A DNA stretch of 64,000 nt, taken from Heterobasidion occidentale. Lineage: Eukaryota > Basidiomycota > Agaricomycetes > Russulales > Bondarzewiaceae. The translations under genes were made by a program, and so were the position numbers. The notes under the pieces were generated by a model that saw nothing but the letters and a program-made list of their open reading frames with translations, did not search any database and was not told where the DNA came from. The stretch is from the NCBI GenBank assembly GCA_039111635.1, contig JBCAQO010000009.1:1860001-1924000 (forward strand). Reading direction: 5' to 3'. Position 1 is the stretch's first letter. The number at the start of each line of letters is the position of its first letter. This document shows, piece after piece, positions 1 to 64,000 of this stretch.

Positions 1-1541
1 ACGCTCTCGAGTGGCGCCCTGCACGCCGCTCCCGACCGCCCAGCACGCCCACTCGTGCTTCACGCCAAACGCGACCTCAAATCGGCCACCACGCGCGACC
101 GCCGCACCCCCACACCCGCACCGCCTTGACCCCACCGTGCGCCCTAACCTGTCCCCGACGCCCCCGATCCCCTCGCGCCGTCCTCGCCCGCACATCTGCA
201 CGCAAAGATCGAATGACCACGCATCGCACGACTGCTGTGCTTGCTATATGCCCACGGCACCCTGCGTGGCTGTCTCCAACGGCCGTACATGCGCCCCTCA
301 CGGATGCGCCAGCATCGCAGACATACTGGCGGCTCCTCGATCCCCGCCGTGCGCGCGTCTCTACACGCCCCTTGCGCCCGTTCTGCGCTCGGTATCAGAG
401 CGCGGCCCCCGCCGCCGCATCCCCGCCCCGAGCTTGCAATCGAGAGGACGTCTCCGGCGGTGCACATCGACCCGGCACCGTTGACCTCCTTCGTTTCTGC
501 GGCCGTCGCCGTCATGCTGCGCGGTGCACGCGTGCACGTATGTGTGAGAGGCGTAGCACGCGACCTCGGACATCTTGTCGCAGAGCTTCTCCGTCGTCGC
601 TCGACGCTCGCACCGAGCTGAGCCTTGCTATCGACGAGCCCGAGGCTGTGCTTTGCTCTCGAATGCGCGACAGGCGTCGACGCACAAGTCCCTAGATAGC
701 CGCGCCTCTCGCTCGATGCCGCTCTCAAGTTCCAGACTTGGTCAAGCTCATCGAGACGCAAATAGTTCATCAGGGCCAGTCCCCTTCAAGGCGTTCAATA
801 GGCAGAATCTCCTCACCTTGAGCACGAAGCCTGAGGTGCATCTTGCACGTTGTTCTCTATTGGACAGCTTTCAGGTCGCAAAGACGATGCACGGCCTTAC
901 CGCCGACCTCAGCCATCCTCGCAACAGGGCCCTAGGACAGTGAGACACGGACAGCCTTGTATCGAAGCTATTGTCGTCGGGAGTGATGGCACGCGCCGAC
1001 CGGCAAGCGCACAGATGCATACAGGCCCGCGGGAGCGCATTGAAGAGGAGACGGCGGGTCAGCGCGCGGGGCGCCCGTTCGCGACGTTTCGAGATCCTGC
1101 TTTGCCTCGTTCTTCAGCTAGGTGGGGCCGACAGGCGAAGGACGAGCGTTGTCGGTCGCGACGACCGCGACCCTGCCCTGCACTCCACATTCGTCCGTGG
1201 CCATGTCATCGGCGTAGATTTGTGCGTCTCCATGAAGGACCGCCCTCAGGCCGTGGCTCCTGCCTCATCGAGGCAGCCTGAGCGGAGCGCAGACGGCCAT
1301 CCGCCCGTCTGCCGCGTGCACTCTGCCATCTCGCATATCAGCGCTATATCAGCTCGCACGAGCGGGACCGCCGTCGGATCCCGGCCGTTTGATGGCGATG
1401 TGACCCGTTTCTTTCACACGTTTTCAGTTATTGTAATGTACATATCAAAACGATGCCAGTGCAAGTACGCGTGGATGCTACCGCCAACGAATCCTGCTCA
1501 TCCTAACAAACAACTCATCAGCACTGAACCACAGCATCAGA
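1..1541. other. No gene recognised
   Basis: GC-rich sequence with several overlapping open frames on both strands. All give low-complexity R/P/A/S-rich translations with no domain, motif or convincing splice structure, which is what GC-rich non-coding DNA produces by chance. It lies beyond the 3' end of the minus-strand P-loop gene. I see no tRNA, LTR or terminal repeat here. Confidence 0.5.
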
Positions 1542-4474
1542 TTAAAACCACGTAAAGCCATTCTCGGCGTATTGCATCGCTGGAATCATTTGATTCATCA
1601 TCCTCAGCGACCCCGGGAGACTCGCTCGAGGAAAATCGTCGATCACATGGGTCGAGGCAAGAAGCGCGGCGTAAATTCCGTCTGCGGAGGGAGGAATAGC
1701 AGCATATGTGGCAGAACTCGCTCCGTATGCAGCAATGTGATAGTGACGCTTGTGCGCGTTCATCCCCTTGGAGCCTTTGCGAAGGTTACAAGCATTTCTC
1801 TCAACATACCGCACGCCGCTATACGAAGCACCCAGTTCGTGTTGAAGGGAGAGCACAGGGAGGTCATCGTTTGGGTGGGTGATTGTTGGGCTGATCTGCA
1901 GATCGTCTTGGGGATCTATGCGATTTTTGGTTTGACCCTGCATGGTCGACGCAGCTTCCTGCCGAATCTCGGTAACGGCTGGATCCCCGAATAAGACGGC
2001 CGTTACATGGTCGATAGACTCTTGGTTGTTCCTGCATTGAATCGCTGTGCCTCGAAGGAGCGTTCGAAAGATCTGCGATACTTGAATAACCTGGCTATCC
2101 GCAGCCAAGGCGAAGTGAGTGAAATTCAGATACGCATCTTTGAATGCTTCCCGAAGCGGGGGGCCTTCGGGATCGCCAACTGGTTTCGCGCTCAGGATGA
2201 CCTCGTGGTGATCCTTGTGGAACAGAGCTTTGAGAAACTCGATCACGGAGATGGGCCTGTGGAATCGGAGGTAGCCCTCCGATAGATCCATGCCATACAT
2301 CGACTCGATGGCCTTGTCATGTGCGATGATCCACAGAAGGCGAGTGACCATTTCCCCGCGTTCGCCACGAGCCAACAGACCTCTCTGCAGAGACTGCGCA
2401 AGGGTTTGGGGTGCTAATGTATCAATCACAAGCTGCCTATCTCCATTACTATCAGTGTTGAGGATCCTCGCTGCAGTCTCTGCCAGGATGGGCTCCGATG
2501 GTGTTCCTGTGCGCATGAACCCACGGTGCTTGGGAACTGCAAACACGACGCGCATGTGCGCCTCCACAAGTTCTGAAACGGCGGCTCGTCCAATTTCGCG
2601 GGCCGAATCGAACTCGAGCATGATGCGAATGGAGAGACAGGCCAGTTTCGCATTCAGGCTCAGATAGCTCTTCACTGATGGCCCGCTCAGCTTGTCCTTC
2701 GCCAACGCTATGATGGCATCCCTTGTTCCATATGCCGTTTTGTAAAGAGAGTACCAACTGTGACGAGGCTTAGTAAATTGGTCATAGACGGACTCGAGGG
2801 GACTCACAGTGGTCGCCCAAATTTGACAATGACGCCAATATCACACACCGAGTTGAGTGAGACCGGCCCATTCGGACTATTCTCCTTGAGCTTGCTGTAT
2901 ATACCAGTCGCGAAAGTATCGAATGGCAGCTCTGTGACGGGAGGGAATAGCTTTGCACCTTTCGAGGCACGGAGTGAAGGTTGTAAATCTGCTGGCGCAG
3001 CCAATTCCTGCAGTCGCGAGTTGGTCGAGAGGAATATCGTGAAGATAGGATCTGTATTGAGCCACGATAATACCGTGCCCAAGTTATGATACACAGAGCG
3101 TTTGGCGTGAGACTTGTCAGCCTGAGAAGTTATGATATGGGCCTCGTCGATCGCTATAAAAAATTTGACAGTCGGTGCTGGCGACTTCTCCGAATGTTCG
3201 ATCGCCAAAGCATTCATGAGAGTTCGGCAGGTTGACTTGACTGAACGTCGAGCGGAGGACTCGGAGAAGTCTTTAGATGCGGCAATCTATCGATTCATTC
3301 GCGTGAGCGAGCTGCGAGTGGCCTATCGATTTACCGAAAGGTCACCAATCTAGCCTGTTTGACAACGGCTCCATAGAAAGCTTCACGTCCAGTCCCAACT
3401 TGATGTTCGGTGTTGCCTTCTTGCATCTGAGAATGCCACCATTTCGCGAGAGTGAGATCTCCCGTGTTCGGGAATTTCGCCACAGCAGACGCTGCCTCCC
3501 TGAAAAGGGCCGTAAAGAATGCTCCCAATCGACTTTGGACCATCTCGTTGGAATATGAAGCAATTTGTAATTCCGTAAAATATTCTCGAACAGCGATGTC
3601 TGGTGGTGGATAAGCTTTTTGGAATACGTCAGTGCTCAGCGGTCTGATACATGTGCGACAGTGCGCAGCTCACAGAAATGGTCGACTGACCCATCGTCCC
3701 GTAGATTGAGAAGAAAGGCAAACCTTTTCTGTGCTGCCATGTCGACCGTGCGCGACTTGCCCATACCGGAGGATTGAACCATGGCTAGCGAATAATTGTA
3801 TGGCTTGGTCGCTGTCCCTGCGGTTATGCCAGTATTCTCTGCATCGTAATAGTAGTCCATTATAGCCAACAGGACCTCATCGCCTTCTCCCTGATATGGA
3901 TCGCCGAAAGCAGTGTGAATTCCTATAAATGCGTGAGCTGCACCCCCAAGCAGTAGGCAACGGCGACTTCGCTCACCCTTCACTAAGATACACAGACACG
4001 AAGGTCAGATCTCATATGGTCGACACAGATACACTCAACATACTAATCAGCTCATCAACTTGTTTTGGATCTCTCTTTGGAGCTGGAAGCAGTTGCAAAA
4101 TCTCTGTCGCGTGGAAGTTTAGATCAGAACTTAGCAGTAGAAGGTCGGTACTCACCAAGACGTCGCATGTCTGCAACGGAGCCTTTCATCTTGCATTCAA
4201 GGAGGAAGGCTTGGAGCTCGTCTTTATGATCCTTCCATTTTGCATCCTTGATCAGATGCACACATGAGTGTCTGATGTAGACGAGCGTCACTTCAAGCGG
4301 TCCTTCAGCCGTCTCTTCGTCCTCCTCCCGAGTATGAGAGCACTGAGAGTGGTCAAGAGAGTCGGCCACAAGTTTGAGGGGCATATCGTATGTGTTGAGT
4401 ATGGTGATATCTTGGTCTAAGTGGAGTGAATCTAGAGGTGGCGATGTTCGCAACAGTTGATTTGTGGGTCCCAA
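1542..4474 (-). CDS. P-loop NTPase-like protein of an expanded mushroom family (possibly Crinkler/RHS-like)
   Basis: Multi-exon gene read from about 4474 down to the stop at 1542. The exon chain is: N-terminal exon to about 4156 (donor GTGAGT), a short exon with LLPAPKRDPKQVDEL, an exon around 3985-3650 with the Walker A-like string QSSGMGKSRT, an exon around 3620-3340 (YPPPDIAVREYF then NEMVQSRLGAFF), an exon 3217-2804 with FFIAIDEAHI (Walker B/DEAH-like), and a long last exon 2807-1542 (about 420 codons). The join near 2805 is not clean: the two flanking exons are in different frames and no good donor/acceptor pair restores phase, so either an intron is missed or there is a small frameshift. 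The true start is uncertain because the LINE fragment begins about 5 bp upstream. The family link (mushroom-specific P-loop proteins, perhaps the Crinkler-RHS effector NTPases) is from memory and is an inference; the P-loop and DEAH motifs are seen directly. Confidence 0.55.
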
Positions 4475-4479
4475 TATAG

Positions 4480-5590
4480 CTGGCTTTATCGATTGACCTC
4501 AGTGGCAGACAGGCCATCCCGGCCCGAGCGTGCGCGGACATTCACATTCTCGACATCACCGTTCTAAACGACATCCCAGCACGACATGTCCGGGACTGCC
4601 CCCCCATTTCAATGTCTGAGTGCCGAGACGCCGTCAAGGGATGCTCCGCATCCTCAGCGCCCGGACCCGACAACGTCACATGGCCACTCGTGGCCCTGCT
4701 CATCTCCTCACCCGAGGCCGGAACCATTCTGGTCCGCCTCTACAACGCATGCTTGGCCCTAGGCCATTGGCCGACCCATTTCAAAGCCCCCACTACGGTG
4801 GTCATCCCCAAACCAAAAAAGGAGGACTACAGCAAACTTAAAGCATACCGTCCGATCGTTCTCCTCTCATGCCTTGGTAAGCTCATGGAGAAAGTAATAG
4901 CGAACCGCCTTCAGTTTGAAGGCGCCAAATATGGCATACTGCACCCCAGCCAGTACGGGGGCACTAGGTTTCACTGCACTGAGGACGCAGGTGTCGCCCT
5001 CACCCACCACATACGCGCCGGCTGGCACAGCGGCCTTCTCACGTCGTGCGTCGCTTTCGACGTCGCACAATTCTTCCCATCCATCAACCACGAGATCCTA
5101 CTTGGCACCTTGCAAAGGCAGGGCTTCTCTGAACGCTATGTAAACTTCTTCGCATCTTTCCTTGCCGACCGCCGCACGTCCCTCTCCTGGAACGGAGCAA
5201 GGTCCGACCCATTTGTCGTCAATGTCGGGCTTGTGCAGGGCTCCGCCCTTTCACCCATCGTCTCCGGGCTATATATCGCCCCGATACTCCACACCCTCGA
5301 GCCCCCCGGCCAACGCCGAGACCGGGACACGCTCCTCTTTTACGTCGACGATGGACTCCTCGTCACGTCCTCCGAGGACCTCGATTACAACTGCACGACA
5401 CTGGCAGAGAGATACCAAACCGTTGAGGCGGCTCTAGCGTGCATCGGACTCGTTATAGAGCACGACAAGACCGAGCTCATGCATTTCACAAGGGAGGCTG
5501 AACCAGACCTCCCCCCCATCCGCCTCAGAATTAGTTCGAGACTATATCTTGGAATGGCATTGTCTTCTCAAGAATGTCCACAAGCCCTCT
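4480..5590 (+). mobile_element. Truncated non-LTR retrotransposon (LINE), reverse transcriptase fragment
   Basis: One open frame runs from just after a stop at 4477-4479 to 5592 and encodes the palm and fingers of a LINE-type reverse transcriptase. Visible motifs in order: APGPDNVTW, KAYRPIVLLSCLGKLMEKVI, the first catalytic aspartate in AFDVAQFFPSINHEIL, QGSALSPI, and the catalytic YVDD in LLFYVDDGLL. The first ATG in frame is at 4612, but homologous-looking sequence (HVRDCPPIS) precedes it. Endonuclease, thumb and RNase H parts are absent, so the element is truncated at both ends. The left boundary coincides with the 5' end of the minus-strand P-loop gene. The fragment resembles Tad1/CR1-like fungal LINEs, but the clade is an inference. 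Confidence 0.85.
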
Positions 5591-5622
5591 GAAGGAAGAG
5601 TGAGCGAGAGTGTGATGTACTT

Positions 5623-5753
5623 CATGTTGGATGTTGCTCGCATGTTGGATGATGCTCGCATGTTGGATGCTGGACGTATGTTGAATGTTGGACGTATGTT
5701 GGATGCTGGATGTATGTTGAGTGCTACTAGACGTATGTTGGATGCTAGACGCG
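5623..5753 (+). repeat. 18-bp minisatellite
   Basis: About seven imperfect tandem units of the form ATGTTGGATGCTGGACGT, each beginning ATGTTG(G/A)ATG. Units differ by one to three substitutions and one carries a 3-bp insertion. The array starts about 30 bp after the LINE frame ends. It produces spurious repetitive open frames on both strands, which are not genes. Confidence 0.85.
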
Positions 5754-6111
5754 GTGTTGGGGATGCAGGCTGAAAGAGGGTCAAATAGTGAAAGCGGCTG
5801 TACGTCAAATGGCATGTTTGAAGCTGTGTCATGACTCTGACACCAGAGCGGCCATGCTTCCACGGGTTCGCGACGAGAAGAGAGATGTGGCTTTGAACGT
5901 TGAACCGTGGTCGGCCACAGTCCCAGGGTCCGAGGATCTCAGGATGACCGCAACTTTGCCCACGGCCATTACTACATCGCCAGAATCATATGCAACTCGC
6001 TCGAATGACCCACCACATATTCCCTCTACCGACCTACAGGTGACGCGGCCTTGGCTCAGGCCGGCTCGCAGACTTGGACCTGTCCCTACCTGACCTACCG
6101 ACAACGTTGCA
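5754..6111. other. Spacer before the first dehydrogenase copy
   Basis: Probably holds the promoter of the dehydrogenase starting at 6112. No TATA box as clear as those of the two downstream paralogues is seen. No gene recognised. Confidence 0.4.
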
Positions 6112-7283
6112 ATGGGGCAAGCCCTCAGCCTGTTTTCTCAACTGTTCCCGCCTGCTTCACACTTTTCTGTTCACAACATTCCAGACCTTACAGGCCGTAT
6201 TGCGCTTGTAACAGGCGGAAATGCTGGAATCGGAAAAGAAACAGTGCGCGCTTTGTTAGAGCACAACGCGACAGTTTATCTCGCCGCGCGGTCGAGGAGC
6301 AAGGCCGAAGAAACCATTTTGGAACTCAAGCAAAGCATAGGGAAGGAGGCGCAGTTTCTGTTGTGCAATTTGGCGAGCATGGAGAGTGTGAGAGGTGCTG
6401 CACAAGAATTTCTGAGCAAAGAGACAGAGCTGCATATGCTGTTCAACAATGGGTGCGAATATTTCTCCTATACATCCAGAACGTGTGGAGACTTGACGTT
6501 TTCGAATTGCAGTGGGGTACTGTCTCCTCCAATAGATCAACTCACTGTAGAAGGTATTGATCTCCAATGGGGAGTGAACGTGGTAGGACATGCCCTTCTT
6601 ACTTTCCTCCTCCTCCCTGCTCTTCTCTCTGGAGCAAAATCGTCGCCAGATGGCAAGGCCAGAGTAGTGAACATCGTCGATCGCGTCTTATGGTGACATT
6701 ATACATTGGGACTCTTTTCTTCCTGGAGAGGCGAGAGACAAACTGGGCTCAAGGCGTCTGTATATGCAGAGCAAACATGTGCGTAGTAATCATGTCTATG
6801 TGCGCCATATGACAGAAGAGATGTCCACGATACGTTTAGGGGAATGTTGTATTCGCCCGTGAATTAGGCCGGCGTTATGGAGATAGCATCATTTCGACCG
6901 CAGTCAATCCAGGAAATATACGCACTACTCTATATCGCCATTACCCTTCCTTGCTCGAGCGTTTGGCTGTACGTCGTTTTCGTACTCAGCTGCCGCGCGA
7001 TTATACCCAATGATTCATTTGATGCGCAGCTTTCAACAATGTACCCTCCTCCAACAGGTGCACTGACGCAGCTTTGGGCCGGCACTTCGCCTGAAACTGT
7101 AGATTTCAACGGAAAGGTATGTGATTTCTGCTTTCACTCCATTGCGCGATCTATACTCACAAGGGAATGCTGCAGTTCCTGATCCCTTTCGCCCGTGTAG
7201 GTGAATGTCGTGCGGAGGCAAACGACCCCGAAGTCGGTAGTCGCCTATGGGCATATCTTGAAGAAGTAACTACCAAGTCTTGA
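6112..7283 (+). pseudogene. Short-chain dehydrogenase/reductase, copy A, one frameshift
   Basis: Same five-exon layout as copies B and C: exons 6112-6452, 6513-6778, 6840-6968, 7030-7116 and 7176-7283, with GT..AG introns at equivalent positions. It has the NAD(P) motif TGGNAGIG, the NNG motif across intron 1, a Y-x3-K-like catalytic pair in LYMQSKH, and the conserved end (ALTQLWAGTSPE, FLIPFARVGECR). Exon 2 is 266 nt against 268 nt in both paralogues, and its frame breaks near 6679: reading one base less gives NISIASYGDIIHWDSF, matching the paralogues, whereas the sequence as given runs into TGA at 6694-6696. All other junctions keep phase, so this is a recent single-base change or a sequencing error. 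The protein would be a cytosolic oxidoreductase of unknown substrate, of the retinol-dehydrogenase-like fungal type. Confidence 0.8.
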
Positions 7284-7695
7284 ACTGTAGGTCCTTCGCA
7301 GGAAATGGAGCATGGTAACAATCCAAAGGCGTTGATTGCATCATGTAGAACAAGCATGGCTAGATAACTTGATTGGAAGAATTGGTTTCTTCTGTGCGGC
7401 TGTTGGAACAAGTTATGGATGCGTGCTGTTTACTTCCGAGATACGATCATTCGGGTGCACAAGGATGCGGTGTACTCTCAGTACAGCAAACTCGGTAAGC
7501 CATACAGAGGCCATCCTAATCTCTGGGTATGGAATGCGATTTATAGTCGCCACGTCTCAGTACAATTCGTTGCTGGCATTTTTATCCATCCAATCAATCA
7601 TACATTTTCGATATTGAAACGACTAACCAACGCCAATTTTCTTCATCCACTTTCAGATCTGCGTCCACTGACACGCTGCTCACAGCCCGACAGGT
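7284..7695. other. Convergent intergenic spacer
   Basis: Lies between the 3' ends of the dehydrogenase copy A and the alpha-galactosidase. Nothing recognisable beyond the presumed 3' untranslated regions. Confidence 0.5.
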
Positions 7696-10066
7696 TTACC
7701 CACCAACCCTTGTACCATTCTCAGCAGTGCACTGGAACCATACGGAGCACTGAGGGTAGATTCCGCTAGGCTCGTCTCCGGCATCTTGGAGCAGAAGAGC
7801 GACGACTCCATGAGGAGGTACACCTGGGGCTGTAAAGTTTCGCACGGCTGTGCCGTTGTTCGTATGGGTCCAGAGATCCTACGGAGATGATAAGCCAAAG
7901 TGACCTTAGACAGTAGGGGAACGCATACCCTGACGGAGTACTGTCGCCCAGCACGGATCCAAGGGGACTCAGTGAGATTAAAGAAGAGGTCAGACGGCTC
8001 GCTGAGCGTGTTTAGCTGTCGTGAAAACGAGGAATTTAGTGAAGGAGCAAACAAGCATTATGTGTGAAATCCGACGTGCCAACATGAACACAGTTCCGTT
8101 CTGACTCGGTCCGCTCCAATATTGCGCAGGATAGGTCGAATTACTGGTCCAATCCGGCTATAGCGCTGTTATTCGATGACAAAACATAAGTCGGCAAAAC
8201 ATACATTGATTCCCCATCGAAAGGGTGAGATACTGGATCCTTCGACAGGGTCCTGGTTAATCGCGAGGATTTCTCGGTTCTTCAAAATGCCCAGTATATC
8301 GTCAGTGATGGCGGACAACTGTGGCAAACGATCGAATAGAACCAACAGATAAGCATACACAACAAAAAAAACACAAAATTGACGTACGTTGGTGCCGATT
8401 AAGAGCGGGGACTTCATGAGCGCCCAAGCGGTGAAGTGGGACTTCGCCTCATCATAGGTCAGGCCGCCATTGCCTCTGCATAGATTTTATTGAATCTCTC
8501 AATTCCCACGTCCATAGACCCCAGGCGAGAGCATTGACGCACAATTGTAACTTACATCGCGAGAAGTTTAATATGAGCTATCTGTTCGGAACAAGATGAG
8601 CTCACCATGTCCAAATCATTTCGACCATAAAAGCCCGTCGCTTGGGTGATGAACGAATTGCTTTATTATAGGTCAGATCCAGATCTCTCCACGAGGAAAA
8701 ACACAAACAAATTGATGATGTTGGTTAAGGACGCCCAGTTGGGACCAATGTCACCGGTTGTCTGTAGACAATCAGAGCAAGCATCTCACAAAAAAAAACG
8801 CCTTACACGCCAACTGTGTGCCATACTAGCTCCCCACCTGAGGAACAATCATACATCACGTCTTCTGGATGGAAGAGGTAAACGTACATCCACACTTGAC
8901 TCTGAGAAACACTTCGTCAGTGCGCTCGTCGTGTCATACATGATAGTCAGACACTGACCCAGCCCCATTCACACAACGAATAAACGATCTGGACATGTGA
9001 ATGCTGCGAAACTGCAGTTATCGCGTCTGCCATGCGCTGGTATTCTATGATACAGGTGAGAATCGGTAATAGGATGTGAATCACAGGAAGCTCACTTCCT
9101 GTCATCCCCTGGCGGATTATGTCGTCAAATGGGACTATCAGAGAAAAGTAAGCATATTATTCACTTGAAAATCAAAGAGAGCTTACTAGCACAATTGTCG
9201 AATTTCAAATAGTCAAAGCCCCAATCGACGAAGAATGTCTGAGCATCTTGCTGTTCATGCTCGAATGAACCAGGGTACCCTGCGCAAGTGAACCATCCCG
9301 AGTCGCTATACTGGTCAGGGAAGCGTGAGGCATCGAATGCTGATGCAGACTGTTTATACTTACAATCCCCGCTTTGCTGGTGGGAAGAATGGTCAAAAAT
9401 TATATATCCTGGACACAATAATCGCGAACGCACAATCCAAGTCTTTGAATCTGAGTGGTGAGATTCTTCATTCCGCTCTTGAATCGCACTCGATCTGATG
9501 GTAATTAGCATGTATAACTTGGTCAACGAAAGTGAACTGAAGGAGCATTTACCGGCTACCACAGTGCCAGCTGACGTCCTATTCTTTTCGGCCCAACAAT
9601 CATCGAGATTAACATACGTGTAACCAGCATCCTGAACCAGAGCTCAGAAATCGAACTTGGCCTATCTTCAGACATGTCTTTACTTACTTGAAGACCAAGC
9701 GATTTCATTAACTTTGCGGTGGTGACGATGAGGTCTTCGTCAATGTTGCACTGATGAAAAGATGATTCGTTTCATCATTGGATCTACACGAAATGCAATA
9801 TGTGCAAATACCTGATAGGCGTTCCACGCTTTATACCATGAGATGAACCAAATGAACAGGTCTAGAGAATAATGACGTACTATTATACCCGAGAACTGAA
9901 ATTAGAAGCCGGTGTCATAGACATGCAATTATACACAGCAACGTTGCAATTCACCTGGAAGCCTTGCAACGCCGTTGGCAAGACCTTGAACAGGCGAAAC
10001 ACCTGTCATAATCTGCAGAAGTACTAAGCCCTTCAAAGCGGTTGTACCGATCTTTTGCCAATGCAT
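7696..10066 (-). CDS. Alpha-galactosidase, glycoside hydrolase family 27, secreted
   Basis: Removes terminal alpha-1,6-galactose from galactomannan and raffinose-type sugars, outside the cell. The ATG at 10066 opens a hydrophobic leader ([19 protein letters not shown]) that looks like a signal peptide. The coding sequence is cut into a dozen or more small exons. Read in order they give [38 protein letters not shown], the segment joined by an intron with donor GTAAGT at about 9363 to give [14 protein letters not shown], the nucleophile motif [11 protein letters not shown] (about 9200), the acid/base motif GRNDLDM (about 8610), [34 protein letters not shown], and a C-terminal beta domain containing TENGT-like [12 protein letters not shown] before the TAA at 7696-7698. 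Both catalytic aspartates are present. Single-exon open frames in the region are partly intron. I see no break. Confidence 0.85.
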
Positions 10067-10890
10067 TCTTGAGAGGATCACGGATTCAAGAGAACGGGGA
10101 AGATGGATCTACCAGGACGGGCAGCGGCCGGTCCTTTATATTGTCATAGGGCCGCTTGCTTTGTCAAGAGAACGGAGAAGCAAATGCTCAGAAAATTCTG
10201 CAAGAATGCCGCATGACTGTTAAAAACAGTGAACAGGGTAGATGACACTGTACTGAACCCATCTTGCTCCGAGTATTGCCCGAGCAGTACCAGGAGACAT
10301 AAGATCGCTTGACCACATGATCATCAAGGGCATCGCAAGGACCTTCTTTCAGTGGATGCGAACTTGATACATGAGCAGCAGGGCGTCAGGCCGTCAGGGC
10401 TAGAAGGACTCGACGAGGAATCTCTTCTGCGACGATAAAGGTGCTCCCACAGAATGGTCACGGCCCGGGACAAGATGACCAGGTAAAATTAGTTCCCTTC
10501 AAACGCGTCGAGCCAGGTCGAGCCTTTGACAGTCAAGATGACTGATCTAAAAAGAGGAAGAGGACCAATTTGATCTGCCGAGAGTCAAGTGTCCTTGATG
10601 AAACGAGCCAGTAGAGTCTAGAATCAACCTTGCGCTACTAGCCTACAAGCCATCAAAGTGAGCGACATGAGATACTGGAGACATAATATTAACAAGGCAT
10701 TGCTGAGAAGCAGATAATTTTAAAACTGAGCATTGTAATAGCGAATCGAAAGAGGTGGAGAGAGAGACATCAGGGTGATTATTCCAGAGTTCAAACTCAG
10801 CTTACCACGCCTCTTCCGTCGTGCTCGCCGTCGTTCCCAACATACTCCTCTACCGAACGATATCGCTGTAGACCTAGGCGATCTACCACC
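10067..10890. promoter_or_regulatory. Divergent promoter region of the GH27 and Sm D1 genes
   Basis: 825 bp between two divergent start codons. On the minus strand an AATATAAAGG box (plus positions 10133-10142) lies about 70 bp upstream of the alpha-galactosidase ATG and is a plausible TATA element. No clear TATA is seen in front of the Sm D1 start, as is common for housekeeping genes. No coding sequence recognised. Confidence 0.45.
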
Positions 10891-11459
10891 ATGAAGCTCG
10901 TGAGGTGAATACTTCGCTTTCTTTTCACATTGTTCCACAAAGTTGGACTGTATATCCTTCATTCTACAGTCACTCTACCTGCGCACATTCCTCGTTTTCT
11001 CCCTGTGTGGGTACGCCTGGATGAGCACTGATGGCTGCATTCTGCACAGATTTTTGATGAAACTCAACAATGAGACTGTGACGATTGAACTCAAAAACGG
11101 ATGCGTCGTCCATGGGACGATTACTGGTACGTTTATACATTATCTCATCTCGATATCAGGCTGATGCCCTCCTCCGCTAAAAAGGCGTCGACATGCAAAT
11201 GAACACACATCTCAAAACGGTCAAAATGACTGCTCGCAACCGTGATCCGACATCCCTCGACTCGCTTTCAATCCGCGGAAACAACATCCGTTACTTTGTC
11301 CTTCCTGACTCCTTGCCGCTTGACACCCTTCTTGTCGACGACGCGCCTAAACCGAAGGGCAGGAAGAAGGAAGATACGCGCGGAAGGGGTCGCGGTGGTC
11401 GTGGCGGAGATAGGGGCCGTCCTCGTGGACGTGGACGGGGCCGGGGCCGGGGTTTTTAG
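10891..11459 (+). CDS. smd1: Small nuclear ribonucleoprotein Sm D1
   Basis: Core protein of the spliceosomal Sm ring that binds U1, U2, U4 and U5 snRNAs in the nucleus. Three exons: 10891-10904, 11050-11126 and 11185-11459, with introns of 145 and 58 nt. Joined, they give 121 residues (human Sm D1 has 119), starting [20 protein letters not shown]. Sm1 motif: [23 protein letters not shown]. Sm2 motif: [14 protein letters not shown]. The C-terminus is the RG-rich tail typical of Sm D1 ([20 protein letters not shown]), the target of arginine dimethylation. The 14-nt first exon explains why no long open frame covers the start; the ATG choice follows from conservation of MKLVRFLMKL. No defect seen. 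Confidence 0.95.
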
Positions 11460-11947
11460 TCGTTTGACGGGAATAGTGATGCGCGATCCGAGGTTGTTCA
11501 ATGCAGTACGTTGTTGTTTGTCTCACTGTGCACGAATCTCTGGCTTTTTGCTAGTTCTGTATCCATTCTTCTGTTTATCTTGACCATCTCATCCTCTCGC
11601 CTTGTGAGCCAATAAATAGCAACTCGCGCGCTCTCTATAACAAGGGTGACTAGATGAGCTTGCTTCATATCACAAACGGTCAGAGCCGTCTCATCAATAT
11701 CATAGTTGCGGCGGTCTATGGCGGTGAGCATGCCAAGTGGGAACTCTTATCTCAATCTCTCATTCTCGTCTGCTCAGTGTGACATCAATGGTCCACAGAT
11801 GTTCCGCGCCGGCTCTCTTTAACACATCTTGTTCTGAGACGACCACAAATACAGCATGCATTACACAGATTGTGGTATAGATTGCGGCTGCAGGATACCA
11901 ACTCGTATCCACTTCCGCTTGAAAAGGGGGTGAGCTGAACTTCGGCC
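11460..11947. other. Convergent 3' spacer
   Basis: Separates the Sm D1 stop from the GPI transamidase stop. It presumably holds both 3' untranslated regions. Short open frames here have no homology signal. Confidence 0.5.
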
Positions 11948-13616
11948 TCAGTATGATACAGGAGCACATACATCGTGTGCAACAAATTCTATGCCCCGCC
12001 GACTGTTGAGTCGAACCCAACCCACTAACCCACCGACGACGAAGAGCGACGCCCATGCTCTCAAAGTCCGTGGTGCCGAACCGCTCTCTGTCGTCGAGAC
12101 GTCCTCCCATGACTCCACTTCTACACTCTCGACAAATCTCTCTTCAGACGAATACTCGTCTAGAGATTGATTTTGGCTCGAGGCCATTGAAAGGCCGATG
12201 TCGACCGCAGACGAAGCGAGAACTTCGGCATGCGCGACGCCGCCGAAAAAGTCGGTAATGAGTGTGCGCTCCAGCGGGCGGTTAAAGAGATCAGCACGGA
12301 CGCCTGCATGCGAGCGGATTGTCACAGGGTCATACTTCGAAAACTGAGCCACACAAATGTGCGTGAGCATCACGAGAATAATCAAAATGTGAAGAAAAAA
12401 ACACTCACGAGGTCGGTCATGCTTGCGTGACTCGTCTTGTTGATGCCTTCCATGAAATCGAGAACGAAGTGCGTGAAGCTATCTATTACGGCGACGCCGA
12501 TATCATTATCGTTCTCGTACTATGGAAAATGTAAGTTTGATAGCGCTATGATCATGATGTAAAGCTACCGAGTATGAATTCTCCCGAATCTCAGACGAGC
12601 CCGTTGCCAAAATGTTGGGAGAGTAAAACTTGGAGTACATTGTATTGGCTTGGCAAGTATCAATCATGAAGAAGATCTCGTTGTATCTATTGTAGACGCA
12701 ACAAGAGCACAGATGGAGGGTAGTGAATGCGCCGTCAGCTGCAGCAGAAGGAAGCACGACATGAAGATGGGAGAATCGCTCACCGTTTCTTCTGCCACAT
12801 CTGCTCAAATGCATCAGCAATGTCAAAGGCACTAATCTCTTCGTTGTCTTGGAATTTGAGGAACTCGTTCCCACCGTGGCCAGTCATGTACACGAAGATA
12901 TTGGAGCGGTCGTCCGTGAGGAGCCGCTTCGAACGCGGGACGGACGGCTCGACACGACCTAACACAGTGAGATGACAAGAGGTCGGCGCATAAGGCAACA
13001 CGCAAACGACGACATCGGGTACTTACCGGTCAGTACACGCAAGAAATTCTCAACAGTGACTTCATATCCACGATAGTCCACCTCGATGTTCTCCCCATAA
13101 AGGTCTAGATGTCGTCCCTTATTCGCGAAAACACAGCCCGGGTAGCGATTGCGCGCGTTGCATGCGACGTCATCGGCGAGCATAAGAATGATATTCGAGT
13201 CAGGAATACCAAGACGCTTCACAGTGCGATACCTGCGATATATTGCACAGAGAAGGTGTAGAAGAGGTTAGACACGTATTTCGGCGTCGCAGCGTTCACA
13301 GTGAGTGTATGGTTCGAACGTACATTCCTAGAGCATTGGCCATATGCTGCGCCAGAAGGGCATAACTGAGTCACATTACCAAAAAATCAAAGATAGTTGT
13401 ACCTACTCGATAGTTGAACCAATAGCGCGATGCACATACGAGCACTGCCCAGTTGTTGGTGTGTTCTGACTCGGATGCGGCGCCAACCGCATTGCGATCA
13501 AAGAACTGTCGAACAACAGTGTCTGGGCCCTCAGTCGGCCATGCTGAAATGACAATGTGGATGTGGGAGAGCAGGCATAAGAGCAGGGTGTATTGGAGGA
13601 GGAAAGAGAGCTGCAT
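11948..13616 (-). CDS. gpi8: GPI-anchor transamidase catalytic subunit (Gpi8/PIG-K)
   Basis: Cysteine protease of peptidase family C13 in the ER membrane complex that swaps the C-terminal signal of precursor proteins for a GPI anchor. The ATG at 13616 opens a signal peptide ([20 protein letters not shown]). Then come [57 protein letters not shown], the catalytic histidine in [17 protein letters not shown], the catalytic cysteine in [16 protein letters not shown], then [21 protein letters not shown], and a C-terminal hydrophobic segment ([14 protein letters not shown]). At least five introns separate these blocks. The C-terminal region after [18 protein letters not shown] is acidic and S/E-rich. 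All key residues are present and I see no break. Confidence 0.92.
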
Positions 13617-14719
13617 TGACCACTCGAACCCGGAAGCCGTGGGAAAGTAAGAATCACCAAGGCAGTTTACAGAAATCTAGGTACGTACCACTCTACTCCC
13701 TCTCATGCATGAGATCTAATGACCGTGCTTCTGCCCGTTCAAATCATGGCCAATTGAACCCCAAACCAAAGGCAAATCTGGCAAATCTCACCTCGCTTGC
13801 CCAATTTTTTTTCGGGATTCTCAAAAATGACGTCTGAGGCTTTTTTTATTTTCAGTGGTCCTCCGCTCATGCACTCAGTACTCAAGTACTCAAGGTTCAA
13901 GGTCATGCGTGCCAGTCCATGTCACCCGTTCTGTCAGTGTTGTTCACGAATTAATTGGCTCGTTTGTGATCAAGTAGTAGGGCGCCATACATCTATTGCA
14001 GTTGTTGAGGTAAGACACGTAGCGCGGTCGATGCGATGAACGACCTGTCCCATGTCCCTTGCGCCGTGACACTGCCGTGACTAGCTATGCAGCCGGCAAT
14101 CTTGCATGCAGCGTTATTTTCGATGCTTAGCGGGGCATCTCGACAGATGTCGCATCGTACGGAATCAACGGTTCAACCCACTGTCCTATACCCGTTTGTG
14201 CGTCCCAGACAGCAATCGCAAACCCCGATTTCGGGAGACTGGTATACAACAGCGTTGATATCAAGGGACCAGGCCCGTGCTTGTCAACCCTCCCACTGTT
14301 TGTGAACTTTCAATGATGCTGCTCTGCTTCAAGAAACGACTTGGGGAACGTCGGTGACCATGAATGCACAAAGCTCGCATGTGGATTCTAGGAAGAAAAA
14401 GGATTTCATCCAAAGATAGTTGTCAGGAACTTCGTAGTCCATACAAAAGGCTCTACAACGTATCGAAAGTAGGTACTCGACTATATCACACGCCCCACCG
14501 AATCACCCTGGGCGCGAGCGCTCAGGGTATAGACTATCACTCAATATCAATCGATGATATGCCTCTTCGCGCGCTGTGCCTTCCAGAACGATGTCCATTG
14601 TTGTTCAATCACCTCTTCGGCACCATTATTAGGGGCAGGTGCTCCCCACTTAAAAGCAGGTACCTCGAAGTGCGTTCTGCCATCACAACACGACCCCTCC
14701 AGGCTCGTAACTCAAATTT
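13617..14719. other. Intergenic, no gene recognised
   Basis: AT-richer sequence with a few short open frames, none with a recognisable motif. The first ~200 bp is the likely GPI transamidase promoter. Confidence 0.45.
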
Positions 14720-15363
14720 CCGTCATAACATCCCCTCCGTCTCACTCCCATACAAATGGTATATGTCCCGTGACGGGCCAGTCCCATGATTGGTGTCCAG
14801 AACAGGCAGGTGACTCCCGAGCGCCGTGTCCTGGATTGAACACACTCGCAAATCACGGATACTTGTGCGAAACTTTTCACTAATGACCTCGCATAGAGAC
14901 TGACACCTCCTTCCGTCTCCCTCGGACCTCGCGATGGGAAACGAATCAGTGCTGCAACACTGGTGCACGCCGTCCAAGAAGGCTATGGCATTTTCAAGCC
15001 TCTTGCGTTCGCCCTGGCCTACGGCGACTCGCGCGATGGAAAGTACTTGACCACCCTGGATATCGCCAAACCAAGGGTACGCCGAGAAGCGATGTATGGA
15101 AGTGCGGGGCTGATATCTTCCATGCCGAGATTGCGAAGGTGAAGGCGGCCGTTGTCCTGGAAATATTCGACGCGAAGGGCTCAGAGAGAGGAGAGGGCGG
15201 TGTACCGTTGGCCGTGCTGAGAGAATGGTTGCATGGTGAAAGGTTGCCAGAGGGATGGAAGCCGGGAAGGACCACTGGCCTATGGGAGACTCTCGAGCGA
15301 TCCGAAGAAATAAGGAAGGCTATGGATGAGATCAGGGAAAGTGATGGTTCGACTGACCGCTGA
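14720..15363 (+). pseudogene. Decayed heme-thiolate peroxidase (Peroxidase_2 / unspecific peroxygenase family)
   Basis: Two blocks are unmistakable: the heme-cysteine block GDSRAPCPGLNTLANHGYL (about 14810-14866) and the downstream block GKRISAATLVHAVQEGYG. A third gives the C-terminal pattern GGVPLAVLREWLHGERLPEGWKP, ending in TGA at 15361-15363. The family oxidises or hydroxylates aromatic and aliphatic substrates with H2O2. Several signs point to decay. The codon where a start would fit (before ACATCCCCTCCG, about 14726) is ATA. The intron after HGYL has a good donor (GTGCGA) but its expected acceptor reads GG instead of AG just before ACCTCGCGATGG (about 14930). No EHD acid-base/Mg motif is visible between DIAKP and DIFHAEIAK, and a frame change occurs there. 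Intron structure in the middle is uncertain, so decay is likely rather than proven. Confidence 0.7.
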
Positions 15364-16569
15364 TATAACATTGATTCGCTATCTATGCTCAGATGGATTG
15401 GATTTAACTTGTAGAAAGTCGGATGTAGAGCGCGTCTCGGGGTCGATTTTATGTTGCACAGCAAGCTCCTGAGTCGGACTTCGAGGATGTCATGAACTCA
15501 GGGATCTTCCTGATGAGATGGGAATGAACCAGATTGCCGAGCCCATCGAGGCCTAAAGGTTAGTTTTGCAGGTCAAAAAATGAGATTTAAGCGAAACGGC
15601 AGCTTATGATGTAGAGCAAAAAAAATTGAATGGTACGAAGAATGCTTCACGAAATGTGGCGTTCACACCGCGTTCGGAGACATCATATTGTAAAGACTCG
15701 TTTCGCTTAGTGCTCTGGACTGACCTCTCAAGAACGTGCCTACCAAGGGCTCTTTGATAGTAGGACAAATCCTTGAATCTTGCGACAGCGTATGCAGATC
15801 TCCTGGCATAGCCAATGATTGTCGAGTGTCAGTTGAGAAAGCCAGAGAAGAGGTGATTTACCGGTGCAGCTGCTCTTCTCGTGTCAAAGCTTCTCGTGTC
15901 AAAGCCAGAAGGGTTGGACATCTAGACTCGCGTCGCATGGGCGAGCCGAGAGTGGAACACGCAAAATAAACTTGCCGATAAAGCCTTTCTAGCAACAACA
16001 TCATAAACAGCAGCGGCTTGATGCCCCTCTGCCCATGTCACGGTATCCTATCCCCATCAACATTTACAAGTGCGAGAGCTGGCGTATATGACACAAGCAA
16101 GGAAAGGCGGATAGCGGAAGGTTGTATGTGAGCCTTTTGACGATGCATGGTAACGTGTCATATCTATCGACAGCGCGGATGGCCCATAGCAAGCAGCGAA
16201 AGCGCTTGAGCAGAAAGTCAACCACAGTTATCTCAACGGTTCAAGATGGCTCCGAGCGAGAATGGAGCATCGGCGATAGCACGATCCGACTGTTCGAGTT
16301 CGGCTCGGAAAGGACGCGTCACGGTCGGCACGTAGACATGAATGATGCTCGTGCACCTGATAGAAAGGATGGTTCTCTCTAACGAATGATCAGCAAACGG
16401 TGCTCACCTCTGCATCGGACTAGATGGGGGCCCACTGTGGTCTAGGAAAGAACACAAGGCCAAGAGGGAGATGTTTGTCGTGGGAGGAGGCACGTGACCG
16501 GAGCGCGTCTGGGAACACGCGTTCGAAGCCGGGAACCTGTCAGTCTCACCACAATGAGACAACGCCCAA

Positions 16570-16577
16570 TATATAAG
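16570..16577 (+). promoter_or_regulatory. TATA box of dehydrogenase copy B
   Basis: TATATAAG lies 96 bp before the ATG at 16666. In the duplicate copy C the same position reads GATATAAG (19880-19887), so the first T is lost there. Confidence 0.5.
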
Positions 16578-16665
16578 CCCAATCGCTCCTTCCCCTCGCT
16601 CCTTCATCTCCCTCTCCCCACGCCTCGCACCTTTGCGACGCCCCAAGCGAACGCACGACAACACG

Positions 16666-17875
16666 ATGGGTCAGAACTGGAGCCTCCTCACTCAGTGGTT
16701 CCCCCCGCGCTCCCACTTCTCCGTCTCCGATATCCCTGACCTCACCGGCCGCGTCGCCCTCGTCACGGGCGGGAACTCCGGCATCGGAAAGGAGACCGTG
16801 CGTGCCCTCCTCTCCCACAACGCCACCGTCTACGTCGCCGCCCGCGACCGCTCCAAGGCAACTGCCGCTATTGCGGACCTCAAGCGCGACACCGGAAAGG
16901 ACGCCATCTTCCTCGAGTGTGATCTCGCGGACATGCACAGTGTGAAGCGCGCGTCAGAGGAGTTTCTCGGAAAGGAGACGGAGCTGCACATGCTTTACAA
17001 TAACGGGTACGAATCTTCCTTTTTCGATGGCCTGCCTCGTTCATCCTCTCTCCTCATTGTTAATTGCAGCGGCGTCATGTGGCCATCCGCTTCTCTCCTC
17101 ACAAAAGACGGATACGACCTCCAATGGGGAACAAACGTCGTCGGCCACTTCCTTCTCACCAAACTGCTCATCCCTGCCCTCCTCGCCGGCGCACGCTCCT
17201 CCCCCGATGCGAAAGCGCGTGTCGTCACCACCGCATCCATGGGTGCCTACTTTGACGTCATCGACTGGGATTCGTTCCGCCCCGGCCCTGCCCGTGACAA
17301 GCTGAATACCTACACGCTCTACAACCAGAGCAAGCACGTACGTCCATCTTTCCTCCCGCTCCGTTCGAAGAACAGCTCCAAACGCGCGGCCAATTCCAAC
17401 AGGGAAACGTGGTGCTCGCGAAGGAGCTTGCGAGACGGTACGGCGACAAGGGCATCGTCTCCACCTCCGTCAACCCGGGCAACCTCAAGACTGAGCTCCA
17501 GCGACACCTGGACCCCATCAGCCGCTTCCTCATCGTGCGTCCCCTCGTCTACCCCCGCGGCAGATGAACTGACGCTCGGCCGTCGGCTCCGCGCACCTGC
17601 AGCAACTGGTGCTGTATCCCGTCCCGTATGGGGCTCTCACGCAGCTCTGGGCCGGCACGTCCCCCGAGACGGTCGATTTGAACGGCAAGGTGAGTAAAAT
17701 GTCCAACCTCCCGATTCTCACCACATCGCGCAATATCGCTAATCACTTGGGGCCACGCGGCGTGCAGTTCTTCATCCCCTGGGCACGCGTCGGGGAATGC
17801 AGGCCCGAGACAAGCGACCCCGAAAACGGACGGCGGCTGTGGGAGTGGCTCGAGAACGAGACGCGGGACTTTTGA
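16666..17875 (+). CDS. Short-chain dehydrogenase/reductase, copy B (intact)
   Basis: NAD(P)-dependent oxidoreductase of the fungal retinol-dehydrogenase-like SDR group; substrate unknown. Exons 16666-17006, 17070-17337, 17403-17534, 17603-17689 and 17768-17875 join in phase to 311 residues. Motifs: cofactor loop TGGNSGIGKE (about residues 43-52), an NNGG variant of the usual NNAG formed across intron 1, catalytic YxxxK in LYNQSKH (about residue 197), and SVNPGNLKTEL after it. The end (ALTQLWAGTSPETVDLNGK, FFIPWARVGECRPE, LWEWLENE) is typical of this group. It is the only one of three local paralogues that reads through without a defect. The plausible TATA box is 96 bp upstream. Confidence 0.88.
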
Positions 17876-19970
17876 GAAACCTTCAGGGTCGTCTAAAACA
17901 CTCAGTACTCAGCCCTGCTCGGTACAAACCTGACGCCGGTCTCCTCGCTTCTGTTGCTTACTTGCTTGCGTGGTGTGGTGGCAGCTGTCATGCTATCGGT
18001 GGTCGTCTCCGGTGCGAGCTACGTGTTCGGGGTGCTAGTAGACTAGGAGGTAGCTGGCTGTCAAGAATAAGTTGTGCGTGTGAAGAGATGGCAGAAGAGT
18101 GCAATCGAGATCTCATACGACCATCGACCCTGGGAGGCTGGAGCTAGGGTGCTCGGATCTGAGGAATGATTGACGAGATGGCGTGGAAGCGTGAATTCGG
18201 GCAGGGCGAACCAAGTGGTGGGCGGTGGGAACGTTCAAGGAGCCGCTGGTGGAAGCGTTGGTGGGAATGCGTTAGATGTGAATGCTGAGCATGGCAGGCG
18301 GAACGAAGGGGTAGGTAGGTGGGGAGGTTGAGTACTTGTGTCGACCAGCAGGCATGTGAGAGATCCGTCGACGACATGGATTGGCACCTAGAAGAGAAGC
18401 CATCTGCAGAGCGCAGATGTGTCGCATATGTGGCGGGAATTGCTATGCGCCAACGATCTGGTAGTGCTTTCGAGGCATGTTGTCCGTTGCAGAGGTGTGC
18501 CATGCACACAGACACTCAGCCTGGAGAAGCGCGTGCTGAGTGGAGAGGATACATGGGGTGTTTTCCCAAGATATAATTTGCGATGGTCAGATTCAGGAGC
18601 GCCTCCTGGAACTTACTAGTTTTTTGCGGTTTCCGAGCCAACCCCGCGGCATCAGCGTGTTTGCCTCCATGATGCCAATCTCGGTCAGTGCCCACTGAAG
18701 ATCATCGGCACAAGCGGTTATGAAGCCGAGACAGTTGTGCGCTGGGGATTAAGGTATGACGGCTACAAGATGTGGTGGAAGAGAGTAATGAGGAATATCA
18801 GTAAGGAGACGGTAGCCGTCTGACGGTCTGATGGTTACACATGAACGTTGCTCTGTTGATTGTTCACAGACCGCGAGTGATGCTTTGTTTGCATTTATCA
18901 CAAACGAAGTGCCCTTGCTTGAGGAACGCCAAAGGTTTCCGACCCTAGATCGTGAGTCTGACCCCGACCGACATCGAATCCTTGAGGCGCACTGCATCCT
19001 CCTGCATCAGGGCGGACTCCGACGGCGCCGCCGTACGTGTACACCTACAACACTCTGGAACAGCACTGGATGATAACCTAACTGCAAATGATGCGCAAAT
19101 TTCTAGCAAACTCGAGCGTAACCCTATTGGGGAGGCTGGTTCATCCTATGTATGAGTAAAGATTGTGCGGAGAGACTTAGTTACTGTATTCAAACTGAGC
19201 ATATGTCGAGCGCTTGAGCCTGGTGTTCACGTCGCATTCAGAGATGCCGTATTGTTAATATTTGTTTCTCTTGCAATGCAGATCTTCTGGCATGGTTAAT
19301 GCTTGCAGTTGAGAAATGGTCGAAAGAGGCAGTGTAGAGGTGAATTACTGGCACAGCTGCTCGTGTCAAAGCCAGCAGAGTTAGATGTCTATACTCACAT
19401 AGCATGCAGTGGGCAAGCTGAGAGTGAAACACCTCGCCGATAAAGCCTCTTTGACACAGCATCAGAAGCCGCCGCTTGGTTCGCCTCTGCCGTGGCAAGG
19501 TACCCTATCCCCATCGACATTTACAAGTGTGAGAGTTGGCGTATATGATACAACCCCGGTCATCTAAAGACAAAAGAGAGGTGGATAGCGGAAGGGTGTA
19601 TCGTATGTGAGCCTTTTGACGATGCATGGTAAGGTGTTATCTGCAGCGCAGGAGGCCAGGGCATAGCAAGCAGCGAACGCGCTCGAGCAGAAAGTCAACC
19701 ACAGGTTGTCTCAACGATAGCTCCGAGCGAGAACTGAGCGCATCGGTGATAGCAGGATCCGCCTATTGTAGTTCGGCTCGAAAAGGACGCGTCACGGTCG
19801 GCATGCGGGCATGATGAGACACGTGACCGGAACGCGTCTGGGAACACGCGTTTGAAGCCGGTAAGTCTCACCGCGATGAGATATAAGCCCAATCGCTCCT
19901 TTCCCTCCCTCCCTCATCTCCCTACCACCTCGCAAATTTGCGACGCCCCAAGCGAACGCACGACAACACG
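17876..19970. other. Spacer between dehydrogenase copies B and C
   Basis: 17876-18150 is the 3' flank of duplication unit 1 and 19215-19970 the 5' flank of unit 2. Between them, 18151-19214 is single-copy within this window. Its short open frames show no domain or splice-consistent structure. Confidence 0.5.
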
Positions 19971-21430
19971 ATGGGTCAGAACTTGAGCCTCCTCACTCAA
20001 TTTTTCCCCCCGCGCTCCCACTTCTCCGTCTCCGATATCCCTGACCTCACCGGCCGCGTCGCCCTCGTCACGGGCGGGAACTCCGGCATCGGAAAGGAGA
20101 CCGTGCGTGCCCTCCTCTCCCACAACGCCACCGTCTACGTCGCTGCCCGCGACCGCTCCAAGGCAACCTCCGCTATTGCGGACCTCAAGCGCGACACCGG
20201 AAAGGACGCCATCTTCCTCGAGTGTGATCTCGCGGACATGCACAGTGTGAAGCGTGCGGCAGAGGAATTCCTCGGAAAGGAGACGGAGCTGCACATGCTT
20301 TACAATAACGGGTACAGATCTTCCTTTTTTCGATGACTTGCCTCGTTCATCCTCTCTCCTCATTGTTAATTGCAGCGGCGTCATGTGGCCATCCGCTTCT
20401 CTCCTCACAAAAGACGGATACGACCTCCAGTGGGGAACAAACGTCGTCGGCCACTTCCTTCTCACCAAACTGCTCATCCCTGCCCTCCTCGCCGGCGCAC
20501 GCTCCTCCCCCGATGCGAAAGCGCGTGTCGTCACCACCGCGTCTCTGAGTGCCTACTTGGACGTCATCGACTGGGATTCGTTCCGCCCCGGCCCTGCCCG
20601 TGACAAGCTGAATACCTACACACTCTACAACCAGAGCAAGCACGTGCGTCCATCTTTCCTCCTCCTGCTCCGTTCGAAGAACATCTTCTAATGCGCGCCT
20701 ACTCTGCACAGGAAACGTGGTATTCGCGAAGGAGCTTGCGAGACGGTACGGCGACAAGGGCATCGTCTCCACCTCCGTCAACCCGGGCAACCTCAAGACT
20801 GAGCTCCAGCGGCACGTGGACCCCATCAGCCGCTTCCTCATCGTGCGTCCCCTCTTCCGTCCCTGATGAAGATGAAATGACGCTAGGCTGTCGACTCCGC
20901 GCACCTGCAGCAACTGATTCTGTATCCCGTCCCGTACGGGGCTCTCACGCAGCTCTGGGCTGGCACGTCCCCCGAGACGGTTGACCTTAACGGCAAGGTG
21001 AATACCCAATCTCCCGATTCTGTCCGCATTTCGCAATGTTGCTAATTCCTTGGGGCTGCGCGGCATGCAGTTCTTCATCCCCTGGGCACGCGTCGGGGAA
21101 TGCAGGCCCGAGACAAGCGACCCCGAAAACGGACGGCGGCTGTGGGAGTGGCTCGAGAACGAGACGCGGGACTTTTGAGAAACCTTCAGGGTCGCCCAAA
21201 ACATTCGGCCTGCTCGGTACAAACCTGACGCCGGTCTCCTCGCTTGCTTGCGTGGTGTGTTGGCAGCTGTCATACTATCGGTGGTCGTCTCCGGTGCGAA
21301 CTACGTGTTCGGGGTGCTAGTAGACTAGGTGTAGCTATCAAGTATGAGTTGTGCGTGTGAAGAGATGGCAGAGGAGTGCAATCGAGATCTCATACGACCA
21401 TCGACCCCGGGAGACTGGAGCTAGGAGTTT
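19215..21430 (+). repeat. Direct segmental duplication, unit 2
   Basis: Counterpart of 15650-18150 in the same orientation, about 3.4 kb downstream. Exon sequences of the enclosed dehydrogenase differ by only scattered substitutions, while the flanks have small deletions relative to unit 1. Confidence 0.85.
19971..21178 (+). pseudogene. Short-chain dehydrogenase/reductase, copy C, damaged splice acceptor
   Basis: Nearly identical to copy B. Exons by alignment: 19971-20311, 20376-20643, 20712-20842, 20911-20997, 21071-21178. Exons 1, 2, 4 and 5 match copy B in length exactly (341, 268, 87 and 108 nt). At the start of exon 3 copy B reads CAACAGGGAAACG and copy C reads TGCACAGGAAACG: one G is missing. 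Splicing at the only available AG (20710-20711) therefore enters exon 3 one base out of phase and would give an R/S/P-rich tail ending at 20984. No alternative donor or acceptor restores the frame. NAD(P) loop and YxxxK remain in exons 1-2. Probably a young pseudogene; a base-call error is possible. Confidence 0.75.
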
Positions 21431-21714
21431 CAGATCTGTGAGGAAAGATTGACGAGATAGCGTGACCGGAAAGATGGCGCGAAGCGTGATGATGCATGTC
21501 CGAGGCAAAGTAAGTACTGGCAAAGACTGATGAAAACTCAGGTGACGTATGCGTATTTCGAGTCGGACAGACGTATCGAATGCGCGTCTGATCAGCTACA
21601 ACACACCAGGGTAAGTACATCTTCGCCAGACGATTATGTCCGTGTGATACAGCGGCAAGCAAAACCACGAGCTCTAGAAAAGCATCGATAAAGATAGCCT
21701 ACTCCGCACGACAT
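21179..21714. other. Convergent spacer
   Basis: The first half is the duplicated 3' flank of the dehydrogenase unit. The rest is the presumed 3' untranslated region of the tafazzin gene. No gene recognised. Confidence 0.45.
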
Positions 21715-23043
21715 TCACGGCGAAGACTTGCCCAGCATGTCCCCCGACACCGTCCGCCCGAGTGCCTCAACTGCGCGCTGGATGACCGCCGTGACCTCGC
21801 TCCTGGCCAGCCTCTGCCACTCAGTATCCACAGGCCCGTCCGCACTCGGAGCGGCAAAATTCGAGCCGCCGCCTGCCGCGCCTCCGGACGCATCGGGAGG
21901 GGCGACCGTCAGTCGGCCCAAAGCGGCAGTGATGTCTTCGAAGCGGATGGGCTCGCCAAAGGTGACGCTTAGTCGTGCGCCGAGCCGAGGAACGAAATTG
22001 TATGGGAATACGCGGCCCTCGGGCATCAGCCGCTCGAAGCCTGCGCGGCGCGGCGAACAGCAAGTCGCATGAGCAGTACATTGTTGTCAGCTACGAAACA
22101 CGGCGCGAGAGGCGAGGCGGAAGGCAAGACGAAGACGGAGCGCACCTGTCAGCCACATCGGTATGATTGTGGGAGGGCACGGCGTTTCCAGTAAGATGCG
22201 GCCCCTGTACGCGTTGACAAAGCGGTGAGACGAGCGCAAGAGGTCGGGTGATGAGAAGAAGACGCACACGCCCCACTTGAATCGCTGCAGCTGCGCGATT
22301 CCCCCCGTATGCGCATACGTCTCGGGCTGGCATATCTTTCCCTCACCAAACAGATGAATCTGCCGCGGGCCCATTGATTCAGCTCGCCCAATTACAAAAG
22401 TACGCGCAGAAGATACGATAAAACTCACCCAATCGCCCTTCCCCAGCTTCTCGATGGCGGCATCGACTGCTGGCTGGTAAATGCCCTTCCCGCGGAATGT
22501 CTCCAGCACCTGTCCGTGACGGAAGAACGTCGAAAACACACTGGCTAGCAGAGTCGCGTCAGAATGTGTCGGAGGGGTGAGAGAGTACAGCACGATGCCA
22601 AATCCAGGCGATGAGTTCCTCACGGGTTAGTAAACATGATGTCGGAGGCACCGAGCGACCAACGGGTTAGGCGCGAGCGGAGGTACGTGCGTGCGGGCAT
22701 GATGCCCCAAGTGAGTGGATCGTCTAATCTGGAGGAGTGCACGGGTGAGCTGGATGGTCGCGAACGACGGGGGAGGGCGCGATGGATGGCCGAACGCGTA
22801 CGTGGAAATATGGTTGGATACTTTGAACACGAAGTCGGTCAGGTCGATAGCAGGGCTCGAGCGCGTAGGTCAAGACATACCGGTGATAACGCCCCTCCCT
22901 TGCGCTCTCTCGTCGCTCTCCAGAGCATCCAGCAGAATCGGGAGACCGTTGACCGTCATCGAGCACAGGCCAAGCTTCAGGACTGCTTTACAGGTCAAGC
23001 CTATTGTCGCAACGGTCGCGGCCGAGAGGAACGAGTGAGGCAT
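21715..23043 (-). CDS. taz1: Tafazzin (monolysocardiolipin acyltransferase)
   Basis: CoA-independent phospholipid-lysophospholipid transacylase that remodels cardiolipin at mitochondrial membranes. The ATG at 23043 begins MPHSFLSAATVATIGLTCKA. The PlsC acyltransferase motif NHxxxxD is assembled across an intron: VSNHIST then LDDPLTWGIMPARTYLRSRL. It is followed by SLGASDIMFTNP, then GKGIYQPAVDAAIEKLGKGD, the block HLFGEGKI (the family's H-x-FPEGK motif with G in place of P), KWG, and PEGRVFPYNFVPRLGARLSV near the end. About five introns. The C-terminal region carries a G/A/P-rich insert (PDASGGAAGGG). An FPEGK-to-FGEGK change is the only deviation I see. Confidence 0.87.
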
Positions 23044-24798
23044 GTTTGGATGGGAGACAAGCCCGATGATGGCTGAATATCAGTGGGGTGTAGCTGTGTA
23101 TCCTCGAACCCGCGGTCGTTCGTGCACGTCGTGGCAGTTTGAGTCTTCGGCATTCGCGCGCACAAGGGACCGAGGTCAGTTTGATGGCAATTTGTGATCA
23201 GTCCGCGCACGTGTCCGCCGCGCCGTCCAAATCCCACTTCGCAATTGGCTCTCGTCTAGGATTTCATTTGCCTTGAATTTCTTTGAGATCACCAAGAAAT
23301 CCGATAGCACTGCAGAAGACATTTGTGGAGAAATATCTCACTTCGTTTGGAAGGTCCTGTGTTCAATACAGCTATGTCGGGTATTGGTCCGATGGTGTGC
23401 CCGACACTGCTGACGTTCTAATTTTTGACAACGATTGACTACGAGATGAAGCAAAGACATATAGCCTTGTTCCCAAACGGAACTAAAGCATATGTATGTT
23501 GACGTTGGCTGGCGTACGCCAAATATGTTAAGCTTCAATGAGTCACCGGTATCATGGTTGGCACCCTCTCCTGTACCACATTGTTTACCCTTCTCTCACC
23601 GGTTCAATGGTGCGCGACACCTGTAATGATCTGGGACCGGGACTGGTACAGGAGGTGGAATCTTTTATGGAAGCACGACAATGTTTCGTCCTCACGCCCG
23701 AACTAAAAGTGTTTCATGACTGCGGCGGCGTGTGCGCTCACAAGTTGTACTTCACGCTCTAGCTTTTCGACGATGAGTTTCGAAAGTCGAACTCACCTGT
23801 GTATATCACTCGAAGTCTGCGCTGGAAGCTTGAGGGTCACTTAGCCAAATCGATCGAGACATTCTATGCGACAAATGTCTTCCGTCAGTAGGCTGATCTG
23901 AGCGAGCTGCCTTCCACGATGATATCAACAGACTTGACTATTCGATATTCTGGGCTTGTGCATTGGTAAGTTGTGAGGATCGTCAAAGTCAAGTTCTCAT
24001 ACATCCACAGCCATGTTCCGAGACGTTCAACTGCAGCAGATATTGAGTGAGTGAAATGAGTTTGAATGAATGGACGACCGAAAATTGCGTGCTTATCCTT
24101 GAGCTTTCGAACAGCTAGGGTAGCGACCATTGGTAGTCTCTAGATTGCAAAATCCAGTCAGCAGGCAGAGGCCACCATTGGGACCCATTATCTTTACCAC
24201 ATCCATGCTTGTTCGTTCCGTGGTAATCTTGCGGCCAGAATGTAGCGTCCTGCCATGAAGCGTTAGCAGCAGATTATGATCCAGCAAAGTCCCTTCTGGT
24301 TCGCCCAAGATACGGCGCACCTTCAAGGATCATGGAAACAAACACGAGGCGACCCTGACGCATCACGAGTAGCTCCGAAGCACAGCATGAGAAAGTTAGT
24401 AGCGAAGATTGCGAGTCTCCTACATTTGAGCAGTCTAATTCGCAGCAAAACCAAGCTCTCGATCTCGCTCTTCAAATGGAGCCGACCTTGAAACCCATCG
24501 ACCTCGGCATCGTCAGATTTCAACGAAGCACGATGCTCGACGATGGCAGCCTGACGTAGCTTGGCTATGGTGCACACTGCCTTGGGAGCATCTTCGTGTA
24601 CGATTGTGCACGTACCTTTGCGATATGAAGCAGTAGCGAGAAAGATTGCAATTGCTGTGAGAGTAGATGCAGTCGTTAAGAAATGAGATTATGAATGACT
24701 GGTTTGGTGATCTGAACGGATGAAGGGTTTGATTCTTAGCTGTCCTCTTCCTTGGCGTGACAAACGAGGCACCATCGGCAGACTGGCACGTTGAATAA
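23044..24798. other. Intergenic stretch, no gene assigned
   Basis: The first few hundred bases are the likely tafazzin promoter. On the minus strand 24577-23885 there are three consecutive open stretches (for instance with LLDHNLLLTLHGRTLHSGRK) that could be exons of a small unknown gene or remnants. No family was recognised and I do not call a gene. Confidence 0.4.
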
Positions 24799-27700
24799 TC
24801 AAAGCGATAACCAGCGACGGTACAGCTGTTCTGCCAACGGTGCAGCACCCGTAGTCACAAATATCAACGAGAGGTTATATGCAGCCTCCCTCGCGAGTCC
24901 AACGTCCTTAAGAAAAGCTGTAAGCACGGTAGACGATGGTATACCAGAATTTTCAACGCACCTCAGATTCCATACCCTGCCTATTTTCTGCCATTTCCAG
25001 CACACGTTCGTAGTGCTTGACGGCGAGCGAATGCAGGCCTGGACAACAAAATTACAGCAGCTGCATAGACGAGTGGATGCGCGAATGTACCTAACTGTTG
25101 AAATGCTCGGCCGAAATTGAACTCAATCTCGTCCAGGCCGGTAGCATCTGACCGCCGAAGGGAACGATAGCGGGATAAGAATGCCATCGCCTAACGGGGA
25201 TCCTCAGTTTTTCACGTGGATGGCGAATAAAAGGGGTCGTACCTGTGCGACTAGATGGTGTCGATTGTCTGCTTGACGTTGCATCGCGCGGCCCATGCAT
25301 GCGATTGCCAAGCTCAAACAAACCATAGCATCGTCTGGGCAATAATCATACGCGTGCAGCAAGTAGACTTTGGGAAGAAAGACGATCAACTCGACAATAC
25401 ACGCCGACGAGATGCCTGTACGCACAAATCGCACTTTGGTAGCTCTTTGCTGCGATACTGATCTGTCCGTATGTCGCCACCAGGATCGGGTTGTTCTTCG
25501 TTGGCATTGGCGTGATCCGTGCGCTTGGACTGTCCTCTGGTGTACCCTCATGGTCTTTCTCGTCGCGGTCGTCTTCCGCGTCCTCTGCATCGCCTCCCTT
25601 GACATTGAAAGCCCATCGGCGGGATGGACCGTTCCACCTCAAGTTATCTTTATTCTTGACTGCCGCATCGCTGAGTTTGATCTCCCGGAAGATATGTTTT
25701 TGCAGGGTAGAGGTGATGAACAAATCCGTGGAACGAAACCCGCTGGCAAGGGAGGCCGTGAGCAGACGAAAGGGTTCGTTATTGAACTGGTTGTTGTTGA
25801 TCAGCTTGCGACACTGTTCAACCACTACAGCATGACGCTTTTCGAAAATAGCGCATGCTGTGCAGCCGAGAGGTCAGTGCTTGGAGCGGACGAAGAATGA
25901 ACAGAGCTTATGCTGTACCGATAAGGGTTAGCCGTATGGTGTTCTGGGTCTCAGCCTTCTGATAGGCGTTGGAGTGCATGAGGTGTCGGAGAACTTCTTC
26001 AGCGGTTTCGTACTGGCCGCGTTTGGTGAGAAGAAAGGCGTACTGCAGCCACGCGAGATGAGCAAATTGAATGGGTGTTGCAAATGCCCATACTCTACCT
26101 GCATGAACACCTTCAACCACTCGTCGAACGTGACTCCTCTAAATATGTCCACCTTGTCAGCATGCCCGTCGTCTTTTCTCGATCGATGAGCCCGATCATG
26201 CTCTGCCAGAAAAGTGTGAAAACATCTTGGGACTGACAGAGGCAGGAACGCACCAAGATCAAGCTGTAGCCGCGACACCATGTCGTCCTCGTTGACTTCA
26301 GGTTTCTTGCCCCTTTTTCGAGCGGGGAACATCCCTCTGAACGGATTCTGCATGTACCTCAGTGATCGCTCAAAGAAAGGAGGGCGCAAGCGTGCCTCAC
26401 CCTGACAGTCAGAAACAGATTCCTTGTCTCTCGGAATGCCTCTATCATTTTCTCCGCTTCCAGCAGCCATTCTCTCTCGGCGAGTTCCTGGCCCGCCGCA
26501 CCCACTGGCCTCATCATGGCCGGCCACAAATCCTGGACACGACGGTAAAGCTGCTGCATTTCTCTCTCTTTTTGATCCTCGAGCTCGCGTAGTTGCGTGA
26601 TAGTGAGCCTGTGCTGCGCCTTCCCGGCCGCCTTGCTCTTGTTCCTTGCCGTCTCTTCGAACAGCGAGACAGGGTGCGATTCTGAGACCTGAGCAGACTC
26701 CGCTGCCTCGCGCGGTCTCCGTTTGCGCGAGTCGATGACTGGAGGAAAATACGGTCGTTCGATGAGGGACGCGATACAGGTGATCAAGACTGACCTTCGT
26801 ACACTAGCTTGAGCGCCTTTCGAGGCTCGTTCAACACCTCGTATATCTCTGCGAGGCTCATCTTGACCTCGTTTTGCGTGTCGTCGGCCGAGATGACTGC
26901 GATGCACGTCATCAGGGGCACAGCACTCGAACGTCGGATAAAGTTATACCGTGTTCATAAACCTCGGCCGCTTCGTGCAGCTCCCCCAGCATATGACAGC
27001 ACCGAGCCACTTGGATGAGGACGTACAAACTGCTGGTCTACGAGCGCGTCAGCGACCAGCCACCAGAACACGATGAGCGGCCGATGCATACCCCGGCATC
27101 GTGGCCCAGGATCTCGTAGATCGGCTTCGCCTGCGCGTACATCTCGCGCTCGTAGTATGCGTCCGCGATCTCCCCAAACAGCGGGGCGTAGTCCAGGACG
27201 TCTTGCGAGAGCACGATGTTCGCGTGCATCTGAAATGTGAGGTTCATCGAGGGCATATCTGGCTCGGACGGCGGCACGCACGACTCCCTCGTCCGTCTCG
27301 TGCATCTTGATCCTCGCGACGGCCAGACGATGCCTCGCGTTGACGTCCAGCGGATACCTCCCGGGAACGACCTCTTCGTCTCTGCCCGGGAGAGGGGCCC
27401 TCCACTCGCCAACATCGTACTCCCTGTCGTCCTCGCATGCGTCCCAGAACTTCTGCTGCGCTCGGCCCTGCAGCCACCGGCACCCGCTTCGAATGGCATG
27501 CACAGCCTTGTCGTGCTCGCCTAGGCTGTTGTAGAGATCCCCGAGGACAAGCAACTCCATCAGACCGAACCCGCCGCCGGGAACGTCGGCGCCGGTCTCT
27601 GGATGAACACCACGTCCGGTGGGGTAAGTAGACGAGTAATGCACAAACGCGTTCTGGAAGAGGGACGCGCAGAGAGCGAGCTCGTGAAGGTCGATCAAGA

Positions 27701-28808
27701 CCGGACGCAGCTCCTCCAAGATGGTGAGGTCGTGCGGCACCTGCTTGAGAATCGCCACCAGCGAGTTGCGTGCCTACACGACCAGAACAGACGGTGAGCG
27801 CGCGCGCCCAGAGACGAAATCGGCCGTACTACGCGGTTGTCGCCGAGCTCTTTCGCGAGCGCGGCCCTGTCCCAGAGGGCATTGATGTTCGTCTGGTCGA
27901 GGCTGTGAACTTTTCCATAGCAGTACAGGGCCTGCTGCTTGAAGCCCAGCTCCCTGGTCGGACTGTGAGGCGCGCGACAAGCGACCGGAGACCGCGCAAA
28001 GATTTACCTGGATTCTCGGGCGAGGTGATCCCACTCCTCCGCGTCGTGGTGCAGGTGCGCGCCCATGATGCGCAGCTGCAGCGCTTTGTGGGGCTGTCCG
28101 CGGTCGGTGTGGCACTTTGCCAGGACGAGCCACGCCGCGGCCGCACGGGGCTCGATGCGTATCACTTCCTGCATGACGCGCATCGCCTCGGGGATGTCGG
28201 CGTCGACGTAGGCCTGGTTCCCCTCTCCGATGAGAGCCCGCACTTGGTGCGAGAGCGTGATGCCGGCGTATCTGCCTCGCTTCCTCGCGAGACGTCAGAA
28301 GTGACGACGGAACCGGACTCCGTCGCAAGCCTGGAGCTCACCTTGCGCTTTCTGCGCCCGACGCCAGATGCCGCTCGGAGATCCTCGTGGAACAGGGCGT
28401 CCCGTTCCTCGATGTTGAAGTCCCAGTCCTTGGTCAGCATGTTAGCGTTCGGATCGCCCTCCGTGGAGCGTATATTTTCGATGAGGCGCCTGCGTGCAGA
28501 GAAACACAAAGTCGTCTTCAACGCGTCGTTCAAGGGAAAGCCCAAAGGACCGCGATATACTTGAAATCGCCTTCGATCTCCATTTCTGCAGACGGACCTT
28601 GCGACTGTGCGTCGAACGCGGGCCCGTCGTCGTCCTCGTTGTCGTCGTCGTGTTCATCTTCTCCGCTGGAGGAGGAATCCTCCTCGCTGATTTCGTCGTC
28701 GGCTGAAAGGGCGGATCAGGAAGACGGAAGCATGATGCGGCGCCGAGGGAGACTCTGACTTGTCTCGTGCTCCTCGTCCGAGAAGTCGCGTCTTCCGTGG
28801 GAGGACAT
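24799..28808 (-). CDS. tfc4: Transcription factor TFIIIC TPR subunit (Tfc4/Sfc4, GTF3C3-like)
   Basis: Component of TFIIIC, which binds internal promoters of tRNA and 5S genes and recruits TFIIIB in the nucleus. The ATG at 28808 (MSSHGRRDFSDEEHET) is joined through a GT..AG intron in phase to a strongly acidic segment (SEEDSSSSGEDEHDDDNED). Tetratricopeptide repeats follow: GNQAYVDADIPEAMRVMQEV, AAAAWLVLAKCHTDRGQPHK, ALQLRIMGAHLHHDAEEWD, FGLMELLVLGDLYNSLGEHD, then further TPR-like blocks through 25900-27000. The last exon ends EAAYNLSLIFVTTGAAPLAE...YRRWLSL at the stop 24799-24801, matching the conserved C-terminus of this subunit. A K/R-rich segment (GRRKRKVSSR) follows the acidic region. 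At least ten introns; I did not fix every boundary. No disabling change noticed. Confidence 0.85.
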
Positions 28809-29385
28809 ACCGTCGCAGGTCCGATCGCGATGTTGAGGGATATATCAGCGTCGAGTTGACGAAGGCTTCTCGCTCGTGCCGAGTTCAACTGATGGGCCCA
28901 CACAGATCACTACTCGACCTGCAGGTTGATGAATGATTTTTGCCGTGAGTCCACGAGCTCTGCGCTCGAACTCGAAGATGGTGGTCAGTACGTAAAGGCG
29001 AATGGCGGCGGGCCCCTTCGGTGACGCGCGAACCCTAACCCAGCCCTATGATGCCACGCCGAGCCCGACCTTCGACCGGTCGGACGCGCAACGCGCCGAA
29101 TACACAAGTTACATGCATCTGAAGCAGTTTGGGGTTTTTGTGTTTGTGCCAAGTTACCTACGCCGCGAGCAACGACCACTGTACAGAGTATTACGGTCCG
29201 AACGGGCTCTAATCTATTCCCCACCACCGCGCACCGCACACCGCACATCCACGCACGAGGCAATGACGTCCAACCGACAAGGGCAAAAGACGGAAAGCAA
29301 AGCATCCGACAAGAACACACACAAAGAAAAACGAAAAAAGAGAACAATCGCCGCACCCGCCACCCAGCCAACGCGCGCGCCGCCC
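28809..29385. other. Promoter of tfc4 and 3' flank of the Skt5-like gene
   Basis: 577 bp between the tfc4 start and the stop of the chitin synthase activator, both on the minus strand. No further gene recognised. Confidence 0.45.
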
Positions 29386-31967
29386 TCACATGATCACGCA
29401 CTCCTTGTCCTCCAGCTTCTGGCTCTGGAACCCCATCTCCTGGAACGTCGCGGGGCCCTTGGCAGGCGGCGGGCGCGGGGCGGGGGTCGGGGATCCCCCG
29501 CCCTGCTGCTGCTGCTGCTGCTGCTGGGCTTGAGGCACAGCCGACGACGACGGCACGCGGCCGTGCGCGGGGCGGCCGCCGGGCCCAGCACCCGCGGGCG
29601 ACGTGCGGCCGGTGCCGACGCCGGGGTCGGTGAGGCCGTAGCGCGGCGCGCCGGGAGGCGCGCGCGGCGGGCTCTGGTTCTGCGGCGGGGGCGCGCCGTA
29701 CGCGTCGCCCGAGCCCTGGCGGGGCGGGGGCGGCCCTGCGTAGGGCGACGCGGCGGGGCCAGAACCGGGGGGCGGGCGCTGGGCGAGCGAGTTCTTGCGG
29801 ATGTGCTCGACGATCTGCGCGCTGCTCGCCTGCGGGGGCGCGTGCGCGTGCGGGTTCGGGTTCGGGTTCGGGTTCGGGGTCGGGTTCTGGTCGCTGCCGG
29901 GGGCGGGGGCGGGGCGGGGGCGCGCGTCGGAGCGCTGCTTGGCCTGGGTGCGCTTGCGGACGAGGGTGCTCTCCGTGAGCGTGTCGTGCTCCTGGCGGGA
30001 GAGCGCGTGCGCGGCGGGCTGGGCGAGCGCGGCGAGGCGCTCGCTCGCGTCTGCGTTGCCGTGCTGCGCGGCCTGCAAAGGTGCGCGGTGAGGGGGCGCG
30101 CGGGGGCGGAGAGAGGGGAGCGGGGGAGCGGGGGCGACGCACCCTGGTGTACCACTTGGTCGCGGCGGCGATGTCCTTCGGGCCGCCGACGCCGACCTCC
30201 ATGTAGTAGCCCATGGCGAACTCGGCGCTCGGGAGCCCCCTGCGTGCGGCCTTCTCGGCAAAGGTGAACGCGAGGGCCTCGTCCTTGTCGAAGCTGCCCT
30301 CGGCGCCGCAGAGGAACCACTTGGAGAGCGCCATGTCGGCCTCGATCTCGCCCTGCTGGCTGGCGAGGGAGTAGTACTGCACGCTGAGGAGCGGGTCGAA
30401 CGGGAAGGGCGGCTGGGCAAACTCGTACGCGTGGCCGAGCTTGTATTGGGCGGGGGCAAAGTTGAGGTAGGCGGCGCGCTCGAGGTGGCGGCGGGCCTCG
30501 CCCTCGCGGGTGCTGCCCGCGGGGATGAAGGGCGTGAAGAGGTGTGGGGGCACGGCGACGTGGGAGAACTCGGCGAGGAGGAGCAGGCCGTATACGTACG
30601 CGGGCTGTGGGATGTCGACGGTCGCGACGGTCGCGGCGCGCTGGAGGAGGGGGATGGCGGCCTCGGGGTTGACGGGGAGACCGAGCTGGCCCATGAGGTT
30701 GGCCATGCCCATGCGCTGCGGAAGAGAGGAGGAGAATCAGAAAGGGCGGAGGCCGAAGGCGGAGGACGCACGTAGAGGGAACTCTCGTCGCCGTACTTGA
30801 TTCCGCGCTCGAAGCAGTCCTTGGCGTGCGGGGCGTCGCCAAAGGTCTCGTAGTCGCGGCCGAGCTTGAACCAGCCGGCGTGGAAGCCTGCGCGGGCGGC
30901 GCGCTCGTAGTCGCGGAAGGCGGAGCGGGGGTTGTGGGGCAGGAACTGGGGGAAGGCGCCGGATGCGGCGAGGTTGGCGCGGTGGTAGACGGCCTCGGCG
31001 ACGTAGAGCGGGAGGGGGTTCGGCGGGGGCTGGGGGTTTGCGAGCTGGGCGATGAGCGGGACGGCGACCTGGGAAAGGCGAGCGAGGCCCTGGTCTGGGA
31101 TGTTGACGGCGCCCGGAGGCGGGGGCTCGGAGGCAGCGGAGGTAGAGCGGGCCGAGGCATCGAGGCGGTCGACGAGGGAGAGGACGTCGCGGGCCCAGGC
31201 GAGCTTGGAGGCAAGGTCGCCGGCGGGGTTCTGGATGGCGGGGAGGGCTGCGGTGAGGGAGGCGACGGTGGGGAGGGGCGCGGTGAGCGAGGGCGGGCCG
31301 TCATTCTGTGTGCGCTGGAGTGGGGGTGGTGGGGTGGTGGCGATGGCGAGGCCGCTCATGGAGGAGGCGAGGGGGTCGTAGCCGGACATCGGGCGCGCGG
31401 GCGGGGCGTAGGGCTGCTGGGAGGGCTGGGGCGGCAAGGACTGCCGGAGAGGCGGGGGCGATTGCGGGTAGGGCTGGTGCTGGTTGTGCTGGGGGACGGT
31501 CCACGGCGACCAGGCGTCAGCGGACTGGGAGGGAAGAGGAGGGGGAGGGGGAGAAGCAGCGTGTGCTGGGGTTGGAAAGGCAAAGCCGGGGTTGTTGTTT
31601 AAGCCGGGGTACTGCTGCGGTGGCGGGGGAGGGGCCGGGGTCGGGAGCCTGTGGTGGTCGGGGGCAGCAAAGGCGAGGGAGTGGTCCAGGGTGCGGGCCA
31701 TCTGGCGGGAGTCGTTAGGCGGTTAGGCGGCGCGTGCAAGGCAGGAGACCAGAGACGCACGTCTGCGGGCAGATCGGGCGTGATCTTCTGCGGCCGCGGG
31801 GCGACGAGCGGGTCTTCGAGGTGCGGCGGCGACACGTACGGGTCTGGCGGTCGCTCTCGCTGGTAGTGGGGCGGCAGCGGAGGGACGGGCGGGGGAGGTG
31901 GCACGTCGTCGTAGAGCTGCTGCTGAGGGCGAGGGGGCACGGGGAGCGGGTTGGTGTTGGAGGCCAT
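29386..31967 (-). CDS. Chitin synthase activator, Sel1-repeat protein (Skt5/Chs4-like) with CaaX box
   Basis: Adaptor that activates and localises class IV-type chitin synthase at the plasma membrane and septum. Exons 31967-31761, 31701-30772, 30715-30143 and 30072-29386 join in phase to 798 residues. The N-terminus is proline/glutamine-rich (PPPPPVPPLPPHYQRERPP). Sel1-like repeats follow, for example AAYLNFAPAQYKLGHAYEF, YYSLASQQGEIEADMALSKW and AARRGLPSAEFAMGYYMEVG. A long disordered P/Q/G-rich tail includes a poly-Q run (encoded near 29511-29530) and (NP)n repeats. The protein ends CVIM, a CaaX prenylation box; yeast Chs4 is prenylated at the same kind of box. The opposite strand carries a long but spurious GC-rich open frame. 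Confidence 0.9.
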
Positions 31968-33581
31968 GGCAGGAGTTGTGTTATGTTATGTAGAGTGATG
32001 CACCCGCCCATATTTATTCAATCGATGGCCGCAGCCGCACACACAGCCCCCATCATCATCGTCGACTCTTGCCCCGCCCACATCTTCCCTCCCACCCGTC
32101 CCTCCAGCGCTGCCCCGCCACCACCACCCGCCCGCGGCCTCGTCTGCTTTCGTCTGTCCCTCGGCTGCATGGCCTCTCGCTCCGTCGCTTCTCGCTCGGC
32201 TCCCCTCAATCTTCACATCGCCTGGCACTCCCTTGCGCTTCATCCATCATCGCCATATCTGATCCCATCTCCGCAATATCTGATCCCGTCAACCACATCC
32301 CTTGCCTGTCCTTCCCCACCCTCCCCCTCGCGCCCACTGCCACTGCCCATCTCCCCGCCACCTTCCACAGCCTAAATCTCAATCTCCATCATTTTCTCTC
32401 CATGTGCTGTCGGGCGTCGCGGTTAGCGACGCGCAACAGATTCAACGCGCGCCTCTGGGCCAATTGATGTCACTGTCCTAAGTTTGATGCACTCGTCCAT
32501 GTGAGCTTCTGTCTAACAAAGTCGCATACATCTGCGTCGCCGCTCCTTCAAGTTGCCATCAAATACTGTTCGCGGTCGCTAGCCCTCGTGGATCCTGATA
32601 CGAGTCGACTCCTTCAGATACTCGTCACGAGCGCCGCTCGTGCCGCAGCGAATGGGCTGCAGCCGCGCTCGCACGTGCGTCGGTCGTCTATTATCGCCAA
32701 CGCGCGCGCCTCCCAACCTTGCACGTCAGGCGTCCGCACGCAGCTTCGCATACGTACGGCCTCTCGGGCTCGGGCATCCAGCGGCGCGCTCGGCTGCTTG
32801 CCCAAGGTCCGCGCCACATACTATGTATACAAGTGATTAGGCACACGCCATTTCGCTAGCGCAACTACGCGACAGGCGGCGGTCCAGGTCGAGCCCCGGC
32901 GCCGCTCGTCGCTTCTCGCTCGTGGCGCGCTGGATCGCCCATCAATGATCTCGCAGAGATCGGTCTTGCGCGCGCCTCTGCCGCCTCGACATATGTAAGG
33001 CGCGGAACGCATCGTCGTTTTTTTCCTCTCCTTGATGAGGACGATCCCTCCGATCGAACGCCCGACTGACCCTCGCGGTCTTCACACAGGTGCGTCCGTG
33101 CGCCGTACGCCATCGCCGCCCGCTGCCCGCTGCCCGCCGTCCGCTCCAGGATGCGCCCGATCCAACGCCCTGACTCTCCGAACTCCAAGTGCGCCGGGGG
33201 TCTACTCTGGTCCAGGCCCAGGCGCGCGCTGCGCAAACGCGTCGAGAAGCGTTGTCTTTTTCTTTCTTTCAGGGACGCTATTTTGGACGTCCGGCTCGCC
33301 GTCGTGACGTGGCGTTCCGTCGGCGACCGACGGTGCTGCGCGCGCCCCCGCGAGCCGAATACCGACAGACAGACAAGCGCTGCGCAGCGCGGGAGTATTC
33401 ATTGTACCGTTCAGGGTCTGGCGCGCTGCTCCCAGGACAAGGCCACCGCGCGAGAGTTCGCCTACGTAAACTATACAGAACACTCGTCTGGTTGACGAGG
33501 CCTCCCGAGTAAGGAATCTCTCGCATATAAGCAGGCGGAAACGGGTTGGAACCTCATTTCAACCATTATTTTGCATGGCAC
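31968..33581. other. Long intergenic region, no gene recognised
   Basis: 1.6 kb between the Skt5-like start and the MDR gene stop. GC-rich open frames on both strands are S/R/P-rich shadows. The first few hundred bases should contain the promoter of the chitin synthase activator; they include pyrimidine-rich runs (CCCTCCCCCTCGCGCCC-like, about 32300-32350). Confidence 0.5.
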
Positions 33582-34923
33582 CTACGCCCTCCAGTCGACC
33601 AGGATCTTCTCCCCCCGCACGTTCCCGCGCCTGTACTCCTCGAGCATCTTCTCCGTCCTCTCCAAGATCGAGCCGCCCTCCATCACTCTAAACGGCACCG
33701 GCTTGACGAGCCCGAGCGCGACCATCTGATTCATGATCTCAGGCTGGAGCAGCTCCTTCACGTCCTCGTTCTGGAACAGCGACGCAGCGACGCGGTCGCG
33801 ATCAGGCCCCCGTCCGTCGCAGCGCGTCAAGCAGAGTCCACGACGCACCTTCTGGTAAAAATGCGTTCGGATGCCCGCCACCCGCACCCCATCCGCGAAC
33901 GGCACGTCGATGTCCATGCTCACGCCCGCCGTGCTCCCGTACCCGCCCTTCCTCACGGGCAGCAGCACGCCGACCCTCGCGCCGCGCTTCGCGACGGCGG
34001 CGATCGGACGCACGGTCGTCGCCTCGTCGCCGATGCAGTCGAGCGCGACGTCGACGTCGAGCGCGGAGAGCGCGCGCGCGGTGTCCGGAGACGCGTAGTC
34101 GTACGTCGCGCTCGCGCCGAAGGACGCGAGCAGGGGAAAGTGCCGCGCGGACGAGACGCTGAGAATGTTCGTGTACCCCGCCGCGCGCAGGATCTGACAG
34201 CGGTGACCGTGGTCTCAGCGCATGCTGGATGTTGTGAGGTTCGCAGAGGACGAAGGGCTTGCCTGGATGGCGAACATGCCGCTCGTGGACGCCCCGCCCC
34301 ATATGAGGATGCACAGTCCTGGGTTGGGCGGGGCCACAGGCGACGGGAAGGACAGCGGGAGCGGGACGCCGAGCTCTGTGGTCAGAGAGTGGTACGCGGT
34401 GACGAAGCTGTCAGGTATGGTAGCTGCTTCAAGAAGAGAGATATTGTCGGGGACCTGGATTTGGAGGGTCAGCGCGTGCACGGGGGAGATCGCGACGCGG
34501 CGCGACGCACAAGGCAGGCATTGTGCTGGTTGACGAGCACGAGCTCCTGATTCGGCCGCTCGTCGGGCAGGGCGAACTGGAACCCCATGATCTAGCGCGC
34601 GCGGGCTTCAGCTCTATACACAATCTTTCCGCCTCAGCGGCGTTGGGCGTGCTTACGATACTGCCGACTCGAAGCTCCTCCCGCACGCCCGCTCCGACTT
34701 CGAGGACCTCACCGACCACGTTCCCGCCTAGCACGTGGTCTTCCTCTCCGATGAACAAGCGGAAGTCGACCTGCCACTGCGACAGGGGCGTATGCCCCAC
34801 GAGCAGCGTCTTGGCCAACACTTGCCCAGGCCCCGGTCGCAGCGTCGGGCGTGAGAAGGAGGCCAGCCGCGATGCGGTGCTGGAGCCTAGGAGTCCAATC
34901 GCGCTGTGGGTGTTCGCGGCCAT
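33582..34923 (-). CDS. Zinc-type alcohol dehydrogenase-like (MDR) oxidoreductase
   Basis: Medium-chain dehydrogenase/reductase resembling fungal trans-enoyl reductase-like proteins; NADPH-dependent, substrate unknown. The ATG at 34923 begins MAANTHSAIGLL. The GroES-like N-terminal part includes GPGQVLAKTLLVGHTPLSQW and EDHVLGGNVVGEVLEVGAGV. The Rossmann part includes PDNISLLEAATIPDSFVTAY, LCILIWGGASTSGMFAIQ (cofactor loop G-G-A-S-T-S-G), and SALDVDVALDCIGDEATT. The end is EKMLEEYRRGNVRGEKILVD then the stop TAG at 33582-33584. Three or four short introns (for example near 34670, 34450, 34200 and 33850). No zinc-ligand cysteine cluster is visible, so it is probably a zinc-independent member. 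Confidence 0.85.
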
Positions 34924-34970
34924 GACGTGAAATTTACTGAACGATGGACAGTACGCCGCTCGGGTCGTCG

Positions 34971-34979
34971 TATAAATAG
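34971..34979 (-). promoter_or_regulatory. TATA box of the MDR gene
   Basis: On the minus strand CTATTTATA lies about 48 bp upstream of the MDR start codon at 34923, suitable for a short 5' untranslated region. Confidence 0.5.
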
Positions 34980-36227
34980 CCCAGAGGCGTCGGCTGACTA
35001 AGCGGGCTGGACGCACTGAGTAAGCCGGCCTCGCCAACCGAGTGGATTATAGATGGCTTTGGTGGGCGAGGACGGACGTGCAGAAGTTTATTGACGACGC
35101 CGACGAGCTTGTGCCTATCGCTTTCTGGCCGCGTTGTGGCTCTTGGTAGGCGTGCACAGATGGGCATCGTCGAATCGTGAGGCCCACAACGGATTGTCGA
35201 GTCACCGCTCCGATGACTTGATAGATGAATCAGGTCAGAGTCAAGTTCGTGATGGACACCTTTGGTCTGTTTCTTGAACACCTAATGTATGCCATGTGAA
35301 AATTCAGTCTAGTTGCATGCACGAAAGAGCATCATCCAGCAGGGAGCGACAGACACAGGACCACCCGATCGTCCAACCATCAACCATATTTAGAGCTCCT
35401 CTCCAACTGTGAATCATAAGGATCAGTGCAAGGCTTGCCGACCTGCATTCAAGCAATCGGCTAATTCTAGTCTCGATTAAAGGGACCTTGCCGTCGTCAG
35501 CCGCCAGTGGCGCGGTCACCGCCCATGGGAGGGTGGATACGAGAGCGCGCATAACCATCGATCTTCTGGAGTCAGTGAGGTGTTGCTGCAAATGAGTCTG
35601 CAAGTTGCCCGGGCTCGAGGAAACCGACTTGATTTTGGCGTTTCCGCATCTCCCGGCTAGCTCTCTCGCAGGCACCGTGACTTCAAATTTGTTCTGGGCA
35701 CAGAACGATTGATGAGCGAAGGCTTGTGTGGTCTTGTGAGACTTCAGCTGACGATGTGCACATACTGCAAACTATACTCACAGTGATCGTCGGCCACCGC
35801 AGTTGGACGGCTGTGCATCTTCGACTCCGTGGGTACTATGCACATGAAGAGAGATGGTTCAGGCGCTAAACTCTCTGACTGACGCCATCACTCATGAAGT
35901 TTCGTCGACTGAGAAGATCAACGTCAACTCTCACCGATCTGACTTCCATCGCGGCTGCCAAACAGGCTGTGTATGCACTCACTTACATATACTCGTTTTG
36001 TACAAAATTGCACTGTCATAATCTCGAGAGTTGAAAGTTGTATTTCCAAATTTCGAGCTCAAGTTTCAAGCTTTCAAAAAGGGAGGTGAAAGATATTGAG
36101 CGAAGGATATGCAGAGTCACTTGGAGGCGATTCAAGGAGACGACGTCGGCCCGGCACATCCCGAACGCGTCCCGCTAGCTGAGGAATGGGCCTCTCAATG
36201 GACTCCTAGTACTACTATCACTAATAT
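34980..36227. other. Intergenic, no gene recognised
   Basis: A 123-codon minus-strand open frame at 35304-35675 lacks any recognisable motif and is not called. The rest is upstream sequence of the MDR gene. Confidence 0.45.
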
Positions 36228-36718
36228 GGTGTTCGGTAATTTAGCGGTGTTCGGTAATCGCTCGAGGAGCGATGAGTTCTCAATCGATCTTCTTCAAACC
36301 AACTGTAGGTTATTTGGATATCATTACCGAGGTCCCAGAAAAAAATCTGAAGCTAAGAAGTTCACGGGAGGAGAGATGGTTCAAGGATACCTGTTCGGTA
36401 AAATCTGTTGCTCACTTGAGCAAGCCAATCTTGTCCGATTTGCATGTAAATATTTGACTGAGGTAGCATAAGGTATGTCTACACTGTACAGATTTCTCCG
36501 GGGACAGATCCCGTGTCATCGCTGAACTGCAGAACATTGCCCTCGTCGAGCGCAACAGCAAAGTCACGCTTGACGAATTGGGAACTTGGTTCAATCTCCG
36601 CCAGCGGGCCGTTTGGAAATATCCGGAGAATGCGGCCTCCAGGAAGCGGAGTTGGAATGCGGCAACCACGGCTTCGTGACATCGTCGTGACCATCATGCG
36701 GAGAAATTACCGAACACC
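36228..36718. mobile_element. MITE-like element with 15-bp terminal inverted repeats
   Basis: GGTGTTCGGTAATTT at 36228-36242 is exactly inverted as AAATTACCGAACACC at 36704-36718. A second copy of the first 13 bases of the repeat lies 5 bp inside the left end (36246-36258). The flanks do not show an obvious target-site duplication. The interior has a plus-strand open stretch (ALVERNSKVTLDELGTWFNL) of unknown origin and no complete transposase, so it would be non-autonomous or degraded. Confidence 0.5.
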
Positions 36719-37287
36719 CCTCAAACCCACCGGAAACGTTCCGCTCAATGACATACTAGCCTTCCGATATATTTGAGTACACGGACGGTAGTGTGAGTGT
36801 TTGCCAGTATCCATGCAAAGTCTCACCCTCTCAGAGTCCCATTTCAAAGCTAGGGGATATTTTTACGGTTTTCTGGCCGAACACTGCCGGAAGGATAGTA
36901 TCAGTGTACTATCAGTCTCATGTTATCTAAGTTTCATCACTTTCGGTTCTCCCCGCACTACAGCTCCCAGTGAATGATGCGCTTTATATTGAGCCCGTGG
37001 CTGCAAGCGGTGGGCTCCCTCTCTTATCCCACATTGGTATGGCCGTGGACTCGCTGCTCGTAGTCTCAACCCTTGACGCTTTGCGATGGATTGCGAGGCC
37101 TCTCAACATCACCAAAGCATTCCTAGGTTCGTCAAACAGTGAACCTATTGCTCTGACATATATATTTAATGATTCGTCAACAGCCTATCTCGTCTATCGC
37201 CTGACTTACCAGATTCTTTGTATCCATATGTTCTCTCGCCCCTCCGCAACGTCCCCAGTCCCCGAATGCCAGCTTTCTTCTTGGACA
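36719..37287. other. Single-copy sequence up to the assembly gap
   Basis: An open stretch from 36970 (with VDSLLVVSTLDALRWIARPL) reads like hydrophobic protein and might be an exon of an unrecognised gene, but it has no identifiable partner exons. No retrotransposon sequence is seen on this side of the gap. Confidence 0.35.
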
Positions 37288-37387
37288 NNNNNNNNNNNNN
37301 NNNNNNNNNNNNNNNNNNNNNNNNNNNNNNNNNNNNNNNNNNNNNNNNNNNNNNNNNNNNNNNNNNNNNNNNNNNNNNNNNNNNNNN
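37288..37387. other. Assembly gap (100 Ns)
   Basis: Exactly 100 N characters, a conventional placeholder for a gap of unknown size. Sequence changes from single-copy DNA on the left to the interior of a retrotransposon on the right. Confidence 0.99.
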
Positions 37388-39567
37388 ATGGCCCACTCCT
37401 CGCACAGTTCGCGACATCCGCTCTTCTTAGGCTTAGGGAACTTCTACCGACGATTCATTGATAAATTCTCTCTGATCGCTCGCCCCTGCATGACCTCACA
37501 AAGAAGGATGTGAAATGGGACTGGACCCGGAGTTGCCAACAGGCGTTGATCGACTGAAGAAAACCTTCATCAGCCAACCCGTCCTGTTGTACCTGACCCG
37601 ATGCGCCCTTACCGGCTTGTTACCAGCGCTTCCCTCGCAGCATATGGTGCAGTCCTCTTACAGGAAGGACCTGATAATGACTGCACCCTGTTGCATACCT
37701 CTCAGGATCGTTCTCACGGCCGAACGAAATTACGACGTGCATGATCGCGAACTCCTCGCCATCATCAAAGGCACTGGAACACTGGAAACACTATCTCGAG
37801 GTGCTCGACATCCCTTTGAAGTCTGGACGGACCATAAAAACCTAGAACACTTTAAAACGGCGCGCGACCTGTCAAGGCGACAAGCGCGCTGGAGTCTGTT
37901 TTTTGTCCGATTTGACTTCCAGCTCATTACAAAGCTGGAACTACTAATCATGCGGATGCTCTGTCCAGGCGTCCAGACTTAGTGAGGGGGTGGAATCTGA
38001 TAACAAGGCACAGACTCTACTCCGTCCAGACTTTTCACCGAGTCCAGCGAAAACTCTAGTAGAGCCAAGCGAAGGCATACGCGTTCAAAGCAACGGAACT
38101 CGTATCCTCGGACATCCTCTCCCTTATTCGACACTCGCGCTCGGAACACGATTTGCTGGTTGATGTCGCCCTCAAGAAACTGCTGGAAAAAGGTCCAACG
38201 CAATGAAGGGCGACCTAGGAAAATGGACCATGAAGAGGGCTATCACAAGGCGCGACGGTTACATATGCGTCCCAAAGGACGACCTCCTTCGACGAATGAT
38301 GTCAAAACGCCCATGACACTATGGCTACAGGACCACCGGGCCGAGCAAAGACCTTAGAATTGGTCCAACGCCATATACTGGTGGTCAAGCATGACCAAAT
38401 TTGTACAAGCGTATGTGATGGATGTGCAGTCTGCCAATCTACCAGAAACCCCATAGGACCCATCCACCGATCCAACCGTTGGAACCACAAACGCCCCTTG
38501 GCGCTTTATCTCCACGACTTCGTAACAGACCTCCCAGAAAGCAAGGCTACGACTCGATCCAATGTGGTAGTCGATCAGGGTCTGTCAAAAGGGAATAGTC
38601 ATAACCCCGTGCAAGAAGATAATCACGGCCGAAGAAACCACGACGCTCTTCCAGGACAATGTGTTCAAACGATATGGTTTACCAACCAAAGTGGTGTCCG
38701 ACAGAGGTCCTCAATTTGCGGCAAATTCACAAGGGAACTATGAAAGGAATGGGAATCACCCCGCCCTCAGCACGGCCTATCACCCCCAAACGGACGGAGA
38801 AACAGAACGGGTAAACCAAGAGATCGAGCAATTCCTGCGAGTTTTCTGCAACTACCATCAGATAACTGGGTAGACTTGATCCCCTTCGCAGAATTCTCCC
38901 ACAACACCCGAAGACACTCCGCCACTGGGAAGTCGCCGTTGAAGTCCTTTACGGGTTCAACCACCATATTTGGTCGACTCAGCTCTGGAGACCAAGGTGC
39001 CCGCAGTAACTGAACGCTTGCGACTAATCAAGGAAGTCCAGAGGATGCGGCCGCAAGTCTACAAATAGCAGCGCAGCACGCCAAGGACGGGACCTACACA
39101 GGAACTTCCGCAATGGGAAGTAGGAACCCAAGTTTGGTTAGAAGGAACCCATATTCGGACGACTCATCCGAAATTCAAGCTGGCACCTAGACGCTATGGC
39201 CCCTTTTCAGTGACTGAAAGAATCGGTCCTCTGGCTTTTCGGTTGAAATACCCGTAACATGGAAGATACACCCGGTTTTTCACGCCTCCATGCTCACGGA
39301 ATATCATGAGACAGAGGCCCACGGAAGGAACTTCCCCAGACCTGCCCCAAGATCTTGAATGAAGAAGAGCACTACGAAGTGGAGGCCATTCTAGATTCAA
39401 GACGCCAGGGACGAGGGACCAAGTACCTTGTCAAGTGGGTCGGATACTCCGAGGCCGATAACACTTGGGAACCCTTTGCCCTCCTCAAAGATACGGCCGA
39501 CGAGGCGCTTCATGAATTCCACGAAAGCTACCCAGACAAGCCCCGACCAGCGGCGATTAGGCTTTAG
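37388..39567 (+). pseudogene. Copy L pol remnant (RT end, RNase H, integrase, chromodomain)
   Basis: Aligns to R 57677-59879 but with many single-base insertions and deletions, so no frame stays open for more than about 150 codons. Recognisable pieces are the RNase H block (PFEVWTDHKNLEHFKTARDL), integrase pieces (GLPTKVVSDRGPQFAA, YHPQTDGETERVNQEIEQF) and an intact chromodomain frame at 39355-39567 (EEEHYEVEAILDSRRQGRG, YLVKWVGYSEADNTWEPF). At 38895-38930 L keeps the original integrase frame where R has lost a base. The dense indels in this stretch contrast with the much cleaner 3' half, so they may partly reflect low-quality sequence next to the gap. Confidence 0.85.
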
Positions 39568-39625
39568 AAAGATATAAAAAGGGAGGCACCCCTCCCTCTT
39601 TCAAAGCAAGAATCCTCCCCAGTAC

Positions 39626-40896
39626 ATGTCCGACCACTCCTCCCTTGATTACTCCCCTGGACGTGCCATGCTCATCGATGACGGAACTACCTCCTCCCCT
39701 TCAAGAAACCCCTCGCCAGACATCATTCTGGCCGTGGCCAACCCCAACACTGGACGCCCTAGCCGAGGCAGCCGCCCAACGACTCCAGAAGGAGTTCCAG
39801 TACAAATCAGTGTCCACCAAACCGCGCTCACCGTCGAAGATCGAACGGGTTCCCGAGCCTCACCACGGTTTGAGAGAGCTCATGACGAGCACGATGAAGG
39901 ACATCAAGCAGAAGGAAGGCATGCTCCGTCAACGCCTCCGCGACCGACATCAGCGTTGGCTCAAAGAGACGCAAGACAGGAAACGAGAGGCGGAAGAAGA
40001 CCAGGAAACCCTTCGGACCTGGCATCGCCTACAACTGTTGAGGCAGGTGTACAAGAACCAGCAACGGCTGGTACATCAGCTGCCAGGACCAGAGGGCCCC
40101 CTACCGGTAGTCGAGATCTGCACCCCGGAGAGTTGGAAGGACTAGGAGACGCCCTACTCCAACGCACCACCATCTCCGCGGTAATCCAGATGGCCACAGC
40201 GCTGGCCTTACAAAGCTCGCTAACTCTTCGCAGGGCAACCAGGAAGCGAGAACGATGACATACCCCGACGCCTCGCTGACGCGAGCGACCAGGTCAGGCT
40301 TCTGGCCTATGCAGACGATCATAGAGCCGCCTCCTGGTACGCCCGAGGAAATAATGGGGCTTACGCCCTACTCATTCATCCGGACGAGTTCTCCTCCTTC
40401 ATCAATCTGGAGCTCCTACCCGCCCTCATCTCGCGCACCGACACAGGGCATTCAAGTCACGCCCATCCCGTTCGGACTGACCCATTCCGCGTCCAACCAT
40501 GGAGCGAAGCTAGCAGAGCGGTACCGGCTACAAGCAGTTGAGACGCATCCACCCAGACCGAATATGTATGGGCTACGGTCCAACGACAGGCACGAAGGAA
40601 TCGAGAGGCCCTTCCTCCCGTATCGGCAGGACAATCCACCGGGCAGGACGCAGGAGGCAGCAATGAGGAGCACCCTCCAAGGTACAGGAGGAATGAGGGA
40701 CGAGGGAGCCAGAGAACAAGGGCAACCCTTCGACCCAGGCGAAGCAGTCCTAGAAGAACTCGACCAAGAGATTCGCCGACTCCAGACCGTCCTCGAGATA
40801 ATCGAGTTGAAGGAGCGCATCCACGGATTAGTAGAAGAACTCCAATCCGCCAGCGCCCGACTCAGCGGACTACTTCCTGGACTCGAGCGGAACTAG
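39626..40896 (+). pseudogene. Copy L extra ORF region downstream of the chromodomain
   Basis: Two overlapping frames are present as in R. The frame beginning MITPLDVPCSSM (39645-40145, 166 codons) is fully open here, whereas R has one stop. The other frame (39626-40258, starting MSDHSSLDYSPGR) loses phase at about 40215 where L lacks one G relative to R, and further on carries a TGA. A third open stretch (40255-40896) ends in a coiled-coil-like segment, VLEELDQEIRRLQTVLEIIE. Function unknown. Confidence 0.6.
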
Positions 40897-40989
40897 ACGC
40901 CTGGGACGAGGTCGAAGGCGACAATTACGACGACGTCGACCCCTACTATCGACCAGATGAAGGATATGGGGATTATGGAGACATTGGCG

Positions 40990-43427
40990 GAGGATACTAA
41001 ACCAGGGAGTTGAGGAACCCCTGGTTTTAACATGATGACGGAGAGGAAAGGACCCTCCGCATCACAGGTACCGGTTTCACGCACAGGACGCCGGAACGGA
41101 CGTCCTGCATGACGTTAAACTGTGAAAAGATAAGAAGGCAGGGGAAGTACCTGACCATTTCGCGTTGCAGCCCTCCGGTCTCAAGATGAAGGACAAGCAT
41201 TCAACACTCTCGTTGTCAAGAGGTATTCTGACAAGCGAATCGGGCGTCCCGCTTGGATCCCCAGTTTTACAAGGCCCTTTCCGCATTAGGAGGCCCTTAG
41301 GATTCACAACATAACTGGTACATGAATGATGCATGAATATTGGTGGGAAATCGTGTTGCATACCCACCGTTGGGGAACGGTGGACCAACCTCGCTGTCAA
41401 GGTCTGACAGGTGTCTTGGACGTCCCACTTTGGATCTCCAGTTTTACAGGGTCGTTTCCGCATTAGGGGACCCTATCAGCGATGCAGGAACTGATGGCCG
41501 CACTCCATTAGTACCCAAAACGGAGAAAATACATCCGCAACGATGTAAAACTACGAAAGGCTTGGTCCGCAATGACGATAAACTAGTTACCGTCCGGAAC
41601 GACGCTAAAGCTACCAAGACCCTCGGAGCGTGGTTGTATTCTGGCAGACGGTGGAAGTGAGGGCCTCCACTGTTGCAGAACCCTGCCGACTAGGTCGAGG
41701 CGCTTCCATATTCCATACGCCCTACAGTAAAAGAATATGGGGTCGACACGGTTCAATTCCGTGCGAGGGGTTTGGGGACGTAGAGCGGGTTGTCAGTCTT
41801 TCGACAAAGACCACAACTACTCCATGGTGCGCCCATTCTACCCTTGAAGTCCGAAGCAAGGATTCCGCTTCGAGGGCCAGTCAAGAGGCAACTGGGATCG
41901 TGCCTCGTGTTTGCTTTCATCCGCAACGATGTAAAACTACGAGCGTCCGCAAAGACGTTAAACTACCACTCCTTTCAGCATAGGAGACGTCGATCGACAT
42001 CGTTGTTGACACCACGATGTTGATCTAGTCCGCGATGACGATAAACTATTTACTCCTTCAAGTATAGGAGACGTGATTGATGGTCACGACCTTGACCATC
42101 AACTAGTCCGAAATGACCTTAAACTACCCTCACCCCGGAGGATTAAATCTATCGAGGCTCGGGAGGCTCAAGCCAGGTGATAGCGGACGTCCGCAATGAC
42201 TATAAACTAGTTGCCGTCCTTCATGACGATAAACTGAGCTGCCCTTCTGTCTACAGGGCCATGTGAGTTGTGTCAAAATAGGCTTCCAGTCTATTCTCGC
42301 AACTCTATAAGTTATCCGGTTTGATATAGTATAAACCGTCACCATCCTTCCTCAATGGGAACCCTGTCAAGATGGCTGTACTTGGTCTAGGGCCCTATGT
42401 GCATCACCGATGAATGTTCCGGCGCACAGAAATGGTCTACCATTTTGTTTACAGGTACTCCTACGTTGGAAGATGGATAGGTCCGCAACGACCTTAGCAT
42501 AAACTGGCAGGGCAGTCCGCAACGACTTCTGTATAAACTAGCCTCAGTCCGCGATGACTTAAGGATAAACTAGCCGACGTCCGCAAAGACGCAAAACTAC
42601 GGACGTCCGGCACGACGTTAAAACTACCAGGACATACCTTACGCTGACCCCGCATAATTACCGTCAAGGTGGATACCATGATCTATTCAAGAGACCATGG
42701 GGTTCAAGTCTATCCTTCAAAGTCCTTACCTCGTGTCCAATACCCTTAGTGAAAACAAATTCTGGACGAACACTCAATCTCTAACCTGACAAGGCCACCG
42801 TATGGGCTGACAGAGTTAGGGATCTTCAAAGGGGTCTTGCCGGACTCAAGACAAGTCAAGAAATGTCGTATTCTTGATAGGTTGGTGGGCCTAAGCCTTA
42901 GTAAAGCGATCAACCCACACACCTGGAGTCCCCCTCGATACCGGAGATCAAGGAGATGAAGATCTATCCTGGAAACACTGAGACATGGCCTTCGGCACTT
43001 TGAAAGAAGAACGACACACACCCATCCACAGACGAGTTTCTATTTCATCCTATAATCATTCGCATAACACCTTTCTGCATCGTCGCCAGATGACACTGGC
43101 TCATCAAACCTACCAGGGCGCCCTGGTCGAGTAGCTGCCTATTGACTCTAGGAGCATACTCACACAAAAACGTACGGTGAAGGAAGAACACCGAGGAGAA
43201 ACACAGTATTGTGGCTGATACTGCAGGACTTCAAATCAAACAGCTCAACGGAGACGGAAAACTCCTAGGCGTTGTAAACGACGTAGGTCGGTCTTCGCCC
43301 CAGAAAACGAAGTGATATTGGGAAGACGCATCCCAATCTATTTCGACGACCAGCAAGCAATTGTATGTGGAATGACGATGAAGCTCGTTTCTGCTCAAGC
43401 GAGTAGTCCCCTCAGGAGTTGGGACCT
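40990..43427 (+). repeat. Copy L structured non-coding array
   Basis: About 2.4 kb without long open frames between the extra ORF and the polypurine tract. Some fifteen copies of a short motif, consensus TCCGCAAYGACNNTAAACTA, recur at irregular spacing (for example near 41102, 41528, 41559, 41592, 41918, 41948, 42031, 42107, 42189, 42216, 42481, 42513, 42546, 42577, 42604). The intervals hold hairpins such as 42077-42086 with 42093-42102 (TTGATGGTCA / TGACCATCAA) and 43204-43209 with 43218-43223 (CAGTAT / ATACTG). See the matching array in R. Confidence 0.8.
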
Positions 43428-43437
43428 AGAAAGGGGG
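43428..43437 (+). promoter_or_regulatory. Polypurine tract of copy L
   Basis: AGAAAGGGGG followed by TAA directly before the 3' LTR. This is the expected plus-strand primer site of an LTR retrotransposon. Confidence 0.8.
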
Positions 43438-43440
43438 TAA

Positions 43441-44056
43441 TGTTATGACTTGACCGATCGGGGCCCTTCGCGGCCGGTCTAACCGATGGATCAAGCATCA
43501 CATGCTAGGCGGCCCCACTACGGAGCGTACACCAAGGTATTCGGAATGTCCTTAGGAGCCGACAAGAGGTTCTTCAAGGCATCGGTAGAGGCTATATGAG
43601 AGGGACATGAGGCCCACGAAGTTCACACAGTGATAAGGGAGGCATTCACATGCCATGGGCTTAGGGCTTATGGGTAAGCACCTCGTCGCACCATGATGGA
43701 TCAGTGCGACTGGAGAAGTACAAGAGTAGGCGCCGATGAGAGAGACGGCGGCCACAGCTCTCCTAGGATGGAAACCTGGAGAAGCACACGGACTCTTACC
43801 CTATACCCTATATAGTATATAAGGCCCATAGAATAGGCTGAGGATCTTCAGTCTATTCTCTTTCGTTCATTCGTATCTTCGAATACGAAGCTCTTCGTTC
43901 TTACACACGTTTTCATACTGTGTAACTTAGAGCCAATCATTATTCCCTCCTGTATCAACGCCTGATACAGTCGAGACTCCGTCCACCACTCAGTCCATTG
44001 TGCGACCTAGGGAAGAACCTGTTACTCTTGGGTTACTGAACGAGCAGTTCGTAACA
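43441..44056 (+). repeat. 3' LTR of copy L
   Basis: 616 bp starting TGTTATGACTTGACC and ending CGTAACA, so with TG..CA ends and a short TGTTA/TAACA terminal inverted repeat. It contains TATATAAGG and the predicted transcript start AGTCTATTCT about 34 bp further on. It is similar throughout to the LTR at 53676-54262, with a longer segment after the start site. Confidence 0.9.
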
Positions 44057-44057
44057 G

Positions 44058-46154
44058 TCAGCGCTTCTCGAATCACCAGCCCTTCGGCCGATCGACTATG
44101 GGTCAGCAGCCAACGTCATCCTCGCCGTCGATACCTCACAAATCGCGGTCGGCTTCCACCTCTGTCAATGCGCACTCGACAATCCGCGGGTTCGGTACTA
44201 TGCCCGATTCGGCTCCATCACCCTTAACGACCGCGAATCGCGATTCTCCCAGCCCAAACTCGAACTCTACGGCCTCTTCCGCGCCCTCCGATCACTCAAA
44301 ATGTATCTCATCGGCGTTCGGAACCTGATAGTCGAAGTAGACGCACGCTACATCAAGGGCATGCTCACTAACCCGGATCTCGAACCCAGCGCTAGCATCA
44401 ATCGATGGATCGTCTCCATCCTCACCTTCCATTTCACACTCGTCCACGTCCCCGGCACCTCTCACGGCCCCGATGGTCTCTCCCGACAACCACCACAACC
44501 CGCCGACCGACCCGAACCTGAAGACAACTTTGACGACTGGATCGACAATCTCTATGGCTTCCTCCATCAGATCAACAACACGTTCCCCACCTCCAACTCA
44601 ACCTCGACAACAGCAATCTTTACCTCCTCACTCATAGGCGACCTCCCGACCGAGGCCGACTCCGACTACGAAGGCCCGACCATCGACTATTCGGATATCC
44701 CAAGATCGCAGAAAGCTTTGGAAGCCGAGGAACGCCTATGGTTGGTCCGCGACTGGCACCGAACATTGGTTTGGCCCCCTTCTCTCTCCGACTCTGAATA
44801 TGCCACCTTCCTACGATATTGCACTGAGTTCTTTATCGCAGCCGACAAGCTATGGAGAAAAGACTCGCACGGTCGACACAAGATCGTTGCAGCCCCCTCT
44901 AGTCGGATCACAATTCTCACTGCCGCCCACGACGACGTTGCTCACAAGGGATTCTACGCCACGACCGCCTTGGTCGCCGAACGCTTCTGGTGGCCGCACA
45001 TGAGGCAAGATATTTCCTGGTTTGTTCGGACCTGTCACCTTTGCCAGATTTGCCAGACTCGCAACGTCCTCATTCCCCCAACCGTCGCCACGCCTGCACC
45101 ACTCTTCGCGAAGATGTATATGGACACCATGCACATGCCGACCGCTGGTGGTTTCAAGTATCTCGTTCAAGGTCGCTGTTCGGTATCGCACTACCCCGAA
45201 TTCCGAATGCTGCGACGCGAAACAAGCTCAGCCCTCGCCGACTGGATCTTCGAGGATATCCTGTGCCGATGGGGAACATTGGTAGAGATCGTCTCCGACA
45301 ATGGACCAGCGTTCGTCAAGGCGCTCGACCAGTTAGCGAAAAAGTACCACGTTCGGCACATCCGTATTTCGGGCTACAATTCTCGCGCCAACGGCATTGC
45401 CGAACGACCTCACTTCGACGTTCGGCAGGCTCTGTTCAAAGCCGTTGATGGAGATCAGGCCAAGTGGAATCGTGCAGCTCATTTCGTATTCTGGGCTGAT
45501 CGCATTACTGTTCGGCGCCGAATGGGTTGCTCGCCATACTTCGCAGCGACCGGAACCCATCCCCTTCTCCCCCTGGACATCGCCGAAGCCACCTACCTCC
45601 TGCCACCGCCGACCACAACCCTCAGCACCACCGACCTCATCGCCCGACGGGCCATAGCCTTGCAGAAACGCCGATTAGACCTCGCCCACCTTCACAGCTC
45701 AGTTGTCGGCGCCCGTGTCCAGGCCGCCATCTGATTCGAACAACAGCATTCGGCCACCCTTCGCGACTTCAATTTCCACCGAGGCTCGCTTGTCCTGATG
45801 CGCAACACAGCCATAGAAAAGGCGCTCAATCGGAAGATGCGTCCACGGTATTTAGGACCTTTGCTAGTAATTTCTAGGAATCGGGGAGGCGCGTATATTC
45901 TGGCCGAACTCGACGGATCGGTCTTTGATCGGCCAGTTGCAGCATTCCGCATTATTCCTTATTTTGCTCGCAGGTCTCTGAAGCTCACCGACCTTGAAGC
46001 CCTCCTCGACATCTCGCAGGAACGTCTTCGGGCCATGGAAGATTCCCAATTGAGCGACGACAACGCCGAAGACGATAGTGCCGATGAAGATACCGACACC
46101 AGCTCAGTCCGATCGGCGGGGGACGACGATGCGGCTTCGGTAACCTCCGACTAG
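44058..46154 (+). pseudogene. Family 2 pol: RNase H and integrase, one internal stop
   Basis: A single frame runs from 44058 (SALLESPALRPIDYG) to the stop at 46152-46154. RNase H features: VILAVDTSQIAVGFHL, SITLNDRESRFSQPKLELYG, VDARYIKGML and HGPDGLSRQ. Integrase zinc motif: HDDVAHKGF with CHLCQICQ. DDE core: YMDTMHMP, VSDNGPAF, IAERPHFDVRQ. After a TGA at 45732-45734 the same frame continues FEQQHSATLRDFNFHRGSLV, LMRNTAIEKALNRKM and RYLGPLLVISRNRGGAYILA, the usual integrase tail. The TGA sits where CGA (arginine) would be expected, so it looks like a C-to-T change. The acidic end is D/E/S-rich. RT and gag lie outside the window. Confidence 0.88.
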
Positions 46155-46551
46155 ATGCCACCCGCCCACCCTTCGCTCTCTTCGGTCGGTGACTGGGGAC
46201 AGTCACGATTTCACACTTTTACCACCGACCGATTGCCGACCGAATAGTCGGCACTCATTTTCCCCATCACTCCTGCAAGTACCAAGCCGCATTGAAGACT
46301 TCTTCCGATTTGCGCAAAACCATAGGGTTTTATGCCTGTGATGACATACTGAGGCTTCCCCTAATATTCCAATTTATTTTCTTCATTTCTTCCGAACACT
46401 TCGCTTACAAGTACCTTCACACACAGTCATTTCGCCGACCGATTTCCCGAATAAACGCTTCTAGGCTTCACCGAACGTCTCATTTAACTCAGGACAGTCT
46501 TTTTCTTTTATATGATACAATTTACTATACTACAGAACCCTCGAAGCCGTC

Positions 46552-48222
46552 CTACTCATCGTCCGACACAGACATTCCCGAATCGTCCGCCTCCGACGAG
46601 TCCTCGACCAAGACAACGTCGGAGGACGGGGACGGACCTGCCCGCACCTCAAGCGACTCGAGCTCAGCCTGCCACATCGCGACCGAGCGCGCCAACGAAG
46701 CACGCGTACCCTCAGCCACCGCGATACGGTACCGAAGCTCAGACGCGATGCCTTGGGCGACGATGGGCGAGAGGCGAGAAGAGTCGGTGGGAGCGGGGAA
46801 GGCAGCTGAACGAGCACGTGAAGGGCGGGTAGGAGCGGGGACGGCCCTAGCAGTGGTAGGAAGCTGCTGGACCGGCTTTCTGGTGCGAGCGGCTGCGCCG
46901 AACGATACCGAACGATGAGCTCCCATCTCCAATTCAACCAAAAGACGACTTACCTTTCGTTTGAGCGATGCTATCCCCGACTGACCGTACGGGGACAACC
47001 ACCTCTACCTTACGACGCTTCAAGGGGCGTTCCCTCTCCTCCGCCTTCGGTGCCGACTTCCCCTTTTCCTTCGATTTCCCCTTCCCCTTCCCCTTATCCA
47101 TCGGCGTCCACCCAGGCTGAAAGCTACACCCCTTCGACTCCCTGGCACACTTCGTGCACGATACCAGCCCAGGTCGCTGGTAGCATCGGAACACCTTGGT
47201 CAGAAAGGCGGTCGCACAGCGATAACAAGCGTAGTCGGCCTAGAAGGAGGGTCAGCAATAGGAAGCGGTGGCAAGAGGGAGGGAACTCACCAAGACATCA
47301 CCCGGTAATAATTCGGGAGGGTCTTCAAGCAGCTTCCCGGCACCATTCCGCTCCACAGGGGACCTAGCAGTCGACATTCGGCCCGTTCCAGGGCCGAGAG
47401 GAAGGACGACGCGCCCAAGAGGTGGCGTCGGTTGGTGAGCGAACTCGACAACAACAGCCACGGCCGACTGTTTGCCCTTCACGTCGGTCGGGGCAGCGGC
47501 GGCGACCAAACCCACGCTCATTCGATCCAGAGCATCGGTTGCAGATGCGAGCGCAGAATCAGCGGCGGACAGGTTGGGCTGGGACAAGTCGGCGGACGGG
47601 TCGGGATGGGATGAGGACGCGGCGGCGGAAGGGGAAGGAGAGCGAAGAAAGAGAGGAAGGGGAAGAACGGACTCTGCCTCCAGCTCGGACAGCTGACGAT
47701 CACCCTGTTCCGGATCGAGCGACCCGTTGAACATGGCCTCCACCAAGGCCTCCCGACGCCGCTGACAATCTTCTTCGGCCAACCGACGGGTAGCGGCAGC
47801 CCGCATCGCCTCGGCTTCCTCAGCCTCACGTTCGGCGACAGCGACCCGCGCAGCCTCCTCTGCCAGGGCCTGTTCTTCGGCCACTTGTTGCTGTTTCTGC
47901 GCTGCAAAGCGCGCCGCGCGCTGCGGCAAGATGCGCGAACCCCAGGCAAGCCAGTCGTCGGTGGCAACATGATCGAGGCCACTCTCAGCCTCAGCGACCC
48001 AGGCCGCGAGCTTGGGCACGTCCTGCCCACGCGCCGAACGATCGAAAACAGCCTGCAAGGACGTCAGCAGCCAGCAGAAGGCAAAGGGACGGACCAACTT
48101 ACCACTCGTTTGGCAAACCCCTGCGCCCAGGCCTCGTAATCTTCGTACTCAGCGGTGCCATCGGGAAGGGCGAGCATGTACTCCCCGAGCTTGGTCTTGA
48201 GGACAGAAAGGATGGAGGACAT
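46552..48222 (-). CDS. Antisense gene carried by family 2 (four exons, 511 aa, zinc-binding-like)
   Basis: On the strand opposite to the retrotransposon, in its 3' region. Exons 48222-48103, 48052-47291, 47239-46954 and 46919-46552 join in phase to 511 residues. Introns 1 and 2 are 50 and 51 nt with good GTAAGT/GTGAGT donors; intron 3 would be only 34 nt and is less certain. N-terminus MSSILSVLKTKLGEYM; a long A/E/R-rich coiled-coil-like stretch (AEEQALAEEAARVAVAEREA); a cysteine cluster CYRC..FRCYQRPGLVSCTKCAR..GC that looks like a zinc-binding module; a lysine-rich segment (KGKGKGKSKEKGK) and KRRKVE that could be a nuclear signal; an acidic end. No known family is certain. Retained introns fit with transcription from the antisense strand, which reverse transcription of sense RNA would not remove. 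Confidence 0.65.
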
Positions 48223-48680
48223 GTTGGAAGGCAGAGAGGATCGGACAAGGAGACGAAGCAGCAGGAGAATGGCGATGAGGGACTTAGTCGCTGGAGAATC
48301 AACGATCATCAGTTGGGGCACTCCAGGCGTCAGCCACTCCCTCACCTAATCAGTTGCCACGCCACAGGACTTTGCCGACTCAGCCCCGGTCTCTCTTGCG
48401 CGCCGACCCGGTCCTTTCTACGACATCTCCTTGCCGATTATTCACCTGTGCCACATCTCTCCCACGCACCCACTCCTTTCCACGCCACCGCTCATAGCCG
48501 ATCTTTTTCCCACGAAACTTGCCACACCGCTCCATTTTCCACGCCACTGCTATTCTTTCCACGGTATCGCTTGTTACCAACTCTTTCCCACATCCACGCC
48601 ACCACTTTTTTTCACACCACTTTTTTCCGCTCCGACTCATAGCTGCCGACCACTGACTGAGGACAGTCAGGATTTCAGTA

Positions 48681-48690
48681 GGGAGGAGAT
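48681..48690 (+). promoter_or_regulatory. Polypurine tract of family 2
   Basis: AGGGAGGAGA immediately before the LTR start TGATGAGC at 48691. Confidence 0.7.
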
Positions 48691-49757
48691 GATGAGCATG
48701 CACCCGCGCTAGGGTCCGAGGGAGGTATTCGGGAAGCTTTGGGGAGATACCGAACAGCGCTAGACAAGTACCGAAGACGCCGACTTTTACCGAACACGGT
48801 CGGTCCCTACCCGACCGACGACAAGCCACCGAAGGACATTCGGCAGCACTTGGGTCAGTTCGCCCACACGTCACGTACTTACCATGACCACATAGGAGCG
48901 TTACGATAAGTGTCTACGAGATCAGAGCCAGTAGTCCGTATCGGCCGATGTCCTCCGTGAGTCGGTCGGTCCTTATCGCTTATCTTCCCGACTTCCACAT
49001 GGTCGGTCAAACACCATTACTTGGCTACCCTGGTCGTACGATACCTCTGCTTTATTTTCATTGGTTCTCCAACGCCGGTTCCGTCTACCTACGCTCGGGC
49101 GACGGATCCCGAACGTTCAGGATTTCGCCATCGCTGATTAACTTTTACCTTGTCACCTTCGGAACCCATATGGACATCTCACCTACCTTCTTATCTTCTC
49201 TGATCGCTAAGGCTTGGCGCCCATTCGACATCTACTCTCATTTCTTGTTTAATATTTTACTTAGGGGCTCTGTTTACTATAAAAACCTACATACAACTCT
49301 GGAATAAAACAGCTTTCGCACCCCACAGTTCAGAGCTCATTCGCACTTGTCTCAACCATTGAAATCGTCTTCATCGACTCCCGAAAACTTGTCATCTTCG
49401 TCGTTCGGCCTTGTTCACGTTCGTACTCATCTCTTCGCTCGTGCCCCTCGTCCTCCCTCGTATATTGTCAGAGTCCCGTGTGGCTCTTGAAGCACGTAGT
49501 TGTCGGTCGCGACACTACCTCCTCGGTACCGACCAAATCACCGACACGACCGACCGAACGTTCAGTCGGTGTTCGGTGCAGTCCCGAAACCGTTCGGGTG
49601 CTATAATCTCACCCTCCTCGCTGCTTCTCAAGTGCGCCATCTATTTCTAAAGTCCTCACTAACGATTCCTTGTGTATCAGATACTAGCTCCAGCACCCCT
49701 GCATTAGAGGTTGTTTTGGTGTTGTGCTCGGCACTTAGAGCCACCTCTAGCGTATCA
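48691..49757 (+). repeat. 3' LTR of family 2 element
   Basis: About 1.07 kb, starting TGATGAGCATGC and ending GCGTATCA (TGAT/ATCA inverted ends). It contains CTATAAAAACC at about 49278, a likely TATA box. It is the same sequence, with scattered differences, as the solo LTR at 51862-52937, which defines both ends precisely. Confidence 0.88.
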
Positions 49758-50036
49758 CCATATCAACAGAACAATCCACTGGGCAGGACGCAGGAGGCAG
49801 CATTGAGCAGCATCCTCCAAGCTACAGGAGGAACGAGAGGCGAGGAAACCCGAGGACAAGAACGGTACCCCAACCCGGCCGAGACAGTTTTAGAAGAACT
49901 CGACCAAGAGATTCGCCAACTCCAAACCGTCCTTGAGATAATCAACCTGAGGGAACGCATCCTCACTTTGGTAGACGAACTCAAGTCCACCAGCGACCAG
50001 CTTAGCGAACTGCTGCCTGGACTCGAGCCGAACTAG
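49758..50036 (+). pseudogene. Copy M fragment of the extra ORF (coiled-coil end)
   Basis: Encodes the coiled-coil segment VLEELDQEIRQLQTVLEIIN followed by ERILTLVDELK and LSELLPGLEPN, clearly homologous to the same frame in L and R. The overlapping second frame has a TAA here, but its acidic tail after the stop of the first frame (YDDTDPYYRPD, GDIGGGY) is still recognisable. Confidence 0.65.
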
Positions 50037-50140
50037 ACGCATGGGATGAGGTCAAAGGTGGGAATTACGACGACACCGACCCATATTACCGACCAGACAA
50101 GGGATACAGAGATTTCGGGGACATTGGTGGGGGATATTAG

Positions 50141-51861
50141 ACAAGGGAGTTAAGGAACCCCTTGTCTCAGAAAGTGACAGAGAGGAAAGGACCCTCCACA
50201 CCACAGGTACCGGTTTCACGCACAGGACACTGACGTACGTCCTGCATGACGTTAAACTGTGAAAAGATAAGAAGGCAGGGGAAGTACCTGGCCATGCGCG
50301 TTTCAACCCTCCGGTCTTGGAAGGACAAGCATCTAACACTCTCATTGTCAAGAGGTATTCTGACAAGCAAATTGGGTGTCCCGCTTGGATCCCCAGTTTT
50401 ACAGGACCCTTTCTGCATTAGGAGGTCCTAGGATTCAACAAATAACTGGTACTGATATGCCGGCTTTTCGGTCGTGTGGCGTGACCGAGAGGCTATGATG
50501 ATGCAAGAATATTGGTGGGAAATCGTGTTGCATGTTTACCATTGGGGAACGGTGGACCCTACCTCACTGTCAAGGTCTGACAGGTGTCTTGGACGTCCCA
50601 CTTTGGATCTCCAGTTTTACAGGGTCGTTTCCGCATTAGGGGGCCCTATCTGGGATGCCGGTGACTAGTGGCCGCACTCCACTAAGTAACCAAATAGGAA
50701 AAATTACATCCACAACAATGTAAAACTACGGAAGGCTTGGTCCGCAATGACTATAAACTAGTTACCATCCGGAACAACGTTAAAGCTACCAAGGACCCTC
50801 GGAGCGTGGTTGCATTCTGGCAGATGGTGGAAGGGAGGGCCTCCACCATTGCAGAACCCTGCCGACTAGGTCAAGGCACTTCCATATTCCATACGCCTTA
50901 CAGTAAAAGAATATGGGGTCAACACGGTTCAATTCTATGCGAGGGGTTTAGGGACATGGAGCGGGTTGTCAGCCATCTGACAGGACCATGACTACTCCAT
51001 GGTGCACCCATTCTACCCTTGAAGTCCAAAGCAAGGATTCCGCTTCAAGGGCCAGTCAAGAGGCAACTGGGATTGTGCCTCAGGTTTTGACGTCCTCCAT
51101 GACGGTAAACTGGGATTGCCCTTTGCTTTACAGGGCTAACATCCGCAAAGACGTTAAACTACCACTCCTTTCAGCATAGGAGATGTCGATTAACATCGTT
51201 GTTGACACCACGATGTTGATCTAGTCCGCAATGACGATAAACTATTTACTCCTTCAAGTATAGGAGATGTGGTTGATGGCTATGACCTTAGCCACCAACT
51301 AGTCCGAAATGACCTTAAACTACCCTCACCCCGGAGGTTTAAATCTATCAAGGCTCGGGAGGTTCAAGCCAAGCAATAGCGGACGTCCGCAAGGACTATA
51401 AACTAGTTGCCGTCCTTCATGACGGTAAACTTAGCTGCCCTTCATGTACAGGGCCATGTGAGTTGTGTCAAAATAGGCTCCAACGTCTATTCTGGCAACT
51501 CTATAAGTTATCCGGTTTGATATAGCATAAACCGTCACCATCTTTCCTCAATAGGAACCCTGTCAAGACGGCTGTACTTGGTCTAGGGCCCTATGTGCAT
51601 CACCAATGAATGTTCCAGCGCACAGAAAAGGTCTACCTTCTTGTTTTACAGGTATTCCTACGTTGGAAGATGGATAGGTCTGCAACGACCTTAGCGTAAA
51701 CTAGCAGGGCAGTCCGCAACGACTTATGTATAAACTAGCCTCAGTCCATGAAGACTTAAGGATAAACTAGAGGACGTCCGCAAAGACGCAAAACTACGGA
51801 CGTCCAGCACGATGTTAAACTACCAGGACATACCTTACGCTGACCCCAAAATAATTACCGT
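50141..51861 (+). repeat. Copy M structured non-coding array
   Basis: Same modular array as in L and R, with the motif TCCGCAAYGACNNTAAACTA and variants repeated more than a dozen times (for example near 50232, 50739, 51090, 51131, 51223, 51301, 51386, 51412, 51677, 51712, 51742, 51777). Hairpin 51273-51282 with 51289-51298 is the counterpart of the L hairpin at 42077 and carries paired substitutions. Confidence 0.8.
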
Positions 51862-52937
51862 TGATGAGCATGCACCCACGCTAGGGTCCGAGGGAGGTAT
51901 TCGGGAAGCTTTGGGGAGATACCAAACTACGCTAGACAAGTACCGAAGACGCCGACTGCACCAAACACGGTCGGTCCCTACCCAACCGACCGCAAGCCAC
52001 CGAAGGACATTTGGCAGCACTTGGGTCAGTTCGCCCACACTTCACATACTTACCATAACCGCACAGGAGTGTTACAATAGGTGTTTACGAGATCGGAGCC
52101 AGTATTCCGTGTTGGCCGATGTGCTCCGTGAGTCGGTCGGTCCTTATCGCTTATCTTCCCGACTTCCACATGGTCGGCCAAACGTGATCTTGCACCATTA
52201 CTTGGCCACCCTGGTCGTACGTTACTTCTTCTTTATTTTCATTGGTTCTCCAACGCCTGTTCCTGCTACCTACACTCGGGCGACGGATCCCAAACGTTCA
52301 GGATTTCACCATCGCTGATTAACTTTTACCTTATCACCTTCGGAACCCATATGGACATCTCACCTACCTTCTTATCTTCTCTGTGCGCTATGGCTTGGCG
52401 CCCATTCAACATCTACTCTCATTTCTTGTTTAATATTTTACTTAGGGGCTCTGTTTACTATAAAAACCTACATACAACTCTGGAATAAAACAGCTTTCGC
52501 ACCCCACAGTTCAGAGCTCATTCGCACTTGTCTCAACCATTGAAATCGTCTTCATCGACTCCCGAAAACTTGTCATCTTCGTCGTTCGGCCTTGTTCACG
52601 TTCGTACTCATCTCTTCGCTCGTGCCCCTCGTCCTCCCTCGTATATTGTCAGAGTCCCGTGTGGCTCTTGAAGCACGTAGTTGTCGGCCGCAACACTACC
52701 TTCTCGTTAGCGACCAAATCGCCGACACGACCGACCGAATGTTCGGTCGGTGTTCGGTGCAGTCCCGAAACCGTTCGGGCGCTATAATCTCATACTCCCT
52801 GTTGTTTCTCAGTACGCCGTCAATTTCTAAAGTCATCACTAACAATTCCTTGTGTATCAGATACTAGCTCCAGCACCCCTGCCTTAGAGGTTGTTTTAGT
52901 GTTGCGCTCGGCACTTAGAGCCACCTCTAGCGTATCA
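51862..52937 (+). repeat. Solo LTR of family 2 inside copy M
   Basis: 1076 bp, TGATGAGC...GTATCA, with no internal element sequence. It splits the array at a point that is ATAATTACCGTCAAGG in L and R. Flanks read ACCGT before and CCGTCAAGG after, a 4-bp CCGT target-site duplication. Confidence 0.88.
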
Positions 52938-53675
52938 CCGTCAAGGTGGATACCATGGTTTGCTCAAGAAACCATGGGGTTCAAAGTCTATTCTTTGAAA
53001 TCCTTACCTCGTGTTCAATACGCAGAGCGCGGCTGCATGCTCGCTCCCATGTGACAAACAAACTCTGGACAAACACCAATCTCTAACCAGGACGGGCCAC
53101 CGTATGGGGCTAACAGAGTTAGGGATCTTCAAAGGGGTCTTGCTGGACTCAAAACAAGTCAAGAACCGTCTATTCTTGATAGGTTGGTGGGCCTAAGCCT
53201 TAGTAAAGCAATCAACCCACACACCTGGAGTCCCCCTCGATACCGGAGATCACGGAGATGAAGATCTATCCTGGAAACACTGAAGCATGGCCTTTGGCAT
53301 TCTGAAGAAGAATGACACACACCCATCCACAGACGAGTTTCTATTTCATCATATAATCATTCGCACAACACCTTTCTGCATCGTTGCCAGAGCAGAGAAA
53401 CTGGCTTAACAAACAGTACCAGGAGAGGCCTGGTTTGAGCAGCTGCCTATTGACTCTAGGAGCATACTTGCAACAAAACCATACTGGTGAAGGAAGAACA
53501 TCGGAAGGGTGACGCAATATTGTGGCGATATTGCTAGGTACCTAAACCAAACAGCTCAATGGAGATGGACAACTCCTAGGCGTTGTAAACGACGTAAGTC
53601 GGTCTTTGCCCCAGAAAACGAAGTCATATCGGGAAGACGCATCCCAATGATTATTGGACGACCAGAAAGCAATTG

Positions 53676-54262
53676 TGTTATGACTTGACCGATCGGGGCC
53701 CTTCGCGGCCGGTCTAACCGATGGATCAAGCATCACATGCTAGGCGGCTCCACTACGGAGCGTACATCAAGGTATTCGGCATGTCCTTAGGAGCCGACAA
53801 GACCGATGGTTCTTCAAGACATCGGTAGAGGCTATATGAGAGGGACATGAGGCTCACGAAGTTCACACAGTAATAAGGGAGGCATTCACATGCCATGGGC
53901 CTAGGGCTTATGGGTAAGCACCTCGTCGCACCATGATGGATCAGTGCGACTAGAGAAGTACAAGAGTAGGCGCCGTTGGGAAAGACGGCGGCCACAGCTC
54001 TCCTAGGATGGAAACCTGGAGAAGCACACGGACTCTTACCCTATACCCTATACAGTATATAAGGCCCATAGAATAGGCTGAGGATCTTCAGTCTATTCTC
54101 TTCGTCCTTACACAGTCCTCACACTGTGTAACTTAGAGCCAATCGTTATTCCCTCCTGTATCATTGCCTGATACAGTCGAGACTTCGCCCACCACTCAGT
54201 CCATTGTGCGACCTAGGGAAGAACCTGTTACTCTTGGGTTACTGAACGAGCAGTTCATAACA
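53676..54262 (+). repeat. 5' LTR of copy R
   Basis: 587 bp, TGTTATGACTTGACC...TTCATAACA. Homologous to the LTR at 43441-44056 and to the partial one at 63874. It directly follows copy M sequence truncated at CAGAAAGCAATTG and is directly followed by R's own leader, so I assign it to R rather than to M. Confidence 0.88.
54056..54099 (+). promoter_or_regulatory. TATA box and predicted transcript start of copy R
   Basis: TATATAA at 54056-54062 and AGTCTATTCT at 54090-54099, 34 bp downstream. The second segment is taken as the RNA 5' end because its complement forms the primer site just after the LTR. Confidence 0.6.
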
Positions 54263-54264
54263 CT

Positions 54265-54274
54265 AGAATAGACT
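54265..54274 (+). promoter_or_regulatory. Self-primer binding site
   Basis: AGAATAGACT, two bases after the LTR end, is the exact reverse complement of AGTCTATTCT at the predicted transcript start. No sequence beginning TGG, expected for a tRNA primer site, is found here. Tf1 and relatives prime minus-strand DNA from the 5' end of their own mRNA in this way. Confidence 0.65.
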
Positions 54275-54734
54275 CGGCCTTTTCCCCTACCTTGCACCAC
54301 ACTCTGCTTGCTGCCACACTCTTTCTCACAACCCTCATCGGTGGCATAGACCCCCACCGAAGAGAGTTACCTCACACACCCTGGAGCAAGACCTAGGCCT
54401 AGGATTTCCACCAGGCACTAGACGAACCCATAACCAACTTCGACAGAACAATTGTCCTATCCATCAAAGAGAAAACCGCTGGTATTACTCCGACACCAAT
54501 CGGCCAGCACCCCCAAACTTTGATAACTGCTCGTACCGAGAGGGACGATACTTCTTCACAAGAGAAGACGGAACAGAAGCTGAGTGGGCTTGGGACGAAA
54601 CAGCAGAAGACTGGGTAGAGCCACCCCAGTACAGGAACCCCGAACCGGAAATCCCGGACACATCGGAGGAAGAAGAAGGAACGTCCGAGTCCGAATCCTC
54701 GGATATTCAAACACCGATCAACACCCGAAATATT

Positions 54735-55949
54735 ATGTCAAATCCTACAGACCCTCCCGTCTCGTCGGGAAGGGGCAAACTCAAACTCCCTGATAACTTC
54801 GAAGGGGACCGAACACAATCACAGAAATTCATCATGAATTGCCTCCTCCTTTTCACAACAGAATCAGACCGATACAAGACGGATACAGACAAGGTTTCCC
54901 TCGCTCTCTCGTGCATGAGATACGGGACGGCCGGCGTATGGGCAGAGAGCTTCCTAAAGAGGACAGTAGGGGCGACCCCGCCCAAGACCGTAGGAACTTG
55001 GGACGACTTCCTTGTCAGGTTTAAACTCCAGTTCAAGGAAACGAACCTCACGGACAAGGCCCGAAGCGCCCTCATGTCTTTCTCTCAGGGGAAGATGACA
55101 GTGGATGAATATTCAAATCAATTCATCCTTATCGCCGCCGACGCCGACATCACCGATAAAGAACAGGTTCCCTATTTCCAGAGAGGGCTTGACCCGAGGG
55201 TCATGGACAAAATCTATGACAAGGAAACTCCGCCGAAGGACACGATCCAAGATTGGGTCAACACTGCCTGTGAAATAGATGGACACCTAAGAGCCCGAAG
55301 TGCTCAAAAGGCGATCCTCGCCAACTCCACCTCATTCCGAAGCGACTTCCTCAATCGCTTCCACCTCCAACCCGCTCGTCGTTATAACTCTACCACCGCT
55401 CCTCGCAGAATGAACAACCAGGTGGTTGACATGGATATTGATGCCTCTCACAAAAGAGATGCCGATCGAAACAAACGTGTATACAATGGCAAGAGACCCG
55501 CTCCCTTTTCCTGCTACAATTGCGGAAAACCAGGGCACGGGATAGCTGATTGTCGTTCCCCTCGTAGAGGCGTTCCCCCGTCTCGAGGAAATTCGCGCAA
55601 GTCGGTGGGCAGAGGAGGTAGACGAACTCGCGCTGCAGACATGGAGGATGAAGACGAGCAAGGATCCCCGGTGGGAGACGATGCGCGACTACATCGAGGA
55701 CTGGAGGAGGGGAGTTCTCATGGCCACCACCGTCGGGTACCACAACCTGGTAATTCGGTGGAACGTGAGGACCCTTCCGCGAGAAGGGGAGGATCACGCC
55801 AGAGCGATGGAGAGCGCTACGTACCGCCTAACGGACGACGAGGAAACGGACCCGTCAGTGATACTAATGGCGTCCGAGCGCTCTTCCAAGAAGTAGGGAA
55901 GGCGGAAGCAAAGAAGATGTTGGTGGATCTGGCAGAGGATTTTTCCTGA
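54735..55949 (+). CDS. Family 1 Gag
   Basis: 404 residues from the first ATG. The capsid-like helical region (residues about 15-190) includes KLKLPDNFEGDRTQSQKFI, ALSCMRYGTAGVWAESFL and SYSQGKMTVDEYSN-like FSQGKMTVDEYSNQFILIAA. A CCHC zinc knuckle CYNCGKPGHGIADC lies near residues 259-272, followed by an R/G-rich tail. The same frame is open upstream as far as 54267 with protein-like content (YFFTREDGTEAEWAWDE, EIPDTSEEEEG) but no ATG, so the real N-terminus is uncertain. Its end overlaps the upstream extension of the pol frame (gag frame to pol frame is a -1 step). Confidence 0.85.
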   Translation: MSNPTDPPVSSGRGKLKLPDNFEGDRTQSQKFIMNCLLLFTTESDRYKTDTDKVSLALSCMRYGTAGVWAESFLKRTVGATPPKTVGTWDDFLVRFKLQFKETNLTDKARSALMSFSQGKMTVDEYSNQFILIAADADITDKEQVPYFQRGLDPRVMDKIYDKETPPKDTIQDWVNTACEIDGHLRARSAQKAILANSTSFRSDFLNRFHLQPARRYNSTTAPRRMNNQVVDMDIDASHKRDADRNKRVYNGKRPAPFSCYNCGKPGHGIADCRSPRRGVPPSRGNSRKSVGRGGRRTRAADMEDEDEQGSPVGDDARLHRGLEEGSSHGHHRRVPQPGNSVEREDPSARRGGSRQSDGERYVPPNGRRGNGPVSDTNGVRALFQEVGKAEAKKMLVDLAEDFS

Positions 55950-56026
55950 CCTCTCCTTCACCAGCCGAAGAGAGAGGGTTAAGGAAACTCGAGTATGATT
56001 CCCCGTCATATATTCGAATTGGAGCA

Positions 56027-59000
56027 ATGAACAGTCACATTATTACCCCCATTCGACTTGACGTGCGATTAACAACTCGAGGAAGAAGCGCTGGAGCCAG
56101 GGCCGCCATCGACTCAGCATGCGAAGGGATTTTGGTAAACGAGGGGTGGGTACAGAAGCACAATCTTCCCACTTATCCTTTAAACCGCCCCATCCGCGTT
56201 CGCAACGTCGATGACACCATCAACAAGGCAGGCCTCATTCGACGAGGCCTGGACGCAAATCTCACCGTCAAAGATAGACGGGGGAGAACTCACACCGAGC
56301 GCGTCCAGATGTTCATCACCAATCTAGGGAAAGACGACATGCTCCTAGGAACAGATTGGTTGAAATACCACGACCCCTCCATCGGGTGGAGGCGGCGTGA
56401 AGTACACTTTGATCGATGCCCCAGAGATTGCCAACAACCATATGGGTTTACCAAGGCAAGGGAAGAGCCTACCAGGAAGGCATGGCTAGCGAAACTACGC
56501 GGTGACAAGATTCCCCAGCGAACAAAACCACATCTTGTCTCAGAACTGGCAGGACCTTCGTGGACTTGGACTAGAGAACAATGGAGCCAAGTACCCGCGA
56601 AGGAATGGAAAGCTCGGTTCATGGAGCTACTCGAGCACAAATCCCGACAACGCAAAGCTCGGGAATGGCTCGAGGAGCAAATAACCGAAAGGAAGGAACG
56701 CCGGCAAGCTCAGCAAAAAGCAACCCAGGGCGAAGCTTCAAGGAAAGTCGCTGAAGAAGCGCAAACACCGTCTGACTCCTCCGCAATGGATAGCGCAGGA
56801 GAACCCGTCATTAGGAAGGTAGCTCCAGAACCCTCGGGGTTCGCAAGCTTCGACGAAGACCTGGAGGAAGAAATCGACACCACCGACTTGAAAGGTCGGG
56901 TGCCGATAGAATATCATTCTTACCTCGACATCTTCAGCGAACGACGATCGCAGAGGCTCCCCCAACATACAATATGGGACCACGCGATAAACCTCAAACC
57001 GTCTTTTGTACCCCAGGCCCCACGGATATTTCCCCTGAGCCCGGAAAAGCATGACGAGTTGGGGAAGTTCGTCAAAGAGCACCTTTTCAGAGGAACAATA
57101 CGTCGGTCAACAGCACATAGCGCGGCCTCTTTCTTTTTTGTAAGCAAGAAAGATGGGAAGCTCCGTCCGGTACAAGACTATCGTCACCTTAACGAACACA
57201 CTATTCGAGATGTCACCCCCCTGCCATTAATCCAAGAACTATTGGATATCATTAAAGGCGCAACGGTGTTCTCAAAGCTCGATGTTCGGTGGGGATATAA
57301 CAACGTGCGCATCAAGAAAGGAGACGAGTCCAAGGCGGCCTTCGTCACACCCTTGGGACTCTTCGAACCTACAGTGATGTTCTTTGGGCTCTGTAATTCC
57401 CCGGGAACCTTCCAAGCCATGATGAACATGATCTTCCAAGAACTCATCCTGGCCCGGAAAATAGCGGTATATATGGACGACATCCTCATCTTCACGAAGA
57501 CCACAGCGGAACACGTTGTGATTCTTCGACGAGTCCTCCAAATCCTGCGCGACAACGATCTTTACCTCAAACCAGAGAAGTGCGAGTTCCACAAGGAGAA
57601 GCTGAACTACCTTGGGTACACAATCTCAAAAGACCACGTCGCTATGGAAGACTCGAAGATTGAAGCTATCCAGGAATGGCCCATCCCACGCACAGTTCGC
57701 GACATCCGCTCTTTCTTAGGCTTAGGGAACTTCTACCGACGATTCATTGATAAATTCTCTTTGATCGCTCGGCCCCTGCATGACCTCACGAAGAAGGATG
57801 TGAAATGGGACTGGACCACGGAGTGCCAACAGGCATTTGACCGACTGAAGAAAACCTTCATCAGCCAACCCGTCCTGTTGTACCCTGACCCGATGCGCCC
57901 TTACCGGCTTGTTACCGACGCTTCCCTCGCAGCATATGGTGCAGTCCTCTTACAGGAAGGACCGGATAGCGACTGGCACCCTGTTGCATATCTCTCAGGA
58001 TCGTTCTCACCGGCCGAACGAAATTACGACGTGCATGATCGCGAACTCCTCGCCATCATCAAGGCACTGGAACACTGGAAACACTACCTCGAAGGCGCTC
58101 GACATCCCTTTGAGGTCTGGACGGACCATAAAAACCTAGAACACTTTAAGACGGCGCGCGACCTGTCAAGGCGACAAGCGCGCTGGAGTCTGTTTTTGTC
58201 CAGATTTAATTTCCAGCTCAGTTACAAGGCTGGAACTACTAATCATGCCGATGCTCTGTCCAGGCGTCCAGACCTTAGTGAGGGGGTGGAATCTGATAAC
58301 AAGGCACAGACTCTACTCCCGTCCAGACTTTTCACCGAGTCCAGCGAAACTCTAGTAGAGCCAAGCGAAGGCATACACGTCAAAGCAACAGAACTCGTAT
58401 CCTCAGACATCCTCTCCCTTATTCGACACTCGCGCTCGGAACACGATTTGCTGGTTGATGTCGCCCTCAAGAAACTGCTGGAAAAAGGTCCAAACACAAT
58501 GAAGGGCGACCTAGGAAAATGGACACATGAAGAGGGCATTACAAGACGCGACGGTTACATATGCGTCCCAAAGGACGACCTCCTTCGACGAATGATTGTC
58601 AAAACGCACCATGACACTATGGCTACAGGACACCCGGGCCGAGCAAAGACCTTAGAATTGGTCCAACGCCATTACTGGTGGTCAAGCATGACCAAATTTG
58701 TACACGCGTATGTGGATGGATGTGCAGTTTGCCAATCTACCAAGAACCTTCCCCATAGGACCCATCCACCGATCCAACCGCTGGAAACCACAAACGTCCC
58801 TTGGCGCTTTATCTCCACCGACTTCGTGACAGACCTCCCAGAAAGCAGAGGCTACGACTCGATCAACGTGGTAGTCGATCAGGGTCTGTCAAAAGGAATA
58901 GTCATAACCCCGTGCAAGAAGACAATCACGGCCGAAGAAACCATGATGCTCTTCCAGGACAATGTGTTCAAACGATATGGTTTACCAACCAAAGTGGTGT

Positions 59001-59317
59001 CCGACAGAGGTCCTCAATTTGCGGCAAAGTTCACAAGGGAACTATGGAAAGGAATGGGAATCACCCCTGCCCTCAGCACGGCTTACCACCCCCAAACGGA
59101 CGGAGAAACAGAACGGGTAAACCAAGAGATCGAGCAATTCCTGCGAGTTTTCTGCAACTACCATCAAGATAACTGGGTAGACTTGATCCCCTTCGCAGAA
59201 TTCTCCCACAATACCGAAGACACTCCGCCACTGGGAAGTCGCCGTTTGAAGTCCTTTATGGGTTCAATCCACCATATTCGGTCGACTCAGCTCTGGAGAC
59301 CAAGGTACCCGCAGTAA
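56027..59317 (+). CDS. Family 1 Pol: protease, reverse transcriptase, RNase H, integrase (frame lost near 59213)
   Basis: The frame starts at an ATG at 56027 but is open further upstream into the end of gag (GRGFFLTSPSPAEERGLRK), so it is probably made by -1 frameshifting or as a fusion. Domains: protease with AAIDSACEG (D at residue 29; DSA instead of DSG/DTG) and LLGTDWLKYHDPSIGW; RT with FFFVSKKDGKLRPVQDYRHL and catalytic YMDD (about residue 482); RNase H with VTDASLAAYGAVLL and EVWTDHKNLEHF; integrase zinc motif HHDTMATGHPGR with CAVCQ; DDE core TDFVTDLP, VSDRGPQF, GETERVNQEIEQF. Near 59213 R reads AATACCGAAG where L reads AACACCCGAAG; the lost base shifts the rest of integrase, and residues after about 1062 are out of frame. 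Confidence 0.92.
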   Translation: MNSHIITPIRLDVRLTTRGRSAGARAAIDSACEGILVNEGWVQKHNLPTYPLNRPIRVRNVDDTINKAGLIRRGLDANLTVKDRRGRTHTERVQMFITNLGKDDMLLGTDWLKYHDPSIGWRRREVHFDRCPRDCQQPYGFTKAREEPTRKAWLAKLRGDKIPQRTKPHLVSELAGPSWTWTREQWSQVPAKEWKARFMELLEHKSRQRKAREWLEEQITERKERRQAQQKATQGEASRKVAEEAQTPSDSSAMDSAGEPVIRKVAPEPSGFASFDEDLEEEIDTTDLKGRVPIEYHSYLDIFSERRSQRLPQHTIWDHAINLKPSFVPQAPRIFPLSPEKHDELGKFVKEHLFRGTIRRSTAHSAASFFFVSKKDGKLRPVQDYRHLNEHTIRDVTPLPLIQELLDIIKGATVFSKLDVRWGYNNVRIKKGDESKAAFVTPLGLFEPTVMFFGLCNSPGTFQAMMNMIFQELILARKIAVYMDDILIFTKTTAEHVVILRRVLQILRDNDLYLKPEKCEFHKEKLNYLGYTISKDHVAMEDSKIEAIQEWPIPRTVRDIRSFLGLGNFYRRFIDKFSLIARPLHDLTKKDVKWDWTTECQQAFDRLKKTFISQPVLLYPDPMRPYRLVTDASLAAYGAVLLQEGPDSDWHPVAYLSGSFSPAERNYDVHDRELLAIIKALEHWKHYLEGARHPFEVWTDHKNLEHFKTARDLSRRQARWSLFLSRFNFQLSYKAGTTNHADALSRRPDLSEGVESDNKAQTLLPSRLFTESSETLVEPSEGIHVKATELVSSDILSLIRHSRSEHDLLVDVALKKLLEKGPNTMKGDLGKWTHEEGITRRDGYICVPKDDLLRRMIVKTHHDTMATGHPGRAKTLELVQRHYWWSSMTKFVHAYVDGCAVCQSTKNLPHRTHPPIQPLETTNVPWRFISTDFVTDLPESRGYDSINVVVDQGLSKGIVITPCKKTITAEETMMLFQDNVFKRYGLPTKVVSDRGPQFAAKFTRELWKGMGITPALSTAYHPQTDGETERVNQEIEQFLRVFCNYHQDNWVDLIPFAEFSHNTEDTPPLGSRRLKSFMGSIHHIRSTQLWRPRYPQ

Positions 59318-59670
59318 CTGAACGTTTGCGGCTAATCAAAGAAGTCCAAGAAGATGCGGCCGCAAGTCTACAAATAGCAGCGCAGCACGCCAAGGACCGG
59401 GACCTACACAGGAAACTTCCGCAGTGGGAAGTAGGAACCCAAGTTTGGTTAGAAGGAACCCATATTTGGACGACTCATCCGAAATTCAAGCTGGCACCTA
59501 GACGCTATGGCCCCTTTCCAGTGATTGAAAGAATCGGTCCTCTGGCTTATCGGTTGGAAATACCCGAAACATGGAAGATACACCCGGTGTTTCATGCCTC
59601 CATACTCACGGAATATCACGAGACAGAGGCCCACGGAAGGAACTTCCCCAGACCTGCCCCGAGATCCTGA
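59215..59670 (+). pseudogene. Integrase C-terminal part, displaced by one-base deletion
   Basis: In the shifted frame: HSATGKSPFEVLYGFNPPYS, then RLIKEVQEDAAASLQIAAQH, the GPY/F-like module RRYGPFPVIERIGPLAYRLE and HPVFHASILTEYHETEAHGR, ending RPAPRS at a TGA. This is the normal continuation of the integrase interrupted at about 59213. Confidence 0.85.
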
Positions 59671-59879
59671 ATGAAGAAGAGCACTACGAAGTGGAGGCCA
59701 TTCTAGATTCAAGACGCCAGGGACGAGGGACCAAGTACCTTGTCAAGTGGGTCGGGTACTCCGAGGCTGATAACACTTGGGAACCCTTTGCCCTCCTCAA
59801 AGATACGGCTGACGAGGCGCTTCGTGAATTCCACGAAAGCTATCCAGACAAGCCCCGACCAGCGGCAATTAGGCTTTAG
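59660..59879 (+). CDS. Chromodomain
   Basis: ILNEEEHYEVEAILDSRRQ, then TKYLVKWVGYSEADNTWEPF, and a final helix (DEALREFHESYPDKP). The aromatic cage positions Y, W and W are present. Chromodomains at the end of integrase direct chromoviruses to marked chromatin. It is read in a different frame from the integrase tail, and copy L has the same frame relation. Confidence 0.88.
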
Positions 59880-59935
59880 AAAGATATAAAAAGGGAGACA
59901 TCCCCCTCTTTCAAAGCAAGAATCCTCCCCAGTAC

Positions 59936-61312
59936 ATGTCCGACCACTCCTCCCTTGATTATTCCCCTGGACGTGCCATGCTCATCGATGACGGGACTAC
60001 CTCCTCCCCTTCAAGAAACCCCTCGCCAGACATCATTCTGGCCGTGGCCAACCCCGACACTGGACGCCCTAGCCGAAGCAGCCGCCCAGCGACTCCAGAA
60101 GGAATTCCCATACCAATCATTGTCCGCCAAACCGCGCTCGCCATCGAAGGTCGAATAGGTCCTCGAACCTCACCACGGTTTGAGGGAGCTCATGACGAGC
60201 ACGATGAAAGACGTCAAGAAGAAGGAAGACCTGCTCCGTCAACGCCTCCGCGATCGACGGCAGCGTTGGCTCAAGGAGACACGAGGCAGGAAACAAGAGG
60301 CGAAAGAAGACCAGGAAACCCTGCGGACCTGGCATCGCCTACAGTTGCTGAGAGAAGTGTACAAGAACCAGCAACGGCTGGTACATCAGCTGCCGGGACC
60401 AGAGGGCCCCCTACCAGTAGTCGAGATCTGCACCCCGGAGAGTTGGAAGGGCTAGGAGATGCACTGCTCCAGCGCACCACCATCTCCGCGGTAATTCAGA
60501 TGGCCACAGCGTTAGCCTTACAAAGGCTCGCTAACTTCTTCGCAGGGCAACCAGGAAGCGAGAGCGACGACATACCCCGACGCCTCGCTGACGCGAGCGA
60601 CCAGGTCAGGCTTCTGGCCTATGCAGATGATCATAGGGCCGCCTCCTGGTACGCCCAAGGAAATAATGGGGCTTACGCCCTACTCATTCATCCGGACGAG
60701 TTCTCCTCCTTCATCAATCTGGAACTCCTACCCGCCCTCATCTCGCGCACCGACACAAGACACTCCTCCCACGCCCATCCCGTTCGGATTGACCCATTCC
60801 GCGTCCAGCCATGGAGCGAAGCTAGCAGAGCGATACCGGCTACAAGTAGTCGAGACGCATCCACCCAGACCGAATACGTCTGGGCTACGGTCCAACGACA
60901 GGCCAGAAGGGACCGAGAGGCCCTTCCTCCCATATCGGCAGGACAATCCACCGGGCAGGACGCAGGAGGCAGCAATGAGGAGCATCCTCCAAGGTACAGG
61001 AGGAATGAGGGACGAGGGAACCACAGGACAAGGGCCATTCTTCAACCCAGGCGAAGCAGTCCTAGAGGAACTCGACCAAGAGATTCGCCGACTCCAAACC
61101 GTCCTCGAGATAATCGAGCTGAAGGAGCGCATCCACGCATTGGTAGAAGAACTCCAATCCGCCAGCGCCCGACTCAGCGAACTACTTCCTGGACTCGAGC
61201 GGAACTAGACGCCTGGGACGAGGTCGAAGGTGACAATTACGATGACACCGACCCCTATTATAGGCCGGATGAAGGATATGGGGACTACGGAGACATTGGC
61301 GGAGGATACTAG
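59936..61312 (+). CDS. Extra ORF downstream of pol, overlapping a second open frame
   Basis: 458 codons, uninterrupted, starting MSDHSSLDYSPGR and ending in an acidic tail (DEVEGDNYDDTDPYYRPDEG). Rich in R, P, S, E and Q, no transmembrane segment or signal peptide, so not an env gene. A second frame overlaps it in two blocks: 59955-60455 (charged helical, LRQRLRDRRQRWLKET, with one TAG at 60156-60158) and 60621-61208 (ending in the coiled coil VLEELDQEIRRLQTVLEIIE). By eye, between L and R the first block of the second frame has about 20 amino-acid changes in 166 against about 31 in the same stretch of the main frame. The middle of the main frame (LLAYADDHRAASWY, HPDEFSSFINLELL) and its acidic tail also look coding. 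Function unknown. Confidence 0.55.
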   Translation: MSDHSSLDYSPGRAMLIDDGTTSSPSRNPSPDIILAVANPDTGRPSRSSRPATPEGIPIPIIVRQTALAIEGRIGPRTSPRFEGAHDEHDERRQEEGRPAPSTPPRSTAALAQGDTRQETRGERRPGNPADLASPTVAERSVQEPATAGTSAAGTRGPPTSSRDLHPGELEGLGDALLQRTTISAVIQMATALALQRLANFFAGQPGSESDDIPRRLADASDQVRLLAYADDHRAASWYAQGNNGAYALLIHPDEFSSFINLELLPALISRTDTRHSSHAHPVRIDPFRVQPWSEASRAIPATSSRDASTQTEYVWATVQRQARRDREALPPISAGQSTGQDAGGSNEEHPPRYRRNEGRGNHRTRAILQPRRSSPRGTRPRDSPTPNRPRDNRAEGAHPRIGRRTPIRQRPTQRTTSWTRAELDAWDEVEGDNYDDTDPYYRPDEGYGDYGDIGGGY

Positions 61313-63860
61313 ACGAGGGAGTCGAGGAACCCCTTGTCGACAAACAAGGTGACGGAGAGGAAAGGACCCTCCGCACCTCAGGTACCGGTTTCACGCACAG
61401 GACGCCGGAACGAACGTCCTGCATGACGTTAAACTGTGAAAAGATAAGAAGGCAGGGGAAGTACCTGACCATTTCATATTGCAGCCCTCCAGTCTCAAGA
61501 TGAAGGACAAGCATTCAACACTCTCGTTGTCAAGAGGTATTCTGACAAGCGAATCGGGCGTCCCGCTTGGATCCCAGTTTTACAAGGCCTTTCCGCATTA
61601 GGAGGCCCTTAGGATTCACAACATAACTGGTACATGAATGATGCATGAATATTGGTGGGAAATCGTGTTGCATACCCACCGTTGGGGAACGGTGGACCAA
61701 CCTCGCTGTCAAGGTCTGACAGGTGTCTTGGACGTCCCACTTTGGATCTCCAGTTTTACAGGGTCGTTTCCGCATTAGGGGACCCTATCAGCGATGCAGG
61801 AACTGATGGCCGCACTCCATTAGTACCCAAAACGGAGAAATAACATCCGCAACGATGTAAAACTACGAAAGGCTTGGTCCGCAATGATGATAAACTAGTT
61901 ACCGTCCGGAACGACGCTAAAGCTACCAAGACCCTCGGAGCGTGGTTGTATTCTGGCAGACGGTGGAAGTGAGGGCCTCCGCCGTTGCAGAACCCTGCCG
62001 ACTAGGTCGAGGCGCTTCCATATTCCATACGCCCTACAGTAAAAGAATATGGGGTCGACACGGTTCAATTCCGTGCGAGGGGTTTGGGGACATGGAGCGG
62101 GTTGTCAGTCTTTCGACGACAAAGACCGCAACTACTCCATGGTGCGCCCATTCTACCCTTGAAGTCCGAAGCAAGGATTCCGCTTCGAGGGCCAGTCAAG
62201 AGGCAACTGGGATCGTGCCTCGTGTTGGGCTCATCCGCAACGATGTAAAACTACGGGGTGTCCGCAACGACGGTAAACTACGGACGCCCTCCATGGCGTT
62301 AAACTGGGATTGCCCTTTTTCCTTTACAGGGCCATGAGCAGTGTCCAAACATGAGATATGTTTCGACATTGCTGCGTCCGCAAAGACGTTAAACTACCAC
62401 TCCTTTCAGCATAGGAGATGTCGATCGACATCGTTGTTGACGCCACGATGTTGATCTAGTCCGCAATGACGATAAACTATTATCCCTCGTCCTAGGGATC
62501 GTATTGGAGCTAGAATTACCGTTTCTAGCTGCAATAGTCCGAAATGACCTTAAACTACCCTCACCCCGGAGGATTAGATCTATCAAGGCTCGGGAGGTTC
62601 AAGCCAGGTGATAGCGGACGTCCGCAATGACTATAAACTAGTTGCCGTCCTTCATGACGATAAACTGAGCTGCCCTTCTGTCTACAGGGCCATGTGAGTT
62701 GTGTCAAAATAGGCCTAAAGTCTATTCTCGCAACTCTATAAGTTATCCGGTTTGATATAGTATAAACCGTCACCATCTTGCCTCAATGGGAACCCTGTCA
62801 AGAAGGAGGAACTGGTCTACGGCCCTATGCGCATCACCGATGAATGTTCCGGCGTGCAGAAACGCCTGCTTTCTTGTTTACAGGTACTCCTACGTTGGGA
62901 GATGGATAGGTCCGCAACGACCTTGGCATAAACTAGCAGGGCAGTCCGCAACGACTTATGTATAAACTAGCCTCAGTCCGCAACGACTTAAGGATAAACT
63001 AGCGGACGTCCGCAAAGACGCAAAAACTACGGACGTCCGGCACGACGTTAAACTACCAGGACATGCCTTACGCTGACCCCACATAATTACCGTCAAGGTG
63101 GATACCATGGTCTATTCAAGAGACCATGGGGTTCAAAGTCTATTCTTCAAAGTCCTTACCTCGTGTCCAATACCCTTAGTGAAAAACAAACTCTGGACGA
63201 ACACTCAATCTCTAACCTGACAAGGCCACCGTATGGGGCTGACAGAGTTAGGGATCTTCAAAGGGGTCTTGCCGGACTCAAGACAAGTCAAGAAAAATGT
63301 CGTATTCTTGATAGGTTGGTGGGCCTAAGCCTTAGTAAAGCGATCAACCCACACACCTGGAGTCCCCCTCGATACCGGAGATCAAGGAGATGAAGATCTA
63401 TCCTGGAAACACTGAGACATGGCCTTTGGCACTTTAGAAGAAGAACGACACACACCCATCCACAGACGAGTTTCTATTTCATCCTATAATCATTCGCACA
63501 ACACCTTTCTGCATCGTCGCCAGATGACACTGGCTCATCAAACCTACCAGGGAGTCCTGGTCGAGTAGCTGCCTATTGACTCTAGGAGTGTACTCACACA
63601 AAACGTGCGGTGAAGGAAGAACACCGGGAGGAGGGACAGGGTATTGTGGCTATGCCCCGAACTTCAAATCAAACAGCTCAACGGAGAAGGAAAACTCCTA
63701 GGCGTTGTAAACGACGTAGGTCGGTCTTCGCCCCAGAAAACGAAGCGATATTGGGAAGACGCATCCCAATCTATTTTGACGACCAGCAAGCAATTGTATG
63801 TGGAATGACGATGAAGCTCGTTTCTGCTCAAGCGAGTAGTCCCCTCAGGAGTTGGGACCT
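61313..63860 (+). repeat. Copy R structured non-coding array
   Basis: 2.5 kb without long open frames. Copies of TCCGCAAYGACNNTAAACTA or close variants start near 61417, 61846, 61878, 61905, 62234, 62261, 62286, 62377, 62460, 62538, 62621, 62648, 62911, 62945, 62977, 63009 and 63035. Two degraded inverse copies lie at about 61566-61590 and 61750-61775 (CCAGTTTTACA..TTTCCGCATTA). The intervals hold hairpins: 62338-62345 with 62365-62372 plus an inner stem; 62482-62487 with 62494-62499; 62503-62515 with 62523-62535; 63105-63113 with 63121-63129; 63639-63644 with 63652-63657. Confidence 0.82.
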
Positions 63861-63870
63861 AGAAAGGGGG
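63861..63870 (+). promoter_or_regulatory. Polypurine tract of copy R
   Basis: AGAAAGGGGG, followed by TAA and the LTR start, identical to copy L. Confidence 0.8.
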
Positions 63871-63873
63871 TAA

Positions 63874-64000
63874 TGTTATGACTTGACCGATCGGGGCCCT
63901 TCGCGGCCGGTCTAACCGATGGATCAAGCATCACATGCTAGGCGGCTCCACTACGGAGCGTACATCAAGGTATTCGGCATGTCCTTAGGAGCCGACAAGA
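63874..64000 (+). repeat. 3' LTR of copy R, cut by the window end
   Basis: Starts TGTTATGACTTGACCGATCG; only the first 127 bp are in the window. Here it matches the 5' LTR at 53676 more closely than the LTR of copy L (both share GGCGGCTCCACTACGG and ATTCGGCATG), as expected for the two ends of one insertion. Confidence 0.9.

Follow-up and report, generated by a model that had tools for sequence, protein, structure and literature searches.

What occupies the 2.5 kb of non-coding DNA between the last open reading frame of a Heterobasidion occidentale retrotransposon and its polypurine tract? The stretch of 64,000 nucleotides analysed here (the window) holds three copies of this element, the third of which is the main object of study. 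On the + strand, this copy consists of a 5' LTR at 53676-54262 (placed by blastn and sequence, with its end taken from the homologous LTR of copy 1), gag at 54735-55949 (an ORF with Retrotrans_gag and zinc knuckle domain matches), pol at 56027-59879 (RT, RNase H, integrase, SH3_Tf2-1 and chromodomain, found by scanning pieces separately since the reading frame is interrupted), ORF3 at 59936-61312 (458 aa, coding by its codon-position pattern), the non-coding 3' region with its array at 61313-63873, and a 3' LTR that begins at 63874 and is cut by the window end at 64000 (blastn). A likely polypurine tract, GAAAGGGGG, lies at 63862-63870; it is assigned from its sequence, and its function is putative. 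Having gag, RT, RNase H, integrase and chromodomain between LTRs makes this a Ty3/Gypsy chromovirus. It has these parts in common with other chromoviruses that have long 3' regions, and differs from them in the additional ORF3, whose protein has no match in a Pfam scan, and in the 2.5-kb structured 3' region. A tRNA scan of the window found none; one hairpin, CACGG-UUCAAUU-CCGUG at 62059-62075 (+), resembles a tRNA T arm.

A short motif recurs through the 3' region. The pattern TCCGCAAYGACNNTAAACTA, with up to 3 mismatches, has 25 matches in the window, all on the + strand, against an expectation of 0.06; exact matches are only 3 of the 9 found at this tolerance in the third copy. When gaps of 2-7 nt are permitted, 14, 12 and 15 copies are found in the + strand arrays of copy 1 (40888-43439), copy 2 (50030-53676, match interrupted at ~51861-52934) and the third copy (61300-63872), respectively. 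A covariance model trained on phage sequences (described below) gives 29 matches with E < 0.03 in the whole window, all inside the three arrays and all on the + strand, and, when all matches to E 10 are taken, 17 units at 61415-63055 in the third copy. The initial annotation had counted some 15 motif copies among hairpins ahead of the 3' LTR, and this stands (15-17 in the third copy, and likewise in the other arrays examined). That the three copies are alike holds insofar as each has a + strand array, but copy 2 is diverged and interrupted. That the array fills about 2.5 kb up to the 3' LTR holds for the region but not for the motif: its units end at 63,055, leaving 0.8 kb ahead of the third copy's LTR with hairpins and no motif.

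The array is not peculiar to this locus. In the 45 Mb assembly (159 contigs), the exact motif occurs 678 times (330 forward and 348 reverse), and the same pattern read backwards occurs 0 times in either orientation. A set of 52 array loci holds 773 relaxed copies (median 15, range 8-19 per locus). These 52 arrays were aligned, with pairwise identities from 65% to 99.96% (mean 91%); 20 of them had been picked at exact-match positions along two contigs, with similarity ignored, and each of these 20 has 7-15 motifs.

The motif reads as a stem-loop, GUC[CGCAAY]GAC, followed by the spacer NNUAAACUA and often by a second hairpin of free sequence (hp1, spacer and hp2, respectively, in what follows). 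Every one of the third copy's 16 units forms hp1 pairs 1-3, and 12 units form pair 4 (shuffled mean 8.25, p 0.029); exchanged stems in this copy include ACAUC/GAUGU, AGGUC/GACCU and ACGCC/GGCGU. Among 208 distinct fungal hp1 sequences, canonical pairs number 187 at pair 1, 204 at pair 2, 192 at pair 3 and 148 at pair 4, with exchanges of the kinds TA/CG, GC/AT and CG/AT. The pairing of TAGT and ACTA at the motif's ends that had been proposed earlier is possible in only 2 of the 16 units. Covariation is seen in the GUC/GAC stem within the motif and, to a lesser degree, in the pair flanking it. Nor is the motif a linker between hairpins, as had been supposed: it comprises hairpin 1 and the spacer, and the short hairpin that follows takes the role of hairpin 2. 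The spacer is UAAACUA in 10 of the 16 units, UAAACUG in 3 and AAAACUA in 3. At least two units with a strict YGNNAD loop are present in every one of the 52 loci (median 5, range 2-8).

The units of the third copy, all on the + strand, vary in loop, spacer and surroundings. The first, at 61415-61436, has an off-consensus loop, CUGCAU (E 1.6). It is followed by a unit at 61844-61865 with a compensated ACAUC/GAUGU stem, loop CGCAAC and spacer AAAACUA, a unit at 61876-61897 (CGCAAU) and a weak one at 61903-61925 (CGGAAC, E 0.34). Loop CGCAAC recurs at 62232-62253 (with spacer AAAACUA) and 62259-62280, and a variant unit at 62285-62306 combines a compensated ACGCC/GGCGU stem with loop CUCCAU (E 4.1). 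The unit at 62375-62396 (CGCAAA) has its hp2, CUCCU/AGGAG, at 62400-62417, canonical in all cells and with two compensated pairs. A long hairpin at 62423-62456 precedes the unit at 62458-62479 (CGCAAU, E 1.9e-7 with the phage model), whose hp2, AUCCCU/AGGGAU at 62482-62499, lies in a cassette that is swapped for unrelated hairpins in other copies. Next come a unit at 62536-62557 (CGAAAU) with hp2 CCUC/GAGG at 62559-62572, a unit at 62619-62640 (CGCAAU) for which the next hp1 can act as hp2, and a variant unit at 62646-62667 (CUUCAU, E 2) with hp2 GCCCU/AGGGC at 62672-62690. Three units with loop CGCAAC and 7-nt gaps (62909-62935, 62943-62969 and 62975-63001) are followed by one at 63007-63029 (CGCAAA, spacer AAAACUA), and the series closes with one at 63034-63055 (CGGCAC). 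Loops CGCAAU, CGCAAA and CGAAAU fit YGNNAD.

An hp2 of at least 4 bp starting within 6 nt of the spacer is present in 11 of the 16 units (shuffled 4.0 +- 1.8) and absent from the other 5. Over the 52 loci it is found in 278 of 400 distinct downstream stretches, which are related copies and so not 400 independent cases; shuffled sequences give 84.9 +- 6.5, and random array points 540 of 2080. The excess shrinks in a stricter 3-bp test (103/317 vs 61.3 +- 6.4). Where units are spaced 26-34 nt apart, the following hp1 can act as hp2. At 62480-62537 three clearly different cassettes are found among the copies, and all of them keep a short hairpin, a long hairpin and hp1.

The initial annotation would have been refuted by covariation no stronger than phylogenetic expectation over many copies; that outcome did not occur, although the excess is partial. 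Stems with at least two compensated pairs number 17, against 7.0 +- 2.6 (maximum 13) in 40 local phylogenetic nulls; stems with at least one compensated pair number 65, which is no excess over the local null (55 +- 7, maximum 73). (A pair-by-pair scan against a global null was set aside: only three of its first ten listed pairs are canonical (>=94%) throughout. Such a scan is confounded by swapped segments, and the stem-wise test with a local null was used instead.) Conservation is concentrated in the motif. Column variation in the core is 0.052, against 0.101 in the rest of the array, and 0 of 1645 circular shifts are as low. Variation is lowest at loop base 5 (0.006) and in the spacer (0.017); at loop base 6 (0.160) and the two free spacer bases (0.113) it equals or exceeds the background. 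Thermodynamic stability does not carry the argument. The array has mean folding z-scores of -0.75 (+) and -0.95 (-), compared with -0.34 for gag-pol, and 8 of 41 windows on each array strand, vs 7 of 84 in gag-pol, have z < -2, the strongest-folding ones lying at 62295-62540; overall, the array folds no more stably than shuffled sequence and its minus strand is equally stable, which counts against the reading proposed below. The structural case comes from covariation and anatomy, not from stability; together with the restriction to the sense strand in the window and the conservation of the core, covariation supports the array being a structured RNA.

The anatomy is that of a known RNA. In the excerpts of PMC10520033 on which we draw, the coremin-type exoribonuclease-resistant RNA, xrRNA_C, is described as a 4-bp hp1 with a loop YGAD (4 nt) or, by rule for six-base loops, YGNNAD, a spacer as in GUCCGAAGACGUUAAACUAC, and an hp2 that is required but conserved in structure only, its sequence being free. 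The initial annotation knew of no described family that looks like the array; the motif matches this one. The array has the short, covarying GUC/GAC stem as hp1, with an outer pair, a spacer ending in UAAACUA that agrees with the published UUAAACUAC / GUUAAACUAC, and a downstream hp2 conserved only as structure; its place is also 3' non-coding and on the sense strand, as in beet necrotic yellow vein virus, other RNA viruses and fungal hypo- and chrysoviruses (PMC10520033 and PMC5869530, in the parts consulted). Three loops halted Xrn1 in a BNYVV background according to those parts of PMC10520033, namely CGCAAU, CGAAAU and CGCGAA, of which the first two are present in the array. The same excerpts already have repeats of xrRNA_C within one RNA (Figure 1 legend) and fungal dsRNA viruses among its carriers. 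Differences lie in the carrier (an LTR element that uses reverse transcription and is fixed in the genome of a fungus, not an RNA virus), the number of units (15-17 per RNA), the long extra hairpins before hp1 and the 7-nt gaps of three units. By hp1, spacer, hp2 and position, the array would belong to the coremin family, and by its loops only in part; judged from sequence, a known RNA device occurs here in a new setting and at a new scale. Among the roles that the initial annotation offered, which ranged from packaging, stability, nuclear export and processing to small RNA units, stability is the one favoured.

The xrRNAs of flaviviruses and of tombus- and solemoviruses have the same proposed task of mechanically blocking a 5'->3' exonuclease and also occur in tandem copies (PMC5760640 and PMC10520033, in the parts consulted), but they form larger, ring-like pseudoknotted folds unlike the array hairpins, and Rfam searches of the array gave no sequence or model match to them. 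With both thresholds, no Rfam family reached its cut-off on the array; ribozyme and riboswitch families likewise have no Rfam support. Full-text searches, which mostly leave out subscription journals, returned no report of a coremin motif in retrotransposons or phages among the matches listed, and the words 'retrotransposon', 'phage' and 'bacteri' have 0 occurrences in PMC10520033.

Several features of the array sit awkwardly with xrRNA_C. The loop conforms to YGNNAD in 6 of the 16 third-copy units; the remaining 10 fall outside the consensus that was assayed, 7 of them being YGNNAC and 3 having no G. (In the excerpts of PMC10520033 a CGAAAC loop was not resistant, yet natural loops ending in C are listed.) Loop base 3, supposedly free, is conserved (0.032), while bases 1 and 2, supposedly fixed, are less so (0.071 and 0.075). 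Conservation of loop A5 and of the spacer fits the biochemistry of xrRNA_C, and that of loop bases 1-3 does not. The 5 units without hp2 also speak against xrRNA_C, as does the lack of an hp2 excess among the phage hexaloop copies discussed next. The units at 62234, 62261 and 62287 do not stand out in conservation from the sequence around them, and in the phage alignment two of five covariation measures do not rise above shuffles.

The core of the motif is also found far from fungi. A scan of IMG/VR for GTCCGCAAYGACNNTAAACTA returned 64 stretches and the reversed control 0 in that collection; GTDB genomes yielded 35 stretches, all from genomes whose titles denote what we take to be Bacillota or candidate-phylum (Patescibacteria) bacteria. 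Synechococcus phage S-B43 and the Lactobacillus prophage Lj928 are named carriers; in the latter the motif lies between Ljo_1458 and Ljo_1459. The hp1 and spacer of these hairpins are letter-identical to those of the array, GUCCGCAAYGACNNUAAACUA. Among distinct phage and bacterial instances found with one stem pair left unconstrained in the pattern, the freed pair 2 is canonical in 108 of 108 (UA 82, AU 15, CG 7, GC 3, UG 1), the freed pair 3 in 91 of 91 (GC 82, CG 8, UG 1) and pair 4 in 75 of 82. The covariation score of the phage alignment is 0.661, vs 0.139 +- 0.033 for shuffles, 0 of 500 of which reach it; two of the five measures, the numbers of changing pairs and of pair types, are not above shuffles in this alignment. 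The covariance model used above was built from 62 IMG/VR instances, chosen by hand from 102 IMG/VR loci. Built from IMG/VR copies alone, the model recovers each of the window's three arrays, with a best E of 1.9e-7 and matches confined to the sense strand.

Unlike the units of the array, the hairpin of phages and bacteria stands mostly as a single copy between genes; it often directly follows a stop codon. Chance coding of one protein motif does not account for it, since 110 of 118 distinct instances lie outside ORFs of at least 150 aa (if any stop-to-stop frame of 100 codons is counted instead, a looser measure, 24 of 102 instances fall within one). The next ORF is on the same strand in 83 of the 118 and on the opposite strand in 23. 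Hexaloop copies show no excess of hp2 (15/121 vs 13.9; 6/119 vs 9.4 in a stricter test). The phage match consequently backs hp1 and spacer only, and either RNase J needs less or the task in phages differs. The tetraloop form is in no clear excess in phages (20 stretches vs 13 in the reversed control); in 9 of the 20, CGAA recurs in a single shared context, where 6 of 7 distinct cases have a small hp2, and one phage contig (L208) holds the exact published 20-mer. The pentaloop form accounts for 5 stretches, 4 of them in open frames. GP20-b RNA (Rfam RF03003) overlaps the motif below threshold at three phage loci (L160, 33.8 bits; L158, 31.7; L177, 24.0), the best falling short of the gathering score of 36.2; its annotated pairing is unlike that of the motif, and neither 11 further phage loci nor the window has a match.

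The hosts of these hairpins have RNase J rather than Xrn1. RNase J (PF17770) is encoded by 31 of 32 searched prokaryote carriers, vs 7 of 14 control genomes, an association confounded by kinship because most carriers are Bacillota. A flaviviral xrRNA stops bacterial RNase J1 in vitro, and also yeast Dxo1, according to the excerpts of PMC5760640, and this makes the idea of an RNase J counterpart plausible. On our analysis, RNase J is the likely counterpart of Xrn1 for the bacterial hairpin.

What else might such an array be? It could be a packaging or dimerisation signal, with repeated binding sites for Gag or the ORF3 protein gathering genomic RNA into particles: the repeated hairpin with its conserved loop and tail is confined to the sense strand of the element, and ORF3 adjoins the array. 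An RNA-binding protein encoded by the element would nevertheless leave unexplained why a 21-nt core recurs in phages of several bacterial groups, and why the motif matches one defined by Xrn1 assays (PMC10520033, in the parts consulted); we regard packaging as unlikely. Another candidate function is suggested by the slowing of scanning ribosomes by xrRNA_C in vitro (same excerpts of PMC10520033), in that the units might chiefly hinder ribosomes that scan or reinitiate, or serve as some other signal in translation or processing, with exonuclease resistance secondary. The intergenic motif of phages and bacteria would suit such a role: it is often placed after a stop codon, and in 52 of 118 instances, vs 19% at random points, a start codon with a stretch resembling a ribosome-binding site lies within 70 nt. 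The array of the retrotransposon, however, lies beyond the final ORF, a place where no scanning ribosomes would be expected, and we regard a primary role in translation as improbable.

The history of the array bears on two further accounts. Whole modules are missing from 8 of the 52 copies (L041, L042, L043, L045, L055, L057, L058 and copy 1). The junctions fall at motif copies and share 23-54 nt, so units are lost through recombination or template switching there. Other rearrangements, an example being the replacement at 61610-61840, begin away from the motif, and L033 has extra short repeats. Plant LTR retrotransposons have hypervariable 3' regions with tandem repeats, and the loss of modules between motif copies and the repeats of L033 could be taken to mean that the array is likewise a neutral, repeat-rich 3' region maintained by recombination. 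Head-to-tail repeats of whole units, as in those plant regions, are not what is found: most units share only ~21-27 nt, the intervening hairpins differ, and longer unit pairs are few. Neutrality also fails to predict that the core columns are the most conserved, that stems compensate and that the core recurs in unrelated genomes; it is very improbable. The many short tandem hairpins might also bring to mind a cluster of milRNA-like small-RNA precursors. At 4-13 bp, the stems are short for Dicer; the conserved part is hp1 plus spacer and not a long duplex, and Rfam has nothing above cut-off. Of this origin there is hardly any likelihood.

The reading that we prefer, and consider quite probable, is that the array consists of coremin-type xrRNA_C units set in tandem within the 3' untranslated part of the chromovirus transcript. 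The hp1 of the units mostly has a CGNAAN loop; the short spacer after it ends in UAAACUA, and in many cases an hp2 follows. The fungus's own genome contains XRN_N genes. After decapping or cleavage, Xrn1 would degrade the RNA of the element 5'->3' and halt just before a unit, so that 3' fragments comprising the rest of the array and the 3' LTR end would persist. About 15 units in a row would provide redundant stops, so that single failures would hardly matter; that many consecutive units could also tie up Xrn1. The benefit to the element may, speculatively, be protection of the 3' end for reverse transcription, sequestration of Xrn1 or the holding back of scanning ribosomes. (Processing of a viral RNA by yeast Xrn1 in yeast cells is described in the excerpts of PMC5869530.) A wider proposal, which we offer tentatively and with somewhat more doubt than conviction, is that coremin, with one hp1 and spacer core throughout, may be a device of mobile elements across domains: an exonuclease block in RNA viruses (against Xrn1), a 15-fold ladder in a retrotransposon, where the core has been multiplied and is exchanged in hairpin cassettes, and a counterpart in phages of bacteria with RNase J.

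Yeast Ty elements have links to P-bodies and Xrn1, and the array offers a direct test of retroelement RNA against decay. The phage hairpins lead to a testable prediction of their own, that an RNA of 21 nt stops a bacterial 5'->3' exonuclease. The hundreds of natural variants constitute a mutational record of the motif, for which the 2023 paper had no solved three-dimensional structure. Under the wider proposal, the array would be the largest natural exonuclease-stalling ladder, yielding nested non-coding RNAs of a retroelement. If our preferred reading is right, the shaping of RNA against Xrn1, known as a tool of RNA viruses, would extend to elements resident in the genome.

The core of the coremin-like unit, a GUC/GAC-stemmed hairpin (hp1) followed by a spacer ending in UAAACUA, recurs as a widespread intergenic RNA hairpin with near-perfect pairing on phage contigs (IMG/VR loci L059-L122 and L158-L195) and in prokaryote genomes (GTDB loci L123-L157). 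To our knowledge this phage and bacterial hairpin has no name. RNase J, the proposed bacterial counterpart of Xrn1, is present in 31 of the 32 carrier genomes searched. In Lactobacillus-type prophages (L064, L072, L074, L075, L077, L078, L080, L084, L088, L093, L101, L105 and L162) a tRNA T-arm-like hairpin often lies ~10 nt upstream of the motif and a terminator-like stretch follows it; L105 has tRNA genes on either side of motif copies whose loops read CGCAAU and CGAAAU.

A four-base-loop form, GTCCGAAGAC..TAAACTA, is found on phage contigs L198, L199, L201, L204, L207, L208, L209, L214 and L216, with a small second hairpin (hp2) in six of seven distinct cases; the L208 sequence is identical to the published plant-virus coremin 20-mer. 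Rfam matches at the phage and bacterial core loci were confined to three phage loci, all to GP20-b (RF03003) and all below its cut-off of 36.2 bits (L158, 31.7; L160, 33.8; L177, 24.0). At these three loci the motif continues into a GP20-b-like second hairpin, a hint that a coremin-like hp1 may form part of GP20-b or adjoin it.

Upstream of the retrotransposon's array lies ORF3 (458 aa; window 59936-61312), in which no Pfam domain was found. Substitutions among 51 copies split 1723:929:2392 by codon position, which shows coding constraint on this frame; 208 of 213 indels in these copies are not multiples of three, and ORF3 is therefore broken in most of them.

Inside the array, a tRNA T-arm-like hairpin (CACGG-UUCAAUU-CCGUG; 62059-62075), at which a tRNA scan of the window called no tRNA, retains its loop in nearly all array copies compared and has a compensated stem pair in one. 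Outside the coremin motif there is a second paralogous pair of hairpin units, at 61525-61620 and 61700-61795 (CCAGUUUUACA...UUUCCGCAUUAGG), with stems that differ yet stay complementary. The 0.8 kb from the last unit to the LTR (63060-63872) also has hairpins with compensated pairs, for example three such pairs at 63287-63312 and two at 63750-63770. If the array units do stall a 5'->3' exonuclease, this terminal segment would be common to every protected fragment.
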